From Pseudorhodobacter sp. PARRP1 (lineage in GTDB: Bacteria; Pseudomonadota; Alphaproteobacteria; Rhodobacterales; Rhodobacteraceae): a DNA stretch of 64,000 bases. Both the position numbers and the translations under genes were made by a program. Under the pieces are notes generated by a model. That model made no database searches, was not told the origin of the DNA, and saw only the letters and a list, made by a program, of their open reading frames with translations. Location of the stretch: assembly GCA_002256245.1 (NCBI GenBank), contig NKIU01000001.1, forward strand, positions 858,232-922,231. Direction: 5' to 3'. Below are positions 1 to 64,000 of this stretch, piece after piece; positions within the stretch are counted from its first letter, which is position 1; each line of letters starts with the position of its first letter.

Positions 1-189
1 AGAGTAGCTCATGACTTTCCGACCGCCTTTCGCGACTGCATGCTGCAACCTGCGCCCTGCCGACAAGGTTGGGCCTTGGCCTATTAACTGACGGATTTCG
101 TCGGAATAGTAAATCTGATTCTTTCTGTCGGCTTATCAGCGCCAAACCCGAACCTTGACCCTTTCCCACCGCTTCGCCAGATTGCCGCC

Positions 190-1425
190 ATGACCGAAAC
201 CCCGCTCTGGCAAAATCGCAACTTCCGGCTGATGTTTGCCTCAGCCGCTGCCACCAACATGGGGGATGGGCTGATCGCCGTAGCCGTGGCATGGCTGGCC
301 ACGCTTTTGACGCATGATCCGATGCTGATCGGCCTTGTCGCCACCGCCCGCAATCTGCCTTGGTTTTTGTTTGCTTTGCCGGCAGGGGTTATCACCGACC
401 GCATCGAACATCGCCGCCTGATCGTTGGCGCCGACTGTCTGCGCGTGGCGATCACCCTTGCGCTGCTTGCCCTCGCACTTACAGCCCATCCGGGCACGAT
501 CCCGGTGCTGGTGATGGCCGCCCTGTCGTTCGTTCTTGGCAGCGCCGAAGTGCTGCGCGACAACACCGCTCAGACGTTCACGCCGTCCGTGGTCGATAAA
601 CTTCAGCTTGAACAGGCCAATGGCGCGATGTGGAGCGCGGAGAAGCTGACCAGCGAGTTCATTGCTCCACCGCTGGCGGGCTTGCTGATCGGCATTTCGA
701 TTGCACTCCCCTTCGCCATTCAGGCGGCAATGCTGCTGGCCGCCATCCTGCTGATCGGCAATATCCGCCTGCCCCGGCGGGTGCAGACCGCGCCGCATCT
801 GCCCCTCCGCGCGGCGCTGCGCGAGGGGATGCTTTGGCTGTGGCGCGATGTTCCGCTGCGCCGCCTCGCTTTCATTCTTGGTGGCTTCAACTTCATCGGC
901 TACGGCTTTGCGGCGGTGTTGATACTGTATGGCCAGCGCGTGCTGGGCTTGGATGCGGTAGGCTTCGGGCTGTTTCTGACGCTGGCGGCGATCGGCGGCC
1001 TTGCGGCCACGCTGGCAGGCCCGCGCCTGCTGCGCCACATCACACCGCGCACAGCCATCTTGCTGGGCATGGCCGGATTCACCGTCACGGCGCTCATCCT
1101 CGCGCTGAACGCGCCGCTGTGGCTGGTGGCGGTGTTCATGGTGCTGGACGGCTTTTCGGGGATGCTGTGGAACATCGCCCAAGTCAGCTACCGCCAGCGC
1201 CACATCCCTGCACCCCTGCTGGGTCGGGTGAATTCCGCCTTCCGCTTCATCGGCACCGGCCCCGCCGCCTTTGGCGCGTTTACCTTCGGCTGGCTGATCT
1301 CTTGGGCCGGGTCAGGGGCCGACGCTTGGGGCAGCGCAGAGGCCGTCTTGCTGCCCTACTGGGCGGCAGCAGCCATCGGCGGCGCATTGACACTTTATGC
1401 GACACTCCGATTGCATCTCAGATAA
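190..1425 (+). CDS. MFS transporter (MFS_3 / EntS-like)
   Basis: This is a 411-residue, strongly hydrophobic protein whose ATG follows a gene-poor 189-bp leader with no clear Shine-Dalgarno sequence. Hydrophobic stretches run through the whole length and fit about 12 membrane helices. The loop after helix 2 carries a D-R-x-E-H-R-R signature (GVITDRIEHRR), the cytoplasmic MFS motif A. The overall pattern resembles the MFS_3 group of exporters, to which the enterobactin exporter EntS belongs. It probably exports a small molecule by proton antiport at the inner membrane; the substrate cannot be read from sequence. It is monocistronic, and its end overlaps the terminator of the convergent response-regulator gene. 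Confidence 0.85.
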   Translation: MTETPLWQNRNFRLMFASAAATNMGDGLIAVAVAWLATLLTHDPMLIGLVATARNLPWFLFALPAGVITDRIEHRRLIVGADCLRVAITLALLALALTAHPGTIPVLVMAALSFVLGSAEVLRDNTAQTFTPSVVDKLQLEQANGAMWSAEKLTSEFIAPPLAGLLIGISIALPFAIQAAMLLAAILLIGNIRLPRRVQTAPHLPLRAALREGMLWLWRDVPLRRLAFILGGFNFIGYGFAAVLILYGQRVLGLDAVGFGLFLTLAAIGGLAATLAGPRLLRHITPRTAILLGMAGFTVTALILALNAPLWLVAVFMVLDGFSGMLWNIAQVSYRQRHIPAPLLGRVNSAFRFIGTGPAAFGAFTFGWLISWAGSGADAWGSAEAVLLPYWAAAAIGGALTLYATLRLHLR

Positions 1426-1451
1426 AAAAGGGCCGGGCACAAGGCCCGGCC
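1424..1451 (-). terminator. Rho-independent terminator of the response regulator
   Basis: A perfect 8-bp stem, GGCCGGGC/GCCCGGCC, with a 5-base loop is followed on the minus strand by six T residues. It lies about 170 bases beyond the response regulator stop and overlaps the last bases of the MFS gene. A second perfect 8-bp hairpin, GCTGTGTC/GACACAGC, lies in the same 3' region at 1469-1492. Confidence 0.75.
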
Positions 1452-1620
1452 AGGTCCAACAGGGAGGTGCTGTGTCATAACCCCGACACAGCAAGGGGAA
1501 CTTTTGGCCGCCGGGCGGGGAGGACGCCGTTTGGCCTGATCCGATAGATAAGCATTCAATCAGGCAACAATAAGACCGGTAAGTGACGAAAACCTTACCA
1601 TTCGCACCCAATCTTCGGCT

Positions 1621-2307
1621 TTAGGCGACCAGCTTGTAGCCACCGTTTTCCGTCACCAGCAGCCGCGCATTGCTTGGATCAGACTCGATCTTCTGCCGCA
1701 AACGGTAGATATGCGTCTCAAGCGTGTGGGTGGTCACACCGGCATTATAGCCCCAGACCTCGTGCAGCAGCACATCGCGCGCCACCACACCTTGTTGCGC
1801 ACGGTAAAGATATTTCAGGATGTTGGTTTCCTTTTCAGTCAACCGCACCTTCTTGTCCTTGGCATCAACCAGCATTTTCTGTGCCGGTTTGAAGGTATAG
1901 GGCCCCATCTGGAACACCGCATCTTCCGATTGTTCATGCGTGCGCAACTGCGCGCGGATACGGGCCAACAGCACCGGAAACTTGAACGGTTTGGTCACAT
2001 AATCATTGGCCCCCGAATCAAGGCCCAGAATAGTGTCGCTATCCGTGTCATGCCCCGTCAGCATCATGATCGGGCATTTCACGCCAGCCTTGCGCATCCG
2101 GCGGCAAAGTTCGCGCCCATCGGTATCCGGCAATCCCACGTCCAAGATCACCAGATCGAACAGCCCGGCTTTGACCTTCTCCATGCCCTCAGCGCCCGTG
2201 CGGCCTTCGAACACGTCAAAGTCTTCGGTCATCACCAACTGTTCGCTCAGCGCCTCGCGCAGATCATCATCATCATCGACCAGCAGAATCTTGCGTAACG
2301 TTGCCAT
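1621..2307 (-). CDS. OmpR-family response regulator transcription factor
   Basis: A two-domain regulator of 228 residues. The receiver domain covers about residues 6-120, with an acidic cluster (DDDDD) at 11-15, the phosphoacceptor D56 in ILDVGLPD, and the conserved lysine in VTKPFK. The C-terminal winged helix (about 130-228) has the LTEKE and [14 protein letters not shown] signatures of OmpR/PhoB DNA-binding domains. The ORF opens upstream, but MATLRKILL is the natural receiver start, so I place the start at 2307. No histidine kinase is adjacent, so this is an orphan regulator whose partner lies elsewhere. It is divergent from ribA across a 151-bp gap. The regulon is unknown. Confidence 0.9.
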
Positions 2308-2458
2308 GTGGGCCTCCATCAGCCGAGCCGTTTGCTCTTGCGCAAACACATGCGCCCGCCTCACGGTTCCGACAAGATTTGCTACATTCGTCTCACGCGG
2401 TCGTGTCGTGGGCGTGGGAAATGTTTCAATCCGCTACACTTTCGCCTATGTAGCCTGC

Positions 2459-3544
2459 ATGAGCCTGCGCCCCTCCACCCCCGAAATTCTCGCCCGCGCC
2501 CGCGCTGACCTGCGGCTGGGACTTCCAGTCGTGTTGACGGGCGACGGCCAAGCCATGCTTTGCGCCGCCGTCGAGGAACTGACCGAAGCGCGCCTCGCCG
2601 CCCTGCGCGCCGAAGGCACGCCCGAACTCGCGCTGACAGCGCGGCGGGCCGAGACTTTGAAGGCCATTCCCTACGACAGCGATCTTGCCCGCCTGCGGGT
2701 GCCAAGCGACGCCGATCTGCGCTGGCTGCGCGCAGTCGCAGACCCTGCCGACGATCTGAACGTGCCGATGAAAGGCCCGCTGGTGGCGCTGCGCGACGGC
2801 CCGGCCACCCTGCACCGCACCGCGATTGCGCTGGCGAAATCCGCGCAACTGCTGCCCGCGATGTTGCTGGTGCCGGTAACCGACGCCCTCAGCCTCGCCG
2901 CCCGCAACAACCTTACCCTATTGGCTAACACCGATTGCGCCGACTTAGAGCGACTCGCGCCTTTGGCCCCGGTAATCTCCGCCCGCCTGCCGATGGCCGC
3001 CGCCCAAGCGGGTCGCCTACACATTTTCCGCCCCGACGATGGCAGCGCCGAGCATTACGCCATCGAAATCGGCCGCCCCGACCGCGACCGCCCCGTGCTG
3101 GCCCGCCTGCACTCCGCCTGCTTTACGGGCGACGTTCTGGGCTCGTTGAAATGTGATTGCGGCCCGCAACTGCATGCCGCGCTGGCGCAGATGGGGCATG
3201 AAGGCGCGGGCATTCTGCTCTATCTGAACCAAGAAGGACGCGGCATCGGTCTGGCAAACAAAATGCGCGCCTATTCCTTGCAAGATCAAGGCTTTGACAC
3301 GGTCGAGGCCAACCACCGCCTTGGCTTTGAAGATGATGAACGCGACTTTCGCATTGGCGCCGAAATCCTGCAATCCATGGGTTTTTCGCAGGTTCGTCTG
3401 CTCACCAACAACCCCAAAAAGCTGGCCATGTTGCAAGCCTGCGGATTGACCGTGACCGAGCGCGTCCCGCTGAAAGTCGGACAGACCGCGCAAAATCAAG
3501 GCTATCTTGCCACCAAAGCCGCCAAATCGGGGCATCTGCTATGA
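2459..3544 (+). CDS. ribA: GTP cyclohydrolase II
   Basis: Catalyses the first committed step of riboflavin synthesis, GTP to 2,5-diamino-6-ribosylamino-pyrimidinone phosphate plus formate and pyrophosphate. The C-terminal catalytic domain shows the zinc site C-x2[11 protein letters not shown] and the family signature EGRGIGL, with N in place of the usual R before QEGRGIGL. The protein is 361 residues, longer than enteric RibA (about 200), with an N-terminal extension of roughly 150 residues. The extension lacks an obvious DHBP-synthase signature, so I do not call it bifunctional. The ORF is open upstream, but MSLRPSTPE is the first good start. The stop overlaps the next ATG by 4 bases (ATGA), implying translational coupling with the L,D-transpeptidase. 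Confidence 0.92.
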
Positions 3545-4041
3545 AATCCTCCGACCTGATCCTGACGCCTACGGGCCTGTTGTTTCAGAACCGCCGCTTC
3601 CCCTGCACCGTCGGGCGCGGCGGCATCACGTCGGAAAAGCGCGAGGGCGACGGCGGGACCCCAACTGGCACGCACCGCATCGTCGGGATGCTCTACCGTC
3701 CCGACCGCATCGCGCGCACAGCACTGCCGGATTGGGCCTTGCCGATCCGACCGAATGACCTGTGGTCCGACGATCCCAACGACATCGACTACAACCAGAT
3801 GGTGCGCGCGCCTTACCCTTACAGCCACGAACGCCTGACCCGCGCTGATCCGCAGTATGACCTGATCCTGATCACCGACTGGAATTGGGTAGAGCCAAGA
3901 CCTGGTCGCGGGTCGGCCATCTTCATACACACATGGCGCAGCCCCAGCCATCCCACCGCGGGCTGCATTGGCCTTGCGCGCCAAAGCCTGCTCTGGATCG
4001 CCAATCGCCTGCGCCACGAGTCGCGGCTGGTCGTGCGCTAA
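3541..4041 (+). CDS. L,D-transpeptidase (YkuD domain)
   Basis: A 166-residue protein that is almost entirely a YkuD domain. The catalytic signature is visible near the C-terminus as an upstream histidine (IFIHTW) followed by [10 protein letters not shown], where the cysteine forms the acyl-enzyme with peptidoglycan stem peptides. The usual GCIRL is GCIGL here. Known members make 3-3 peptidoglycan cross-links or attach proteins to the wall. No signal peptide is obvious at the N-terminus, which is unusual for an enzyme acting in the periplasm. It overlaps ribA by 4 bases, so it is probably translated from the same message. Confidence 0.88.
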
Positions 4042-4094
4042 CACTTCCCAAAGCGGTTCGGATTTCATATTCTGCCGCAAATCGGGGGGATACG

Positions 4095-5962
<1,868 letters not shown>

Positions 5963-5966
<4 letters not shown>

Positions 5967-6616
5967 GCGTAAGCGCGGTCACCGAAAATCGCGCTGCCGA
6001 CCCGCACATGCGTCGCCCCGGCAGCGATGGCGGCTTCAAAATCACCGCTCATGCCCATCGACAATCCGGTCAAGCCATTGCGCGCAGCCATCGCGGCCAA
6101 CGCCTTGAAATGGGGGCCTGCATCCTTGCCTTCGGGCGGGATACACATCAGGCCCGCAAGGCTTAGGTCCATCTTGCGACAGTCTGCGATGAAACTGTCC
6201 AGCGCCTCTGGCAAGACGCCCGCCTTTTGCGGCTCGGCACCGGTGTTCACCTGCACGAACACCTGCGGACAGGCCCCGCGCGCCTGCGCCAGTTTCGCCA
6301 GTTTTTCGGCCAATGAGAGACGGTCCAGCGTGTGAATGGCGTCAAACAACTCGACCGCCAGCTTGGCCTTGTTGGTTTGCAACGGGCCAATCATATGGAC
6401 CTGCACCGCATCGAATTCCGCCCGGAACCCCGGCCATTTTCCTTGAGCTTCCTGCACGTAATTTTCGCCAAACAGCCGATGGCCTGCCTCCAGCACGTCA
6501 CGCACCCGCGCATCGGGCTGCACCTTGCTGACGGCGATCAGTTGCACCGAACCTGTCGCTCGGCTTGCCTGTGCCTCAGCGGCTCTTATGCGTTCCAGAA
6601 TTGCTTGCAATGCCAT
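5963..6616 (-). CDS. YggS-family pyridoxal phosphate homeostasis protein
   Basis: A single-domain PLP-binding TIM-barrel protein of 217 residues. The lysine that binds PLP is K31 in LIAVSKVQ, followed by family signatures FGENYVQE, HMIGPLQTNK and, at the C-terminus, the phosphate-binding SMGMSGDFEAAI and VRVGSAIFG. Members (YggS/PROSC/PLPBP) have no known catalytic activity and buffer free PLP, affecting amino-acid and vitamin B6 homeostasis. The ORF extends 25 codons further upstream, but MALQAILERIR matches the family N-terminus. It converges on the amylosucrase gene with a 4-base overlap. Confidence 0.92.
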
Positions 6617-6670
6617 GGTGCCTCCACGCGTTTGACCGCTGTTTTGCGGCACTTGATCACCGCCCGGAAA

Positions 6671-6703
6671 AAAAGAAAAGAGCGGGCACAAGGCCCGCTC
6701 TTT
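6671..6703 (-). terminator. Strong rho-independent terminator of the porin gene
   Basis: A perfect 11-bp stem (AAAGAGCGGGC and its complement) with a 5-base loop is followed on the minus strand by TTCTTTTTTT-like sequence. It lies about 25 bases after the porin stop. Confidence 0.88.
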
Positions 6704-6726
6704 CCGAAGCGTTTGATCGGTTAAGA

Positions 6727-7668
6727 TCAGAACGACATACGCACGCCGAGGTCAGCGAAGGTCTCGCCGCCGAAGCCCGAATGTACAGCGCCAGCCAAGG
6801 TTGCACCGCCGAGGTCGTAGGCAGCGCCAAGACCATAGGCGGTATCATTCCCATCAACGTCCGAGTCGGAAACATAGCCACCAAGAGTGATGCCGTTAAT
6901 GGTGTAGTTGCCGTACAGAGTGATCGTTTTGCCGATAGCAACCTCAGCAGTCAGCGGATCGTTATCGTTGTCGAAGGTCGCAATACCGTTGTCGTTGTAG
7001 TTCAGGCCGACGTTTGCAACATCATTGATTTTGTATGCCGCACCAACGAAGGTGACATAGTTGTCTGCGATGCCAGCGCCTTTGTCAGCGTAAGCTGCTG
7101 CGATGGTGAACTGACCGAAAGTGTAGTCAGCAGCGATCGAGGTTTCGTTCGCATCATCGGTCGAGTCGAACTGATCAGCCTGAACATACGACGCCTTCAG
7201 GTTCACGCCAGCATACGAGTAAGCTGCGTAGATGCCAACGCGCGTGTCAGAGTAACCGCCGCTGCTGAACGAGAAGAAGTCGCCTTGCGGATCGCCATAG
7301 GACGATTCGGTGAAGCCGATTTCCGGGTTGTACATCAGAGCGACAGAGTCGATTGCGGTGTTGGCGTTACCGACTTCGACACGCACGCCCGAAGCTTCAA
7401 CGTACAGCATGGCGGGCGAGAAATAAGCTTCGCCGTTGTTGTCGTCTTGGAAGCGGATACGACCACCGTAGGTGACGCCGTTGTCAGCTTCGAACTTTGC
7501 GTTGACGTTGATCCGCAGACGATATGCGAGTGCCGTTTTGGATTCACCGTCATTAACGGCGTCGCTGTATACCAGACCGAAACGGCCCGAACCGCTGAGG
7601 GTCACTTCTGCGGAAGCGGCGCCAGCGAACAGGGCCAGCATGGTGGTGGAGAGAAGAATTTTTTTCAT
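6727..7668 (-). CDS. Outer-membrane porin (Rhodobacter type, Porin_4)
   Basis: A 313-residue outer-membrane beta-barrel. The first 20 residues are a classical signal peptide ending in GAASA, and the mature protein begins EVTLSGSGRFGLVY, typical of rhodobacterial general porins. The body is rich in G, D, N, Y and T with alternating short strands and acidic loops, and it ends in an aromatic residue (RMSF), the outer-membrane sorting signal. It forms diffusion pores for small hydrophilic solutes. I chose the start at 7668 because it gives the signal peptide and has an AGGA ribosome site just upstream; the longer ORF is read-through. A strong terminator follows, consistent with high monocistronic expression. 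Confidence 0.92.
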   Translation of the reverse strand: MKKILLSTTMLALFAGAASAEVTLSGSGRFGLVYSDAVNDGESKTALAYRLRINVNAKFEADNGVTYGGRIRFQDDNNGEAYFSPAMLYVEASGVRVEVGNANTAIDSVALMYNPEIGFTESSYGDPQGDFFSFSSGGYSDTRVGIYAAYSYAGVNLKASYVQADQFDSTDDANETSIAADYTFGQFTIAAAYADKGAGIADNYVTFVGAAYKINDVANVGLNYNDNGIATFDNDNDPLTAEVAIGKTITLYGNYTINGITLGGYVSDSDVDGNDTAYGLGAAYDLGGATLAGAVHSGFGGETFADLGVRMSF

Positions 7669-7892
7669 CGTGTTTCCTCGTTTTCTCAAAGACGCGACCA
7701 TACTCAAGCAAGCCTGAAGCAGGTATGCCGCTGTTTTCCTCCTCCACGGCCCTGATTGCAACGGTCCGCGCACCAACCCGGGCAATCGCGGCTTCTGTGA
7801 TGCAGGCTTGCCACAGTCTTGCCACGCTCCGCCGCGCGCATTTCCCTTTATGCATAACATCTCGCATCAAACCCCATTTGTTTGGAAAAGCC

Positions 7893-7920
7893 TTGGCACG
7901 CCCGAAGCTGTCAGTATAAA
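7893..7920 (+). promoter_or_regulatory. Candidate sigma-70 promoter of the DUF3576 gene
   Basis: TTGGCA, a 16-base spacer and TATAAA lie about 30 bases upstream of the lipoprotein start. Both hexamers are near consensus. No operator is evident. Confidence 0.5.
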
Positions 7921-7948
7921 CAGCGACAGGTTGGCATGGGGAAACCGG

Positions 7949-8455
7949 ATGATGTTGCATCGTTTCGTGGGTAAGGCGCTGAATTTTGGCCTGATGGCTG
8001 CGCTTTTGACCGGCACTGCCGCCTGCGGTAAGTTGGGCGGCGGTTCATATGACCCCAAAGTGCAGGCAGAACTGTCGCGCGAAAACCGCGAAGCGGCCAG
8101 AAGCAACCAAACCGGCATCGGCGCGCTGTTCCGCAAATCGGACAACCCCAACACCACGGTTGAGGTGAACAAGTATATCTGGAAGGCCAGCCTCGATATC
8201 CTGAACTTCCTGCCCATCGAATCGGTGGACCCGTTCACTGGCGTGATCGTGACCGGCTATGGCACGCCTCCGGGTGGCGGCCGCGCGGTGCGTGCGACGA
8301 TCTATGTGCAAGACCCGGCCTTGGATGCCCGCAGCCTGAAGGTGGCAATGCAGGGAAGCGGCGGCAGCGCCGTCTCGCCCGAAACCGTCCGCGCGGTGGA
8401 AGATGCTATCCTGACCCGCGCGCGTCAGTTGCGCATTCAAGACAGCGGCTTGTAA
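7949..8455 (+). CDS. DUF3576 putative lipoprotein
   Basis: A 168-residue protein with an N-terminal hydrophobic helix followed by a cysteine in the context GTAAC-GKLGG, which fits a lipobox, so it is probably lipid-anchored in the envelope. The rest, with segments such as WKASLDILNFLPIESVDPFTG and TPPGGGRAVRATIYV, matches the DUF3576 family, common in alphaproteobacteria and without known function. Two adjacent ATG codons (7949 and 7952) are equally possible starts. The gene lies directly upstream of leuS and has its own likely promoter. Association with the LptE pathway two genes on is possible but unproven. Confidence 0.82.
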   Translation: MMLHRFVGKALNFGLMAALLTGTAACGKLGGGSYDPKVQAELSRENREAARSNQTGIGALFRKSDNPNTTVEVNKYIWKASLDILNFLPIESVDPFTGVIVTGYGTPPGGGRAVRATIYVQDPALDARSLKVAMQGSGGSAVSPETVRAVEDAILTRARQLRIQDSGL

Positions 8456-8535
8456 CCGCCAAACTGTAAGCCACTACTGGACCTTGCCCCCCATGGCGGT
8501 GTATTCGCGCCATGGAGCTGACCAAGGGGCCTGAT

Positions 8536-11172
8536 ATGTCGCGTTACGAACCCAAGACCATCGAAGCGAAATGGCAGGCGGCCTGGGATGCGGCCGAGAC
8601 ATTCAAGGCCCGTCGCGATCCCGCCAAGCCGAAGTATTACGTGCTCGAGATGTTCCCCTATCCGTCGGGGCGCATCCATATGGGCCATGTGCGCAACTAT
8701 ACGATGGGCGATGTGGTGGCGCGCTACAAGGCGGCGCAGGGGTTTTCCGTGCTGCATCCGATGGGCTGGGACGCCTTCGGGATGCCCGCCGAAAACGCCG
8801 CGATGGAGCGTGGCGGCCATCCGAAAACCTGGACGTACGGCAACATTGCCGACATGCGCGCGCAGATGAAGCCGCTTGGCCTGTCGATTGACTGGAGCCG
8901 CGAATTCGCCACCTGCGACCCGGAATATTACGGCCAGCAGCAGGCGATGTTCATCGACATGATGGCCAAGGGCTTGGTGTATCGCAAGAATGCCGTGGTA
9001 AACTGGGACCCGGTCGATATGACCGTGCTGGCGAATGAACAGGTGATCGACGGCAAAGGCTGGCGCTCAAACGCGCAGGTGGAGCGGCGCGAGCTGACGC
9101 AATGGTTCTTCAAAATCAGCGATTATTCGGCGGAACTGCTGAGCGCTTTGGACGGGTTGAAAGACTGGCCCGAAAAGGTCCGCCTGATGCAAGCCAACTG
9201 GATTGGTCAGTCGCGCGGCCTGCAATTCGCCTTCACCACCACGGGCGCACCCGAAGGCTTTGACCGGATTGAGGTTTACACCACCCGCCCGGATACCCTG
9301 CTGGGCGCATCCTTCGCCGCGATCAGCCCCGATCACCCGCTGGCGAAACATCTGGAGCGTCACGATAGCGCCGTTGCCGCCTTTACTGCCGAATGTCGCA
9401 AGGGCGGCACCACAGCCGAAGCGATGGAAACCGCCGAGAAAATCGGCATGGATACCGGCATCCGTGTGCTGCATCCGTTTGATAACTCGGTGGAACTGCC
9501 GGTCTATATCGCCAACTTCATCCTGATGGATTACGGCACTGGCGCGATCTTCGGTTGCCCCGCGCATGACCAGCGCGATTTTGAATTCGCCACCAAATAC
9601 GGCCTGCCGATCCCAGCGGTTTTCGTCCCCGAAGGCGCGGAAGAAGTGGCGCTGGCTGAACCCTACGTCCCGATGAAATCCGAGCGTGTGCAGTACATCC
9701 GCGGCTTTGCCGGCAATGATCTGCAAACCGGCGAAGACGCCATAGCCGCCGCCATCGCGGAATGCGAAGCGCGTGGCATCGGTCGCGGCGTCACCAACTA
9801 CCGCCTGCGCGATTGGGGCATCAGCCGCCAACGCTATTGGGGCTGCCCGATTCCGGTGATCCATTGCGCCGCCTGCGGCGTGGTGGCCGAGAAGAAAGAA
9901 AACCTGCCCGTCAAACTCCCCGATGATGTGACCTTCGACATCCCCGGCAACCCGCTGGATCGTCATCCGACTTGGCGCAATTGCACCTGCCCGCAATGTG
10001 GCGCAGACGCGCGGCGCGAAACCGACACGATGGACACCTTCGTCGATAGCAGCTGGTATTACGCCCGCTTCACCGCCCCGCATGCAACCACCCCCACCAT
10101 CGCCGAAGATGCCGATTACTGGATGAACGTCGATCAATACATCGGCGGCATCGAACACGCGATTCTCCACCTGCTCTATTCCCGCTTCTTCGCCCGTGCG
10201 ATGCACGCCACCGGCCATCTGCCCGCGAAAGCAATCGAGCCGTTCAATGCTTTGTTCACCCAAGGCATGGTGACGCATGAAATCTACAAAACCACCGATG
10301 CCGCAGGTCGCCCGATCTATCACCTGCCCGAAGACGTGACGACATTCAGCGTCGGAGATCGCCGCGTAACCGTATTGGGCGATGTCGCCCCGCCCGATCC
10401 CGATATGATCCCCGACCTTAACGCATGGATGCAGGCGCTGAACGACGAAGGCTCGTTGGTCGAGGTCATCCCCTCCGCCAAAATGTCGAAATCGAAGAAA
10501 AACGTCGTCGATCCGATGAACATCATCGAGGCTTTCGGCGCCGACACCGCCCGCTGGTTCGTGATGTCCGACTCCCCGCCCGAGCGCGATGTGGAATGGA
10601 CAGCCTCGGGTGCCGAAGCCACCTTCAAACACCTGTCGCGCGTTTGGGCCCTGTGTTCGCGCATCGGCGACATGCCCGCAGATCACGCAGGCGAAGGCGA
10701 TGTCGAGATTGCAAAAGCTACCTCCAAAGCCGTAGATGAAATCACCCGCGCGATCGAAACCTTCGCCTTCAACAAGGCCATCGCGGCGCTTTACGGCCTG
10801 ACCAACACCCTCGCGAAAGCCAACGGCTCGACGCCCGCGATGAAACAAGCCATCCGCACCCTCGCGCAACTCATGTGCCCGATGACCCCCCACATCGCCG
10901 AATCGATCTGGACCTATCAGGGCGGCCAAGGCCTCTGCGCCACCGCCCCGTGGCCGAAAGCCGACCCGGCGCTGCTCATCGACGATACCGTCACTCTGCC
11001 CATCCAGATCAACGGCAAACGCCGCGCGGAAATCAGCGTGCCCAAGGATATGCCTGCATCCGAGGTTGAAAAGATCGCGCTGGCGGATGAAGCTGTGGTG
11101 AAGTTCCTCGCAGGCGCACCTGTGAAGAAGATCATCGTTGTGCCGGGGCGCATCATCAATGTCGTCGTTTAG
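8536..11172 (+). CDS. leuS: Leucyl-tRNA synthetase
   Basis: Class I aminoacyl-tRNA synthetase that charges tRNA-Leu. The 878-residue length is normal for bacterial LeuRS. The ATP-binding signatures are HMGH at residues 48-51 and KMSKS at 649-653. Between them lie the CP1 editing domain ([29 protein letters not shown]) and a zinc-type CAAC...CPQC region. The C-terminal anticodon domain is complete. The ORF track begins eight codons earlier, but an AAGGGG ribosome site sits just before the ATG at 8536 and [13 protein letters not shown] is the usual start. The end overlaps lptE by 14 bases. Confidence 0.97.
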
Positions 11173-11647
11173 CCGCCGCCTGTTCCTGCTGACGCCGCTG
11201 GCCCTTGCGGCCTGCGGCTTCACGCCCGCATATGGCCCCTCAGGCCCTGCGCAAACCATCCAATCCAGCATCCGCGTCGCCGACCCCAGCGATAAAAACG
11301 GCTTCGACCTTGTCGAGCGCCTCGAAGAACGCCTCGGCCGCCCTAACGCCTCCCGCTTTGACCTCACCTACACCATCAAAACCACCGCGGTCGGCGTCGG
11401 CATCACCCCCGATAACGCCATCACCCGCTATAACCTGAACGGCACGATCGACTGGGCGCTGACCAACCGCGCCACCAACGCCCGCGTCACCGGCGGCCAA
11501 GTCCACAGCTTCACCTCCTACTCCGCCACCGGATCGACCGTCGCAGGCCTCGCCGCGCAAGAAGACGCCGCCCGCCGCCTGATGCGCATCCTCGCCGACC
11601 AGATCACCGCAAGACTGCTGGCGACCTCTGGCACCTGGAACCAATGA
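11159..11647 (+). CDS. lptE: LPS assembly lipoprotein LptE
   Basis: A 162-residue lipoprotein. The N-terminal signal has a lipobox, LALAACGF, and the mature part continues GFTPAYGP, a start typical of alphaproteobacterial LptE. LptE plugs the LptD barrel and helps insert lipopolysaccharide into the outer membrane. Identification rests on the lipobox, the size and the leuS-lptE-holA order, which is conserved in many proteobacteria; overall sequence conservation in this family is low. It overlaps both leuS (14 bases) and holA (4 bases, ATGA). Confidence 0.88.
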
Positions 11648-12657
11648 AACTCGCCGGACTTGCCGCCAGCCAATACTGCGCCAAACCCGACCCCAACCGC
11701 GCAGGGCTGTTGATTTTCGGTGCCGACACCATGCGCGTGGCCCTGAAACGGCAAGAGGCCATCGCCGCCCTGATCGGCCCGCAAGGCGAGGCTGAAATGC
11801 GCCTGACCCGCATCCAAGCGGGCGACTTGCGCAAATCCCCCAGCCTGCTGACCGATGCCACCCGCGAGGCAGGCTTCTTCCCCGGCCCCCGCGTGGCGTT
11901 CTTGGAAGACGCCACCGATGGCCTGACCGCCAGCATTGCCGCCACCCTGCAAGACTGGCGCGCGGGCGATGCGCAGATCGTCGTCACCGCAGGCAACCTG
12001 ACCGGCAAATCCACCCTGAAAACCCTGTTCGAAAAGCACCTGAACGCCGTCAGCATAGGGCTTTACGACGACCCACCGACACGCGAAGAAATCGAAGCCG
12101 AACTCGCCAAGGCGGGCCTGAAAAACTTCGCGCCGCAGGCCATGGCCGACCTCGCCACCCTCGCCCGCGCGCTCGACCCCGGCGATTTCCGCCAAACCCT
12201 GGAAAAGATCGCCCTCTACAAATTCAATGACCCTACCCCACTGACCCCCGAAGAAATCCACGCCCTCGCCCCCGCCACGATCGAGGCCGAGGTCGATGAT
12301 CTGATCGCCGCCGCCGCCGACCACGACGCCAACCTGATCGGCCCGCTGCTGCGCCGGCTTGAGGGCCAAGGCATCCTGCCCGTCACCATCTGCATCGGCG
12401 CCCTGCGTCACTTCCGCAGCCTGCATGTGGCGGCCTCAGACCCCGGAGGCATCTCGTCCGGCATCATGAAAGCCCGCATCTTCGGCCCCCGCCGTGACGC
12501 CATGCAGCGCCAAGCCTCTACCTGGGGGATGTTGCGGCTGGAAGACGCGCTCAGCCTGCTCTTGGAAACCGACCTCACCCTGCGTTCCACCTCGCGCGCG
12601 CCAGCTATGGCGGTGATGGAACGCGCATTGATCCGACTGGCAATGATGAAGCGCTAG
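11644..12657 (+). CDS. holA: DNA polymerase III subunit delta
   Basis: A 337-residue clamp-loader subunit. Delta opens the beta clamp within the DnaX complex so it can be loaded on primed DNA. The N-terminal AAA+-like fold lacks a true Walker A motif, as expected for delta, and the C-terminal region contains the typical helical collar segments (LRRLEGQGILPVTICIGALRHFR, then LEDALSLLLETD). Position after lptE and the ATGA overlap support the call. It is the last gene of the run; a REP palindrome follows within 20 bases. Confidence 0.92.
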   Translation: MKLAGLAASQYCAKPDPNRAGLLIFGADTMRVALKRQEAIAALIGPQGEAEMRLTRIQAGDLRKSPSLLTDATREAGFFPGPRVAFLEDATDGLTASIAATLQDWRAGDAQIVVTAGNLTGKSTLKTLFEKHLNAVSIGLYDDPPTREEIEAELAKAGLKNFAPQAMADLATLARALDPGDFRQTLEKIALYKFNDPTPLTPEEIHALAPATIEAEVDDLIAAAADHDANLIGPLLRRLEGQGILPVTICIGALRHFRSLHVAASDPGGISSGIMKARIFGPRRDAMQRQASTWGMLRLEDALSLLLETDLTLRSTSRAPAMAVMERALIRLAMMKR

Positions 12658-12857
12658 CCCACCCGAATTCCCAAGCCGCCCCGGACTTGATCCGGGGCCT
12701 CAAGGCGCATCAGGCAACCGCTACTGTCTAAAGTGTGAGCCCCGCCAAACATCACCTGTGCCGCACACCCCGCCCAAAACATCAGACCAAACAGCCCAAA
12801 TCGCAGCCAGCACGACCGCGTGCCCAAGAATATCATCGCAGCAATCGGATAATGCAA
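12654..12857 (-). CDS. Uncertain small membrane ORF running into a REP palindrome
   Basis: A 67-residue ORF with one hydrophobic stretch (about residues 17-37, FGLFGLMFWAGCAAQVMF). Its C-terminal part is simply the translation of the REP-like palindrome (APDQVRGG), so the ORF may be spurious or the product of repeat insertion. It is convergent with holA, overlapping its stop by 4 bases. No recognised family. Confidence 0.25.
   Translation of the reverse strand: MHYPIAAMIFLGTRSCWLRFGLFGLMFWAGCAAQVMFGGAHTLDSSGCLMRLEAPDQVRGGLGIRVG
12675..12700. repeat. REP-like palindrome, single unit
   Basis: Contains CCCCGGACTTGATCCGGGG flanked by GCCG and CCT. The same unit recurs at 19787, 34498, 34538, 52671 and 52713. 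It lies just after the holA stop. Confidence 0.85.
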
Positions 12858-12898
12858 AGCTCCTACGCTCCACCGATCTGCTTATATAACAGGTCCCA

Positions 12899-13285
12899 CT
12901 ACACACCCTCCGGCCCGCCAGCGACGCGGGTCATTCCCAAAACCCCGCCCAAAACAACCGGCACCCAGTCGACCAAAGCCAAAGGCGTCCCCAACTCCAG
13001 CCCCAGCGCACCGATCACCCGCCGCAACCGATGCCTGTTCCCGCAAAACAGCACCGCAATCACCGCCACTCCGTAAGCCAGCACTAGCGCAAACGGCACC
13101 GCCGTCAGCGGCGAGACGACAAAAACCATCCTCGGCTGGTCTACCAACATCGGCGCACGCCAAAACACCGCCAACCCCCAGATCAGCACAGCCAGCGGCC
13201 ACGCCACCCGCCGCACCTGTCGCCAAGGCATCGGTGGCGGCAATGCGCTCAGCAAAGGCATAGTCAGCTTTTCTTCATCCATCAT
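12899..13285 (-). CDS. Hypothetical membrane protein
   Basis: A 128-residue ORF whose composition fits a membrane protein: hydrophobic stretches at about residues 28-43, 53-80 and 105-120, with arginine-rich loops between them. Start candidates are the tandem methionines at 1-2 and M9; no strong ribosome site decides. Alternative ORFs in other frames overlap almost the whole length, but none has as coherent a pattern. Function is not recognised, and there is no operon partner. Confidence 0.45.
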   Translation of the reverse strand: MMDEEKLTMPLLSALPPPMPWRQVRRVAWPLAVLIWGLAVFWRAPMLVDQPRMVFVVSPLTAVPFALVLAYGVAVIAVLFCGNRHRLRRVIGALGLELGTPLALVDWVPVVLGGVLGMTRVAGGPEGV

Positions 13286-13402
13286 CCCGCAACCAAATCA
13301 CCGCGAAGCCACGACGCCAAGTGCGGAAATCCCCACCCCAGTCCAACTGCTTGACCACGACAAGCCAAGGCTAACTCCCTACAATTTATCTAAAATTTGC
13401 TT

Positions 13403-13452
13403 TCATCTGTTCAAAAATATCCCACGGGGGTCTGGGGGTGTGAAACCCCCAG
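13403..13452. repeat. Dispersed intergenic motif with hairpin (copy A)
   Basis: A TTTCATCTGTT...AAATATCCC motif is followed by an 8-bp hairpin, CTGGGGGT/ACCCCCAG. A related motif recurs at 17817. Possibly a degenerate terminator or a mobile short repeat. Confidence 0.5.
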
Positions 13453-13528
13453 TCAACGCCCGCCAAAAGCACCACCTTGACCGCACCCGCCCCACCTGCT
13501 TCAACCCAATCAAACAAAGCAGGCCGCC

Positions 13529-13867
13529 ATGCCCAAATCCCCCACCCCGATTGAAACCTACCTCTCCCCCCTCACCAAACTCGCCCTCAAACACCCCGAG
13601 GTCGAGGCCGAGGTGATTTGGGCCGATGGGGCAGACTGGGAGCCGCAGTCGGGCACAGATGCTCTGCTCGAGGCCGAGGAAATCCCGTTCTACGCCGAAG
13701 GCCTGCTCCTCGAAGGCTTCCACATGCACTATCAGATCTTGGCCGAGCCTGACGATCCAAAATCCCCCGCGCATGTCAGGCTGTTTTTCTGGCAGGCCGC
13801 TACCCCCGCTTTGCCACAGCCCGAACCGGAACTGACCCTGATCGCAAGTGCCACATGGCCGACCTGA
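13529..13867 (+). CDS. Hypothetical acidic protein upstream of the HPP/CBS gene
   Basis: A 112-residue acidic, proline-rich ORF with no recognised domain. It has a conventional amino-acid distribution (alternating hydrophobic and acidic segments such as LLEGFHMHYQILAEP), and its stop overlaps the following HPP-family gene by 13 bases, which suggests co-translation. A weak GC-rich ribosome site precedes the ATG. No signal peptide or membrane helix, so it is probably cytoplasmic. I cannot assign a role. Confidence 0.55.
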   Translation: MPKSPTPIETYLSPLTKLALKHPEVEAEVIWADGADWEPQSGTDALLEAEEIPFYAEGLLLEGFHMHYQILAEPDDPKSPAHVRLFFWQAATPALPQPEPELTLIASATWPT

Positions 13868-14955
13868 GCCCGACGATAAAGCGCATCCTGCATGGCTTTG
13901 GCCCCTCGATGCCCGCGCCCAGCCCCGCCGAGGCGCTGCGCGCTGCGATTGGTGCCGCACTCTGCCTTGTGCTGACCGCCTTCGTGCTGTGGCTGCTGCA
14001 TCCAGACGGCAACGCGATGATCCATCCCGCGCTGATCGCGCCGTTCGGGGCTTCGGCCTTTCTGATCAGTGCGGTGCCCAACAGCCCGATGGCGCAACCT
14101 TGGGCCGTTGTTGTCGGCAACACCATCTCGGGTCTTGCGTCCATTCTGGTGCTGCACACGGGCCTTGCTGTTTTGCCTACCGCCGCCCTTGCGGTGCTGC
14201 TGGCGATGGTGGCCATGGCGTCGCTGCGCGCGATGCATCCGCCCGGCGGCGCCGTGGCGCTTGCCACTGCCCTTTCAGCGCAGGCCAACCATTTGCCCGG
14301 CCTGCAGTATTTGTTCTTGCCGGTGGCCAGCGGCAGCATTGCCCTTGTCGTCCTCGGGATCGCGTGGAACACCGCCACCGGTCGGCGCTATCCGTTCCGC
14401 ATAGCCCCCGATCCCACGCCACACGGCACCAAAGACCCGGCCCCTGACCGCCGGTTCATCCCTTCGGATCAAGTGCTCGCCGCCACGCTGACCCGCCTGC
14501 GCTTGGGCAGCAATCTTGGCGTTGAAGACCTCGCCCGCCTGATCGAAGCGGCCGAGACCGAGGCCAACGCCAGCCATCTTGGCCCGACCACCGCCGCGCA
14601 GATGATGTCGCGTGACCTTGTTCAGGTTGCCCCCGACACACCCCTGCCCGACCTTGCCGCAAGCTTTCGCGCCCACCGTTTCAAGACCCTGCCGGTGCGC
14701 AACCCTGACGGCAGCTTTGGCGGCCTTGTGTCGCAATCCGCCCTCGTCGGCGTGGCCGATCCCACCCTGACCGCCGCCCTGCTGACCGATCCCGACCCGC
14801 AGACCGCCACCGCGCAAACACCCTTGGCCGCGCTGATAGCCATGCTCGCAGATGGCAACCAACAGGCTATCCCGGTGCTGGACGGCCCCCGCCTCGTCGG
14901 GCTGATCACACGGTCCGACATGATCGCCCTGCTGTCTGGCCACATGCCGGACTGA
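13855..14955 (+). CDS. HPP-family membrane protein with CBS domains
   Basis: A 366-residue protein. The first half has about four membrane helices with the family signature MHPPGGAVAL (residues ~125-134), which names the HPP family. The second half has two CBS modules (about 245-300 and 310-362), recognisable by MMSRDLVQVAPDTPL and QAIPVLDGPRLVGLITRSDMI, which usually bind adenosyl ligands. Some plant and cyanobacterial HPP proteins are nitrite transporters, but the bacterial CBS-fused forms are uncharacterised. It is followed after 18 bases by the GAF-only gene and may share its transcript. Confidence 0.85.
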   Translation: MADLSPTIKRILHGFGPSMPAPSPAEALRAAIGAALCLVLTAFVLWLLHPDGNAMIHPALIAPFGASAFLISAVPNSPMAQPWAVVVGNTISGLASILVLHTGLAVLPTAALAVLLAMVAMASLRAMHPPGGAVALATALSAQANHLPGLQYLFLPVASGSIALVVLGIAWNTATGRRYPFRIAPDPTPHGTKDPAPDRRFIPSDQVLAATLTRLRLGSNLGVEDLARLIEAAETEANASHLGPTTAAQMMSRDLVQVAPDTPLPDLAASFRAHRFKTLPVRNPDGSFGGLVSQSALVGVADPTLTAALLTDPDPQTATAQTPLAALIAMLADGNQQAIPVLDGPRLVGLITRSDMIALLSGHMPD

Positions 14956-14973
14956 ACCTTAAGGATATCCCAG

Positions 14974-15405
14974 ATGACCTCAGTCTATGACACCCTGCAC
15001 CACGCCTGCGCCGCACTTGGCACCCGCCTGTTCACCATCACTGTGCAAGACCTGAAGCTGGATGTGGCCCGCCGCGCCTATACCTCGCATCCGGTTGAAT
15101 ACCCGGTCTCTGGCACCAAACCGCTGACCCGCGACGGCTGGTATGACTACTGCATCACCGGTCAGCAAACCTTCGTCGCCAACACCACGCCCGAATTCGC
15201 GAAATACTTTTTCGATCATGCGCTGATCACCTCGCTGGGCTTAGGGTCGTGCATCAACATTCCGCTGGTGGAAGGCGGCGCGGTGCTGGGCACCGTCAAC
15301 CTTCTGGCCGAAGAACACCACTTCACCGCCGAAAAACTGGCGGCATATCAGGCACTTGTCGCGCAACACCACGCCGCACTCGCCACCGAAATGGCCAAGG
15401 GCTAG
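14974..15405 (+). CDS. Stand-alone GAF-domain protein
   Basis: A 143-residue protein that is essentially one GAF domain, a small-ligand sensor fold. Visible features are the SLGLGSCINIPLVEGGAVLGTVNLL core, typical of GAF strands, and a C-terminal helix. It lacks an attached kinase, cyclase or DNA-binding domain. A TAAGGA ribosome site lies upstream of the ATG. The gene lies between an HPP/CBS protein and a polyamine-type ABC importer, so it may sense or process a ligand for one of these, but this is inference from position only. It is not obviously a free-methionine-R-sulfoxide reductase. Confidence 0.75.
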   Translation: MTSVYDTLHHACAALGTRLFTITVQDLKLDVARRAYTSHPVEYPVSGTKPLTRDGWYDYCITGQQTFVANTTPEFAKYFFDHALITSLGLGSCINIPLVEGGAVLGTVNLLAEEHHFTAEKLAAYQALVAQHHAALATEMAKG

Positions 15406-15433
15406 GCTTGCGCTGTGGCGGCGCGGGCTATTG

Positions 15434-15443
15434 TTTGATCAAA
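15434..15443. promoter_or_regulatory. TTTGATCAAA palindrome before the ABC operon
   Basis: A perfect 10-bp palindrome about 105 bases upstream of the substrate-binding protein gene, in an AT-rich patch. It could be an operator or chance. Confidence 0.25.
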
Positions 15444-15547
15444 AATCTACCGCCGCCCCGCGATTTTGTGTTGCGAAACACCGCCGCCCCGCTACCCTGA
15501 TGGCATGACCGGGAACCCGGCTTGCGCTCAATCACAGGGAGCTTTCG

Positions 15548-16714
15548 ATGACCAAAACCCACAAAGCGGCCACCGCTGCCGCGCTTCTGGCCAGCCTCGC
15601 CACGGCCATCACCCCCGCCTTTGCCGAGATGACCGAAGTTGGTCCCGGCGAAGGCCAAGTCAACATCGTCGCCTGGCCCGGCTATATCGAACGGGGTGAG
15701 ACGGACAAGGCCTACGACTGGGTCACCAAGTTTGAGGCCGACTCGGGCTGCAAGGTCAACGTCAAGACCGCCAACACCTCGGATGAGATGGTGGCCCTGA
15801 TGAACGAAGGCGGATTCGATCTGGTGACAGCTTCGGGCGACGCCTCGCTTCGCCTGATCGCGGGCAAACGCGTGCAGGCGATCAACCCCGCGCTGATCCC
15901 AAGCTGGTCGAAAATCGACCCCCGCCTGCAAGACGCCAAATGGTTTACCGTCGATGGCGTCCATTACGGCACCCCCTATCTGTGGGGGCCGAACGTGTTG
16001 ATGTATAACACCGATGTGTTCAAGGAGGCGCCCAAGTCGTGGAACGTGGTGTTCGAGAAAATGGACCTGCCCGATGGCAAATCCAACGAAGGCCGCGTGC
16101 AGGCCTATGACGGCCCGATCCATATCGCCGATGCCGCGCAATATCTGATGTTCCACAAGCCGGAACTGAAAATCACCTCGCCGTATGAGCTGAACGAAGA
16201 TCAATACAAAGCCGCCCTTGATCTGCTGCGCACCCAGCGCACCTTGGTCAGCCGCTACTGGCACGACGCCTATATCCAGATGGATGACTTCAAGAACGAA
16301 GGCGTTGTGGCCTCTGGCTCGTGGCCGTTCCAGGTCGGCCTGCTGCAATCGGAAAAACTCCCCATCGCCTCCACCATCCCGGAAGAAGGTGCCACTGGCT
16401 GGGCCGACACCACCATGCTGGCAGCCGATGCCGCCAACCCGAATTGCGCCTATAAATGGATGGAGCATACGCTGAACTCCAACCTACAATCCGACCTGTC
16501 GGTCTGGTTCGGTGGCAACCCGGTGGTGCCTGCGGCTTGCACCGACAAATCGGGGATGCAAACGGCAGAAGGCTGCACCGCCAACGGTCTGGATGATTTC
16601 GACAAGATCAAATTCTGGACCACACCCGTCGCCAACTGCGCCCAAGGTGAAGGCGCTTGCGTGCCCTATTATCGCTGGGTGTCCGACTACATCGGCGTCA
16701 TCGGCGGCCGCTAA
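15548..16714 (+). CDS. ABC importer periplasmic binding protein, polyamine class (PotD/YdcS-like)
   Basis: A 388-residue secreted binding protein with a signal peptide ending at about residue 26 (TPAFAEM). The mature protein opens GQVNIVAWPGYIERG and contains TANTSDEMVALM, GTPYLWGPNVLMYNTD and ASGSWPFQVGLL segments typical of spermidine/putrescine-class family 1 binding proteins. It captures substrate in the periplasm for the permeases encoded downstream. Several cysteines in the C-terminal part may form disulfides. It is the first gene of a complete four-gene importer. The substrate is likely a polyamine or similar cation, but the closest Ydc systems are not well defined. GGGAGC precedes the start. 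Confidence 0.88.
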   Translation: MTKTHKAATAAALLASLATAITPAFAEMTEVGPGEGQVNIVAWPGYIERGETDKAYDWVTKFEADSGCKVNVKTANTSDEMVALMNEGGFDLVTASGDASLRLIAGKRVQAINPALIPSWSKIDPRLQDAKWFTVDGVHYGTPYLWGPNVLMYNTDVFKEAPKSWNVVFEKMDLPDGKSNEGRVQAYDGPIHIADAAQYLMFHKPELKITSPYELNEDQYKAALDLLRTQRTLVSRYWHDAYIQMDDFKNEGVVASGSWPFQVGLLQSEKLPIASTIPEEGATGWADTTMLAADAANPNCAYKWMEHTLNSNLQSDLSVWFGGNPVVPAACTDKSGMQTAEGCTANGLDDFDKIKFWTTPVANCAQGEGACVPYYRWVSDYIGVIGGR

Positions 16715-16750
16715 ACCAGCGGTGCCTGAAATCACACACCCTACATTCCG

Positions 16751-16770
16751 GCAGGGGCCAACGCCCCTGC
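16751..16770 (+). other. Intercistronic stem-loop after the binding-protein gene
   Basis: A perfect 8-bp stem, GCAGGGGC/GCCCCTGC, with a CAAC loop and no T tract. Such hairpins in ABC operons commonly protect the 5' cistron from 3' exonucleases, giving an excess of binding protein over transporter. Confidence 0.55.
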
Positions 16771-16807
16771 CAACCCCTCCCGCCTTGGCGGATAAAGGCC
16801 CCCTTAC

Positions 16808-17806
16808 ATGCCCGCAGCCGTAGAATTCCGCAGCGTTTCCCGCCACTTCGGCCCCGCCTCTGCCCCGGTGAAAGCCGTCGATGGCGTCGATCTGACCATC
16901 GCCGAGGGCGCGTTCTTTGCCATGCTTGGCCCATCCGGCTCTGGCAAAACCACCTGCCTGCGGCTGATCTCAGGCTTTGAATCCCCCACAGCGGGCGAGA
17001 TTTGCATCTTCGGTGAAAACGTCTCGAACACCCCGCCGCACCTGCGCAACGTCAACACCGTGTTCCAAGACTACGCGCTGTTCCCGCACATGAACGTCCG
17101 CGATAACGTCGCCTACGGCCTGATGGTCAAGGGCATGGGCCGCGCCCAGCGCTATGCGAAGGCCGAGGAAATGCTGGCCCTCGTCCACCTCGACGCCTAC
17201 GGCAGCCGCAAACCCGGCCAGCTTTCGGGAGGCCAACGCCAACGCGTCGCCCTCGCCCGCGCTTTGGTCAACGAACCCAAAGTCCTGCTGCTGGATGAAC
17301 CCCTCGGTGCCCTCGACCTCAAACTCCGCGAGGCCATGCAGGACGAGTTGAAATCCCTGCAACAACGCCTTGGCATCACCTTCGTCTTCGTCACCCACGA
17401 CCAGCACGAAGCCCTCTCGATGGCCGACAGCCTCGCCGTATTCAACGACGGCAAAATCGCCCAGATCGGCACCCCGGCGCAGGTTTACGCCCAACCCAAA
17501 ACCCGCTTCGTCGCCGATTTCGTAGGCTCCTCCAACGTCCTGCCCCCCGCCCTGACCCAAAGCCTCGGCGGCCCCGCTAAATGGTCCTCCTTGCGCCCCG
17601 AATCCCTGCACCTCGACCCCGCAGGCCCGCTGCAAGGCACCGTCACCTCGCTGCGCTATCTCGGCTCCGGCCACCGCGTAGCGATCACCACCCAAGGCCA
17701 AGACATCGCCGCCATCCTGCCCAGCGGCACCCAACTGCCAGAACCCGGCAGCGAAGCCCGGCTCAGCTTCGCCCCCGGCGCCTTGCACATCATGGACGAA
17801 GCCTGA
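16808..17806 (+). CDS. ABC importer ATP-binding protein (PotA/YdcT-like)
   Basis: A 332-residue ATPase. Walker A is GPSGSGKTT, the signature motif is LSGGQRQRVALARAL, Walker B is VLLLDEPLGALD, and the switch histidine is in FVTHDQHEAL. After residue ~240 a TOBE-type domain follows (RPESLHLDP..), usual for the MOI/polyamine class. It powers uptake through the two permeases encoded downstream and sits on the cytoplasmic face of the membrane. It follows the binding-protein gene by 93 bases, including the intercistronic hairpin. Confidence 0.93.
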   Translation: MPAAVEFRSVSRHFGPASAPVKAVDGVDLTIAEGAFFAMLGPSGSGKTTCLRLISGFESPTAGEICIFGENVSNTPPHLRNVNTVFQDYALFPHMNVRDNVAYGLMVKGMGRAQRYAKAEEMLALVHLDAYGSRKPGQLSGGQRQRVALARALVNEPKVLLLDEPLGALDLKLREAMQDELKSLQQRLGITFVFVTHDQHEALSMADSLAVFNDGKIAQIGTPAQVYAQPKTRFVADFVGSSNVLPPALTQSLGGPAKWSSLRPESLHLDPAGPLQGTVTSLRYLGSGHRVAITTQGQDIAAILPSGTQLPEPGSEARLSFAPGALHIMDEA

Positions 17807-17816
17807 TGCGCCGCAA

Positions 17817-17850
17817 TTTCATCTGTTTTCTAAATATCCCCGCCGGAGGC
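17817..17850. repeat. Dispersed intergenic motif (copy B)
   Basis: TTTCATCTGTT...AAATATCCCC, resembling copy A at 13403, lies between the ATPase and permease genes of the ABC operon. It lacks the strong hairpin of copy A. Confidence 0.4.
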
Positions 17851-17927
17851 TCCGACCCCGACCAAGCCGCCTACCATCGTCGGTTATCGGAAGGGAATCT
17901 CACGCACCGCGCCCCAAGGCCCGCGCC

Positions 17928-18860
17928 ATGACTGCCATCCTCCCCGCCAAATCCGCAGCCGACCGCCTGACCACCCTGTTTTGGCGCAAACCCAAACTGC
18001 TGCTCGCGCTGCTGATCACCCCCCCGTTGCTCTGGCTTGGCGTGATCTACCTGGGCTCTCTCGCCGCCCTTCTGCTGCAATCTTTCTACTCGATCGACGA
18101 ATTCTCCGGCATGGTTGTCCGTGAATTCACCCTGAAAACCTACGGAGAACTCCTCCGCCCGCAAAACTACGACATCATCCTGCGCACCCTGCTGATGTCC
18201 GCCGCCGTCACCATCGGCTCGGTGATCCTCGCCTTCCCCATCGCCTACTATGCCGCCCGATACGCCCGTGGACGCTGGAAAGCCGTGTTCTACCTTGGCA
18301 TCATGCTGCCCTTGTGGTCGTCCTACCTTGTGAAAGTTTACGCCTGGAAACTGATCCTCGCGAAAGAGGGCATCCTGACCTGGGCCGCCACCCAAACCCA
18401 CACTAACTTCCTGCTCGACGCCGCCCTTGCGCTGCCCGGCATCGGTGGCAATTCCCTTTCCACCAGCTACATCGGGATGTTTCTGGTGTTCACCTATGTC
18501 TGGCTGCCCTACATGATCCTGCCGATGCAGGCCGCGCTAGAGCGTGTGCCGACCTCGATGTTGGAGGCCTCGCAAGACCTCGGCGCCACCCGTGCCCAAA
18601 CCTTCCGCACCGTGATCGTCCCCCTCGCGCTGCCGGGCATCATCGCAGGCTCCATCTTCACCTTCTCGCTGACCATGGGCGATTACATCATCCCGCAGAT
18701 CGTCGGCAATTCGGCCAATTTCATCGGCATGGCGGTGTATCAACTGCAAGGCACCGCCGGAAATACGCCCCTCGCCGCCGCCTTCGCCGTCATCCCCATC
18801 GTCATCATGCTGATCTACCTCAGCCTCGCCAAACGCGCCGGAGCTTTCGATGCCCTCTGA
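17928..18860 (+). CDS. ABC importer permease 1 (PotB/YdcU-like)
   Basis: A 310-residue integral membrane protein with six or so helices. The cytoplasmic EAA loop that contacts the ATPase is visible as EASQDLGATRAQTFRTVIVPLALPG. Members of the polyamine/iron class have this arrangement. It pairs with the next gene to form the translocation pore. Its end overlaps the second permease gene by 11 bases, and 121 bases containing a short repeat separate it from the ATPase gene. Confidence 0.92.
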   Translation: MTAILPAKSAADRLTTLFWRKPKLLLALLITPPLLWLGVIYLGSLAALLLQSFYSIDEFSGMVVREFTLKTYGELLRPQNYDIILRTLLMSAAVTIGSVILAFPIAYYAARYARGRWKAVFYLGIMLPLWSSYLVKVYAWKLILAKEGILTWAATQTHTNFLLDAALALPGIGGNSLSTSYIGMFLVFTYVWLPYMILPMQAALERVPTSMLEASQDLGATRAQTFRTVIVPLALPGIIAGSIFTFSLTMGDYIIPQIVGNSANFIGMAVYQLQGTAGNTPLAAAFAVIPIVIMLIYLSLAKRAGAFDAL

Positions 18861-19656
18861 CAGCAGCCCCCTGTCGCTGAAAATCACCGCCATCGGCGGC
18901 CTGTTGTTCCTGCACCTGCCGATCCTCTTGATCTTCCTTTACGCCTTCACCACCGAGGAGCGCACCTACGCCTTCCCGCCCCCCGGACTGACCCTGAAAT
19001 GGTTCGCCGCCGCATGGGAACGCCCGGATATCTGGCAAGCCCTCACCCTCTCGCTGCAAGTCGCCGTCGCCGCCACCCTGCTGGCCATGATCCTCGGCAC
19101 CCTGATTTCCGCCGCCATGGCACAAGCCCGCTTCTTTGGGCGCGAGCAAATCTCGCTGCTGATCATCCTGCCCATCGCCCTACCCGGCGTGATCACCGGC
19201 ATGTCGCTGCGCTCTGCCTTCGGCTTGATGGACATCCCGTTTTCCACCCTGACCATCATCCTCGGCCATGCCACCTTCTGCATCGTCATCGTCTATAACA
19301 ACGCCGTCGCCCGTTTCCGCCGCTTGTCGGGCGGTATCCTAGAGGCCTCAGCCGACCTCGGCGCCAACGCGTTCCAAACCTTCCGCCACATCCTGCTGCC
19401 CAACCTCGGCACCGCCCTCCTCGCCGGAGGCATGCTGGCCTTCGCGCTGTCGTTCGACGAAGTCATCGTCACCACCTTCACCGCAGGCCAGCAAGCCACC
19501 CTGCCGATCTGGATGCTGGAGGAACTGATCCGCCCGCGCCAACGCCCGGTCACCAACGTCGTCGCCATGGTGGTGTTTGCCGCCACCTTCCTGCCGATCC
19601 TGCTCGCCTACTACCTGACCCGCAACGGCTCAGAGACCGCAGGCGCAGGCAAATAA
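18850..19656 (+). CDS. ABC importer permease 2 (PotC/YdcV-like)
   Basis: A 268-residue permease with six predicted helices and the EAA loop EASADLGANAFQTFRHILLPNLGTAL. The N-terminal segment LHLPILLIFLYAF and the conserved central GVITGMSLRSAFG fit PotC/YdcV. Overlap of 11 bases with the first permease shows the two are made together. It closes the importer operon; downstream lies a 10-bp perfect inverted repeat and a REP unit, then the convergent GNAT gene. Confidence 0.92.
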   Translation: MPSDSSPLSLKITAIGGLLFLHLPILLIFLYAFTTEERTYAFPPPGLTLKWFAAAWERPDIWQALTLSLQVAVAATLLAMILGTLISAAMAQARFFGREQISLLIILPIALPGVITGMSLRSAFGLMDIPFSTLTIILGHATFCIVIVYNNAVARFRRLSGGILEASADLGANAFQTFRHILLPNLGTALLAGGMLAFALSFDEVIVTTFTAGQQATLPIWMLEELIRPRQRPVTNVVAMVVFAATFLPILLAYYLTRNGSETAGAGK

Positions 19657-19729
19657 CCCCGCCGCAATTCGGTCGAAAAGCAGGAATATAAGGCCCAAAT
19701 GCGCCCGCCGACCTCTGCGGCGGGTCATA

Positions 19730-19766
19730 GCGCTGATACGGCAGCGAAAGCCCGCAGTATCAGCGC
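19730..19766. terminator. Perfect inverted repeat between convergent genes
   Basis: GCGCTGATAC and its exact complement are separated by 17 bases. It lies between the ABC operon and the convergent GNAT gene. There is no T tract, so it may be a transcript stabiliser or a rho-type end rather than an intrinsic terminator. Confidence 0.45.
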
Positions 19767-19786
19767 GCCCCTACCCCCAACACCAC

Positions 19787-19812
19787 GCCGCCCCGGACGT
19801 GATCCGGGGCCT
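19787..19812. repeat. REP-like palindrome, single unit (one-base variant)
   Basis: Same unit as at 12675 with ACGTG in place of ACTTG at the centre. It lies directly after the GNAT stop. Confidence 0.85.
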
Positions 19813-19835
19813 CATGGAGGTCAGCGCGGCGGCGT

Positions 19836-20258
19836 TCAAAACCCCAGCACCATATCGCGATGCGCGATCCCGGCGTCGTCATAAACCGGGCCATAGGCCT
19901 CAAACCCCAAACCCTGATAAAACCCAAGCGCATGCACCTGCGCGCCAAGCTTGGCCTTGGCCACACCTTCGATCGCCCGCAACCGCAGCACTGCCGCGCG
20001 GATCAAAGCCGCACCAATCCCCGCGCCCCGCGCTTCTGCCAACACACAAACCCGCCCAATCTTACCCACATCGCCCTGCACCAGCAGCCGCGCCGAGCCC
20101 ACCGCTTCGCCATCGCGCAGGGCCAGCAAATGCAGCGCAACCTCATCCAGATCATCGACCTCATCGGCTTCAGACACGCCCTGTTCTTCGATGAACACCA
20201 CCCGCCGCAACTGCCGACACAAAGCGATGTCGCGCGTTTCTTCAACCACCAAAGTCAC
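19836..20258 (-). CDS. GNAT-family N-acetyltransferase
   Basis: A 140-residue GNAT fold. The acetyl-CoA binding motif A is seen as [21 protein letters not shown] (R-x-x-G-x-G/A type), preceded by the [12 protein letters not shown] motif typical of the ElaA/YjcF-like group. The start is GTG and overlaps the dapE stop (GTGA), so it is translationally coupled to dapE. The acceptor substrate is unknown. REP unit immediately downstream. Confidence 0.82.
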
Positions 20259-21409
20259 GCGAAATAGTCCCGCAGCACGCGCGCATAAATCGCCTTCAGC
20301 GCATGGATCTGCGCCACCTCCACCCGCTCATCGACCTGATGCATGGTGCGGCCAACCAGCCCGAACTCCACCACCGGGCAGTGATCCTTGACAAACCGCG
20401 CGTCCGAAGTCCCGCCCGAGGTCGAATATTCCGGCACCCGCCCGGTTTCCGCCTGCACCGCACGCGCCACCAAAGCCGAAAACTCGCCCGGTGGCGTCAG
20501 GAAACTTTCGCCCGACACCGTCACCCGCATCGAAATCTCCACACCCGTCGCGGCCTGCACCGCGTCGGCATGGCCCCGCAACCATGCCGTCAAAGATGCA
20601 CCCGAATGCGCATCGTTGAACCGGATGTTCACCGTAGCTGTCCCTTTCGCCGGGATCACATTCGTCGCCTTGTTGCCGCAGTCGATGGTTGTAATCGCCA
20701 GCGTCGAGGCATCGAAATGATCGGTGCCCGCGTCCAAAGGTGCCGCCTCCAGCCGCGCCATCAGCGCCACCAACGCGCTCATCGGGTTCTTCGCGCGGTG
20801 TGGATAGGCGGAATGACCCTGCACCCCCGTCGCCGCAAAGTAGCACGTCATCGACCCGCGCCGCCCGATCTTCATCATCTCGCCCATCTCATTCGGGCAA
20901 GTGGGCTCGCCCACCAGACAATGCGTCATCCGCTCGCCATTCTGCGCCATCCAATCGAGCAAGGCCACCGTGCCGTCCAGCGCGTCGGCCTCCTCATCGC
21001 CGGTAATCGCCAAAATCACCGCACCATCCGGCGGGGTTTCCCGCACAAAATCCACCGCCGCCGCCGCAAACGCCGCGACGCCCGATTTCATGTCGGTCGC
21101 TCCACGCCCATACATCCAGCCATCGACCACCGCCGCGCCGAACGGGTCTTGCGTCCAAGCCGCCAGATCCCCCACCGGCACCACATCGGTATGGCCATTG
21201 AACCCGAACGACTTATTCGCCCCCACCACGCCCCAGCGCGCATAGAGGTTGCTGATGCCACCGCGATCCACCCGCGTGCACGCAAATCCCGCATCCGCCA
21301 GCACGCCCTCCAACAACACCAACGCCCCCCCCTCATCCGGTGTTACCGAGGCACAGCGGATCAGATCGGCGGTCAACGCCACCGGATCAACAGGAGAATG
21401 CGCAGCCAT
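20255..21409 (-). CDS. dapE: Succinyl-diaminopimelate desuccinylase
   Basis: A dimetal hydrolase of 384 residues that removes succinate from N-succinyl-LL-diaminopimelate in the lysine and peptidoglycan pathway. Metal-binding motifs visible are [22 protein letters not shown] and [11 protein letters not shown], and the C-terminal GGTSDARF and the active-site histidine region [13 protein letters not shown] are intact. The ORF is open another 66 codons upstream, but [13 protein letters not shown] with an AAAGGGG ribosome site is the likely start. dapD is on the same strand 2 kb upstream, separated by the plus-strand Hint gene. Confidence 0.95.
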
Positions 21410-21714
21410 GGTGATGCCCCTTTTCGCAGATAAAACATGCGCCTTCGGGATATCGCCTTGCCCAGACCAATGCAACGCCGCCAAATCTGTGTCCCGCACG
21501 CCACCATCCGCGCGGCCCATGCGCTCAACCACAAAATGCGGTGGCGGCTGGCCCGCAACCTGCCTTAGCGTGGTGTCAATACCATGCGCCAGGGCCAACG
21601 TGCCCAACTAAACCGCGCAATGGCAACCGAGGCTTAGATGACAGCGGGCAACCAACGCACCACGGCCCACTCGCGCCCTCCCGCACGCCTTGCGGGCAAC
21701 TGGGGCGTGCCCGC
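21410..21714. other. Divergent intergenic stretch, dapE to Hint gene
   Basis: 305 bases with no convincing gene. It must hold the dapE promoter on the minus strand and the Hint promoter on the plus strand, though no strong hexamers stand out. A 7-bp hairpin, GCGGGCA/TGCCCGC (21692-21714), abuts the Hint ATG and covers the position where a ribosome site would be. Confidence 0.5.
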
Positions 21715-22719
21715 ATGACAGACGGTTTCCACCAAGGCTGGGTCGCTCTGTCTGATCGCGGTCTGCTGACGCCCGCATCACCCGACGCCTTGCTGCACCA
21801 AGGCCTGTTCGTGATGGAACTGGCGCTGCCGCTGCAAAACGCGGGCCTGCTGCTGGATCACCAATCCAACACCGGCTGGCCCCGCACTTTCGCGATTTTT
21901 CACGATCCCGACACCGGCATCGTCATCCTGCACCGCCAAGGCAAAGACGTCGCCCGCCATGTTCTGCCCGCCCCCTTGCCCCAAGGCAAAGGCACAGCGC
22001 GGCTGTCGTTCCACTTTGACGCCCCTGCGCGGCATTGGCGGCTGACGTTTGAACTTTTGGGCAGCGACCCTCTTGTCAGCCTGTCGGCCAGCGGCCAGAA
22101 CCCGCTTCCCCTGCCCCTGCATGATCTGCAAGCCCTGTGCACCCGCCCGCGCCCCGCTGGCCCGGTGCTGTGGTTTGGCATCACCGAAGGCGCCGCCCCG
22201 CCCGGTGCCGCACCGTGGATCGGCCTGCGGACCCCGGTGGAAACCAGCCTTGGCCCGGTTCTGGCAGGTCATCTCAAACCCGGCGACATGCTGCTGACCG
22301 AAGACCACGGCCCGCTGCCCCTGCGTGCGGCCCACCGCCTTGCCCTGCCCGCGCGCGGCAGCTTTGCCCCGGTGCTTTTGCGCGCGCCGTTCTATGCCCA
22401 AACCCAGGATCTTCTGGTTTCAGCCGATCAACTGCTGGCGATTTCCGGCCCCGAGGTCGAGTATCTGTTCGGCACCGACGCCGTCCTTATGCCTGCAGGG
22501 GCTTTGGTGGATGGCCGCACAGCCCTGTCCGACCAGCGCCGCGCCATTGCGGGATCGGTGGCGCTTGATCTCGGCAGACCGGCATTGATCGAGGCAAACG
22601 GCAGCCTTCTGGCCATCGGCCACGACCCCGCCTGCGACCTGCCGCTGCGTTGCCTGCAAACCTACGAAGTGCTGACCCTAATGATGCTGCTCGGCCGCAG
22701 TCCGCGCCGCGCCGCCTGA
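21715..22719 (+). CDS. Hint-domain protein, apparently lacking catalytic residues
   Basis: A 334-residue protein. The C-terminal half (about residues 170-310) has the outline of a Hint domain of the Hint_2 type: VETSLGPVLAGHLKPGDMLLTEDHG, then LLVSADQLLAI, LFGTDAVLMPAGALVDG. In active Hint domains the first strand starts with cysteine and the later block is S-P-x-H-R; here those positions read as W and S-A-D-Q, so autoprocessing is probably lost. The N-terminal half resembles a carbohydrate-binding-like beta domain but I cannot name it. Hint_2 proteins are frequent in Rhodobacterales. No visible Shine-Dalgarno sequence; the start was chosen as first in-frame ATG that does not overlap a repeat-like leader. 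Confidence 0.72.
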   Translation: MTDGFHQGWVALSDRGLLTPASPDALLHQGLFVMELALPLQNAGLLLDHQSNTGWPRTFAIFHDPDTGIVILHRQGKDVARHVLPAPLPQGKGTARLSFHFDAPARHWRLTFELLGSDPLVSLSASGQNPLPLPLHDLQALCTRPRPAGPVLWFGITEGAAPPGAAPWIGLRTPVETSLGPVLAGHLKPGDMLLTEDHGPLPLRAAHRLALPARGSFAPVLLRAPFYAQTQDLLVSADQLLAISGPEVEYLFGTDAVLMPAGALVDGRTALSDQRRAIAGSVALDLGRPALIEANGSLLAIGHDPACDLPLRCLQTYEVLTLMMLLGRSPRRAA

Positions 22720-23037
22720 AGCTGCACCACGCCGCTAAAGTTTCAGCGCAACCCGCCGCGGCCGATAGAACAGCACCAACCCTTTGGCAGAGCGCACTTC
22801 AACCTGATCCGTGCAGGCCCTCATGCTTACCGACGCGCCATGCGGTTGTTCCCGGCGCTGTTCGGGCGATGACCGCAACGCATGTGTCAAACGAATACGA
22901 TACGGCATGGCGACCTGCCTGAAAAAAGGGACGAATTTTATGCAACACCCAGAATGCGACGACAATATGGCGCGCGCCTTGTTGCTGGCGCAAAGTGAAC
23001 CATCGCCGCAGCGCGCCCTCTGCCGCAGCGCGATTGC
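22720..23037. other. Gene-poor stretch with two tiny uncertain ORFs
   Basis: 318 bases without a supported gene. Two tiny ORFs are possible: a plus-strand 33-codon ORF at 22940 (AAGGGA ribosome site) and a minus-strand 57-codon ORF from 22908 with a basic C-terminus (RPRRVALKL). Confidence 0.4.
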
Positions 23038-23041
23038 CTAG
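22940..23041 (+). CDS. Possible 33-residue small protein
   Basis: A short ORF whose ATG is preceded by AAGGGA at good spacing. It contains two cysteines and a short amphipathic stretch (MARALLLAQSE). Its stop overlaps that of the convergent small gene downstream of dapD. Too short for family assignment; it may be chance. Confidence 0.25.
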   Translation: MQHPECDDNMARALLLAQSEPSPQRALCRSAIA

Positions 23042-23358
23042 TCAAAAAACGGCGTCATCTGCGCCACGACAACCGAGTTTTCCGCCAAAGCCCGCGCCAT
23101 CAGTTCGCGCTCCTCGGCGTCAATCTCATCGCCCGCAGCCAGACGTTCCTCCAGCGTGCCGTAGCCCGACACATCCAACGGCGCCAGATCGGCCTGCTTC
23201 AAAATCGCCACGGTTTCGCGCACCGCCTCGGCCTCATCCACGCCACTGGCATAGATCAGCAACGCCGCCCCGGTCGCCTTGTCCGGCAGACCATCCCCCG
23301 GCTTGCGCCCGACTTCGACCGTTAGCGTATAAACCTGCTGCTTGCTGCCCTCTGACAT
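23038..23358 (-). CDS. Hypothetical protein co-transcribed with dapD
   Basis: A 106-residue acidic protein (many D/E, LEERLAAGDEIDAEERELMARA near the C-terminus). It starts 4 bases after the dapD stop, so it is very likely in the same operon. No signal peptide or membrane helix. The N-terminus, QVYTLTVEVGRKPGDGLPDKATGAALLIYASGVDEAEAVRE, suggests a small alpha/beta fold. I do not recognise the family. Conserved coupling to dapD in relatives would suggest a link to lysine or peptidoglycan synthesis. Confidence 0.75.
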   Translation of the reverse strand: MSEGSKQQVYTLTVEVGRKPGDGLPDKATGAALLIYASGVDEAEAVRETVAILKQADLAPLDVSGYGTLEERLAAGDEIDAEERELMARALAENSVVVAQMTPFFD

Positions 23359-23362
23359 CCGA

Positions 23363-24190
23363 TCAATCCCGCAGCAATTCGTTGATGCTGGTCTTGCTAC
23401 GCGTCTTGGCATCGACCTTCTTCACGATCACCGCGCAATAAAGGTTAATCCCGTTCTTGCTGGGCATCGACCCCGCCACTACGACCGAACCCGCAGGCAC
23501 CTCGCCATACATCACAGCGCCAGTTTCCCGGTCCACGATCTTGGTGGATTGCCCGATAAACACGCCCATGCCCAGCACTGACCCCTCGCGCACAATACAG
23601 CCCTCAACCACCTCGGATCGCGCGCCGATAAAGCAGTTGTCCTCGATGATCGTCGGCCCCGCCTGCATCGGCTCCAACACGCCGCCAATGCCAACGCCGC
23701 CCGACAAATGCACATTCTTGCCGATCTGCGCGCAGGAACCCACCGTGGCCCAGCCGTCCACCATCGCGCCCTCATCAACATAAGCGCCGATGTTCACGAA
23801 ACTCGGCATCAGCACCACGCCCTTGGCGATATAGGCCGAGCGCCGCACGATGCTGCCCGGAACCGCCCGGAACCCCGCCTTGCGCCAATCGGCCTCGGTC
23901 CAGCCCTGAAACTTCGACGGCACCTTGTCCCACCAGTTCGACCCACCGTTCGACCCGGAAATCTCATACATATCGGTCAGACGGAACGACAAAAGCACCG
24001 CCTTCTTCGCCCATTGATTGACATGCCAATCGCCAGTTTCGCGCTTTTCCGCCACCCGCAACGCGCCGCTGTCCAACGCGCTCAACGTCGCTTCAATCGC
24101 ATCCCGCGTCTCGCCTTTGGTCGAAGTCGAGATGCTATCCCGCGCCTCCCAGGCAGCTTCAATTGCAGTCTCCAACGCGGCATAGCTCAT
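23363..24190 (-). CDS. dapD: Tetrahydrodipicolinate N-succinyltransferase
   Basis: Transfers succinyl from succinyl-CoA to tetrahydrodipicolinate in the succinylase branch of diaminopimelate synthesis. The 275-residue length is standard (E. coli 274). The C-terminal two-thirds forms a left-handed beta helix with hexapeptide repeats ([37 protein letters not shown]). I chose [14 protein letters not shown] at 24190, which matches the family N-terminus, over an upstream extension. It leads a two-gene operon with the small acidic protein. A terminator of the next gene lies just upstream. Confidence 0.96.
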
Positions 24191-24289
24191 GGCAATCTCC
24201 TCAAAGCTTTGCAGCCCTATACCGATGCCAGCCCTTCCATGCAATCGGCATGGGCGGCATCACACCCACCGCAAGCGACGGCCCAAAAA

Positions 24290-24328
24290 GCCAAACGCCG
24301 CCCGCCCCAAATCACAGGGCGGGCGGCG
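24290..24328 (-). terminator. Terminator of the phytase-esterase-like gene
   Basis: A perfect 12-bp stem, CGCCGCCCGCCC and its complement, with a 9-base loop lies 20 bases after the stop. On the minus strand it is followed by a TTTGGCTTTTT tract. Confidence 0.8.
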
Positions 24329-24347
24329 CAGGCAGCGCATCCGTCGC

Positions 24348-26519
24348 TTATTTCACGTCACCAATCGACCAGAACAACGTCTCACCCGAGCTGTCATCGA
24401 CGCCGTCGTTATCCGTCACCACCCAACCCTTGCCCGCCGCATCAATCGCAAAGCCTTCGACCTTATCGACAATATAGCCGTTCAGTGCCGCCAGATCGGG
24501 GATGAAATCCCGCACCAATTCCTTGCTGACCACGGGCAGCTTTTCGCCCAGCGCGGCAGGGGCCAACTGGCTGACCGCCACGCGGTACAGCTTCTTCACC
24601 GCAGCCTTGCCCGCGATCTGATTGTCCCGCTCAACAATATAAGCCCAATCGCCCTTCACGGTGATTTCCGACACCCCCATCCAAGTGCCTTCCGCAGCGG
24701 CATCCAGCGGATAATGCACCGCACCCCAGGTTTCTTCCTTGGTGTTATAGGCCAGCAGCTTGACCATGCCTTTCGGATCGTCCTTCCATTCGCGCTGCAC
24801 CGCCATCCACAAGGTATCGCCGACCAGCGCAATGCCCTCAAAGCCATAGCGCGTTTCCTGCGCCAGCAATTCCTCGGGCAAAGCAATCTCCTGATCAATC
24901 GCGCCCTCGGCATCGACATGGTAAACCGCATGCGGCACCAGCTTGTCGCTGCGCCCTTCCGAGGCCAGCCAGAACCCGCCCTCGCCATCCGCCGCAATGC
25001 CTTCCAGATCCAGCTTCTGCGCCGCATCACCGCCGCGCGTCACCACCATCGCACCGGTGATCTTTGCCGGGGTCTGCGTGGCATCAATCGTAAAGATCAT
25101 AGGGGCCGCGCTATAAACGCTATCCGACACCGCATAAAGCTTGCCCGCGTCCTTCGGATCAGCCGCCAGACCCGACAAAGCCCCCCAACCGATCAACGGA
25201 TCAGACCCGGCCGAGGTGATCATCGGATAGGCCGCAGGCCCCTCCGCCAGTTGGTAAATCATCACATGCGCAGGCGCGCCGCCATCCTCGCGCAGATCAA
25301 CCTCATTCGCCGTCACCAGCAAGTTGCGCTGCGGAATGGCCACCATCCCCTCCGGCGAAATCCCCGACGGCAGCAGTTGCTTCAGCACCGGCGCTTTCGG
25401 ATCGGTCAGATCATACACCCCGATCACCGAAGCCCGTTCCGAGGCCACAAACGCCATCGGCTTATCGCCAAAGCTGGCAATCTCCACCGATTCCAGCTCA
25501 ACCCCCTTGGTCTTGCTGCGATGCTCCGGGTAATGCCCGATCTCGGCAATCGCCCGCTCCAAGCTGGCACCGCTTTCATAGACAACCGAGCCATCGCGGT
25601 TGAAAATCGTCCAGCTGCGCGACCCACCCTTGTAATCGCCCTCATTCGCCACCGCGAAGTGATCGGCATCGACCCACTTCACCCCATCCGGCTCGCGCAA
25701 CGCACCCTCGCGCTTGCCCGTGAAATCCAGCTTGCCGTTTTTCTTGGTATCAATGCCGTCCAGATCCACCGCCCCGGCGCTGAAATGCCCCGAAACCTTG
25801 CCATCCGCACCGATCAGCACAATCTCGTTGTTTTCCTGCATGGTCAGAACGATCTCACCCGCCGCGTTGATATCGACAAACTCCGGCTCCGGGTCATCGC
25901 CGCCAACAGAAGCCAGCCCGGTCACGTCGATCTTCTGCAACCCGGCGCAATCGACCACGCCATCTTTCAACGGCAGCTTCACCACATAGCCCGCAGGCAT
26001 CTGCGGGATCTCACCGTCGTTCACATCCTCGTCCCGCTCATTCTCAATCGCAATCGCCAAGAATGATCCATCCTTCGCCGCCGCCACTGAATCCGGCTGC
26101 CCGCCCAGTTCACACTCGGCCACAACCTTCTTGCTCGCCAGATCAACGCTCACCAGCTTGCCCGAGGTATTCACATAATCCTTCGACGTATTCACCGCCG
26201 CAAACGCCGTCCCGCCGATGATCTTCGCCGTTGTCGGCTCGCCGCCCATCTCGATATTGCCCAAAGGCTTCGGCGCGCTTGGGTCGGTAATGTCGATCAA
26301 TCCGATCACCCCCAACGGGCTGTCGGTATAAACCAGCATCATGCCATCTTCCGAGGCCGAGATGATCTCAGCGCTGCTCGCCCGCGCCAAATCTTCGCCC
26401 GCCGCCATGTTCAACGGTGTGGCAAAGCTGGCAATGCGGTTGAAATTTTGGTCAGCCAGCGCAGGCAAAGCCGCGCAAATCGCCAAAGCAGAGGTCAGGC
26501 CAGAGATCGGAAAACGCAT
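24348..26519 (-). CDS. Secreted esterase-like phytase-family protein
   Basis: A 723-residue exported protein. The signal peptide spans residues 1 to about 20 (AICAALPALA). The N-terminal part (40-330) looks like a beta-propeller of the choice-of-anchor or LVIVD type (ISASEDGMMLVYTDSPLGVIGLIDITDP). The C-terminal half (about 400-715) matches the 'esterase-like activity of phytase' domain, with GFAIDAAGKGWVVTDNDGVDDSSGETLF at the end and EGIAADGEGGFWLASE and FEGIALVGDTLWMAVQ repeats. It is probably a periplasmic or surface phosphatase/phytase-like protein; activity is not certain. I chose M at 26519 because AAGGA is correctly spaced from that codon but abuts the first ATG. Monocistronic, with its own terminator. 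Confidence 0.82.
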   Translation of the reverse strand: MRFPISGLTSALAICAALPALADQNFNRIASFATPLNMAAGEDLARASSAEIISASEDGMMLVYTDSPLGVIGLIDITDPSAPKPLGNIEMGGEPTTAKIIGGTAFAAVNTSKDYVNTSGKLVSVDLASKKVVAECELGGQPDSVAAAKDGSFLAIAIENERDEDVNDGEIPQMPAGYVVKLPLKDGVVDCAGLQKIDVTGLASVGGDDPEPEFVDINAAGEIVLTMQENNEIVLIGADGKVSGHFSAGAVDLDGIDTKKNGKLDFTGKREGALREPDGVKWVDADHFAVANEGDYKGGSRSWTIFNRDGSVVYESGASLERAIAEIGHYPEHRSKTKGVELESVEIASFGDKPMAFVASERASVIGVYDLTDPKAPVLKQLLPSGISPEGMVAIPQRNLLVTANEVDLREDGGAPAHVMIYQLAEGPAAYPMITSAGSDPLIGWGALSGLAADPKDAGKLYAVSDSVYSAAPMIFTIDATQTPAKITGAMVVTRGGDAAQKLDLEGIAADGEGGFWLASEGRSDKLVPHAVYHVDAEGAIDQEIALPEELLAQETRYGFEGIALVGDTLWMAVQREWKDDPKGMVKLLAYNTKEETWGAVHYPLDAAAEGTWMGVSEITVKGDWAYIVERDNQIAGKAAVKKLYRVAVSQLAPAALGEKLPVVSKELVRDFIPDLAALNGYIVDKVEGFAIDAAGKGWVVTDNDGVDDSSGETLFWSIGDVK

Positions 26520-26613
26520 CGGGGGCATCCTTGGTCAGATAAAATCAGACCCAGTCCTGCCCTGCCCGGATGAAACAATCACAACGAAGATATGACAGTT
26601 TTACAAAGGCCGC

Positions 26614-27168
26614 TCAGGCCCGCCGATGCGTCGCCGCCACCCGTGCCACTTCCTCATAAATCCCTGTCAGCACGTTCAACACCCGCGCGGCCTCTGCCAG
26701 CCTTGTTGAAAACCCCGGCAAATTCCCCAACTCCGCCAACAGCAACCGCCGCCGCAACGCGCCGTAATCATCCGTCACCCGCCGCCCCTCGTCCGTCACC
26801 TCGTAACTCACCCCCGACCGCCCCGCGCCCTTACGCACCACCAGCCCCGCCCCGATCAGCTTGCGCAGCGAATACTGGATGTTCGGCACATCATCCCGGT
26901 TCGCCAGCCGCGCCAGTTCCTTGATGCTTTTCGGGCGGTCATGCATCCGGATGATATGCAACAGCGCGTTTTCCGGCCCCGAGGCCGGCATTTCGCACAC
27001 CCCCGCCAAGCATTCCGACTGCCAGCGCCCGAATCCCTCAAACGCCCGCATCAGCGCGAATTCCAACTCGGTCACCTCAACCTCAACCGCCGTCTCCGCC
27101 AGATGCCAGCGGTAATCCAGCGCCTGTGCACCGGTATCATTTTGAGTTTGAACCTTTTTTTCCGCCAT
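26614..27168 (-). CDS. MarR-type winged-helix regulator of the flavin monooxygenase operon
   Basis: A winged-helix protein of 184 residues from MAEKKVQTQND, or 199 if the ATG at 27213 is used. A helix-turn-helix is visible at RPKSIKELARLANRDDVPNIQYSLRKLIGAGLVVRKGAGR, with recognition helix and wing typical of MarR/PadR-like proteins, and a C-terminal dimerisation helix follows. It is divergent from the LLM monooxygenase gene with only about 115 bases between, so it very likely controls that operon, probably in response to the substrate. The effector is unknown. Confidence 0.85.
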   Translation of the reverse strand: MAEKKVQTQNDTGAQALDYRWHLAETAVEVEVTELEFALMRAFEGFGRWQSECLAGVCEMPASGPENALLHIIRMHDRPKSIKELARLANRDDVPNIQYSLRKLIGAGLVVRKGAGRSGVSYEVTDEGRRVTDDYGALRRRLLLAELGNLPGFSTRLAEAARVLNVLTGIYEEVARVAATHRRA

Positions 27169-27212
27169 CACTCCAGCCCCTTGCCTGCCCGCATCCTTAG
27201 CCCGCAAACCCA

Positions 27213-27240
27213 TTGACGCAATGTGATTATACGATAGACT
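27213..27240 (+). promoter_or_regulatory. Candidate promoter and operator of the monooxygenase operon
   Basis: TTGACG, a 16-base spacer and TAGACT lie about 45 bases before the LLM gene. An AT-rich patch overlaps the -10 region, and a weak inverted repeat TGATT-N15-AATCA spans 27224-27248, a candidate site for the divergent MarR protein. Confidence 0.45.
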
Positions 27241-27284
27241 TTCAATCATAAAATATAACATAAATCCTGACAGGGAGTCCCACA

Positions 27285-28376
27285 ATGACCACCAACCCGA
27301 TGCTCTCGGGCGACCGCTTTCGCTTGGGCACGTTTTCCTCCAACTGTTCCTCCGGCATGACCCCCACCAAAATCGCCGAGCGTTGGGACAATTCCTGGGA
27401 CAACAACCTAACCCTCGCCAAAATGCTGGATGACGCGGGCATCGACTTCATGCTGCCCATTGCCCGCTGGATCGGCTACGGCGGCGAAACCGATTTCCAC
27501 GGCAACGTGCTGGAAACCATGACTTGGGCCGCTGGCCTGCTGGCCGCCACCAAAAACATCGCGGTGTTCGCCACCATCCACACCGTCGCCAACCACCCCG
27601 CCGTGACAGCCAAACAGATCGCCACCATCGACCAGATCGGCCATGGCCGCGCAGGGCTGAACATCGTCGCAGGCTGGAACAAGCCCGAATACGAAGCCCT
27701 TGGCCTGACCCTGCCCGATGATCATGAAACCCGCTACGCCTATGCGCAGGAATGGTTCGATCTGGTGCGCAAGCTCTGGGCCTCGAAAGAGCATTTCGAC
27801 TGGAACGGCACATATTTCAAAGCCAAGCAGATCAAAGGCGACCCCGCCCCGATGCGTGGTTCTGTCCCGATCATCAACGCCGCAGGCTCACCCCAAGGCC
27901 GCAACTTTGCCACCGACAACGCCGATTTCCTGTTCACCCCGGCGATTGACCTCTCCCGCTCCGTCACCGAAATCGCCGACCTGAAAGCGCAAGCCAAAGC
28001 CAAAGGCCGCAAGATTGACGTGCTGACTTTCTCTCACGTCATCTGCCGCCCCTCGCGGGACGAGGCCGAGGCGTTCCTGCACCACACCGCCGTCGCCAAC
28101 ACCGACACCGCAGCGGTGGACAATCTGGTCAACCTGCAATTCGCCCACGCCCAAAGCTTCCCGCATGATCTTCTGGCCCAGATCAAGCACCTGTTCGCCA
28201 TGGGCCACGGCGGCTTCCCGCTTGTCGGCACGCCCGATGATGTGGCCGAAGGCATCCTGAAACTGCACGCCACCGGATTTGCGGGCACGACGCTTTCCTT
28301 TGTGGATTATGTCAAGGAATTCCCCTATTTCCGCGACAACGTGCTGCCAAAACTGCAAGAGGCGGGCATCCGCTGA
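27285..28376 (+). CDS. LLM-class flavin-dependent monooxygenase
   Basis: A 363-residue luciferase-like TIM barrel using FMNH2 and oxygen. Visible signatures include FATIHTVANHPAVTAKQIATIDQIGHGRAGLNIVAGWNKPEYEALG, typical of the RutA/SfnG/alkanesulfonate monooxygenase group. A GGGAG ribosome site precedes the ATG. It is followed after 60 bases by a flavin reductase, so the pair is a two-component monooxygenase. Related enzymes open pyrimidine rings (RutA) or oxidise dimethylsulfone (SfnG); the other Rut genes are absent, so the substrate is unknown. A divergent MarR regulator probably controls it. Confidence 0.88.
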   Translation: MTTNPMLSGDRFRLGTFSSNCSSGMTPTKIAERWDNSWDNNLTLAKMLDDAGIDFMLPIARWIGYGGETDFHGNVLETMTWAAGLLAATKNIAVFATIHTVANHPAVTAKQIATIDQIGHGRAGLNIVAGWNKPEYEALGLTLPDDHETRYAYAQEWFDLVRKLWASKEHFDWNGTYFKAKQIKGDPAPMRGSVPIINAAGSPQGRNFATDNADFLFTPAIDLSRSVTEIADLKAQAKAKGRKIDVLTFSHVICRPSRDEAEAFLHHTAVANTDTAAVDNLVNLQFAHAQSFPHDLLAQIKHLFAMGHGGFPLVGTPDDVAEGILKLHATGFAGTTLSFVDYVKEFPYFRDNVLPKLQEAGIR

Positions 28377-28436
28377 CGGCTGCACTGATCCCTCGCGGCA
28401 TCGTCCCGGCGGTGCCGCCCAAACCGAAAGTGCCTG

Positions 28437-28928
28437 ATGTCCGAACCTACCCCCAAGCACTTCCGCGACGCCATGCGCGCCTTTGTTGGCAACTGTAGCC
28501 TGATCACCACCGGGCAAGGCGACGCCGCCACCGGCCTGATCGTCACCTCTGCCGTCTCGCTGTCTGCCGAACCGCCGCTGGTGCTGGCCTGCGTCAACCG
28601 GGCGTCCTCCAGCTGGCCGGTGCTGAAAGAAACCGGCAGCTTTGGCTGGTCCAGCCTTGGTGCCGCCCATCAGGGCGTGGCCGAGCGATTCTCGGGCTTC
28701 AGCGGCACCAAGGGCCCCGCCCGCTATGACGGGGCCGAATGGGAAACCGCCTTCACCGGGGTCCGCCTGCTGAAAGGCGCCCCCGCCGCCTTCGACTGCA
28801 CCATCGAAGAGATGATTGATCGCGGCACCCATTCCATCCTGATCGGCCGCGTCGAGGCCATCCGCACCACCCCCGGCGCGGGCGCGTTGATCTACTGGAA
28901 CGGCGGCTACCGCACATTGGCCGACTGA
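28437..28928 (+). CDS. Flavin reductase partner (RutF/HpaC-like)
   Basis: A 163-residue flavin-reductase-domain protein. The FMN-binding core TGLIVTSAVSLSAEPPLVLACVNRASSSWPVL is characteristic of NAD(P)H:flavin oxidoreductases, and the C-terminal HSILIGRVEAI...GGYRTL completes the split-barrel. It supplies reduced FMN to the LLM monooxygenase immediately upstream. Both are on the same transcript (60-base gap). Cofactor preference (NADH or NADPH) cannot be read here. Confidence 0.88.
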   Translation: MSEPTPKHFRDAMRAFVGNCSLITTGQGDAATGLIVTSAVSLSAEPPLVLACVNRASSSWPVLKETGSFGWSSLGAAHQGVAERFSGFSGTKGPARYDGAEWETAFTGVRLLKGAPAAFDCTIEEMIDRGTHSILIGRVEAIRTTPGAGALIYWNGGYRTLAD

Positions 28929-28997
28929 CGGCCACCCTTCCACCCCCCCGCAAAACCCGCTACCCCTAGTCTGACCCGCCCCAACCAAGGCCGCCCG

Positions 28998-29816
28998 ATG
29001 TCCGACGAAGCCCGCCCTCACCCGTTCCGCGATTCCGTTCAGGACGTGGCCGCAACCAAACGCCTGCCCGACACCCCGCAGACCCGCTCTCCGGCCTACA
29101 AACTGGCCTTCGCCGACCAAACCTTCCTGATGCGCGAAGATCTGCGGCCCGTGCGGCTGCAACTGGAACTGCTGAAACCCCAGTTGATGATGGACGAGTT
29201 GGGCATCAAATCCACCGTCGTCTTGTTCGGCGGCGCGCGGATACCTGATCCGGCAAACAAAGCCGCCGCGAAAACCCCGATGCTGGCCGACCTCACCAAA
29301 TACTACACCGAGGCCCGCAGCTTTGCCCGTCTGGTGACAGAGCGGAGCCTGCAATCTTACGGCCATGAATACGTGATCTGCACCGGTGGTGGGCCGGGGG
29401 TGATGGAGGCGGGCAACCGCGGGGCCGACGATGCGGGCGGGCAGTCGATTGGCCTGAACATCGTGCTGCCGCACGAGCAGGCGCCGAACCAGTATGTGAC
29501 GCCCGAGTTGTCCTTCAACTTCCACTATTTCGCGATCCGGAAGATGCACTTCCTGATGCGGGCGCGGGCGATTTGTGTGTTTCCGGGCGGGTTTGGCACG
29601 CTGGATGAGATGTTTGAAAGCCTGACCCTGATCCAGACCGGCCGGATGAAACCGATCCCGTTCCTGCTGTTTGGCCGCAGCTTTTGGGAGCGGTTGATTG
29701 ACTGGGATATGCTGGCCGAAGCGGGCGTGATCTCGGCGGCCGATCTGAAGCTGTTCCAGTTTGTCGAGACGGCGGAGGAGGCCATCGCGGCGATGGATGG
29801 CTGGGCGCTGGAATAG
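28998..29816 (+). CDS. LOG-family protein (TIGR00730-like)
   Basis: A 272-residue Rossmann-like protein with the LOG signature PGGFGTLDEMFE and the GGGPGVMEAGNRGA nucleotide-phosphate loop. Known members remove ribose 5-phosphate from cytokinin or other nucleoside monophosphates; many were mis-annotated as lysine decarboxylases. The N-terminal ~70 residues form an extension before the core, as in the longer bacterial type. It ends with an intrinsic terminator 12 bases downstream. A 69-base gap separates it from the flavin reductase, so it may be a distinct unit. Confidence 0.88.
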   Translation: MSDEARPHPFRDSVQDVAATKRLPDTPQTRSPAYKLAFADQTFLMREDLRPVRLQLELLKPQLMMDELGIKSTVVLFGGARIPDPANKAAAKTPMLADLTKYYTEARSFARLVTERSLQSYGHEYVICTGGGPGVMEAGNRGADDAGGQSIGLNIVLPHEQAPNQYVTPELSFNFHYFAIRKMHFLMRARAICVFPGGFGTLDEMFESLTLIQTGRMKPIPFLLFGRSFWERLIDWDMLAEAGVISAADLKLFQFVETAEEAIAAMDGWALE

Positions 29817-29825
29817 GGAAATCGG

Positions 29826-29852
29826 AAGGGTCCCAACTCGGGACCTTTTTTT
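29826..29852 (+). terminator. Terminator of the LOG gene (GGTCCC family)
   Basis: GGTCCC/GGGACC stem with a 5-base loop followed by seven T residues. The same hairpin sequence recurs at 53949 and 61768. Confidence 0.85.
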
Positions 29853-29971
29853 GTTGTGTTATATCAGCGGGTTGAGGTGGGTGATTTAAGGTTTTGTTAA
29901 CACTCTAGGGGATTTCCCTCCTGATCCCGCGCGCGTCTCACATACCAAATGCACGCTTCAAACCGCGCACC

Positions 29972-30140
29972 ACAGGGCAGCGCCAGACCGCCGGGTGGGC
30001 GAGCCACAGCAGTTCTAGGCACTTTATGTCTCAGCATACTCCCCAGTTATTCTAAGCGAGACAGCGCAGAAGCGCCCGCCCGAGGGGGCGGTCAGGCGCT
30101 GCCCGGCGGCGCTAAAGCGCCTTGATTCCGGGCGGGGGCT
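29972..30140 (+). repeat. Dispersed ~170-bp structured repeat, copy 1
   Basis: One of three copies in the window. It has a left end containing CCGCCGGGTGGGCGAGC, a middle containing TCAGCATACTCCCCAG, and a right end with the nested hairpin GGCGCTAAAGCGCC inside GCCCGG...CCGGGC. Copy 2 (49139-49306) is in the opposite orientation and differs at only 2 of 34 positions across the middle block. No ORF is preserved. It lies between the LOG terminator and a lower-GC orphan gene. Confidence 0.8.
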
Positions 30141-30273
30141 TTGCTTGGGAGGATGGAAATTCGTAGTGCGCCGAGAGACACATCGCACCCTGATTCAATC
30201 AAGAAATGGCTGGCAAGCCATCAACTCTTCCTTGAGTGTGAGCCGTTGACTAAAAATTCGAGATGGGGACGAC

Positions 30274-30714
30274 ATGGATGTAAAATCTGCGCAGGCGACC
30301 GGAAATGCAGCGCTGCACTATGCAGCTTGGCAGCTTTCACGCAAAGGTTGGAACGTCATGACCACGGCGAGAAACGCAAAGGGCAGCGACCTTTTCTGTG
30401 TGAATAGTGACGAATCAATAAAGTTTGGGGTGCAAAGCAAAGGTGTTTCCAAACGCGGTCCGGTCGGACTTGGCTCTGACCTGAATAATTTGCGTTCTGA
30501 ATGGTGGATTGTAACGATAAATGCCAAAAAGGATGATCCGGTATGCTTCATCCTAAAACTAGAGGAAGTGAAAGGTCTTTGCTTTCACAGCGATCCGGCG
30601 AAAAGCAAAACTGGGGTGCAATCATATTGGCTGCAACCAAACCAATATGATCAACCCAAGTTCAGGGAAGCGTGGCACAGGCTAAATCCCGAAAATTTGC
30701 TACCCTCGGGCTAA
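30274..30714 (+). CDS. Orphan hypothetical protein with a possible PD-(D/E)xK-like core
   Basis: A 146-residue protein of unrecognised family. Residues ~37-56 read GSDLFCVNSDESIKFGVQSK, i.e. an acidic residue, a strand, then x-Q-x-K, which is the spacing of a degenerate PD-(D/E)xK nuclease motif with Q replacing the second acid. Before it is an Ala-rich helix (AALHYAAWQLSRKGW), as in small restriction-endonuclease-like folds. GGGGA precedes the ATG. Base composition is visibly lower in GC than the neighbours and codon usage less biased (many AAA, AAT). It sits right after repeat copy 1, which together suggests acquired DNA. No partner gene (such as a methylase) is adjacent. Confidence 0.7.
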   Translation: MDVKSAQATGNAALHYAAWQLSRKGWNVMTTARNAKGSDLFCVNSDESIKFGVQSKGVSKRGPVGLGSDLNNLRSEWWIVTINAKKDDPVCFILKLEEVKGLCFHSDPAKSKTGVQSYWLQPNQYDQPKFREAWHRLNPENLLPSG

Positions 30715-30759
30715 GTTTCGATTATGTGGCCGTGGGGACAGGTGATGATGCCGTCCCCC

Positions 30760-31407
30760 TCAAACCGGCACAAACCCGCCCTTGGCCGGGTCAAACTGCT
30801 CCAGCCCGCCCTCACCCGTATCTGTCCAAAGCCCGTGCAGGGTCAGGCGGTCGTCCTCGACGGCGGCTTTGATGAAGGGGAAGGTCATCAGGTTTTCCAG
30901 TGAAACCAGCACCGCCTCACGCTCCAGCGCCGGTTGTTGCAACTCGGGGGCCAAGCCGGAAATCCGCTGATAGCCGGGGCGCAGAATGTCCATCCAGCGG
31001 CCGACAAAGCTGGTTTTCTCAAGCAGTTCAGGCGCATGGCCCGAGCACATGTCAAGGCAGCCCTTCACCCCGCCGCAGTTGGAATGGCCCAGCACCACGA
31101 TATGCGCGACCCCCAGCGACTGCACCGCATATTCGACCGTGGCCGAGGTGCCGTGATACTCGCCATCGGGGTTATGCGGCGGCACAAGGCCTGCGATATT
31201 GCGGTGGATGAAAAACTCACCCTCGTCCGCGCCAAAGATCGAGGTCACATGCACCCGGCTGTCGCAGCACGAAATCACCATCGCGCGCGGGTGCTGGCCG
31301 TTGGCGGCAAGCCTGCGATACCACGCCTTGTTGTCGTTGTAGGTGGTGGCTTTCCAGCCATGAAACCGTTGCACCAGATAGCTTGGCAGCGCGCGAATGT
31401 GGCTCAT
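30760..31407 (-). CDS. Beta-class carbonic anhydrase
   Basis: A 215-residue beta carbonic anhydrase converting CO2 to bicarbonate. The zinc ligands are C47 in CCDSRV, with D49 and R51 of the catalytic dyad, and the H-x2-C of VLGHSNCGGVKG. The SFVGRWMDILRPG segment is typical of this group. The ORF extends upstream, but MSHIRALPSYLVQRF is the usual start. Cytoplasmic, no signal peptide. It is divergent from the next hypothetical gene. Confidence 0.95.
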   Translation of the reverse strand: MSHIRALPSYLVQRFHGWKATTYNDNKAWYRRLAANGQHPRAMVISCCDSRVHVTSIFGADEGEFFIHRNIAGLVPPHNPDGEYHGTSATVEYAVQSLGVAHIVVLGHSNCGGVKGCLDMCSGHAPELLEKTSFVGRWMDILRPGYQRISGLAPELQQPALEREAVLVSLENLMTFPFIKAAVEDDRLTLHGLWTDTGEGGLEQFDPAKGGFVPV

Positions 31408-31543
31408 GGTGATCCTTCTCGGCTTTGGGTCGCCCCCGTAGTTATGATGCAATTGCAGAAAATTCGAGAGGTTTCTTTTGCGCGCGGCAACGATTTCTTC
31501 AGCACGCTGGCGCAGGATGGCCTTGGGTGTTTCGGAGGGTGTG

Positions 31544-31936
31544 ATGCATAATGTGGTGGCTTTGCGGCCAAAGGAGCGGGTGCGGCAGGATGCCGAACCG
31601 ATCGCAACGATCTATCGGAATTTGGGCACCTCGGGCGCGGAACAGGTGGTGACGCGGGCCTTGGGCGAATTGGCGCTGACGATGGCGGGGCTGGCGACGC
31701 AGGTGCGCGCGCACGAGTTGGGCGATCTGACGCGGCAGTTGCGCCGGTTGCAGCGGATGGCCGAAAACCTTGGCATGGTGTCTTTGGGCGTGGTGTCGGG
31801 CGATCTGCGGGCGTGCCTTGACGGCGCGGACAGCACCGCCTTTGCCGCCGTCTGGGCGCGGTTGCTGCGGATTGCCGAACGCTCGCTGGCGTCAGACAAG
31901 GCGCTGCTGGAGCAGTTGGATCAGACCACGTTCTAG
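31544..31936 (+). CDS. Hypothetical protein
   Basis: A 130-residue helical protein without signal peptide or membrane segment. The middle (QVVTRALGELALTMAGLATQVRAHELGDLTRQLRRLQRMAENLGM) is a long amphipathic helical stretch. The N-terminus is basic and the start MHNVVALRPKERV follows a CGGAGG-like site (TTCGGAGGGTGTG). I do not recognise a family. An HPt-like or four-helix fold is conceivable, but there is no conserved histidine motif. It is followed after 71 bases by the M17 peptidase on the same strand. Confidence 0.65.
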   Translation: MHNVVALRPKERVRQDAEPIATIYRNLGTSGAEQVVTRALGELALTMAGLATQVRAHELGDLTRQLRRLQRMAENLGMVSLGVVSGDLRACLDGADSTAFAAVWARLLRIAERSLASDKALLEQLDQTTF

Positions 31937-32007
31937 CGGATGGGCGTAGGGGTTGCGGCGGCGGATGGAAGCGGTAGGCTTGGCGCAACTGATGGAAGGA
32001 TGCGCCG

Positions 32008-33381
32008 ATGGTTCCCGCTTTTGCTGAGGCTGACGCCGTATCGCGGCCGCTGTATGTGGTTGCGGTGGATGGTTTGGCCGATTTTCTGGCCGGTCAGCCG
32101 GAAGCGGTGCGGGCTTGGCTTGCGGCTTGCGGATTTGCGGCGGGTTTGGGCGATCTGCGGCTGATCCCCGGTGGCGATGGCGTGGCGGCGGCGGTGATCG
32201 GCTTTGGCACGGCGGCGACGCGGGCGCGCGGCCGGTTTGGTTTGGCCAAGGCGGCGGGATTGCCTGCCGGCGCGTGGCATCTGGTGGGCGCTCTGACGCA
32301 AGGCGAGCGGGATGAGGTGGCCTTGGGCTGGCTGCTGTCGCAGTATCGCTTTGACCGTTACCGCAAGATGGCTGCATCTGACGCGGCGCTGGTGCTGCCC
32401 GAGGGCTGTGATGGTGCGCGCCTGCTGGCGATGGCGGCGGGAGAGTATCTGATCCGCGATCTGATCAACACGCCTGCGCAGGATATGGGGCCGGATGAAT
32501 TAGAGGCTGCCTTTGTGGGCTTGGCGGGGCGGTTTGGCGCGCGGGCCAAGGTGGTGAAAGGCGCGGCACTGCTGGAGCAGAACTTCCCGATGATCCATGC
32601 GGTCGGTCGCGCCTCGCCGCGCGAACCGCGGTTGCTCGAGATGCATTGGGGGTCGGTGGGGCCAAGCCTGACGCTGGTCGGCAAGGGGGTGTGTTTTGAC
32701 ACGGGCGGGTTGAACATCAAAACCGCCGGTATGCTGCTGATGAAAAAGGATATGGGCGGGGCGGCCACGGTGATGGGGCTGGCGCAGATGATCATGCAGC
32801 TGGGCCTGCCCGTGCGTCTGCGGGTGATCGTGGCGGCGGTTGAGAATGTGATTGCAGGCAATGCCTTGAAGCCAAAGGATATTCTGACCTCTCGCAAGGG
32901 GCTGACGGTTGAGGTCAACGATACCGATGCCGAGGGCCGGCTGGTGTTGGGCGATGCTTTGGCGCTGGCAACCGAGACTCCGACCGACGTGTTGATCTCG
33001 ATGGCGACGCTGACGGGGGCGGCGCGCACCGCGCTGGGGCCAGATCTGGCACCGTATTACACCGATGATGCGGTGATGGCGCAGGCGCTCGAGGATGGGG
33101 CGCGGGCGACGTTTGATCCGGTCTGGCGGCTGCCATTTCACACCCCCTATGAGCCGATTATCGAGCCTAGCATTGCCGATCTGGATAACGCCCCCGGCTG
33201 GGGTTTTGCTGGATCGGTGACGGCGGCCCTGTTCCTGCGCCGCTTTGCCGATCATCCGCGCTACATGCATTTTGACATCTACGGCCATACCCCCGCCGAT
33301 GCGCCTGCGCGGCCAAAGGGCGGCGTGGGGCAAGGTGCGCGGGCTATTCTGGCGGGGCTTCCGGCGATGTTGGGGCTGTAG
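32008..33381 (+). CDS. M17 leucyl aminopeptidase
   Basis: A 457-residue dizinc aminopeptidase. The catalytic C-terminal domain has GKGVCFDTGGLNIKTAGMLLMKKDMGGAA (lysine and aspartate ligands) and the M17 signature NDTDAEGRLVLGDAL. The N-terminal ~160 residues form the variable domain. GGAAGG precedes the ATG. It removes N-terminal residues from peptides in the cytoplasm. The NlpC/P60 gene begins 1 base after its stop, so the two form an operon, perhaps for recycling of wall peptides. Confidence 0.94.
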   Translation: MVPAFAEADAVSRPLYVVAVDGLADFLAGQPEAVRAWLAACGFAAGLGDLRLIPGGDGVAAAVIGFGTAATRARGRFGLAKAAGLPAGAWHLVGALTQGERDEVALGWLLSQYRFDRYRKMAASDAALVLPEGCDGARLLAMAAGEYLIRDLINTPAQDMGPDELEAAFVGLAGRFGARAKVVKGAALLEQNFPMIHAVGRASPREPRLLEMHWGSVGPSLTLVGKGVCFDTGGLNIKTAGMLLMKKDMGGAATVMGLAQMIMQLGLPVRLRVIVAAVENVIAGNALKPKDILTSRKGLTVEVNDTDAEGRLVLGDALALATETPTDVLISMATLTGAARTALGPDLAPYYTDDAVMAQALEDGARATFDPVWRLPFHTPYEPIIEPSIADLDNAPGWGFAGSVTAALFLRRFADHPRYMHFDIYGHTPADAPARPKGGVGQGARAILAGLPAMLGL

Positions 33382-33382
33382 G

Positions 33383-34201
33383 ATGGATCGCCGCACCACA
33401 CCCGCCACGGCGCGCGCGGCCCATGTCTCGCTGAAAGGGCTGGTCGAAGCCCCGCATTATACCGAGGGCGAAAAGCGCCGTGTGGCGATGCCTTTGGTGG
33501 ATCTGTTGCGCGCACCCGGTGGGGCGCGGGATCGCCAGCTTTTGCTGGGCGACGGCTTTACCGTGATTGATCACCAGGACGGCTATGCCTTTGGCTTTGC
33601 GTCAAAAGACGGCTATTGCGGCTGGCTGCCCGAGCAGGCCTTGGGCGAAGGCCCGAAGCCCACGCATTGGGTCGCCACCCCCGGCACGCATCTTTACCCC
33701 GAACCCCGCGTGCAGGCGCGCGAGATTGCCGCCCTCAGCATGGGGGCGCAGGTGGCGGTGATCGCGCAGGGGGCGAAATTCACTGAAACCACGCAAGGCT
33801 TTATCCCGACGCCGCATCTGCTGCCGCTGGGCCAGTATCACCACGACCCGATTGCGGTGGCCGAGGGCTTTCTGGGCGTGCCCTATCTGTGGGGCGGCAA
33901 TTCGCGGGCAGGGATTGATTGCTCGGGTCTGGCGCAGGGCGCGCTGCTGGCTTGCGGCATCAAGGCGGCGGGCGATTCCGATCTGCAGCAAAGCTTGGGG
34001 CATGAGGTTGCCGACGGCGACAGCCTTCAACGCGGCGATCTGGTGTTCTGGAAGGGCCATGTGGCGCTGGTGGTGGATGAGTCGCGGCTGATCCATGCCA
34101 ACGGGCACACGATGTCGGTGGCCTATGAAGGGATCGCGGCCTGCATCGCGCGGGTGCTGGCGGCAGAGGGCCAGGCTGTCAGCCATCGGCGCAGGGTGTA
34201 G
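33383..34201 (+). CDS. NlpC/P60 family cell-wall hydrolase
   Basis: A 272-residue protein with a C-terminal NlpC/P60 domain. The catalytic cysteine is in GIDCSGLAQGALLACG, the histidine in FWKGHVALVVDE, and the third polar residue in the IHANGHTMSV strand. Residues ~25-130 contain an SH3-like domain (VSLKGLVEAPHYTEG...). Members cleave peptidoglycan stem peptides. No signal peptide is evident, so it may act on turnover peptides in the cytoplasm. The start ATG at 33383 sits just after the aminopeptidase stop. Confidence 0.9.
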   Translation: MDRRTTPATARAAHVSLKGLVEAPHYTEGEKRRVAMPLVDLLRAPGGARDRQLLLGDGFTVIDHQDGYAFGFASKDGYCGWLPEQALGEGPKPTHWVATPGTHLYPEPRVQAREIAALSMGAQVAVIAQGAKFTETTQGFIPTPHLLPLGQYHHDPIAVAEGFLGVPYLWGGNSRAGIDCSGLAQGALLACGIKAAGDSDLQQSLGHEVADGDSLQRGDLVFWKGHVALVVDESRLIHANGHTMSVAYEGIAACIARVLAAEGQAVSHRRRV

Positions 34202-34223
34202 CGCACGGCGTCTTACAGACCCC

Positions 34224-34263
34224 AAACCGAGAGAAAACGCTGCGGGGCAGCGTTTTTCGGTTT
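34224..34263 (+). terminator. Long bulged hairpin after the peptidase-NlpC operon
   Basis: A 10-bp stem AAAACGCTGC/GCAGCGTTTT with a GGG loop is extended, through a 3-base bulge, by AAACCGA/TCGGTTT. It lies 23 bases after the NlpC stop, so it may be the operon terminator or the first hairpin of the structured block that follows. Confidence 0.6.
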
Positions 34264-34264
34264 G

Positions 34265-34415
34265 TTGCTCATAAGGCCAAAGGCCGTTGAGCAAGAGGGG
34301 TCGTGCCACAAACCGTCGCTGTCAAAATCGGGGCGCGCCTGACTGGGCGGGCGCGGCAACGCGCCTGCCAAGGGGCAGGCAGGCGCGGCCCGATTTGTCG
34401 CGTGACAAATCGGGC
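34265..34415. repeat. Block of nested and alternative hairpins
   Basis: Contains TGCTCA-GGCC-GGCC-TGAGCA, the GNRA-looped GGCGCG-GCAA-CGCGCC (34350-34365), GCCTGCC/GGCAGGC (34363-34380), an outer inverted pair at 34325-34339 and 34382-34396 with 14 of 15 matches, and the 12-bp perfect hairpin GCCCGATTTGTC at 34388-34415. The last and the outer pair compete for the same bases. No ORF is conserved. Confidence 0.65.
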
Positions 34416-34497
34416 AAGACCCCCCGCCGGCGCAACATGTTCACGTCACACGATCAACTCTTGCTTCACCAAGCACAACGCCACCCCCACACCCCCC

Positions 34498-34563
34498 GCC
34501 GCCCCGGACTTGATCCGGGGCCTCCGGTCTCACCACGAGGCCCCGGATCAAGTCCGGGGCGGC
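34498..34563. repeat. REP-like palindrome pair (BIME-like), inverted
   Basis: Two 26-bp REP units in opposite orientation, identical in sequence and separated by 14 bases. It lies between the hairpin block and the convergent DUF2794 gene, just beyond its stop codon. Confidence 0.88.
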
Positions 34564-34582
34564 GCGGTGCCGGCTGACACGC

Positions 34583-34930
34583 TCACTCCACCGGGCGGAT
34601 CAGTTTCTGCTCCAGCACGCGCAGCACCTGTGCCAGATCGTGACCCCGGCGCAGGATGAAACCGTCCATCCCGACCACCGCATACATGCCCTGCCGCGCC
34701 CGCAGCTTGGGGCGCTTTTCGATGCGATACAGCGGAAATTCGGCGGTGCGGCGGAACACTGAAAACACCGCCGCCTCGCGCAGGAACGACAGGCCATAGT
34801 CGCGCCATTCGCCCGCCGCCACCATCTGACCATACAGCCGCAAGATCGCGCCAAGCTCGTGGCGATCAAAAGTAACCTGATCCGGCAGGGGTTCGGGCGG
34901 GGGGAAAGGGGTCGGCGTTTGCACCGTCAT
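34583..34930 (-). CDS. DUF2794 protein
   Basis: A 115-residue protein of the alphaproteobacterial DUF2794 family, recognisable by FDRHELGAILRLYGQMVAAGEWRDYGLSFLREAAVFSVFRRTAEFPLYRIEKRPKL-type sequence (short excerpts: LRLYGQMVAAGEWRDY, AEFPLYRIEKRP). Function is unknown. The N-terminus is proline-rich (PTPFPPPEPLPDQ). The ORF track begins at a TTG, but the ATG at 34930 is the natural start. The gene is monocistronic, with a REP pair 20 bases beyond the stop. Confidence 0.85.
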   Translation of the reverse strand: MTVQTPTPFPPPEPLPDQVTFDRHELGAILRLYGQMVAAGEWRDYGLSFLREAAVFSVFRRTAEFPLYRIEKRPKLRARQGMYAVVGMDGFILRRGHDLAQVLRVLEQKLIRPVE

Positions 34931-35109
34931 GGGCAAAGTTTACCCAAGGCCTGCGGCAAATCAAGCCCCGGAAATCACCGCATACAACCCATGCGTGCAA
35001 ATGCCCTTCCGGCTTGGGGACTCGTGCCCCGATTTTGCCGCCACAATGCCCGCAAATGGCCCCGCGCCCTGCGCAATGCCGCCGCGTTCGGGCGTCATAC
35101 AGAACGGGC

Positions 35110-35210
35110 TACAGTGCAACGAAACCGGTGGAGCAGGTCTTTGCCCCCGCCCAGCTTGCTTCACCGGCGCTGTCGCAACAAAGGCCTCTGCCGCAAGGTA
35201 GAGGCCTTTT
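35110..35210 (+). ncRNA. Candidate small RNA with two hairpins
   Basis: A gene-free 311-bp region (34931-35241) holds a large hairpin, CCGGTGGAGCA (35125) pairing with TGCTTCACCGG (35157) with one G-U, then a 10-bp AAAGGCCTCT/AGAGGCCTTT stem (35180-35209) followed by T residues. The arrangement fits an independent sRNA with an intrinsic terminator. No promoter hexamers were identified with confidence. Confidence 0.3.
35180..35210. terminator. Bidirectional terminator
   Basis: A perfect 10-bp stem, AAAGGCCTCT/AGAGGCCTTT, with a 10-base loop and T-rich flanks both ways. It could end the asparaginase transcript on the minus strand and any plus-strand transcript. Confidence 0.7.
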
Positions 35211-35241
35211 CCATATCGCAGGCACGCTTGGTCGCGCAGGC

Positions 35242-36234
35242 TTACAAAAACCCGCGAGCCAGCCGCAATTCGCCCACCGTCAGGCCGCGGCAGTTCACCT
35301 CCGGCGCGGGCAGGCGTTTCTGAGCCATCGGGTGGGCGGCATCCAGCACCCCCAACTGCGCCAGTATCGCCACCAAAGCCGCTTCCGAGGCGCGGGAATT
35401 GCCATCCTCGATCTTCAGCGCCACGCCCAGCTTTTTCTCGGGGATGATGGCGATGAACACCGCCTCGGCCCCGGTCTTGATCGCCACCCGGCCCCCCATC
35501 GCGCGCATCAACTCGGTGCAGGCCCGGCCCTCGCCCGCAACCAGTTCGGGGTGGGCGGCCATCGAACGGGTCAACCGGTGCATCGCGCGGTCGCGCACCG
35601 AACCCGTGTCCTTGGACGCAGCAAACGCCGCCATGCCGCGCGCAAGCCCCGCCACCGACATCGCGAAATTCGGCGCCGAGCAGCCGTCGATGCCGTAACC
35701 GGCGCTGGTCTCACCGGTGACTTCCTCGGTCGCGGCCTTGATCGCCTTTTGCAGCGGATGATCCAGCTCGACGTATTCCGGCCCGGCCTTCAGATGCTGC
35801 GTGGTGGTCAAGAACCCCGAGTGTTTGCCGGAACAGTTGTTGTGCAACTGACAGTGCGCTTCATGGCCCAAGATCAGCCGGTCGCGCTCGGTGCGATCGT
35901 AGGGTTCATGCGATCCACACCGCAGGTCGGCCTCGCCCAGACCCAGATCGGCCAGCCAGCGGTTGGCCATGCCCACATGCAGCGCCGCCCCCTGATGGCT
36001 GGCGCAAGACAATGCGATATGGGCATCGCTCAGCCCCGCCGCATCGGCCGCACCGGATTCCAAAAGCGGCAAGGCTTGCAGCATCTTGCACGACGAACGC
36101 GGAAAGATCACCCGGTCCGCATCACCCCAGGCCTGCACGATCTGGCCTGCCTCATCGCAGATCACCGCGTGGCCGCGATGCGTGCTTTCCAGCAATCCGC
36201 CCCGCCACAGCTCCACCATTTCTGCCGCTGCCAT
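35242..36234 (-). CDS. Asparaginase (Asparaginase_II, Rhizobium type)
   Basis: A 330-residue protein of the Asparaginase_II family (the Rhizobium etli AnsA type), unrelated to the common bacterial asparaginases. Supporting segments are FPRSSCKMLQALPL, HNNCSGKHSGF and GYGIDGCSAPNFA, with conserved serine-lysine and cysteine positions. It hydrolyses L-asparagine to aspartate and ammonia, probably in the cytoplasm since no signal peptide is present. MAAAEMVELWRGG is the first reasonable start. It stands alone, and a terminator follows at 35180-35210. Confidence 0.88.
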   Translation of the reverse strand: MAAAEMVELWRGGLLESTHRGHAVICDEAGQIVQAWGDADRVIFPRSSCKMLQALPLLESGAADAAGLSDAHIALSCASHQGAALHVGMANRWLADLGLGEADLRCGSHEPYDRTERDRLILGHEAHCQLHNNCSGKHSGFLTTTQHLKAGPEYVELDHPLQKAIKAATEEVTGETSAGYGIDGCSAPNFAMSVAGLARGMAAFAASKDTGSVRDRAMHRLTRSMAAHPELVAGEGRACTELMRAMGGRVAIKTGAEAVFIAIIPEKKLGVALKIEDGNSRASEAALVAILAQLGVLDAAHPMAQKRLPAPEVNCRGLTVGELRLARGFL

Positions 36235-36412
36235 GCCATCCCCCTCACATATGCGCGATTTTCTGCCCGTTTGGCCCCGGCAGGGCTTTTACGAAGCGTC
36301 ATTTTTCGGTTATGAAGGCATATCGAGTGAAATTCTTGCGCGCCATCGAAAAACCGCACCTGAAGCGGCCACACCGGCGGGCAGAGGCAAAACGGCTTGG
36401 AGGCTGTAGAAC

Positions 36413-36940
36413 ATGACAAGCTGGATGACGCGCGCGGCAGGCGTTGCGATGATTTCCGTGATGGGCTTTGCGACGGGCGCTGTGGCGCAAGAGTCGACAA
36501 ACCGCGTCGCCACCATGACGGATTGGAGCGTGTTTGCCGACAAGAACCCGACCGAATGTTGGGGTGTGTCAAGCCCGAAGGAAACCGTCAACACCAAGGA
36601 CGGCAAGCCGGTTTCGGTGCGGCGCGGCGATATTTTGCTGTTCGTCACCTTCCGGCCCGGCGCCAAGGGTGAAACCTCGTTCTCGGGCGGCTATCCGTTT
36701 GCGCCGGGGTCCACGGTAAAGCTGGATGTTGATGGCACCTCGTTTGATCTGTTTGCAGATGGCGAATGGGCGTGGCCGGGAACTTCTGACGACGATGCGA
36801 CGATTCTGGCGGCGCTGAAAAAGGGCACCACGGCGGTGCTGACCGCGCGGTCGGCCAAGGGCACCCAGACCAAAGACAGCTTCAGCCTGCGCGGCTTTAC
36901 CGCCGCGATGGACGAAGCCGCCAAACAGTGCGCCCAGTAA
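36413..36940 (+). CDS. IalB-family periplasmic protein
   Basis: A 175-residue exported protein with a signal peptide cleaved after about residue 25 (ATGAVAQE). The mature part, with TDWSVFADKNPTECWGVSSP and a second cysteine near the C-terminus, matches the invasion-associated locus B family, widespread in non-pathogenic alphaproteobacteria. Bartonella IalB affects erythrocyte invasion; here a general envelope role is more plausible. GGAGG lies upstream of the ATG. No obvious operon partner. Confidence 0.85.
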   Translation: MTSWMTRAAGVAMISVMGFATGAVAQESTNRVATMTDWSVFADKNPTECWGVSSPKETVNTKDGKPVSVRRGDILLFVTFRPGAKGETSFSGGYPFAPGSTVKLDVDGTSFDLFADGEWAWPGTSDDDATILAALKKGTTAVLTARSAKGTQTKDSFSLRGFTAAMDEAAKQCAQ

Positions 36941-37048
36941 TCTGACGCGCGCCGGGTTTAGCTGACCCAATATCTCAAGATTTTCGCAACCGGGGCATCG
37001 CCTCGGTTGTTTGCATTTGCGGCCTTGGCAAAGATTTGGTGGCTGTGG

Positions 37049-37078
37049 TTGAATTTGTTCCTGTTCTGTTCTATATTC
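37049..37078 (+). promoter_or_regulatory. Promoter with LexA box (SOS type)
   Basis: TTGAAT, an 18-base spacer and TATATT form a near-consensus promoter ending about 30 bases before the next ATG. Inside the spacer is GTTCCTGTTCTGTTC (37057-37071), an exact GTTC-N7-GTTC, the known LexA box of alphaproteobacteria. Bound LexA would block RNA polymerase. Confidence 0.75.
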
Positions 37079-37107
37079 AAAGTCCAGAACCAAGACGAGG
37101 TGATGTT

Positions 37108-37401
37108 ATGGAAGCCACTACATTTGCCATCGCTGCGACAGAGCGGCAGTTGTCTTACGCCCGCTCGTTGGCGCAGCGCAATGGGGTCGTGCTGCCGTGG
37201 GATGTGCAGTTGGATCGCCGCAGCCTCAGCACGTGGATTGACGCGCAGGCCAAACTGCGCCCGATGGAAAGCGATGGGCGGCCCAGCTCGAAACAGGTGG
37301 CCTTTGCCGAGAAGATCGCGCGCTACAAGCGCCGTGCGGTGCCGGATGAATGTTTCCGCGACCGCCAGTTGCTGGCGCGCTGGATCGACAGCAACCGCTG
37401 A
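37108..37401 (+). CDS. Small tandem-repeat protein, probably SOS-induced
   Basis: A 97-residue basic protein of unrecognised function. It consists of two gapless 35-residue units: 11-45 (TERQLSYARSLA...STWID) and 60-94 (SSKQVAFAEKIA...ARWID), which share Q, A, A, P, DR, L and WID at matching positions. Each unit looks like two helices with a loop. No signal peptide. The ORF is open further upstream, but the ATG at 37108 follows GAGGTG and the promoter is placed for it. A LexA box lies in the promoter, so expression probably rises after DNA damage. The protein may bind DNA or a repair factor; that is inference only. Confidence 0.72.
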   Translation: MEATTFAIAATERQLSYARSLAQRNGVVLPWDVQLDRRSLSTWIDAQAKLRPMESDGRPSSKQVAFAEKIARYKRRAVPDECFRDRQLLARWIDSNR

Positions 37402-37730
37402 CGTTGGGGCTGATCGACATTCACGCGCTTGCGGATCGTCAGACCGGGCGGGGTTTACCCCTGAAGTCGGCTCAACGGGAAACCACATGAGGCCATTCAG
37501 GCCCGGCGGTTTCAGCGGCATCCGCACCGCGTGGCGAAGGCGATGGCCTTCGCCAGAGTTTCGAAGGAGACTGTCGATACCCTCCAGACTTCGCGCAAGC
37601 AGGTCGGAAATGGCATGAAAACCGTGCCATTTCATCTGTGGCCGGAGGATAATTCAGAATATGCATCCATTGCCCCTGTGCTGTGCCAAAGGTATGCAAT
37701 GGGCAAAACTTTTGCATGGAATCGCAGCGC
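37402..37730 (+). other. Structured leader region upstream of ribH2
   Basis: 329 bases without a supported gene. Two strong hairpins are visible: TGGCGAAGGC/GCCTTCGCCA (37532-37555, 10 bp) and GAAATGGCA/TGCCATTTC (37607-37633, 9 bp). A 67-codon ORF (37531-37734) overlaps them and is probably spurious. I looked for an FMN riboswitch, known upstream of ribH2 in some Rhizobiales, but its conserved blocks are not present. Confidence 0.45.
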
Positions 37731-38189
37731 ATGACCCAAGCCCAGACCCCCGCCCGCATCGCCTTTATCAAAGCCCGCTGGCACGCAGACATCGTCGATC
37801 AGGCGCATAACGGCTTTGTGGCCGAGGCGAAAACCCTGCTGCCCGGTGCCACGATTGACGCCTTCGAGGTGCCCGGCGCGTTTGAGATGCCGCTGGTGGC
37901 GAAAAAGCTGGCCAAGACCGGACGCTATGATGCGATTGTCGCGGCGGCTTTGGTGGTGGATGGCGGGATTTACCGGCATGATTTCGTGGCCGGGGCCGTG
38001 GTGACGGGGCTGATGAATGTGGGCCTGGAAACCGGCGTGCCGGTGTTTTCGGTCTCGCTGACGCCGCATAACTTCCAGCCGGTCGATAGCCTGATCGCCT
38101 ATTACACGGCGCATTTCGTCAAAAAGGGTGCCGAGGCCGCCCATGCTGTGCAGCAGATTCTGGCGCTAGAGCCGCAGCTTTCGGCCTAA
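37731..38189 (+). CDS. ribH2: 6,7-dimethyl-8-ribityllumazine synthase, type II
   Basis: A 152-residue lumazine synthase matching the Brucella/Mesorhizobium RibH2 type: [27 protein letters not shown], the [25 protein letters not shown] segment and [14 protein letters not shown]. It condenses 5-amino-6-ribitylamino-uracil with dihydroxybutanone phosphate in the next-to-last step of riboflavin synthesis. RibH2 forms decamers and is less active than RibH1, and is thought to supply flavin under special conditions. I chose [12 protein letters not shown] as start. It is apart from other rib genes (ribA at 2.5 kb). Confidence 0.88.
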
Positions 38190-38268
38190 AGCGGCGCGGC
38201 TGATATGGTGGTTTTGTTTTGCCCGCAAATCCCCTATATCAGTCGCTTCCCAGCCCAAGGACGCTGCC

Positions 38269-39462
38269 ATGACTGCCCCGACCCAACACGCCCCGATCAC
38301 CCAAGACGTGCTGACCATTCCGCGCAAAATCCCCGAGGGCGGCAAGCCCAATCTTGTGGGCATGACGCGCGATCAGATGCGCGATGCGTTGATTGCGGCG
38401 GGCACGCCGGAAAAGGCCGCCAAGATGCGGGTCGGGCAGGTCTGGCAATGGGTCTATCATTGGGGCGTGCGCGATTTTGACCGCATGACCAATCTGGCCA
38501 AGGATTACCGCGCGCTGCTCGCCGAAAATTTCGTGCTGGAAGTGCCAGAGATCGTCACCAAACAAGTCTCGACCGATGGCACCCGCAAATATCTGGTCCG
38601 CATCGCCGGCGGGCACGAGGTTGAGGTGGTTTATATCCCCGAAACCGACCGTGGCACGCTTTGCATCTCGTCCCAAGTCGGCTGCACGCTGACCTGCACC
38701 TTCTGCCACACCGGCACGCAAAAGCTGGTGCGCAACCTGACGGCGGCGGAAATCGTGGGGCAAGTGATGCTTGCGCGCGATGATCTGGGCGAATGGCCGG
38801 TGCCCGGCGCGCCACGCGTGGAAACGCGGCTGGTCAGCAATATCGTGCTGATGGGCATGGGCGAGCCTTTGTATAACTTCGACAATGTGCGCGATGGGAT
38901 GAAGGTTGTGATGGACGGCGAGGGCATCGCCTTGGGTCGTCGCCGCATCACCCTGTCGACCAGCGGTGTGGTGCCGGAAATCGCCCGCACGGCGCAGGAA
39001 ATCGGCTGTCTGCTGGCCGTTAGCTTCCATGCAACGACGGATGAGGTCCGCGACGTGCTGGTGCCGATCAACAAGAAATGGAACATCGCGACGCTGCTGG
39101 AAGCCCTGCGCGAATACCCGAACCTGACCAATTCCGAGCGTATCACCTTTGAATATGTGATGCTGGATCACGTGAACGACAGCAAGGAAGACGCGTATCG
39201 CCTGATCGAGTTGCTGCGCGGCATCCCGGCCAAGGTCAATCTGATCCCGTTCAACGAATGGCCGGGGGCGCCTTACAAACGCTCGTCCGGCAACCGGATT
39301 CACGCCTTTGCCGACATCCTGTATAACGCCGGTTTTGCGACGCCGATCCGCACTCCGCGCGGCGAGGATATCATGGCGGCCTGTGGGCAGTTGAAATCGG
39401 CCACCGAAAAGCAGCGCAAATCGGCGCTGAAGGCCAGCCCGAACGCCGCCGCGGCTGAGTGA
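38269..39462 (+). CDS. rlmN: 23S rRNA (A2503-C2) methyltransferase
   Basis: A 397-residue radical SAM enzyme that methylates C2 of A2503 in 23S rRNA (and A37 of some tRNAs). The iron-sulfur motif is CTLTCTFC (CxxxCxxC), followed by the SAM-binding [11 protein letters not shown]. The essential methylated cysteine is in the C-terminal IMAACGQL. The N-terminal extension of about 20 residues before the core is typical of alphaproteobacteria. It stands alone; ribH2 ends 79 bases upstream. The ORF begins at an ATG preceded by a GGACGC segment rather than a clear ribosome site. Confidence 0.96.
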
Positions 39463-39480
39463 AAACGTCGCAGACACTGT

Positions 39481-39496
39481 ATTGTGTCAACACAAT
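39481..39496. promoter_or_regulatory. Perfect palindrome ATTGTGT-CA-ACACAAT
   Basis: A 16-bp perfect inverted repeat about 175 bases upstream of the desaturase gene, shortly after rlmN. The size and symmetry fit a dimeric repressor site (TetR/GntR/MarR class). No regulator gene is adjacent. Confidence 0.4.
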
Positions 39497-39669
39497 GGAA
39501 CCAAAACTGAAGTTTCCGCTTCACAGCGCCGCGCGCCCGCGTCATGGTGGCCGCGTTAACGAAACGGCAAATATGGTCGTGCATCATCGCGCGACCCAAT
39601 CAACACAAGGCGCCAAACAGGCGCTGCGGCCCTCCGGTGGCTGACCGGGCGAGCGTAAGGGCGCTTTGA

Positions 39670-40707
39670 ATGACACAGACCGAGACTACCGCGCAGGCGG
39701 TTGAGCGCTCCGCCAAGGAATGGGTGTTGGTGCTGGCGAAATATCGCGAGCCTTCGACCTTCCGTTCGGTGTTTGAGTTGGTGGCCACGCTGGTGCCGTT
39801 CGTGATGCTGTGGGGGCTCGCTTGGGTGTCGCTGGATATCAGCTATTGGCTGGCCTTCGCGCTTGCCATGCTCAACGGGGTGTTTCTGGTGCGGATCTTC
39901 GTGATCCAGCATGATTGCGGCCATGCCTCGTATTTCACCAGCCGCACGGCGCAAGATTGGGTCGGCCGCTGTCTGGGTGTGCTGACGCTGACGCCCTATG
40001 ACGTGTGGAAGCGCACGCATTCCATCCACCACTCGCACCATGGCAATCTGGATCAGCGCGGCATCGGCGATGTGCTGACCCTGACGGTGGACGAATACCG
40101 CGCCCGCAGCCCCATGGGGCGGTTTCTTTACCGGATGTATCGCAACCCGTTGGTTTTGTTCGTGTTGGGGCCAAGCTATCTGTTCATCCTGCAAAACCGC
40201 CTGCCGTTCGGGCTGATGGACAAGGGGTGGAAGTATTGGACATCCGCCATGGGCACCAATGCGGTGATTTTCATCTCGATTGCGCTGATGATCTGGCTGG
40301 GCGGCTGGATGCCGTTGTTGCTGATCTATCTGCCGACCTCGGTGATTGCGGCGACGATTGGGGTGTGGCTGTTCTATGTGCAGCACCAGTTTGAAGAAAC
40401 CCATTGGTCGAAAACCGAAGACTGGCAGTTGCACGAGGCGGCGCTGGAAGGTTCGTCACACTACGTTCTGCCGCAACCCCTGCGCTGGCTGACCGCCAAT
40501 ATCGGCATCCACCATGTGCATCACCTCTACAGCCGCATCCCCTTCTACCGCCTGCCCGAGGTGTTGCGCGACAACGCCGACCTGGCAGAGGCCCAGCGTT
40601 TGACGATTTGGGAAAGTTTCCAGTCCGTAAAGTTGCATTTGTGGGATGAAAAACTACAAAAGCTTATGTCGTTTCGAGAGGCGAAGCGGTTGTACGGAAG
40701 GGCCTGA
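39670..40707 (+). CDS. Membrane fatty acid desaturase
   Basis: A 345-residue integral membrane di-iron desaturase. The three histidine boxes are HDCGH (about residue 80), HSIHHSHH (about 115) and HHVHH (about 280), and four hydrophobic stretches separate them. It introduces a double bond in acyl chains, which may adjust membrane fluidity, but related enzymes act on carotenoids or other lipids. The spacing of the boxes fits acyl-lipid desaturases. The dienelactone hydrolase gene starts 4 bases after its stop, so the two are co-transcribed. Confidence 0.88.
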   Translation: MTQTETTAQAVERSAKEWVLVLAKYREPSTFRSVFELVATLVPFVMLWGLAWVSLDISYWLAFALAMLNGVFLVRIFVIQHDCGHASYFTSRTAQDWVGRCLGVLTLTPYDVWKRTHSIHHSHHGNLDQRGIGDVLTLTVDEYRARSPMGRFLYRMYRNPLVLFVLGPSYLFILQNRLPFGLMDKGWKYWTSAMGTNAVIFISIALMIWLGGWMPLLLIYLPTSVIAATIGVWLFYVQHQFEETHWSKTEDWQLHEAALEGSSHYVLPQPLRWLTANIGIHHVHHLYSRIPFYRLPEVLRDNADLAEAQRLTIWESFQSVKLHLWDEKLQKLMSFREAKRLYGRA

Positions 40708-40711
40708 ACTT

Positions 40712-41380
40712 ATGGGTGAAGATATTCGGTTGACGGCCAGCGATGGCTTTGTCTGTGATGCCTATGTGGCGCGGCCTGCGGGTGTGCCCAAGGGCGGCAT
40801 CGTGGTGGTGCAAGAGATTTTCGGCGTGAACCCGCATATCCGCAGCGTGGCAGATCGCTATGCGGCGGAGGGCTATCTGGCGGTCGCGCCTGCGCTGTTT
40901 GACCGGGCAGAGCCGGGGTTTCAATCGGGCTATCAGCCCGAAGACATGCCGCGCGCCTATGCGATGATTGGCAAGGTGGCAAGCGGGCCTGCTCTGCTCG
41001 ACATCGAAGCCGCCGTCAAATTTGCGGCAAAGGCGGGCAAGGTGGGCGTGGTCGGCTTTTGCTGGGGCGGCACGCTGGCGTGGACGGCGGCGGCAGAACT
41101 GCCGGGGGTTTCGGCGGCGGTGGGTTACTATGGCGGCAACATCTTGGCGATGACCGATTTGCAGCCGAAATGCCCGGTTATCCTGCATTTCGGTGCCAAA
41201 GACGGCCATATCCCGGTGGACAAAGTGCGCGAATTCGCAGCCGCCCGCCCCGAATTGCCGATCTACATCTATGACGCCGACCACGGCTTTAACTGCGACG
41301 CGCGCGGATCGTATGACGCGGCTTCGGCCAAGCTTGCGCAGGAACGCAGCTCGGCGCATTTCGCCAAGCATTTGGCCTGA
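40712..41380 (+). CDS. Dienelactone hydrolase family protein
   Basis: A 222-residue alpha/beta hydrolase. The nucleophile is cysteine in GFCWGGTLAW, typical of dienelactone hydrolases, with the catalytic aspartate in FGAKDGHIP and the histidine in YDADHGFNCD. Members hydrolyse dienelactone in chlorocatechol breakdown, but many have other ester substrates. No other ortho-cleavage genes are nearby, so the substrate is unclear. I chose MGEDIRLTASDGF, 4 bases after the desaturase stop. A 10-bp inverted repeat, CGCGCCAGAG at 41388 and its complement at 41414, follows the stop codon. Confidence 0.88.
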   Translation: MGEDIRLTASDGFVCDAYVARPAGVPKGGIVVVQEIFGVNPHIRSVADRYAAEGYLAVAPALFDRAEPGFQSGYQPEDMPRAYAMIGKVASGPALLDIEAAVKFAAKAGKVGVVGFCWGGTLAWTAAAELPGVSAAVGYYGGNILAMTDLQPKCPVILHFGAKDGHIPVDKVREFAAARPELPIYIYDADHGFNCDARGSYDAASAKLAQERSSAHFAKHLA

Positions 41381-41387
41381 ATACTTG

Positions 41388-41527
41388 CGCGCCAGAGACC
41401 AAACTTCCCTTGGCTCTGGCGCGACAGATAAGAAGGTCTTCCCCGCTTTGCCCGGATTACTGGAACCAAATTTACCGCCATCGCCCCCAAAAATGCCCGG
41501 ACGGCATCAACACGCCGTATTCCGGGC
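41388..41527. other. Two hairpins between the hydrolase and cysD
   Basis: A perfect 10-bp CGCGCCAGAG/CTCTGGCGCG stem (41388-41423) lies directly after the hydrolase stop. A second hairpin (GCCCGGA and CGGC paired with GCCG and TCCGGGC, 41495-41527) precedes an AT-rich stretch leading to cysD. The second has A/T-rich flanks both ways. The cysD promoter must lie in this 246-bp gap. Confidence 0.5.
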
Positions 41528-41626
41528 AAAATTTCTTGTATTTTAAGCCAAATTCGCTTGTGCCCCGCTAGCGCGGAGCGTCGAAAATTGCCACATAGCG
41601 CCAACAAAGCTTGAAGGATGCCCGCA

Positions 41627-42562
41627 ATGACCACCAGCACCCCCAACGCCAAGGGCCTGAGCGCCAGCACGCTGACGCATTTGCAACGGCTTGAGGCCGA
41701 AAGCATTCACATCATGCGCGAAGTGGTGGCCAATGCCGAAAACCCGGTGATGCTGTATTCGGTCGGCAAAGACTCGGCCACCATGCTGCATCTGGCGAAA
41801 AAGGCGTTCTACCCGGCACCGCCGCCATTCCCGCTGCTGCATGTCGATACCACATGGAAATTCCGCGCCATGTATGAGTTGCGCGCGAAAGCCGCCAAAG
41901 ACGCCGGGATGGAGTTGATCGTTTACCAAAACCCCGAGGCGCTGGAGAAGGGGATCAACCCGTTCGACCACGGATCGTTGCACACCGACATGTGGAAAAC
42001 CGAGGGTCTGAAACAGGCGCTGACCAAGTATAACTTTGACGTGGCCTTTGGCGGCGCGCGCCGGGATGAGGAAAAGTCGCGCGCGAAAGAGCGCATGTTC
42101 TCGTTCCGCTCGGCCAACCACCGCTGGGACCCGAAAAACCAGCGGCCCGAGTTGTGGAAGCTGTATAACACCCGCAAATCCAAGGGCGAAAGCATCCGCG
42201 CCTTCCCGATTTCGAACTGGACCGAGTTGGACATCTGGCAATACATCCATCTTGAGGGCATCGAGATTGTGCCGCTGTATTTCAGCGAGAAGCGCCCGGT
42301 GGTCGAACGGGGCGGCATGTTGCTGATGGTGGATGACGACCGTTTCCGCCTGAACCCCGGCGAGGTGCCGATGATGAAATCGGTGCGGTTCCGCACTTTG
42401 GGCTGCTACCCGTTGTCGGGCGCGGTGGAATCCGAGGCCAAGACCCTGCCGGAAGTCATTCAGGAAATGCTGCTTGCCACCACGTCCGAGCGTCAGGGCC
42501 GCGCGATTGACCACGATCAGGCCGCCTCGATGGAGAAGAAGAAACAAGAGGGGTATTTCTAA
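41627..42562 (+). CDS. cysD: Sulfate adenylyltransferase subunit 2
   Basis: A 311-residue PP-loop ATPase that, with CysN, makes adenosine phosphosulfate from ATP and sulfate. The PP-loop is [18 protein letters not shown] (SxGKDS). Downstream segments [27 protein letters not shown] and [16 protein letters not shown] are characteristic of CysD. The ORF track begins at 41618, but the AAGG site abuts that codon and is correctly spaced for the ATG at 41627. The stop is immediately followed by cysNC, so the two are coupled. Confidence 0.96.
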
Positions 42563-44476
42563 ATGACCGCCGCTATTGACCCCATCTACGTCACCGACCA
42601 ACTGATCGCCGACGACATCGACGCTTATCTTTTGAAGCACCAGCACAAGACGATGCTGCGGTTCATCACCTGCGGTTCGGTCGATGACGGCAAATCGACG
42701 CTGATCGGGCGGCTGCTCTATGACAGCAAGATGATTTTCGAAGATCAGTTGGCCTCGCTGGAGCATGACAGCAAAACCTCGGGCACCCAAGGGCAGGACA
42801 TTGATTTCGCGCTGCTGGTCGATGGCTTGGCCGCCGAGCGCGAGCAGGGCATCACGATTGACGTGGCCTACCGTTTCTTCGCCACCGACAAGCGCAAGTT
42901 CATCGTCGCAGACACGCCGGGGCATGAGCAATACACCCGCAACATGGTCACAGGTGCGTCCACCGCCGACCTTGCGGTGATCCTGATCGACGCCCGCCAA
43001 GGTGTGCTGACCCAGACGCGGCGGCATAGCTATCTGGTGAAACTGCTGGGCATCAAGAACGTCGTGCTGGCGGTCAACAAGATGGATCTGGTCGGCTATA
43101 GCCAGGAACGCTTTTACGAGATCGTCAAGGATTACAGCCACTTCGCCAAGCAGATCGGGATGGAGGCTTTCTTGCCGATCCCGATTTCCGGGCTGAAGGG
43201 TGAGAATATGATCACCCGCTCCACCCAGATGCCGTGGTACACCGGCCAGACGCTGATGGAGCATCTGGAAACCGCGCCCGTCAACGACGCGCGGATGCTG
43301 GATGTGCCGTTCCGCATGGCGGTGCAGTGGGTCAACCGCCCGAACCTTGATTTCCGCGGCTTTGCGGGCCAGATCGGCGCGGGCGTGGTGAAGCCCGGCG
43401 ATGCGATCCGCGTGCTGCCTTCGGGCAAGACCACCACGGTGAAATCCATCGTCACCTATGACGGCGATCTGGATCAGGCGATTGCCGGCCAATCGGTGAC
43501 GATCACGTTTAATGACGAGGTCGATTGCTCGCGCGGGGATGTGATCGTGAAGGCGGATGCGCCTTGCGAAGTGGCGGATCAGTTTGAAGCCACCCTCGTC
43601 TGGATGGACGAAGCCGCCATGCTGCCGGGCCGCCCGTATCTTTTGAAGATCGGCACCCAGACCGTGACCGCCACGGTGACAGAGCCGAAGTATGAGGTGA
43701 ACATCAACACGCTGGAACACCTCGCCTCGCGCACCTTGGCGCTGAACGCGATCGGCGTGTGCAACCTGTCGATTGACCGCGCGATCCCGTTTGAGGCTTA
43801 TGCGACCAACCCCGATCTGGGCGGTTTCATCCTGATCGACCGGATGACCAACGCCACGGTCGCCGCCGGGATGATCCATTTCGCGCTGCGCCGCAGCCAG
43901 AACATCCACTGGCAGGCCGTCGATATCGACCGTGACGCCCATGCCACGCAAAAGCTGCAAAAGGCCGCTGTGGTGTGGTTCACCGGGCTATCCGGGTCGG
44001 GCAAATCGACCATCGCCAATCTGGTGGAAAAGAAGCTGCACGCGATGGGCAAGCACACTTTCCTGCTGGATGGCGATAACGTCCGCCATGGGCTGAACCG
44101 CGATCTGGGCTTTACCGATGCCGACCGGGTGGAAAACATCCGCCGCGTCGGCGAAGTGGCGCGGCTGATGACCGATGCGGGCCTGATCGTGCTGACCGCC
44201 TTCATCTCGCCGTTCCGGTCGGAACGCCGCATGGTGCGCGATCTGATGGCGGCGGGTGAGTTTATCGAGGTTTACGTCGATACCCCCTTGGCGGTCGCCG
44301 AAAGCCGCGATGTGAAGGGGCTGTATAAGAAAGCCCGCGCTGGCCAGTTGAAAAACTTCACCGGCATCGACAGCCCGTATGAGGCCCCGGATGCCGCCGA
44401 AATCGTGGTGAACACCACCGATCTTTCGGCAGAGGAAGCCGCCGACCGGATTGTCGAGGCGATCCTCGCGCGGTAA
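42563..44476 (+). CDS. cysNC: Bifunctional sulfate adenylyltransferase subunit 1 / APS kinase
   Basis: A 637-residue fusion. The N-terminal CysN part (about 1-450) is a translation-factor-like GTPase with [27 protein letters not shown] and NKMDLV motifs. The C-terminal CysC part (about 460-637) is APS kinase, with Walker [13 protein letters not shown] and the [15 protein letters not shown] signature. Together with CysD it makes PAPS. GTP hydrolysis drives the unfavourable adenylylation. No cysH or sulfate transporter is adjacent. An intrinsic terminator follows about 20 bases after the stop. Confidence 0.96.
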
Positions 44477-44495
44477 CCGTCACGAAAGCCAGATC

Positions 44496-44523
44496 AAAGG
44501 CCGGGCCCAGCGCCCGGCCTTTT
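44496..44523 (+). terminator. Terminator of the cysD-cysNC operon
   Basis: A perfect 11-bp stem, AAAGGCCGGGC and its complement, with a 5-base loop followed by T residues. Confidence 0.85.
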
Positions 44524-44728
44524 GCATCGCAGGCCAGCACACCAAGTCGTGAACGCAAACGAAGCCGCCAAACGCCTCAATCCGCGTTATTCGCGACGGA
44601 AACCTTTTCGCCCGGCGTAAAAGCTTTATCTTCAGCGCAAATGTGTCTGGCCGCCGAAACGCGCCGGGTGGCCTGTTGCTAAGCCCGCCCGCGCATTGCT
44701 TGCAGAATAATCAATAAACGGACCTTAT

Positions 44729-46012
44729 ATGTTTCAGTCTTCGCCCGCTTATCGCCCGCGCCTTGACCTTCGCCGCTTTGGCCTGATTTCGCTGTTTTTG
44801 TGCGCTTTTTTCAGCGTCGATGCAGCCGCGCAAACTGGGCCGGGGGGGCCTGCGCAGGGGCCGGTGAGTGTTGGCACCATCACCGTGAAAACCGTGGATG
44901 TGCCCTATGTGCGCACCTTGCCGGGCCGTGCGGTGGCCTATGAGACGGGCGAAATCAGGGCGCGCGTTAGCGGCGTGGTCGAAGAGATCATGTATGCGGC
45001 GGGTGATACGCTGAACCCCGGCGACCCGATGTTCAAGATCGAAGACACCACCTATGTCGCGGCTTTCGCCTCGGCCAAGGCGGCGCTGGCGGGGGCAGAG
45101 GTGGCGCGCGATACCGCACAGGCCACGGTTGACCGCTACAAGACCCTGCAAGGCAGCGCCGTCAGCAAGGCCGATCTGCAAACCGCCGAAGCCAATGCCG
45201 CAGCCACGGTGGCCAGCTATGCCGCAGCCCAGGCCGCCGTCGATGTGGCGCAGCTTGATCTGGACCGCACCATCGTGCGCAGCCCGATTTCGGGCATTGC
45301 GGGCATTGCCAATGTGTCGGTTGGGGCCTTGGTCACGGCCAATCAGGCCGATGCTTTGGCGACCGTGACGCGGCTTGATCCGATCTACATTGATGTGAGT
45401 GACTCCAGCGCCGGGATGCTGCGGGTGCGCGCGCAGATTGACGATGGCAGTCTCAAGCTGGGCACCAAGGTGGATGTGGCCTTGGTGCTGGAAGATGGCA
45501 CCACCTACGACGGCCAAGGCACCGTGGTGGTGCTGGGCAATGTGGTGTCGGCCACCACCGGCACCTTTGATCTGCGGGTGCAGTTCGACAACCCGAAGCG
45601 GCTGATCCTGCCGGGGCAATTTTTGCGGGTGAAGCTGACGCTGGGCAGCACCAGCGCCAAACTGGTGCCGCAGCGCGCCACCGGGCGCACCTCGGACGGC
45701 ACGCTGACGGTGTTTGTCGCCAAGGATGGCGTGGCGAAAAAGGTGGCGCTGACCAGTTCGGGCAGCCAGGACAACGCCTGGATCGTCACCGGCGGGATAG
45801 AGGATGGCGATCTGGTGATCGTCGATGGCCTGACCAACCTGCGCGACGGGGCCGAGATCAAGCCGGTTCCGGTGACGATTGACGCCGATGGTGTGGTGCA
45901 TGACGCGGCAAATCCCGATGCTGCCGCCCCCGATACGGCCAAACCTGATGCGGCCAAACCCGATACGCCCAAACCTGATGCGGCCAAGCCCGCCGCAACG
46001 GGGAATAACTGA
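44729..46012 (+). CDS. RND efflux periplasmic adaptor
   Basis: A 427-residue membrane-fusion protein. A signal peptide ends at about residue 34 (SVDAAAQT). The lipoyl/hairpin region has EIRARVSGVVEEIMYAAGDTLNPGDPMFKIED and a coiled-coil rich in A, E and T, followed by the beta-barrel segment VRSPISGIAGIANVSVGALVTANQ. Lacking a lipobox, it seems to be non-lipidated. The C-terminal tail is an unusual tandem array, DAAKPDTAKPDAAKP-like, about 30 residues rich in D, A, K and P. It couples the pump to an outer-membrane channel encoded elsewhere and is followed by the pump gene after 3 bases. Confidence 0.93.
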   Translation: MFQSSPAYRPRLDLRRFGLISLFLCAFFSVDAAAQTGPGGPAQGPVSVGTITVKTVDVPYVRTLPGRAVAYETGEIRARVSGVVEEIMYAAGDTLNPGDPMFKIEDTTYVAAFASAKAALAGAEVARDTAQATVDRYKTLQGSAVSKADLQTAEANAAATVASYAAAQAAVDVAQLDLDRTIVRSPISGIAGIANVSVGALVTANQADALATVTRLDPIYIDVSDSSAGMLRVRAQIDDGSLKLGTKVDVALVLEDGTTYDGQGTVVVLGNVVSATTGTFDLRVQFDNPKRLILPGQFLRVKLTLGSTSAKLVPQRATGRTSDGTLTVFVAKDGVAKKVALTSSGSQDNAWIVTGGIEDGDLVIVDGLTNLRDGAEIKPVPVTIDADGVVHDAANPDAAAPDTAKPDAAKPDTPKPDAAKPAATGNN

Positions 46013-46015
46013 GCC

Positions 46016-49000
46016 ATGGCGCGTTTTTTCATTCACCGCCCGGTGTTTGCCTGGGTGCTGGCGATTGTGGTGATGCTGGCCGGGGCCTATTCGCTGCTGC
46101 AACTGCCGGTCTCGCAATACCCCGACATTGCCCCCACCACGATCCGGGTTTCCGCCAGCTATCCGGGCGCTACCGCCGAGGCCGTGCAAACCTCGGTCAC
46201 GGAAACCATTGAAGACGGTCTGACCGGGCTTGAAGGCTTGCTTTACACCGTAGGCTCGTCTTCCACCGGGCGGGCATCCCTGACGCTGACCTTTGACGAT
46301 AGCGTCGATCCCGACGATGCGCAGACCAATGTGCAGGCCAAGGTTGATCAGGTCAGCCGCCGCCTGCCCGATGCGGTGCAGGATTCGGGCGTGAACGTCA
46401 GCCGGTCGTCGTCGTCGATCCTGCTGGTGGGGTCGCTGGTGTCAAAAGACGGCACCTACAGCACGGTGCAACTGGGCGATATCATGTCCTCCACCGTCGA
46501 GGGCGCGGTGTTGCGCACCGATGGCGTGGGGTCGATCAACTCTTTCGGCTCGGGCTATGCGATGCGGATCTGGCTGGACCCGATGAAGCTGGCCGAGTTT
46601 TCGATGACCCCCGCCGATGTGGTGAACGCGGTGAAGGCGCAGAACACCACGGTTTCAATCGGCTCGCTTGGCGCGCAGCCGGTGACGCGCGGCCAGCAAT
46701 TCACCGCCACCATCACCGCGCAAAGCCAGTTGACCACGGTCGAGCAGTTCGAACAGATCCGCCTGACCACCACCGCCGCCGGCAATACCGTGCGCTTGGG
46801 CGATGTGGCGACGGTAGAGATCGGCAAGGAAACCTACGGCGGCGATTCGCGGTTTAACGGCTCTAACGCGTCGGGCTTTGGGGTGAACCTCGCCAGCGGT
46901 GCCAATGCGGTGGACACGGCTGCGGCCGTGCGCGCCACGCTGAGCGGTCTGGAAGCCGCCCTGCCCGAGGGGGTTGAGGTGGAATATGCCTACGACACCT
47001 CGCCTTTCGTCGAGTTGTCGATTGAAAAGGTGGAACACACCCTGCTGGAAGCCATCGCGCTGGTGTTCCTTGTCATCTTGGTGTTCCTGCAAAACTGGCG
47101 CGCCACGCTGATCCCGATCATTGCGGTGCCGGTGGTGCTGCTGGGCACATTTGCGGTGCTGGGGGTGTTGGGCTATTCGATCAACACGCTGACGATGTTT
47201 GCCATGGTGCTGGCGATTGGCCTGCTGGTCGATGATGCCATCGTGGTGGTGGAAAACGTCGAGCGCGTGATCGCCGAGGAAGGCCTGCCCCCGGTGGAGG
47301 CGACCGAGAAAAGCATGACCCAGATCACCGGCGCGCTGATCGGCATCGCGCTGGTGCTGTCGGCGGTGTTCTTGCCGATGGCGTTTACCTCGGGGTCAAC
47401 CGGGGTGATTTACCGGCAGTTTTCGGTGACGATCATCTCGGCGATGCTGCTGTCGGCAGCGGTGGCGCTGATCCTGACGCCCGCGATGTGCGCCAGCATC
47501 CTGAAGCCGCACAACGCCCATGGCACGGGCTGGCTTTCCGCCCCCGGTCGGTGGTTTAACACCGGCTTTGGGGCTGCCACACGCGGCTATGCGGGCACGC
47601 TGGCGGGTATTCTGAAATGGCCGTTTGCGATGGTGCTGGTGCTGGGGCTTGTCGGCGGCGGGGTGGCCGCGATCTATGGCCGCATCAACGGCTCTTTCCT
47701 GCCGTCGGAAGATCAGGGCGTGCTGATGACGCGGATTTCGCTGTCGCAAGGATCAACCACCGCAGCCACGCTGGATGTGGTGCGGCAGGTCGAGGAATAT
47801 CTGAACACCGACGAAAAGGCGGCGGTGGAATCCACCTTTGTTGCCATGGGCTTCGGATTTAGCGGCACCGGGCAAAATCAGGCGATGGTGTTTGTGAAAC
47901 TGCGCAGCTTTGACGAACGCGGCAGCGCCGATCTGTCGGCCAAGGCGGTGGCCGCGCGCGCCAATGCCAAGTTCAAAGGCTTGCGCGCGGGCACGGTGCA
48001 GTTCAACCAGCCGCCCGCCATTCAGGGGCTTGGCAACTCGGCCGGGTTCTCGATGTATCTGGTCGATCAATCCGGCGCGGGCAACGATGCGCTGTTCGCC
48101 GCTGCCGCCGATCTGATCAAACAGGCGCAGGCCAGTGGCCGGGTGATCAACCTGCGCAGCGGTGCTTCTGAGGATGAAGCCGCGCTGAAGCTGGTGATTG
48201 ATCAGGAAAAGGCCGCAGCCTTGGGGGTGTCGCTTACGGAAGTGAACGCCATGCTCTCGACGGTGTTCGCGGGCGATGAGGTGAACGACTTCCAGCTTGG
48301 CACAGCCCTCCGCCCGGTGATCGTGCAGGGCATCGCCGGGGCGCGGATGCAGCCCGAGGATGTGCTGGCGTGGTTTGCCCGCAACGCCGATGGCGAGATG
48401 GTGCCGTTCTCGGCGTTTTCCAAAACCGAATGGGCCCCGGTTGCGCCCAGCCTGGCCCGGATCGACGCGCTGCCTGCGGTGCAGATCAACGGCGCGCAGG
48501 CGGATGGTGTTTCCTCGGGTGAGGCGATGGACACGATGGAGCAACTGGTGGCCGCGATGCCCGGCGGTTACGGCGTGGCGTGGACGGATTTGTCCTATCA
48601 GGAACGCCAGTCGGGCAACCAAGCGCCCTACCTTTACGCGCTGTCGGCGCTGGTGGTGTTTTTGTGTCTGGCGGCTTTGTATGAAAGCTGGGCGATCCCG
48701 TTTTCGGTGATGCTGGCGGTGCCGGTGGGGATTTTGGGCGCGCTGATTGCGGCTTGGCTGTTTGGCCAGTCGAATGACGTGTATTTCAAGGTCGGCTTGC
48801 TGACGACCATCGGTCTGGCCGCGAAAAACGCCATCCTGATCATCGAATTCGCCCGCGAGCTGGAGACCCAAGGCCGCACCCCCGTGCAGGCGGCGCTAGA
48901 GGCCGCGCGCACAAGGTTGCGCCCCATTCTGATGACCTCGCTTGCGTTCATTCTGGGGGTGCTGCCGTTGGCGATTGCCACCGGAGCGGGGGCTGGCGCG

Positions 49001-49126
49001 CAAAACGCCATCGGCATCGGCGTGCTCGGCGGCATGTTGTCGGCCACCGTGCTGGGCATTTTCATGGTGCCGTCGTTCTATGTGGTGGTGCGCAGGCTGA
49101 CGATGAAGAAGGCGAAGGCTGTCTGA
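46016..49126 (+). CDS. RND multidrug efflux permease (AcrB/HAE1 family)
   Basis: A 1036-residue inner-membrane pump with 12 helices and two large periplasmic domains, matching HAE1 length. The proton-relay aspartates are in GLLVDDAIVVVENVER, with the relay lysine in GLAAKNAILIIEFA. The N-terminus MARFFIHRPVFAWVLAI and the PTTIRVSASYPGATAEAVQ segment are typical of AcrB-like pumps. It exports drugs or lipids by proton antiport with the adaptor encoded upstream. No outer-membrane factor gene follows. A repeat element lies just downstream. Confidence 0.96.
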   Translation: MARFFIHRPVFAWVLAIVVMLAGAYSLLQLPVSQYPDIAPTTIRVSASYPGATAEAVQTSVTETIEDGLTGLEGLLYTVGSSSTGRASLTLTFDDSVDPDDAQTNVQAKVDQVSRRLPDAVQDSGVNVSRSSSSILLVGSLVSKDGTYSTVQLGDIMSSTVEGAVLRTDGVGSINSFGSGYAMRIWLDPMKLAEFSMTPADVVNAVKAQNTTVSIGSLGAQPVTRGQQFTATITAQSQLTTVEQFEQIRLTTTAAGNTVRLGDVATVEIGKETYGGDSRFNGSNASGFGVNLASGANAVDTAAAVRATLSGLEAALPEGVEVEYAYDTSPFVELSIEKVEHTLLEAIALVFLVILVFLQNWRATLIPIIAVPVVLLGTFAVLGVLGYSINTLTMFAMVLAIGLLVDDAIVVVENVERVIAEEGLPPVEATEKSMTQITGALIGIALVLSAVFLPMAFTSGSTGVIYRQFSVTIISAMLLSAAVALILTPAMCASILKPHNAHGTGWLSAPGRWFNTGFGAATRGYAGTLAGILKWPFAMVLVLGLVGGGVAAIYGRINGSFLPSEDQGVLMTRISLSQGSTTAATLDVVRQVEEYLNTDEKAAVESTFVAMGFGFSGTGQNQAMVFVKLRSFDERGSADLSAKAVAARANAKFKGLRAGTVQFNQPPAIQGLGNSAGFSMYLVDQSGAGNDALFAAAADLIKQAQASGRVINLRSGASEDEAALKLVIDQEKAAALGVSLTEVNAMLSTVFAGDEVNDFQLGTALRPVIVQGIAGARMQPEDVLAWFARNADGEMVPFSAFSKTEWAPVAPSLARIDALPAVQINGAQADGVSSGEAMDTMEQLVAAMPGGYGVAWTDLSYQERQSGNQAPYLYALSALVVFLCLAALYESWAIPFSVMLAVPVGILGALIAAWLFGQSNDVYFKVGLLTTIGLAAKNAILIIEFARELETQGRTPVQAALEAARTRLRPILMTSLAFILGVLPLAIATGAGAGAQNAIGIGVLGGMLSATVLGIFMVPSFYVVVRRLTMKKAKAV

Positions 49127-49138
49127 AGTCGCAAGCGC

Positions 49139-49306
49139 ACCCACCGCCCGGAATCAAGGCGCTTTAGCGCCGCCGGGCAGCGCCCGTCCGCCCCCTCGGG
49201 CGGGCGCTTTTGCAGCCGACCCAGCAGAACATCTGGGGAGTATGCTGAGCCATAAAGCGCCTAGAACCAGCGGTGCTCGCCCACCCGGCGGACGTGCACA
49301 GCCCTC
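49139..49306 (-). repeat. Dispersed ~170-bp structured repeat, copy 2 (inverted)
   Basis: The reverse complement of copy 1 (29972-30140). The hairpin end (GGCGCTAAAGCGCC within GCCCGG...CCGGGC) faces the RND pump and the CCGCCGGGTGGGCGAGC end faces gfa. The element fills almost the entire gap between the two convergent genes. Confidence 0.8.
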
Positions 49307-49314
49307 TGACATTG

Positions 49315-49887
49315 TTACTTCAACACCCCATTCGCCTTGGCGGTAAATGTCGCGATGTAATCCATCAACCCCGGCGACAGCGCGTCATAGGGCGGCAGGC
49401 CCAACTCGTTCAGCCGCCCGCGGATGCCGTCCATCTTGGCCGGATCGGTGCCGCCCTCGATCACCGACGACACAAAGGCCGCGAAGGTCGGCGCGGCAAA
49501 GCCCTCGGTCCCCGACAACTCGGTATGGATGAACGACAGCCCGGTGAACGGATGGTTCGCCCGCGTCACCGGCCCGTGCATATGCACGCCGCAGCCCGTG
49601 CAGGCATGGCGCTGGATAAGTGCCGCGCCATCCACCACCGCCAGCTTATCGGCGTTCTGCGTCACCTTGACGTTGTCCGAAGTCACCACCGACACCATCG
49701 AAAACGCAGCCCCCGCCGGCTTCCAGCATTTGGTGCAGCCGCAGACATGGTTGTGCAAACAATCCGAGCCGATCTCGACCACCACCGGATTGGTCTTGCA
49801 ATGACAGGTCAATGTGCCGCCCGCAAACCCGGCCTTGCCCGGTTTCACGCCGCCATCAACCGATGGATGAATGGAAACAGATGCCAT
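49315..49887 (-). CDS. gfa: S-(hydroxymethyl)glutathione synthase (glutathione-dependent formaldehyde-activating enzyme)
   Basis: A 190-residue zinc enzyme of the Gfa/Mss4-like fold. Cysteine pairs are visible in [23 protein letters not shown] and [14 protein letters not shown]. It promotes condensation of formaldehyde with glutathione in formaldehyde detoxification or methylotrophic C1 oxidation. The start [21 protein letters not shown] is the family N-terminus. No adhI/flhA gene is adjacent, so the rest of the pathway is elsewhere. Repeat copy 2 lies immediately downstream. Confidence 0.92.
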
Positions 49888-49976
49888 GAAATTTCTCCCT
49901 GAACCGACCCTCCTCCGGGGCCTGAAGCCAAAGCCTAGACCCGCGCGCAGAGTCGGACAAGCCGCGTTCCCGTCGC

Positions 49977-51212
49977 CTAAACCGCCTCGGGTGTCGGTTT
50001 CGCGGCATAGCGATCCGCCAGATGGAACAACAGCGGGTTGACCAGAATAGACACCAGCGCCGCCGCCACCACCAGATCACGCGCGCCCACCGGAACGATC
50101 TCCAGCTTCACCCCCATGCCGACAAGGATGAACGAAAACTCACCCACCTGCGCCAGCGAGGCCGCCAGCACGAACCCGGCGGATCGGTCATGGCCAAACC
50201 AGCGCATCAGACCGTAGGCCGCCACCGATTTGATCCCCAGCACGATCACCACCGTGCCAATCAGCGCCAACGGCTGCGTCCAGATCACCGACGGGTTGAA
50301 CAGCATCCCCACCGAGACGAAAAACAGCACCGCAAACGCATCGCGCAAGGGCAGCGTGTCTTTCATCGCCTGATTGGACAGGGTGGACGACGCCATCACC
50401 ATCCCCGCAAAGAACGCCCCCAGCGCAAAGCTGACGCCAAAGAACACCGCCGAGCCGTAAGCCACGCCCAAAGCAATCGCCAGCACCGCCAGCCGGAACA
50501 ACTCGCGCTGTCCGGTGTGCATCGAATAATGCAGAACCATCGGGATCACCCGCGCGCCCACCACCAGCATCAGCCCGATAAAGCCCGCAACCTTCACCCC
50601 GGTCAAAAGCAGCGTCGCACCCAGCGGGCCAAAACCCCAACTGGCCACCGCCGCCGCCTCACCCTCGACCGGAACCGTGACGCCGCCCATCAGCCCAGCC
50701 AGCGGCGGGATCAACACCAGCACCACCACCATCACCAGATCTTCAACGATCAGCCAACCGACCGCCAGCTTGCCGGTCTCATCCTTCAAAATCCCGCGCG
50801 ATTGCAGCGCCCGCAGCAGCACCACGGTTGAGGCCACCGACAGCGACAGCCCAAAGATCACCCCCGCGCCAAGCCCCCAGCCCAAGGCCCAGGCCAAGCC
50901 CATCCCCGCAGCCGTCGCCACCGCGATCTGCCCCAACGCACCCGGAATAGCCGCCGCCTTCACCGCCAGCAAATCCTTCAGCGAGAAATGCAAGCCCACC
51001 CCGAACATCAGCAAGATCACCCCGATCTCTGCCAGCTCATTCGCCAGCTCCTGATCGGCGACAAATCCCGGCGTGAACGGCCCGATGATCACCCCCGCCA
51101 TCAGATAGCCCGCAATCAACGGCAAGCGAAACCGATGCGCCACAAGGCCAAACACAAAGGCCATCGACAGACCTATGGCAATAATCGCGATCAGCGGCGT
51201 GTCATGCGTCAT
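49977..51212 (-). CDS. CPA2-type cation/proton antiporter
   Basis: A 411-residue antiporter domain protein with about 11-13 membrane helices. Segments such as [49 protein letters not shown] and [18 protein letters not shown] match the KefB/YbaL-like branch. Unlike KefB or YbaL it lacks a C-terminal RCK/TrkA_N domain. It probably exchanges Na+ or K+ for H+. The ORF opens 18 codons earlier, but [14 protein letters not shown] is the family start. It is divergent from the YcaQ-like gene. Confidence 0.85.
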
Positions 51213-51390
51213 CCAGAACTCCTTGGGGATATAGCTTAAACTGGGGCCTTCCGGCCTTGCGATCAACCAGCAAAATCGACCGTTTTAGTCACGATTTCCC
51301 CGCCAATATGTCACTTTGTTACGCCTTGCCGCTGCGGTGCCAGAAAACGTCGCTGTTGACCTATCCATCAACCCTGCTACCCCTTGCGAC

Positions 51391-52611
51391 ATGCTGCCCC
51401 TTCTGACCAATCCCGCCGCGCGCCGCCTGTTCCTGCACCGTCACGCTTTGGCCGAGGCACCCACAGGTGCGGCCCATGGCCAAGCCTTGGCCGATCTGAT
51501 CCACCGCATCGGCTTTGTGCAGGTGGACAGCATCAACACCGTCGCGCGGGCGCATCACATGATCCTGTTCTCGCGCCGCCAATCCTACAAGCCCGCGGCG
51601 CTGAAATCCCTGCTAGAGTCCGACCGCGCCTTGTTCGAACACTGGACGCATGACGCCTCGATCCTGCCGGTGCATCTGCACGGCCACTGGCAGCACCGCT
51701 TTGCCCGCAGCGCCGAACGGATGAGCAAGAACCGCCACCGCTGGTTTCCCAATGGCGATGAGTCGCAGCTTGACACCATCCTTCGCCGCATCGCCGATCA
51801 TGGCCCCGTCACCACCTCGGATGTCGGTCAGGACGAGGTGCGCAGCAAGGGCGGCTGGTGGGAATGGCACCCGTCAAAAACCGCGCTGGAATGGCTGTGG
51901 CGCACCGGTGCATTGTCGATTTCGGGCCGTGACGGCTTTCAGAAGATCTACGATCTGACCGAACGCGTGATCCCCGACCCGCACCGCAGCACGGTTTATG
52001 ATCTGGCGCAGATGACAGATTGGGCCTGCACATCGGCGCTCGATAACCTTGGCTTTGCCAATGCCACCGAACTGCGCGCCTATTGGCACGCGCTGGAACC
52101 GGCTGAGGTTCGGGCTTGGGTGAAAGCCGCCCTTGCCCGGGATGAGATCATCGAGATCGAAGTCGAGGGCGCGCAAGGCACCCGCCGCCGCGCCTATGGC
52201 CGCCCCGACGTGCTGGCCCAAGCCGCTTGCGCGCCCGAGCCGACCACCCGCCTGCGCATCCTGTCGCCGTTCGACCCCGCCCTGCGCGACCGCGACCGCG
52301 CCGAATTCCTGTTCGGGTTTTACTACCGGATTGAGGTTTTCGTGCCCGAACCGAAACGCCAATACGGCTATTACGTCTTTCCGGTGCTGGAAGCTGATCG
52401 CCTGATTGGCCGCATCGACTGCAAAGCCTTCCGCGAGGACCGCACCCTGCGCGTCAAGGCGTTCTGGCCCGAAGCCGGGGTGAAACTGGGCACAGGCCGG
52501 ATTGCCAAACTAGAGTCCGAACTCGCCCGCTGGGCCGCCTTCACCGATTGCGACCGGGTGGAATTTCAAGACGGCTGGAGCCGCGAGACGCTGCGCACCA
52601 CATCCAATTAA
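51391..52611 (+). CDS. YcaQ-like DNA glycosylase (winged-helix, DUF1006)
   Basis: A 406-residue protein of the YcaQ/AlkX family of winged-helix glycosylases, which unhook DNA interstrand crosslinks and remove bulky alkylpurines. The catalytic QxD motif is seen in GFVQVDSINTVARAHH (residues ~43-58), followed by conserved SRRQSY and FEHWTHDASILPV. The start at 51391 is the first methionine of the conserved N-terminus; the ORF is open further. It is monocistronic, with repeat copy 3 after the stop. There is no LexA box upstream. Confidence 0.86.
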   Translation: MLPLLTNPAARRLFLHRHALAEAPTGAAHGQALADLIHRIGFVQVDSINTVARAHHMILFSRRQSYKPAALKSLLESDRALFEHWTHDASILPVHLHGHWQHRFARSAERMSKNRHRWFPNGDESQLDTILRRIADHGPVTTSDVGQDEVRSKGGWWEWHPSKTALEWLWRTGALSISGRDGFQKIYDLTERVIPDPHRSTVYDLAQMTDWACTSALDNLGFANATELRAYWHALEPAEVRAWVKAALARDEIIEIEVEGAQGTRRRAYGRPDVLAQAACAPEPTTRLRILSPFDPALRDRDRAEFLFGFYYRIEVFVPEPKRQYGYYVFPVLEADRLIGRIDCKAFREDRTLRVKAFWPEAGVKLGTGRIAKLESELARWAAFTDCDRVEFQDGWSRETLRTTSN

Positions 52612-52618
52612 GCACAAC

Positions 52619-52904
52619 ACAGGGCAACGCCAGACCGCCGGGTGGGCGAGCGCTCCACATCACATGCCCCGCCGCCCCGGACTTGATCCGGGGCCTCGTT
52701 TCATCCGCCATGAGGCCCCGGATCAAGTCCGGGGCGGCGAGGATTGCTGGGTTCAGGCACGGCGCCTAAAGGCTTGTTACAGGCGCGTCATTTTCCGACA
52801 TCTTCGCCGGAAGTTCTGCTGGCAACCGTGGCAACGTGCCCTCAAGGGGCCAAGGCACGGCGCTGCCCGGCGGCGCTAAAGCGCCTTGATTCCGGGCGGG
52901 GGGC
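52619..52904 (+). repeat. Dispersed structured repeat, copy 3, split
   Basis: The left end (52619-52651) matches copy 1 at 32 of 33 positions and the right end (52859-52904) matches the hairpin end. The middle block with TCAGCATACTCCCCAG is missing. In its place is a ~207-bp unrelated segment that includes a REP pair. Confidence 0.75.
52671..52738. repeat. REP-like palindrome pair (BIME-like), inverted
   Basis: Two 26-bp REP units in opposite orientation separated by 16 bases, sequence-identical to those at 34498-34563. It is nested within repeat copy 3. Confidence 0.88.
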
Positions 52905-53123
52905 TGTGCCTGAGGCGTTGGGGCGGCGTGCGTTGGGGCGCTGCGGACTATCAGTCGTTTGTGAATAGAAAACCACCGGGCAAAGGAAAATCCCGTCGGT
53001 AGTCCACATGCGCCACCCATAGGCCGTCTCCGATGCGGCAACCGATGAAGAGTCCCCCGCTTGCTTGCCACCAAGGCGAGGCGTTATCGTCACGCCAAAC
53101 ACCCCCACAAACGGAACCCGCAA
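52905..53123. other. Remainder of gene-free stretch before the ICL/PEPM gene
   Basis: Together with the repeats it makes a 512-base gap without a supported gene. The last 219 bases contain no repeat unit or strong hairpin; the promoter of the downstream gene is presumably here. Confidence 0.4.
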
Positions 53124-53879
53124 ATGTCCCAAGCCGACAAAGCCCGCCGCTTCAAAGCCTTGCACATCCCCGGCAATCCGTTGGTGCTGTATAACATCTG
53201 GGATGCGGGCAGCGCCAAAACCGTGGCCAGTGCCGGCGCGCAGGCGCTGGCGACCGGCAGTTTGTCGGTCGCGGCGGCCCAAGGCTATGCGGATGGCGAG
53301 GCCATTCCGCTCGATTTCGCGCTTCAGATCATCGCCCGCATCACCGCCAGCACCGACCTGCCGGTCAGCGTCGATTTTGAAGGCGGCTATGCGACAGACC
53401 CCGCCGCTCTTGCCGCCAACATCACGCGCGTCATCGCGGCTGGCGGCATTGGCATCAACTTTGAAGATCAGATCGTCGGCGGCACCGGCCTGCATCCCAT
53501 TGCCCACCAAGTGCAGCGCATCAAGGCCATCCGCGCCGCCGCTGATGCCGCAGGCGTGCCGCTGTTCATCAACGCGCGCACCGATCTGTTCCTGAAAACC
53601 CAGACCAACCAAGCCGCCCTTGTGGCCGAAGCGCTGGCCCGCCAGACCGCCTATGCACAGGCCGGGGCCGATGGGTTCTTCATCCCCGGCCTTAGCGACG
53701 CGGCGCTGATCGCGCAGATCTGCCAAGCCTCAACCCTGCCCGTCAACGTGATGATGCTGGGCAGCCTGACCGCGCTGCCCACCGCCGCGCGTCTGGGGGC
53801 CGCCCGCGCCAGCTTTGGCCCCGGCCCCTACCGCGTGGCACAGGATGATCTGAAAGCGCGGGCAGAAAAGTTGTTCTGA
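53124..53879 (+). CDS. Isocitrate lyase/PEP mutase superfamily protein
   Basis: A 251-residue TIM barrel of the ICL/PEPM superfamily. Visible are the DFEGGY metal-binding region (SVDFEGGYAT), GINFEDQIVGGTGLHP, and INARTDLFL. The K-K/R-C-G-H catalytic loop of true isocitrate and methylisocitrate lyases is absent, so it is more likely an oxaloacetate-decarboxylase, PEP-mutase or hydrolase-type member. It is cytoplasmic. Start MSQADKARRFKAL chosen as first family-like residue. Intrinsic terminator after the stop. Confidence 0.82.
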   Translation: MSQADKARRFKALHIPGNPLVLYNIWDAGSAKTVASAGAQALATGSLSVAAAQGYADGEAIPLDFALQIIARITASTDLPVSVDFEGGYATDPAALAANITRVIAAGGIGINFEDQIVGGTGLHPIAHQVQRIKAIRAAADAAGVPLFINARTDLFLKTQTNQAALVAEALARQTAYAQAGADGFFIPGLSDAALIAQICQASTLPVNVMMLGSLTALPTAARLGAARASFGPGPYRVAQDDLKARAEKLF

Positions 53880-53896
53880 TCCCGGCGCACACATGA

Positions 53897-53933
53897 ACAA
53901 GGGGTTAACGCCAAGCCTCAACCCCTTGTTTTT
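53897..53933 (+). terminator. Terminator of the ICL/PEPM gene
   Basis: A 10-bp perfect stem, ACAAGGGGTT/AACCCCTTGT, with a 13-base loop followed by four T residues. Confidence 0.75.
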
Positions 53934-53940
53934 GAACGCC

Positions 53941-53965
53941 TTAAAAATGGTCCCGCGTTGGGACT
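53941..53965 (-). terminator. Terminator of the DUF4139 gene (GGTCCC family)
   Basis: GGTCCC/GGGAC-T hairpin directly after the stop; on the minus strand it is followed by ATTTTTAA. Same core as at 29829 and 61768. Confidence 0.7.
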
Positions 53966-53967
53966 GC

Positions 53968-55590
53968 TTATTGCAACTCTTTGCCCTCGGGCCAGCGCAT
54001 CACATGGTCCAACTGCACCGATTTCTTCTCCCCCGGAGCCAGTTCAAACTCCCAAGCCAACACCCCACGCGCGCCGTCCACATCGACCACAGTCGGGGCC
54101 GGATCGGCGGTGTAGCTGATCTCCAACTCCTCCTGCTCCGAGTAAGGCACCTGATCCAGCAGCCGCACCGGCCAGCTTTCGCCCGTCAGGTTCTCCACCT
54201 GCAACACCGCTTTCTCCTCGATCTGGGTCGAGGTGGACAGGATGCCCCGATCCCCCTCGGCCCGCAGCGGCATGTCCCGCTTCAACCGCAAGCCTTCTAT
54301 CGCGCCAAAGGCAATCTCATCCTCGGCCCCCGGTGCCACCGCGTCGATCGAGGTCGCGCCCACCAACACCCCCTCGCGCAGCAGGAAGGCCTGACCGGGC
54401 AGTAAAATCTCGCCGCTGTCATTGGTGAACTTCGCCATCACGAAGGCGGTCTGATCAGAACGCGGCACCGCTTGGGCCGTGATCGTGGGCGTCAGAGTGA
54501 TCTCATCCAAAGCCAGCCGCAGGTTCTCCACCCCGCCTGCCACATCCACCTTGGCGGGGTAGTGATAAACCACCACATCGCCCTGAATCATCGGAGCGGC
54601 GACCACCTCTGCTTCCATCACCGGCTCGGCCATCGCGTCCATCTCACCTGCCGCCGACGCGGCACCCTTGGCCAGTGGCTGCGACACAGGTTCCGGGTCC
54701 ACCACGCGCCGCAACTGCGGCCACACCTGCGACGGTTCTGCCTGCGCCGAGGGCTGTGCGGTGGACAGGGTCAGGTCCACCCCCTGCCAATCCTCGCCAG
54801 AATACTGGCTGACCAAAGCCCCCCGCGCGATGGTCAGCTTGGGATCGTGCCGCGTCAGCATCATGTCATAGACCGGCTGCCAACTGGCATCGGCGATGAA
54901 ATGCGTCACCACCAGATGCGCAGGCCCCGCTGCATCTGCGGTTACCGCCACCGACAGCCCGGTGTAATCCGCAGCGCCCTGCGACAGCGCGTCTCGCGTG
55001 GCCTGCGCATCGGCCAGAACCTTCTGCGCATCCTCAACCGCCTTCTGCGCCGCGGGCAGATCGGCACTTGCCGCCAAAGCCGCCTGCCGCGCGGCCAGCA
55101 CCTCGGCCCCCACCATCGCGGCCAAGGCCTTCACGCCATCTACCGTCACCGCATCGCCCTCCGGCTTCACCCGGCGCAGAAAATCCGCCTGCGCCTCGGC
55201 GGCTTCGACCTTGGCGGTGATCGCATCGACCCCGGCTTGGGCGCTTCGCACGCCCGCCTCGGCAGCCTCAACCGCGGCCTTGGCTGCGACCACATCCGGG
55301 TCTGTGGAATCGTCGCGCGGCGGCAACCGATCAGTGCGCAAGGAAAACGCGCCCAGCACCACCCCCGTCGCGTTCAGGCGGATCAACTCGGCCTGCGTGT
55401 CGGCGGGCAGGTCGGTGATCAACACTTCGGTCGCGCCTGCGGGGGCGGCAAAATCCACCTCACGCGTGACCTGCGCGCCTTGGGGATAGACCGTGACCGC
55501 CGTGATATGGCTGCCGACCACGATCTGATCGGCCAACACAGGCCCCGCCGCCATGCCCAAAACCCAAGCCAGTCCGATGAAATACCGCAT
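53968..55590 (-). CDS. DUF4139 (mucoidy inhibitor MuiA-like) secreted protein
   Basis: A 540-residue exported protein with a signal peptide cut after about residue 20 (GPVLADQ). An N-terminal DUF4140 domain (ITAVTVYPQGAQVTREVDF) is followed by an Ala/Glu-rich coiled-coil (about 100-210) and a C-terminal DUF4139 domain beginning near SWQPVYDMMLTRHDPKLTIARGALVSQYSGEDWQGVDLTLSTAQP (short excerpt: VYDMMLTRHD). Family members include MuiA, whose name refers to mucoidy; molecular function is unknown. A periplasmic or surface role is likely. It is divergent from the class III aminotransferase gene. Confidence 0.82.
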   Translation of the reverse strand: MRYFIGLAWVLGMAAGPVLADQIVVGSHITAVTVYPQGAQVTREVDFAAPAGATEVLITDLPADTQAELIRLNATGVVLGAFSLRTDRLPPRDDSTDPDVVAAKAAVEAAEAGVRSAQAGVDAITAKVEAAEAQADFLRRVKPEGDAVTVDGVKALAAMVGAEVLAARQAALAASADLPAAQKAVEDAQKVLADAQATRDALSQGAADYTGLSVAVTADAAGPAHLVVTHFIADASWQPVYDMMLTRHDPKLTIARGALVSQYSGEDWQGVDLTLSTAQPSAQAEPSQVWPQLRRVVDPEPVSQPLAKGAASAAGEMDAMAEPVMEAEVVAAPMIQGDVVVYHYPAKVDVAGGVENLRLALDEITLTPTITAQAVPRSDQTAFVMAKFTNDSGEILLPGQAFLLREGVLVGATSIDAVAPGAEDEIAFGAIEGLRLKRDMPLRAEGDRGILSTSTQIEEKAVLQVENLTGESWPVRLLDQVPYSEQEELEISYTADPAPTVVDVDGARGVLAWEFELAPGEKKSVQLDHVMRWPEGKELQ

Positions 55591-55739
55591 GAAAAACCTC
55601 CCTATTATGCGCCAAGGTTAGGGCCGCAGCCCCCGGTCAGGCAAGCCCAATCGCCCCCCCCATCGCCCCCCTTGTCGGCCATTCTGCGCCCTGCCATGCT
55701 CGCCCAAACTGAAAGGCCCGCCCCAACCGAAAGACCGCC

Positions 55740-57074
55740 ATGTCCCGCAAAGATGCCCTGACCGCCACCGCCGCCCTGCCGAAAGTCACCCACGGGCGCG
55801 GCAGCTACCTGTGGGACACGACCGACAAGCAGTATATCGACGGCTCGGGCGGCCCCGCCGTCTATTGCCTTGGCCACGCCCATCCCGAGGTGAACGCCGC
55901 CATCACCGCCCAACTGGGCCAGATCGCCCACGGCTACCGCTATAACTTCAGCACCGACGCGCTTGAGCAGTTGACCGAGATCATCCGCGGCCACACCGGC
56001 GGCACCCTGCGCGAGATGGTCTATGTCACCGGCGGATCAGAAGCCGTCGAAAGCTGCCTGAAAATCGCGCTGCAATACCAAACCGCCATCGGCCAGAAAT
56101 CGCGCCGCCGCTTTATCAGCCGCGAGCGTTCGTGGCACGGCAACACCCTCGGTGCGCTGGGGGTTTCCGGCTTTGCCGAGCGCACGGCGGCCTATGAGGG
56201 CGCGTTCATCCCCTCGATCAAACTCTCGCCCGCCAATGCCTACCGCCCCATCGCCGGGGCCACCCCCGAAACCGCCGGCGAGGCTTGCGCCGCCGAACTC
56301 GAAGCCGCCATCCTGAACCACGGGCCCGAGACCATCGCCGCCTTCATCTTTGAACCCGTGGTGGGGGCCGCAGGCGGCTGTGTCCCCGCCCCCGAAAACT
56401 ACGCCCGCCGCGTGCGCGAGATTTGCAGCAAATACGGCGTCTTGATGATCGCCGACGAGGTGATGTGTGGCGCAGGCCGCACCGGGCCGTGGCGCGCGCT
56501 GGAGCGTGACGGGGTAGAGCCTGACATCATGTCGGTCGCCAAGGGCCTTGCGGGCGGCTACATGCCGCTTGGGGCTGCGATCTGCACTACCGCCGTGTGG
56601 GAGGCCATCCGCGCCCGCGACGGCGCTTTCGGCACCGGCCACACCTTTACCGGCCACACCGCCGCCTGTGCCGCCGGGGTTGCGGTGCAAAACATCATCG
56701 CGCGCGAAGGTTTGCTGGCACGCGTCACCGCCAACGAGGCCCGCCTGAAAAGCTGGCTGGCCGAGGCGATGCACGATCTGGACGCCATCAGCGACATTCG
56801 CGGGCGCGGCCATTTCATCTGCGCCGAACTGGTGGCCGACCGCGACACCAAACAGCCCTTCGACGCCCAACGACAACTGGCGCTGAAAATCCGCGCGGCA
56901 GCGATGCACAACGGCCTGATCTGCTACCCGGTCAGTGGCAATGTTGATGGCACAAACGGCGATATCGTCATCCTCGCCCCGCCCTATAATGCGACCGATG
57001 ATGAGCTGACCGAAATCGTCGAGAAAACCGCAAATTCCATCCGCCAAGTGCTGATTTCTGAAGGTTTGGCATAA
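55740..57074 (+). CDS. Class III pyridoxal phosphate aminotransferase
   Basis: A 444-residue fold-type I aminotransferase of the acetylornithine/omega-amino-acid group. The PLP lysine is K268 in SVAKGLAGGYMPLG, with the catalytic aspartate in VLMIADEVMCGAGRTG and the PLP phosphate loop in YVTGGSEAVESC. It transfers an amino group from an omega-amine or amino acid to a keto acid. The exact donor cannot be read. It may feed into the TPR/ATP-grasp cluster downstream, but the gap of 79 bases and different themes make this inference only. Confidence 0.9.
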   Translation: MSRKDALTATAALPKVTHGRGSYLWDTTDKQYIDGSGGPAVYCLGHAHPEVNAAITAQLGQIAHGYRYNFSTDALEQLTEIIRGHTGGTLREMVYVTGGSEAVESCLKIALQYQTAIGQKSRRRFISRERSWHGNTLGALGVSGFAERTAAYEGAFIPSIKLSPANAYRPIAGATPETAGEACAAELEAAILNHGPETIAAFIFEPVVGAAGGCVPAPENYARRVREICSKYGVLMIADEVMCGAGRTGPWRALERDGVEPDIMSVAKGLAGGYMPLGAAICTTAVWEAIRARDGAFGTGHTFTGHTAACAAGVAVQNIIAREGLLARVTANEARLKSWLAEAMHDLDAISDIRGRGHFICAELVADRDTKQPFDAQRQLALKIRAAAMHNGLICYPVSGNVDGTNGDIVILAPPYNATDDELTEIVEKTANSIRQVLISEGLA

Positions 57075-57153
57075 TTTTGCCATCTCACGCAGGCTTGATG
57101 CGGCAAATTTGACGAATCGGTTAGCCTTCTGCTGACCAGAGGGAGAAGCCAAC

Positions 57154-57612
57154 ATGCCCCATATCTTTGCCTACGTTCTGATCGGCCTGTTTGGTCTGTT
57201 GTCGATGGCGCTTGACCCCGCCATGGCGGCGGGCAGCTCGGACGACAGCAGCGAGACCGAATCCGCCCCCACCTATGCCGAGGCCAAGGCCAAGATTGAC
57301 GCCGAAGATTACGCCTCAGCCTTGCCTTTGCTGGACAAGATCACCGCGGAAGAGCCGCAGAACGCCGATGCGTGGAATCTGCGCGGTTTCGCCAACCGCA
57401 AGCTGGGCAATATGGATGTGGCGGCGACCTCTTATACAGCGGCGCTCAAGATCAACCCCGGCCATCTGGGCGCGCTCGAGTATCAGGGCGAGATGTATCT
57501 GGAACTGGGTCAGACCGATGCCGCAATGGCCAACCTGAAGAAGTTGCAGGGCCTGTGCGGCGATTGCGAAGAGGCCACCGATCTGGCCGAATCCATCGGG
57601 ATGAAGGGTTAA
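57154..57612 (+). CDS. Secreted TPR protein
   Basis: A 152-residue exported protein with a signal peptide (AYVLIGLFGLLSMALDPAMAAG) and two to three tetratricopeptide repeats (AWNLRGFANRKLGNMDVAATSYTAALKINPGHLGAL and LEYQGEMYLELGQTDAAMANLKKL). A GxCGDCEE near the C-terminus suggests a disulfide. GGGAGAAG precedes the ATG. Probably a periplasmic scaffold. A DNA palindrome, GTTAAC-N4-GTTAAC, overlaps the stop, and the intrinsic terminator at 57710 follows, so it is likely a separate unit from the ATP-grasp gene. Confidence 0.8.
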   Translation: MPHIFAYVLIGLFGLLSMALDPAMAAGSSDDSSETESAPTYAEAKAKIDAEDYASALPLLDKITAEEPQNADAWNLRGFANRKLGNMDVAATSYTAALKINPGHLGALEYQGEMYLELGQTDAAMANLKKLQGLCGDCEEATDLAESIGMKG

Positions 57613-57657
57613 CGGCGGTTAACTCTGAGTAGGGCGGATTTTACAGATTTTGCGTTT

Positions 57658-57677
57658 TTCCACAACATATTGTGGAA
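57658..57677 (+). other. Perfect hairpin in the TPR gene 3' region
   Basis: TTCCACAA-CATA-TTGTGGAA, 8-bp perfect stem, between the TPR stop and its terminator. Possible RNase-stabilising structure. Confidence 0.45.
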
Positions 57678-57709
57678 GATGGCCGAAATTCCTGCACAAA
57701 ACCACAAGT

Positions 57710-57733
57710 CTGTCCCCGCGGGGACAGATTTTT
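57710..57733 (+). terminator. Terminator after the TPR gene
   Basis: CTGTCCCC-GC-GGGGACAG hairpin followed by ATTTTTG. Confidence 0.8.
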
Positions 57734-57855
57734 GCTGGCTTTTGGTGGCTTGGTAAGGCCGCGATACACGCAGGGCCAAGCTTCGGAAACGCTTTGTTCA
57801 GACATCGGCTTTAGTCCTGATGCCACGCCAGAACGGCGCGTATGAAGGAGTGTTG

Positions 57856-59091
57856 ATGCAGCTTTCTGCCCCTGAAATCCTTGTTGCCCCCACCCCGTGG
57901 CCTGTCGCTGCCCAGCCCTGTATCGGCTATGGCGCAATCGTCCGGCAGGCCTATGCGGGTGCCGATCTTTCCGGCCTTAGCCGTGATCTTGTCGCCCGCG
58001 TGCAGGCCCCGGCGGTTGATGTCGGCGCGCTGATGGATCTTGCCACCCTGCTGATGCTGCAAGGCGGCGATCTGGCCGCGGAAGGCGCGCTGATGCAGCG
58101 CCACGCCCTTGCGATGCAGAAAAGCTATGTGATCAGCCACGGCTCTGGCTTGGGCCTGCGGATTCTGGCCTTTGTGACGGCGGGCGATTTCATGGCCAAC
58201 ACGCCGCTGGATTTCCTGCTGCACGGCTCGGATGCGGTGCTGATCCTGCATTTCGTGGATTGTGAAACCCAAAGCCTTGCCAACCTGCCCGCGCATGATG
58301 TGGCCTTCATGGCCATCGGCGAATCTCCGGCAACGGCGGCGCTGCTCGATCATATGCACCGCCTGTTGCAAGGCTTCGCCACCCCGATCTGCAACAACGC
58401 GCCGCAGATCATCGCCGCGCTGTCGCGCGAAGCGGTGGCGCAGCGTCTGGCCGACGCACCCGGACTGTGCGTGCCCGCCACCCAAACCCTGCCGCGCGCA
58501 GATCTGGTGGCCGCGCTGATGACGGCCCCGGTTGCCGCCCCTTACATCCTGCGCCCCATCGGCACCCACGCAGGGATCGGCATGGCGCTGATCGCCAGCA
58601 GCGCCGATCTGGCTGCATGGCTGCGCAACCACGCCGCCACCCAAGCCTATGCCGCGCCCTTCATCGACTATCGCGGCAGCAACGGCCTTTACGCCAAACA
58701 GCGCATCGTGCTGATCAAGGGCAAGCCCTACCCCAGCCATATGGCGCTTTCCCCGCATTGGATGGTGCATTATCTGAACGCCGATATGGCCAACCACGCC
58801 ACCCGCCGCGCGGCCGAGGCCGCATGGATGGCCGATTTCCACCACGACTTCGCCCACCGCCATGTGCAGGCCTTCGCCAGTCTGTATGACCGCATCGGCC
58901 TTGATTACTTCGGCATCGACTGCGCCGAGATGCCCGATGGCCGCCTTCTGGTGTTCGAAGTGGATGTGGCGATGATCGTGCACGACATGGACCCGGCAGA
59001 GGTGTTCCCCTACAAACACCCCGCCATGCGGCAGTTGTTCACAGCCTTTCTGACAGCGCTGGAAGATACCGCTAAAAACTTGGCGGGCTGA
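57856..59091 (+). CDS. ATP-grasp ligase-like protein of unknown product
   Basis: A 411-residue protein. The C-terminal half (about 210-400) has ATP-grasp signatures: PYILRPIGTHAGIGM, FIDYRGSNGLYAKQRIVLIKGKPYPSHMALSPHWMVHY and GLDYFGIDCAEMPDGRLLVFEVDVAMIVHDMD, where acidic residues would hold Mg-ATP. Such RimK-like enzymes join an amine to a carboxylate. The N-terminal half is not recognised. AAGGAG lies 7 bases before the ATG at 57856, which I prefer to the earlier track start. It is convergent with the XRE/cupin regulator, overlapping by 20 bases. Neither substrate nor product can be inferred. Confidence 0.75.
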   Translation: MQLSAPEILVAPTPWPVAAQPCIGYGAIVRQAYAGADLSGLSRDLVARVQAPAVDVGALMDLATLLMLQGGDLAAEGALMQRHALAMQKSYVISHGSGLGLRILAFVTAGDFMANTPLDFLLHGSDAVLILHFVDCETQSLANLPAHDVAFMAIGESPATAALLDHMHRLLQGFATPICNNAPQIIAALSREAVAQRLADAPGLCVPATQTLPRADLVAALMTAPVAAPYILRPIGTHAGIGMALIASSADLAAWLRNHAATQAYAAPFIDYRGSNGLYAKQRIVLIKGKPYPSHMALSPHWMVHYLNADMANHATRRAAEAAWMADFHHDFAHRHVQAFASLYDRIGLDYFGIDCAEMPDGRLLVFEVDVAMIVHDMDPAEVFPYKHPAMRQLFTAFLTALEDTAKNLAG

Positions 59092-59644
59092 TCGCCCACA
59101 ACACAATCGCCTCGCCCGGCCCCGGATTGCGATAGCGATGCGGCTCGGACGAGGCATAGCTGCAGGTATCCCCGGCGTGCAGCAGAAAATGCCGCGCGCC
59201 GATCCACATCTCCAACTGGCCTTGCAGCACAAAGCCCACCTCATCACCCTCGTGGCTGTAAGATTGCGCGCTTTCGCTGCCCGCAGGCATCCGGGTGTAG
59301 ATCATCTCGACCTGCAAGCTTAGCTTGGGCGTCAGCAATTCGTCAACGATCCCGCCCGCATAGCGCAGGCTAAGGCGGTTATCGCGCCGGATCACATAGC
59401 CGCGCTCGTCCTCTGGCACCGGCGCGTCGCCTGCGAAAAACCACTGAACCGTCACGCCCAAGCCCTTGGCGATGCTTACCAATGCCGGGATAGAGGGCGA
59501 GGCCAGGTTACGCTCCAACTGGCTGATATAGCCAATCGACAACCCCGCCGCTTCAGCCAGTTGCGCCAAGGTCAGGCCACGCCGCTTGCGCAGCCCGCGC
59601 ATCCGTTCACCCAAAAAGCCAGCGGTATCATGCGTGTCAGTCAT
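59072..59644 (-). CDS. XRE-family regulator with cupin sensor domain
   Basis: A 190-residue regulator. Residues ~12-70 form a helix-turn-helix of the XRE/Cro type (LTLAQLAEAAGLSIGYISQLERNLASPSIPAL). The C-terminal 80 residues form a cupin barrel (SYSHEGDEVGFVLQGQLEMWIGARHFLLHAGDTC), which binds a small ligand. This architecture is shared with PuuR and other catabolic regulators. It is divergent from the OYE gene with a clear operator-like repeat between, so it probably controls that gene and itself. I chose MTDTHDTAGFLG as start. Confidence 0.88.
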   Translation of the reverse strand: MTDTHDTAGFLGERMRGLRKRRGLTLAQLAEAAGLSIGYISQLERNLASPSIPALVSIAKGLGVTVQWFFAGDAPVPEDERGYVIRRDNRLSLRYAGGIVDELLTPKLSLQVEMIYTRMPAGSESAQSYSHEGDEVGFVLQGQLEMWIGARHFLLHAGDTCSYASSEPHRYRNPGPGEAIVLWAISPPSF

Positions 59645-59693
59645 CAGCAGACCATGCCGCGCCTGCAAAATATGCGCAACAAATTTTGCCCAT

Positions 59694-59720
59694 AGTAAAA
59701 ATATCTTCCGTTTTTTTACT
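59694..59720. promoter_or_regulatory. Operator-like inverted repeat between regulator and OYE gene
   Basis: AGTAAAAA-N11-TTTTTACT, an 8-bp exact inverted repeat in the AT-rich divergent gap. It is the best candidate site for the XRE/cupin protein and overlaps where the promoters must be. Confidence 0.6.
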
Positions 59721-59760
59721 GAACTGCTATCTAAGGCCAGCAACCCATAGGCCGCATCCC

Positions 59761-61707
59761 ATGTTTCCGCACCTGTTCACCCCGCTGACTTTGCGCCGCA
59801 CGCACGTCAAAAACCGCATCCTCTCTACGGGGCACGACACCACCATGCCCACCGATGGCACGGTAAATCCGGCGCTGATCGCCTATCATCGGGCGCGGGC
59901 TAAGGGCGGGGTGGGGCTGATCATCACGCAGGTGGCGGGGGTGCATGAGACGGCGCGTTATACCTCGCATCTGCTGATGGCGACGACCGATGCGTGTATT
60001 CCGGGCTATACGGAATTGGCCAAGGCGGTTCATGCGGAAGGGGCGGTGATCCTCAGCCAGTTGTTCCATCCGGGGCGCGAGATCATGGAAAGCCCGGATG
60101 GGTTGCTGGCGGTGGCCTATGCGCCCTCGGCTGTGCCGAATGAGCGGTTTCATGTGATGCCGCGCGCGCTTTCGGTGGCGATGATCGAGGATATCATTGC
60201 GGGCTATGCCTCGGCTGCGCGCCGCTTGCATCAGGCGGGGTTTGATGGGGTCGAGGTTGTGGCCTCGCACGGGTATCTGCCGGCGCAGTTTCTGAATCCG
60301 CGGGTCAACCTGCGGAACGATGATTTTGGCGGCAATGATGCAAAGCGGCTGCATTTTCTGACCCGTGTTCTGGAGGCTGTGCGTGCGGTGACGGACGACG
60401 ATTTCATCATCGGGTTGCGGATTTCGGCGGGTGAGCGGGATGAGGAAGGGTTGACGATTCCCGAGGCTTTGGCGGCTTGCAAGGCGCTGGAATCGGGGTT
60501 GGATTTTGTGAATGTCACCACTGGCACGTCGGCCAGTCTGGGCGGTGCGGTGCATATTGCGGCTCCGATGGCGTTTGCGGCGGGGTATTTTGCCAAGGAT
60601 GCGGGGGCGTTCCGCAAGGCGTTGAAAATCCCGGTTTTTGTGGCAGGGCGGATCAATCAGCCGCAGGAGGCTGAGGCCATTCTGGCGGCGGGCCATGCCG
60701 ATATGTGCGGCATGACGCGGGCGCTGATTTGCGACCCCGCGATGCCCGCCAAGGCCGCAGCGGGCGCGGTGGAGGATATTCGCGCCTGCATTGCCTGCAA
60801 TCAGGCCTGCATCGGGCATTTTCATCGCGGGTTGCCGATTTCGTGCATTCAGCATCCTGAAACGGGGCGCGAGTTGACCTTTGGTAGCCTGCCCCCTGCC
60901 CCAAAGCGCAAGAAGGTCATGGTGGTGGGCGGTGGTCCGGCTGGGATGAAGGCGGCGATTACGGCGGCGAAGCGCGGGCATGAGGTGACGCTGTATGAGG
61001 CCGCAAGCCAGTTGGGCGGGCAGGCGTTGCTGGCGCAACTGCTGCCGAAGCGGGCCGAGTTTGGCGGAATTGTCACCAACCTTTCGCGCGAGATGGAGCG
61101 CGCGCAGGTGCAGGTGCGGCGGGGGGTGACGGTGACGGCGGCTTTGGTGCAGGCCGAGGCGCCGGATGCGGTGATCCTTGCCACCGGCGCGCGGCCGCAT
61201 GTGCCGGATTTGCCGACCGATGGGCAGATGCAGATTGTCACCGCATGGCAGGTGCTGCGGCGCGAGGTGAAACTGGGGGCAAAGGTGGTGGTTGCGGATT
61301 GGCGCTGCGACTGGATCGGACCGGGGATTGCCGAGATGGCGGTGCGCGATGGCGCGACGGTGACTTTGGCGGTGAACGGGTTGCATCCGGGGGAAAGCCT
61401 GCCGCTGTATGTGCGCGACACGATGGCCGCCGACCTGCACCGTTTGCAGATCGCCGTGCGGCCCTATGCCCGGCTGTTCGGCACCGCCGAGGATACGGTC
61501 TATTTGCAACACACCCCGAGCGGTGAGGCGATGGAAATTGCAGGCGTCGATACGCTGGTTCTAAGCCTTGGACATATCCCGGTGGATGGGTTGGCCGCCG
61601 AGTTGGAGGCTTTGGGGATTGCGGTGACGCAAATCGGCGATTGCCTTGCGCCACGCACCGCCGAGGAAGCCGTTTATGACGGGCTGAAAGCAGGCGTTGC
61701 GGCTTGA
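59761..61707 (+). CDS. OYE-family flavin/iron-sulfur reductase or demethylase
   Basis: A 648-residue fusion: an old yellow enzyme TIM barrel (about 1-350), then a 4Fe-4S cluster site (CIACNQACIGHFHRGLPISC) and an FAD/NAD domain with VMVVGGGPAGMKAAI. This layout is that of FadH/2,4-dienoyl-CoA reductase and of the N-methylproline/stachydrine and trimethylamine demethylases. The second dinucleotide motif reads ADWRCDWIGPGIAE, which I associate with the demethylase branch, but this needs alignment. The neighbouring cupin regulator suits a catabolic gene. Start MFPHLFTPLTLR is the family N-terminus. Confidence 0.85.
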   Translation: MFPHLFTPLTLRRTHVKNRILSTGHDTTMPTDGTVNPALIAYHRARAKGGVGLIITQVAGVHETARYTSHLLMATTDACIPGYTELAKAVHAEGAVILSQLFHPGREIMESPDGLLAVAYAPSAVPNERFHVMPRALSVAMIEDIIAGYASAARRLHQAGFDGVEVVASHGYLPAQFLNPRVNLRNDDFGGNDAKRLHFLTRVLEAVRAVTDDDFIIGLRISAGERDEEGLTIPEALAACKALESGLDFVNVTTGTSASLGGAVHIAAPMAFAAGYFAKDAGAFRKALKIPVFVAGRINQPQEAEAILAAGHADMCGMTRALICDPAMPAKAAAGAVEDIRACIACNQACIGHFHRGLPISCIQHPETGRELTFGSLPPAPKRKKVMVVGGGPAGMKAAITAAKRGHEVTLYEAASQLGGQALLAQLLPKRAEFGGIVTNLSREMERAQVQVRRGVTVTAALVQAEAPDAVILATGARPHVPDLPTDGQMQIVTAWQVLRREVKLGAKVVVADWRCDWIGPGIAEMAVRDGATVTLAVNGLHPGESLPLYVRDTMAADLHRLQIAVRPYARLFGTAEDTVYLQHTPSGEAMEIAGVDTLVLSLGHIPVDGLAAELEALGIAVTQIGDCLAPRTAEEAVYDGLKAGVAA

Positions 61708-61767
61708 AATCGTTCAACCATCGTTAACCTTAACGAAAAGTTTCCGTGATTTGCCAATAAAAACAAT

Positions 61768-61816
61768 GGTCCCGAGTTGGGACCACAAAAAAGCCCCGCC
61801 AGATGGCAGGGCTTTT
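61768..61816. terminator. Tandem terminators between the OYE gene and asd
   Basis: The GGTCCC/GGGACC hairpin (61768-61784) and a bidirectional hairpin, AAAAGCCC...GGGCTTTT (61789-61816), with one mismatch and T-rich tails both ways. They serve the OYE and asd transcripts. Confidence 0.82.
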
Positions 61817-61837
61817 CCAACTCAAACTCTGGCCGGA

Positions 61838-62860
61838 TCAGCCTTTTTTCAGATGCCGGCTGCCCAGCAGTTCCGCGATCTGAACCGCATTCAAAGCCGC
61901 CCCTTTGCGCAGGTTATCCGAGACGCACCACAGGTTGATGCCGTTATCAATCGTGCTGTCCTGACGGATGCGGCTGATATAGGTGGCGTAATCGCCGACA
62001 CATTCGATCGGGGTGATGTAGCCGCCGTTCTCGCGCTTGTCGATCACCATGATGCCGGGGGATTCGCGCAGGATATCGCGCGCCTCGTGTTCATCAAGGA
62101 AGTCTTCAAACTCGATATTGATCGATTCCGAATGGCCAACGAACACCGGCACCCGCACGCAGGTGGCTGTGACTTTGATGTTCTTGTCGAGGATTTTCTT
62201 GGTTTCCGCGACCATCTTCCATTCTTCTTTGGTCGAGCCATCGTCGAGGAACACGTCGATATGCGGGATCACGTTGAAGGCGATCTGCTTGGTGAATTTC
62301 TTCGGTGCAACTTCTTGGCCGGGAACGTAGAGGCCCTTGGTCTGATCCCAAAGCTCGTCAATGCCTTCTTTGCCAGCGCCCGAAACCGACTGATAGGTGC
62401 TGACCACCACGCGCTTGATGCGGGCGCGGTCGTGCAGGGGTTTCAGCGCCACAACCATCTGTGCGGTCGAGCAGTTCGGGTTGGCAATGATCATTTTGTT
62501 GGTGTAGCCCGCAATCGCGTCGGCGTTCACTTCCGGCACGATCAGCGGCACGGCGGGGTCGTAGCGATAAAGCGACGAGTTGTCGATCACCACGCAACCC
62601 GCAGCCGCAGCTTTCGGGGCGTAGATTTTGGTGGCATCCGAACCCACGGCGAACAAAGCGATGTCCCAGCCGGTGAAGTCGAAAGTCTCAAGATCCTTAG
62701 TCTTAACGGTCTTGTCGCCAAAGCTGATTTCAGTGCCCAGCGATTTACGCGATGCCAGTGCGGCAATCTCGTCAACCGGGAACTCGCGCTCGGCGAGGAT
62801 GTTCAGCATTTCGCGGCCCACGTTACCCGTGGCACCCGCGACGACGACTTTATAGCCCAT
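61838..62860 (-). CDS. asd: Aspartate-semialdehyde dehydrogenase
   Basis: A 340-residue NADP-dependent enzyme that reduces aspartyl phosphate to aspartate semialdehyde, feeding lysine, threonine and methionine synthesis. The NADP loop GATGNVGREML (residues 9-19), the active-site cysteine C130 in NPNCSTAQM, and the GAGKEGIDELW segment (the usual histidine-containing C-terminus is also complete) are visible. It fits functionally with dapD and dapE in the same window. It is single on the minus strand with tandem terminators. Confidence 0.96.
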   Translation of the reverse strand: MGYKVVVAGATGNVGREMLNILAEREFPVDEIAALASRKSLGTEISFGDKTVKTKDLETFDFTGWDIALFAVGSDATKIYAPKAAAAGCVVIDNSSLYRYDPAVPLIVPEVNADAIAGYTNKMIIANPNCSTAQMVVALKPLHDRARIKRVVVSTYQSVSGAGKEGIDELWDQTKGLYVPGQEVAPKKFTKQIAFNVIPHIDVFLDDGSTKEEWKMVAETKKILDKNIKVTATCVRVPVFVGHSESINIEFEDFLDEHEARDILRESPGIMVIDKRENGGYITPIECVGDYATYISRIRQDSTIDNGINLWCVSDNLRKGAALNAVQIAELLGSRHLKKG

Positions 62861-62949
62861 CGGGGTCTCCTAAGTTCAGTCTTTGACCGTCAAAGACGTG
62901 GCCTGTTAGCGCATGGGGCGGCGCGGGGAAAGCGCAAAACGAAGGGGGG

Positions 62950-64000
62950 TCAGTCGGTGCGGTCTTTGGACAGCAGATATACCAGCAATCCGGCGGTGGT
63001 CAGCGCGGCGTAAAAGGCGAAAAGCGCAGCATAGGGCGTGCTGGGCGGGGCGCTGCTGAGGGTGGTGGGGGTCAGCGCGTGGTGCAAACGGCCGGTCAGG
63101 ATTTGCATGATGCCCGCGGCCCCGATGCCGAACAGGTTGATCAGCGTGACGCCGCGCCCGACCAGATGCGGCGGCAGGAAGGCGCGGCCATGCGCCATCA
63201 CCATCGGGAAGGAGGCGCCGAAAAAGCCGACGCCCGCCAGCAAGGCGATGGGCAGCGGGCCGGGGGTGTCGGGGTGGGTGTAAAGGCCAAGCAGGCAAGC
63301 GACGGCGAGGGCATTGCCGCCAAACACCAGCCATTTGCGGCTGCCGAGGATACGGTCAAGCGGGCCGTAGGCGAAGTTGCCCGCCACCATCGCAAGGCCC
63401 ATGATCAGGGTCGCCTGGCCGATGCGGGCGGCGTCGGCCTGGAACACATCGGTCATGTAGGGGCCGATCCACAGGCCGCGCAGGCCAGCGGCGGGGGCGT
63501 AGCAGGCGGCCATCATCAATAGGATCGGCCAAAGCGCGGGCATCCTCAACAAATCCAGCAGCGAGCCTTTCGAGGTGTGGATCACGCGGGCGGGGTCGCG
63601 GACCAGCAGCCAGACGGCGGCGGCAGTCAGGAGCGTGACCGCGCACAGCGCCCACATCGCGCCGCGCCAGCCGATCACCTCGACCGCCAGTGACAGTGGC
63701 AGCGACGCGGCGAGGTTGCCGAGCGAGCCCACCCCGATGATCACGCCCGCAAGGGTGCCGAACACGGCGGGCGCAAGGCTGCGGGCGAAGATGTAGTAGG
63801 AGGCCATCAGCACCGGCGCGCAGCCGATGCCGATCAGCACCATGGCGAGGTTGATCGCGGCGGGGCCGCTTGCCATCGCGAACACCGCAGCGCCCAAGCC
63901 GCCGACCGACAGCAGGACCGAGGCGGTGATGCGGGGGCCGATGCGGTCCAGCGCCGCGCCGACCGGAATTTGCATCAGCGCGAAGGCCAAAAACCACAGC
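62950..64000 (-). CDS. MFS transporter, 5' end beyond the window
   Basis: A partial major facilitator of at least 350 residues; the N-terminal segment lies beyond the right edge. The visible part begins at LWFLAFALMQIPVGAALDRIGPR, the second helix and motif A loop of typical MFS proteins, and ends with an acidic-basic tail (YLLSKDRTD). About 10-11 helices are visible. The substrate is unknown. It is upstream of asd on the same strand, but the 89-base gap does not show coupling. Confidence 0.82.
   Translation of the reverse strand, partial: LWFLAFALMQIPVGAALDRIGPRITASVLLSVGGLGAAVFAMASGPAAINLAMVLIGIGCAPVLMASYYIFARSLAPAVFGTLAGVIIGVGSLGNLAASLPLSLAVEVIGWRGAMWALCAVTLLTAAAVWLLVRDPARVIHTSKGSLLDLLRMPALWPILLMMAACYAPAAGLRGLWIGPYMTDVFQADAARIGQATLIMGLAMVAGNFAYGPLDRILGSRKWLVFGGNALAVACLLGLYTHPDTPGPLPIALLAGVGFFGASFPMVMAHGRAFLPPHLVGRGVTLINLFGIGAAGIMQILTGRLHHALTPTTLSSAPPSTPYAALFAFYAALTTAGLLVYLLSKDRTD

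Follow-up and report, generated by a model that had tools for sequence, protein, structure and literature searches.

The 97-residue protein encoded at positions 37108-37401 of the window (the whole 64,000-nucleotide stretch of Pseudorhodobacter sp. PARRP1 DNA that was analysed) corresponds, as judged from homology, to the tandem C-terminal tail of plasmid TopB-type topoisomerases, here encoded on its own. Its gene is very likely under LexA control and probably adds a new member to the SOS response of bacteria. Comparison at the level of sequence establishes the promoter with its operator, the deep conservation of both operator and protein, the homology with TopB tails and the spread on plasmids. 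The function is proposed tentatively, at somewhat short of an even chance: a LexA-repressed, basic, helical adaptor that would bind DNA or a replication or repair partner after damage or conjugative entry. The biochemical role of the protein is assigned with marked reserve.

Gene and promoter organisation

All features described here lie on the forward strand. The coding sequence extends from an ATG at 37108 to a TGA at 37399-37401 and is preceded by a likely ribosome-binding site, GAGG (37097-37100), which was read from the sequence and lies 7 nt before the ATG. The encoded protein is MEATTFAIAATERQLSYARSLAQRNGVVLPWDVQLDRRSLSTWIDAQAKLRPMESDGRPSSKQVAFAEKIARYKRRAVPDECFRDRQLLARWIDSNR. Upstream is a promoter match formed by the -35 hexamer TTGAAT (37049-37054), of which TTGA is kept in the promoters of homologs, and the conserved -10 hexamer TATATT (37072-37077). 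The two hexamers are 17 nt apart, and the pair is one of two promoter-like matches (9/12) within 900 bp. The preliminary description had placed an exact GTTC-N7-GTTC box between these elements; it is present there at 37057-37071 as the conserved LexA-type operator GTTCCTGTTCTGTTC, which fills 15 of the 17 spacer bases and has its first base 51 nt upstream of the ATG. An Rfam scan of window positions 35000-39000 gave no match.

The same description had divided the protein into two gapless units ending in WID, and self-alignment bears this out: 36 residues are aligned with 10 identities, and the local score is 53 compared with 42 for the best of 2000 shuffles. Unit 1 (residues 11-46, TERQ...WIDA) is encoded at 37138-37245 and has predicted helices at residues 12-25, 31-35 and 37-48; unit 2 (residues 60-95, SSKQ...WIDS) is encoded at 37285-37392 and has predicted helices at residues 61-74, 80-83 and 86-96. 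The protein has a pI of 10.2 and a net charge of +5.5; the bulk of this charge is in unit 2, the more basic of the two. An AlphaFold2 model is all-helical with three helices per unit (mean pLDDT 86, pTM 0.51). Among same-genus orthologs dN/dS is 0.04-0.11, which indicates that the gene is under purifying selection.

Conservation of the operator

A single GTTC-N7-GTTC match is a chance-level event: two are seen in the window where 1.48 are expected, and the 4.35-Mb genome of the strain contains 83, fewer than for the reversed control pattern. Consequently, the case for an operator rests on comparison between genomes. This chance level is consistent with the box being bound by a different repressor, or having arisen by chance and been passed on by common descent, as are the close relationship of the plasmid copies to one another and the partly different N7 composition of the family boxes and the lexA/recA sites. 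Such an origin is nonetheless highly improbable in view of how the box is conserved.

The exact box is found upstream of the gene in 85 of 90 distinct homologous loci. Of the remaining five, L053 and L090 have a single mismatch to the box, L091 and L123 are truncated or altered copies, and L055 has no box. A GTDB scan gave 544 relatives, and promoters were examined for the best 80 of these; 78 have the exact box, L239 has it with one mismatch and L250 has none. The 90-locus and 80-locus sets share members: same-genus and other genomes are present in both. Intact homologs without the box at the same place, which according to the preliminary description would speak against its proposal, are thus nearly absent from either set. 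Other forward boxes number only 10 in the 800 kb of the 80 loci, corresponding to 0.0016 expected per 130-bp promoter.

The box is also kept while its flanks diverge, which argues against simple common descent. In 48 promoters with less than 70% mutual identity, the mean outside the promoter core is 0.13 bit; TTG, TATAT and the T preceding each GTTC remain high. A divergent branch of the family (about 41-61% identity to the window protein) is found mostly on long contigs and is mostly chromosomal. In this branch the box is not lost: it has shifted towards the start codon or, in L101, L106 and L120, is doubled in register; retention at changed distances from the start codon is likewise difficult to reconcile with chance or another repressor.

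The doubled arrangement in L101, L106 and L120 consists of three GTTC half-sites in direct repeat with 11-bp spacing, equivalent to two overlapping boxes. The same triple half-site is found before a photolyase-like gene in the genome of the strain (G000:C7:234188-234213, L194). Triple half-sites may be bound by more than one LexA dimer.

Correspondence with the lexA and recA operators

The regions upstream of lexA and recA were compared in 30 of the homolog-bearing genomes. GAAC-N7-GAAC, which is the GTTC-N7-GTTC site read on the complementary strand, is found upstream of lexA in all 30, and the same operator is found upstream of recA in 24; the recA gene of the window's own genome has a site with one mismatch. 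In the same orientation, the lexA site of this genome is TGTTCTGCCCGTGTTCT and the window site is TGTTCCTGTTCTGTTCT. The window site and the lexA/recA operators have in common an extra T ahead of the second GTTC. This T, at base 11, is present in 86 of 89 family boxes and 53 of 57 lexA/recA sites, compared with 22 of all 83 matches in the strain's genome. Half-sites, spacing and base-11 T are therefore equal to those at lexA and recA, a further argument against another repressor or chance.

Boxes with the extended motif in the genome of the strain precede genes for a PcrA/UvrD helicase, a photolyase/cryptochrome-DASH-like protein, a radical-SAM DNA-repair protein (TIGR03916) and an IMS-family (ImuB-like) polymerase. 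A matching GTTC/GAAC consensus has been used for Dinoroseobacter shibae (PMC6473078). Since the window site matches the lexA/recA operator of the same genomes, LexA-regulon membership is strongly supported; together with the conservation of the box, this upholds the earlier suggestion that the gene might be a new member of the SOS response.

Homology with topoisomerase tails

The preliminary description considered the design of the protein impossible to match with a known gene. This no longer holds: it matches the tandem tail at the C-terminus of plasmid TopB-type topoisomerases, present here as a separate gene. When 58 stand-alone proteins were compared with five TopB tails using hhalign, the match had a probability of 99.8% (E 3.2e-30) over 91 columns and covered both units. 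A tblastn search of plasmids gave 201 matching records; among the matches listed, the close ones are Rhodobacterales plasmid genes annotated 'hypothetical protein', and those further removed are annotated as DNA topoisomerases in Variovorax, Xanthomonas, Bradyrhizobium and Campylobacter. A plasmid gene of Paracoccus denitrificans PD1222, PDEN_RS25350, is also a homolog. Topoisom_bac is present in all of the topoisomerases examined, and Toprim in all except a short Variovorax gene; the two units occupy the C-terminus or lie close to it. The tandem module is also present in another topoisomerase, a Dolichospermum phage protein. In the class-wide sample only four matches, all weak, lie outside the taxonomic family, and three of these are ORFs of 732-859 codons with a sequence resembling TopB with such a tail.

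The 97-residue protein has no match to Toprim or Topoisom_bac and is thus not itself a topoisomerase. No curated family covers the TopB tail, and no fitting family for the protein was found in Pfam, NCBIfam, PHROGs (E 0.28 or worse) or PADLOC (none). Weak matches to HA (helicase-associated), TfoX_N, LPD22 and other Pfam families (E 0.002-1) are mutually inconsistent and were rejected. A PDB sequence search gave nothing significant.

The gene is present as a single copy in the genome of the strain, and no other match to the protein was found there at E up to 1; it follows that this genome has no TopB with such a tail. This bears on a quite unlikely function, in which the free tail would vie with TopB for a DNA or partner site and so restrain the topoisomerase or plasmid transfer during SOS. 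Homology with TopB tails across both units fits a competitor of this kind, and a small inhibitor of type IA topoisomerases is known in YjhX/TopAI, a protein of 85 residues (PMC4666372). However, YjhX was not matched by sequence in Pfam or NCBIfam, and in a genome without a tail-bearing TopB the competitor would need a shared partner.

Some relatives deserve separate mention. In one Rhodobacterales TopB tail (L128, G036:C367) the second unit shows 61% identity to the window protein, a likeness which suggests exchange between fused and free forms; its gene has the one TopB promoter checked, and no LexA box was found upstream. A 'DNA topoisomerase' of Variovorax PBL-E5 plasmid 2 (L296:2413-3255) has only 280 aa, comprising the end of Topoisom_bac and the tandem tail; it may be a step between the fused and the free form, or else a fragment. 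In the divergent branch, the N-termini of L105, L107, L114, L116-L118 and L120 contain QLSMF, QHSLF, QPSLF or PG[LI]F, which are similar to the beta-clamp motif. Only four N-termini fit the strict pattern, and a beta-clamp-binding motif is not claimed for this branch.

Distribution and genomic context

Homologs are present in 67 of 298 genomes of the Rhodobacteraceae sample, which contains almost one genome per genus. Around 200 plasmid records match; the majority are stand-alone Rhodobacterales copies, and many are conjugative. By typing, 118 records are conjugative when TopB-tail records are included, and 72 of 137 are conjugative in a search biased towards stand-alone copies. Some plasmid carriers have RepABC and conjugative MOBP/MPF_T typing. 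Among the best 80 of the 544 GTDB relatives, ArdC-like (zincin) genes are nearby in 25 loci and ParB in 24.

Other copies are on long chromosomal contigs. In five same-genus genomes (matching contigs named Cypionkella) the gene lies just upstream of a ribH-like gene; two further genomes have ribH without the gene upstream. In two loci that do not contain the gene (L304 and L305; G002:C109 and G014:C43), the stretch upstream of the ribH-like gene resembles, by eye, an FMN-riboswitch leader. Extra copies in the same genus are found on short contigs of 8.0-8.7 kb (G003 C14, C21 and C23; G005 C62), which are possibly plasmid fragments.

The four plasmids of Sulfitobacter CB2047, pSpoCB-1 to -4, were considered as carriers, but none of the four records contains a match. 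Three of the four are linked to prophage stability (PMC9044938); as they do not contain the gene, it does not explain prophage stabilisation there. A study of the D. shibae 102-kb plasmid reports lexA as differentially expressed, without a link to the window gene (PMC9426580).

Carriage on conjugative plasmids, with ArdC-like and ParB genes nearby, would fit a plasmid-derived anti-SOS or SOS-dampening factor, PsiB-like but controlled by host LexA. Release from LexA on entry of single-stranded DNA or formation of RecA filaments would induce such a factor, which would then feed back on RecA or single-stranded DNA; chromosomal copies would have been domesticated. Anti-SOS proteins are known from plasmid leading regions (PMC11541004). 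This function is unlikely, given the stable chromosomal copies, the absence of the gene from the CB2047 plasmids and the lack of a PsiB sequence match in Pfam and NCBIfam. In addition, PsiB-type genes are switched on at entry and are not known to be held under host LexA, unlike the LexA-type control seen here.

No conserved operon partner was found in the 80 loci; the protein therefore probably acts alone. Small monocistronic SOS genes elsewhere in bacteria are often growth or division inhibitors or toxins, and an SOS-induced role like that of SulA, SidA or TisB would be in keeping with a gene that has no operon partner. It is improbable, however, for a basic helical protein whose sequence and model do not suggest a membrane helix and which matches no family of this sort in Pfam or NCBIfam; moreover, fusion of the homologous module to topoisomerases points to DNA metabolism.

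Proposed mechanism

For the adaptor, we infer repression by LexA, induction by damage or entry of single-stranded DNA, binding to DNA or a partner, and an accessory role at intermediates. LexA bound to GTTC-N7-GTTC would block RNA polymerase because the operator sits between -35 and -10. DNA damage, or single-stranded DNA brought in by conjugation, would activate RecA; LexA would then be cleaved and the protein made. The module would bind either DNA, with single-stranded or branched forms the likeliest, or a replication or repair partner on DNA; its role as a topoisomerase tail is presumably the same binding. Once bound, the protein would assist or modulate processing of recombination or replication intermediates.

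As no described function of the TopB tail was found, binding to DNA or a partner is deduced from the fusion and the charge; on these grounds, a DNA- or repair-protein-binding role is a reasonable proposal. Against the adaptor count the lack of a significant PDB match in a Foldseek search with the AlphaFold2 model, the lack of a TopB with this tail in the strain, and the missing box in L055 and L250. A wider interpretation, possible though doubtful, is that the proteins form an undescribed Rhodobacterales SOS effector family, in which a plasmid topoisomerase tail has become an independent LexA-controlled factor, spread by conjugation and domesticated on chromosomes, that tunes RecA/single-stranded DNA or topoisomerase activity during damage or conjugative entry.

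Significance and comparison with known systems

With this gene, a major order of bacteria gains a widespread candidate member of its LexA regulon, one that ties SOS control both to conjugative plasmids and to type IA topoisomerases. It is present in nearly one in four of the genera sampled, almost always with the same switch and without a curated-family match. Two questions thereby become directly testable: what is bound by the unnamed tandem tail that plasmid topoisomerases bear, and why a host-SOS-induced copy of this tail rides on plasmids. Each ingredient is of a known kind, namely a LexA-controlled small gene and a topoisomerase accessory domain; a free-standing topoisomerase tail as an order-wide conserved SOS gene was not found in the titles, abstracts and passages of open-licence papers that the literature search covered.

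YebG is a small SOS-induced protein of E. coli of unknown function. It resembles the window protein in size and LexA-type control but not in sequence: neither the window protein nor 73 family members match the YebG family PF07130 at E up to 1, and one TopB tail matches YebG weakly (E 0.08). The alphaproteobacterial LexA regulon (lexA, recA, uvrD, imuB and others) has the same operator, which is set in the promoter spacer here; the product of the window gene is absent among the SOS genes named in the papers surveyed.

PsiB-type proteins of conjugative plasmids are likewise plasmid-borne, small and tied to SOS, and ArdC-like genes adjoin several copies of the window family. In contrast to them, the window family has no sequence match, is apparently LexA-controlled, and is also stably chromosomal beside the ribH-like gene.

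The closest likeness is to type IA TopB tails of plasmids and ICEs (Xanthomonas pCIX43, Variovorax PBL-E5 plasmid 2, Campylobacter plasmids, Dolichospermum phage Dfl-JY45), which have two consecutive units of about 36 aa as found here. TopB tails and the window protein share the motif KQ..[YF]A..[LI]A...P......[LM]..W[IL]D. Unlike TopB, the window gene is separate, encodes 97 aa without Toprim or catalytic domains and has its own LexA-type promoter; in contrast to the TopB tails, the stand-alone proteins have a near-invariant KRR in unit 2.
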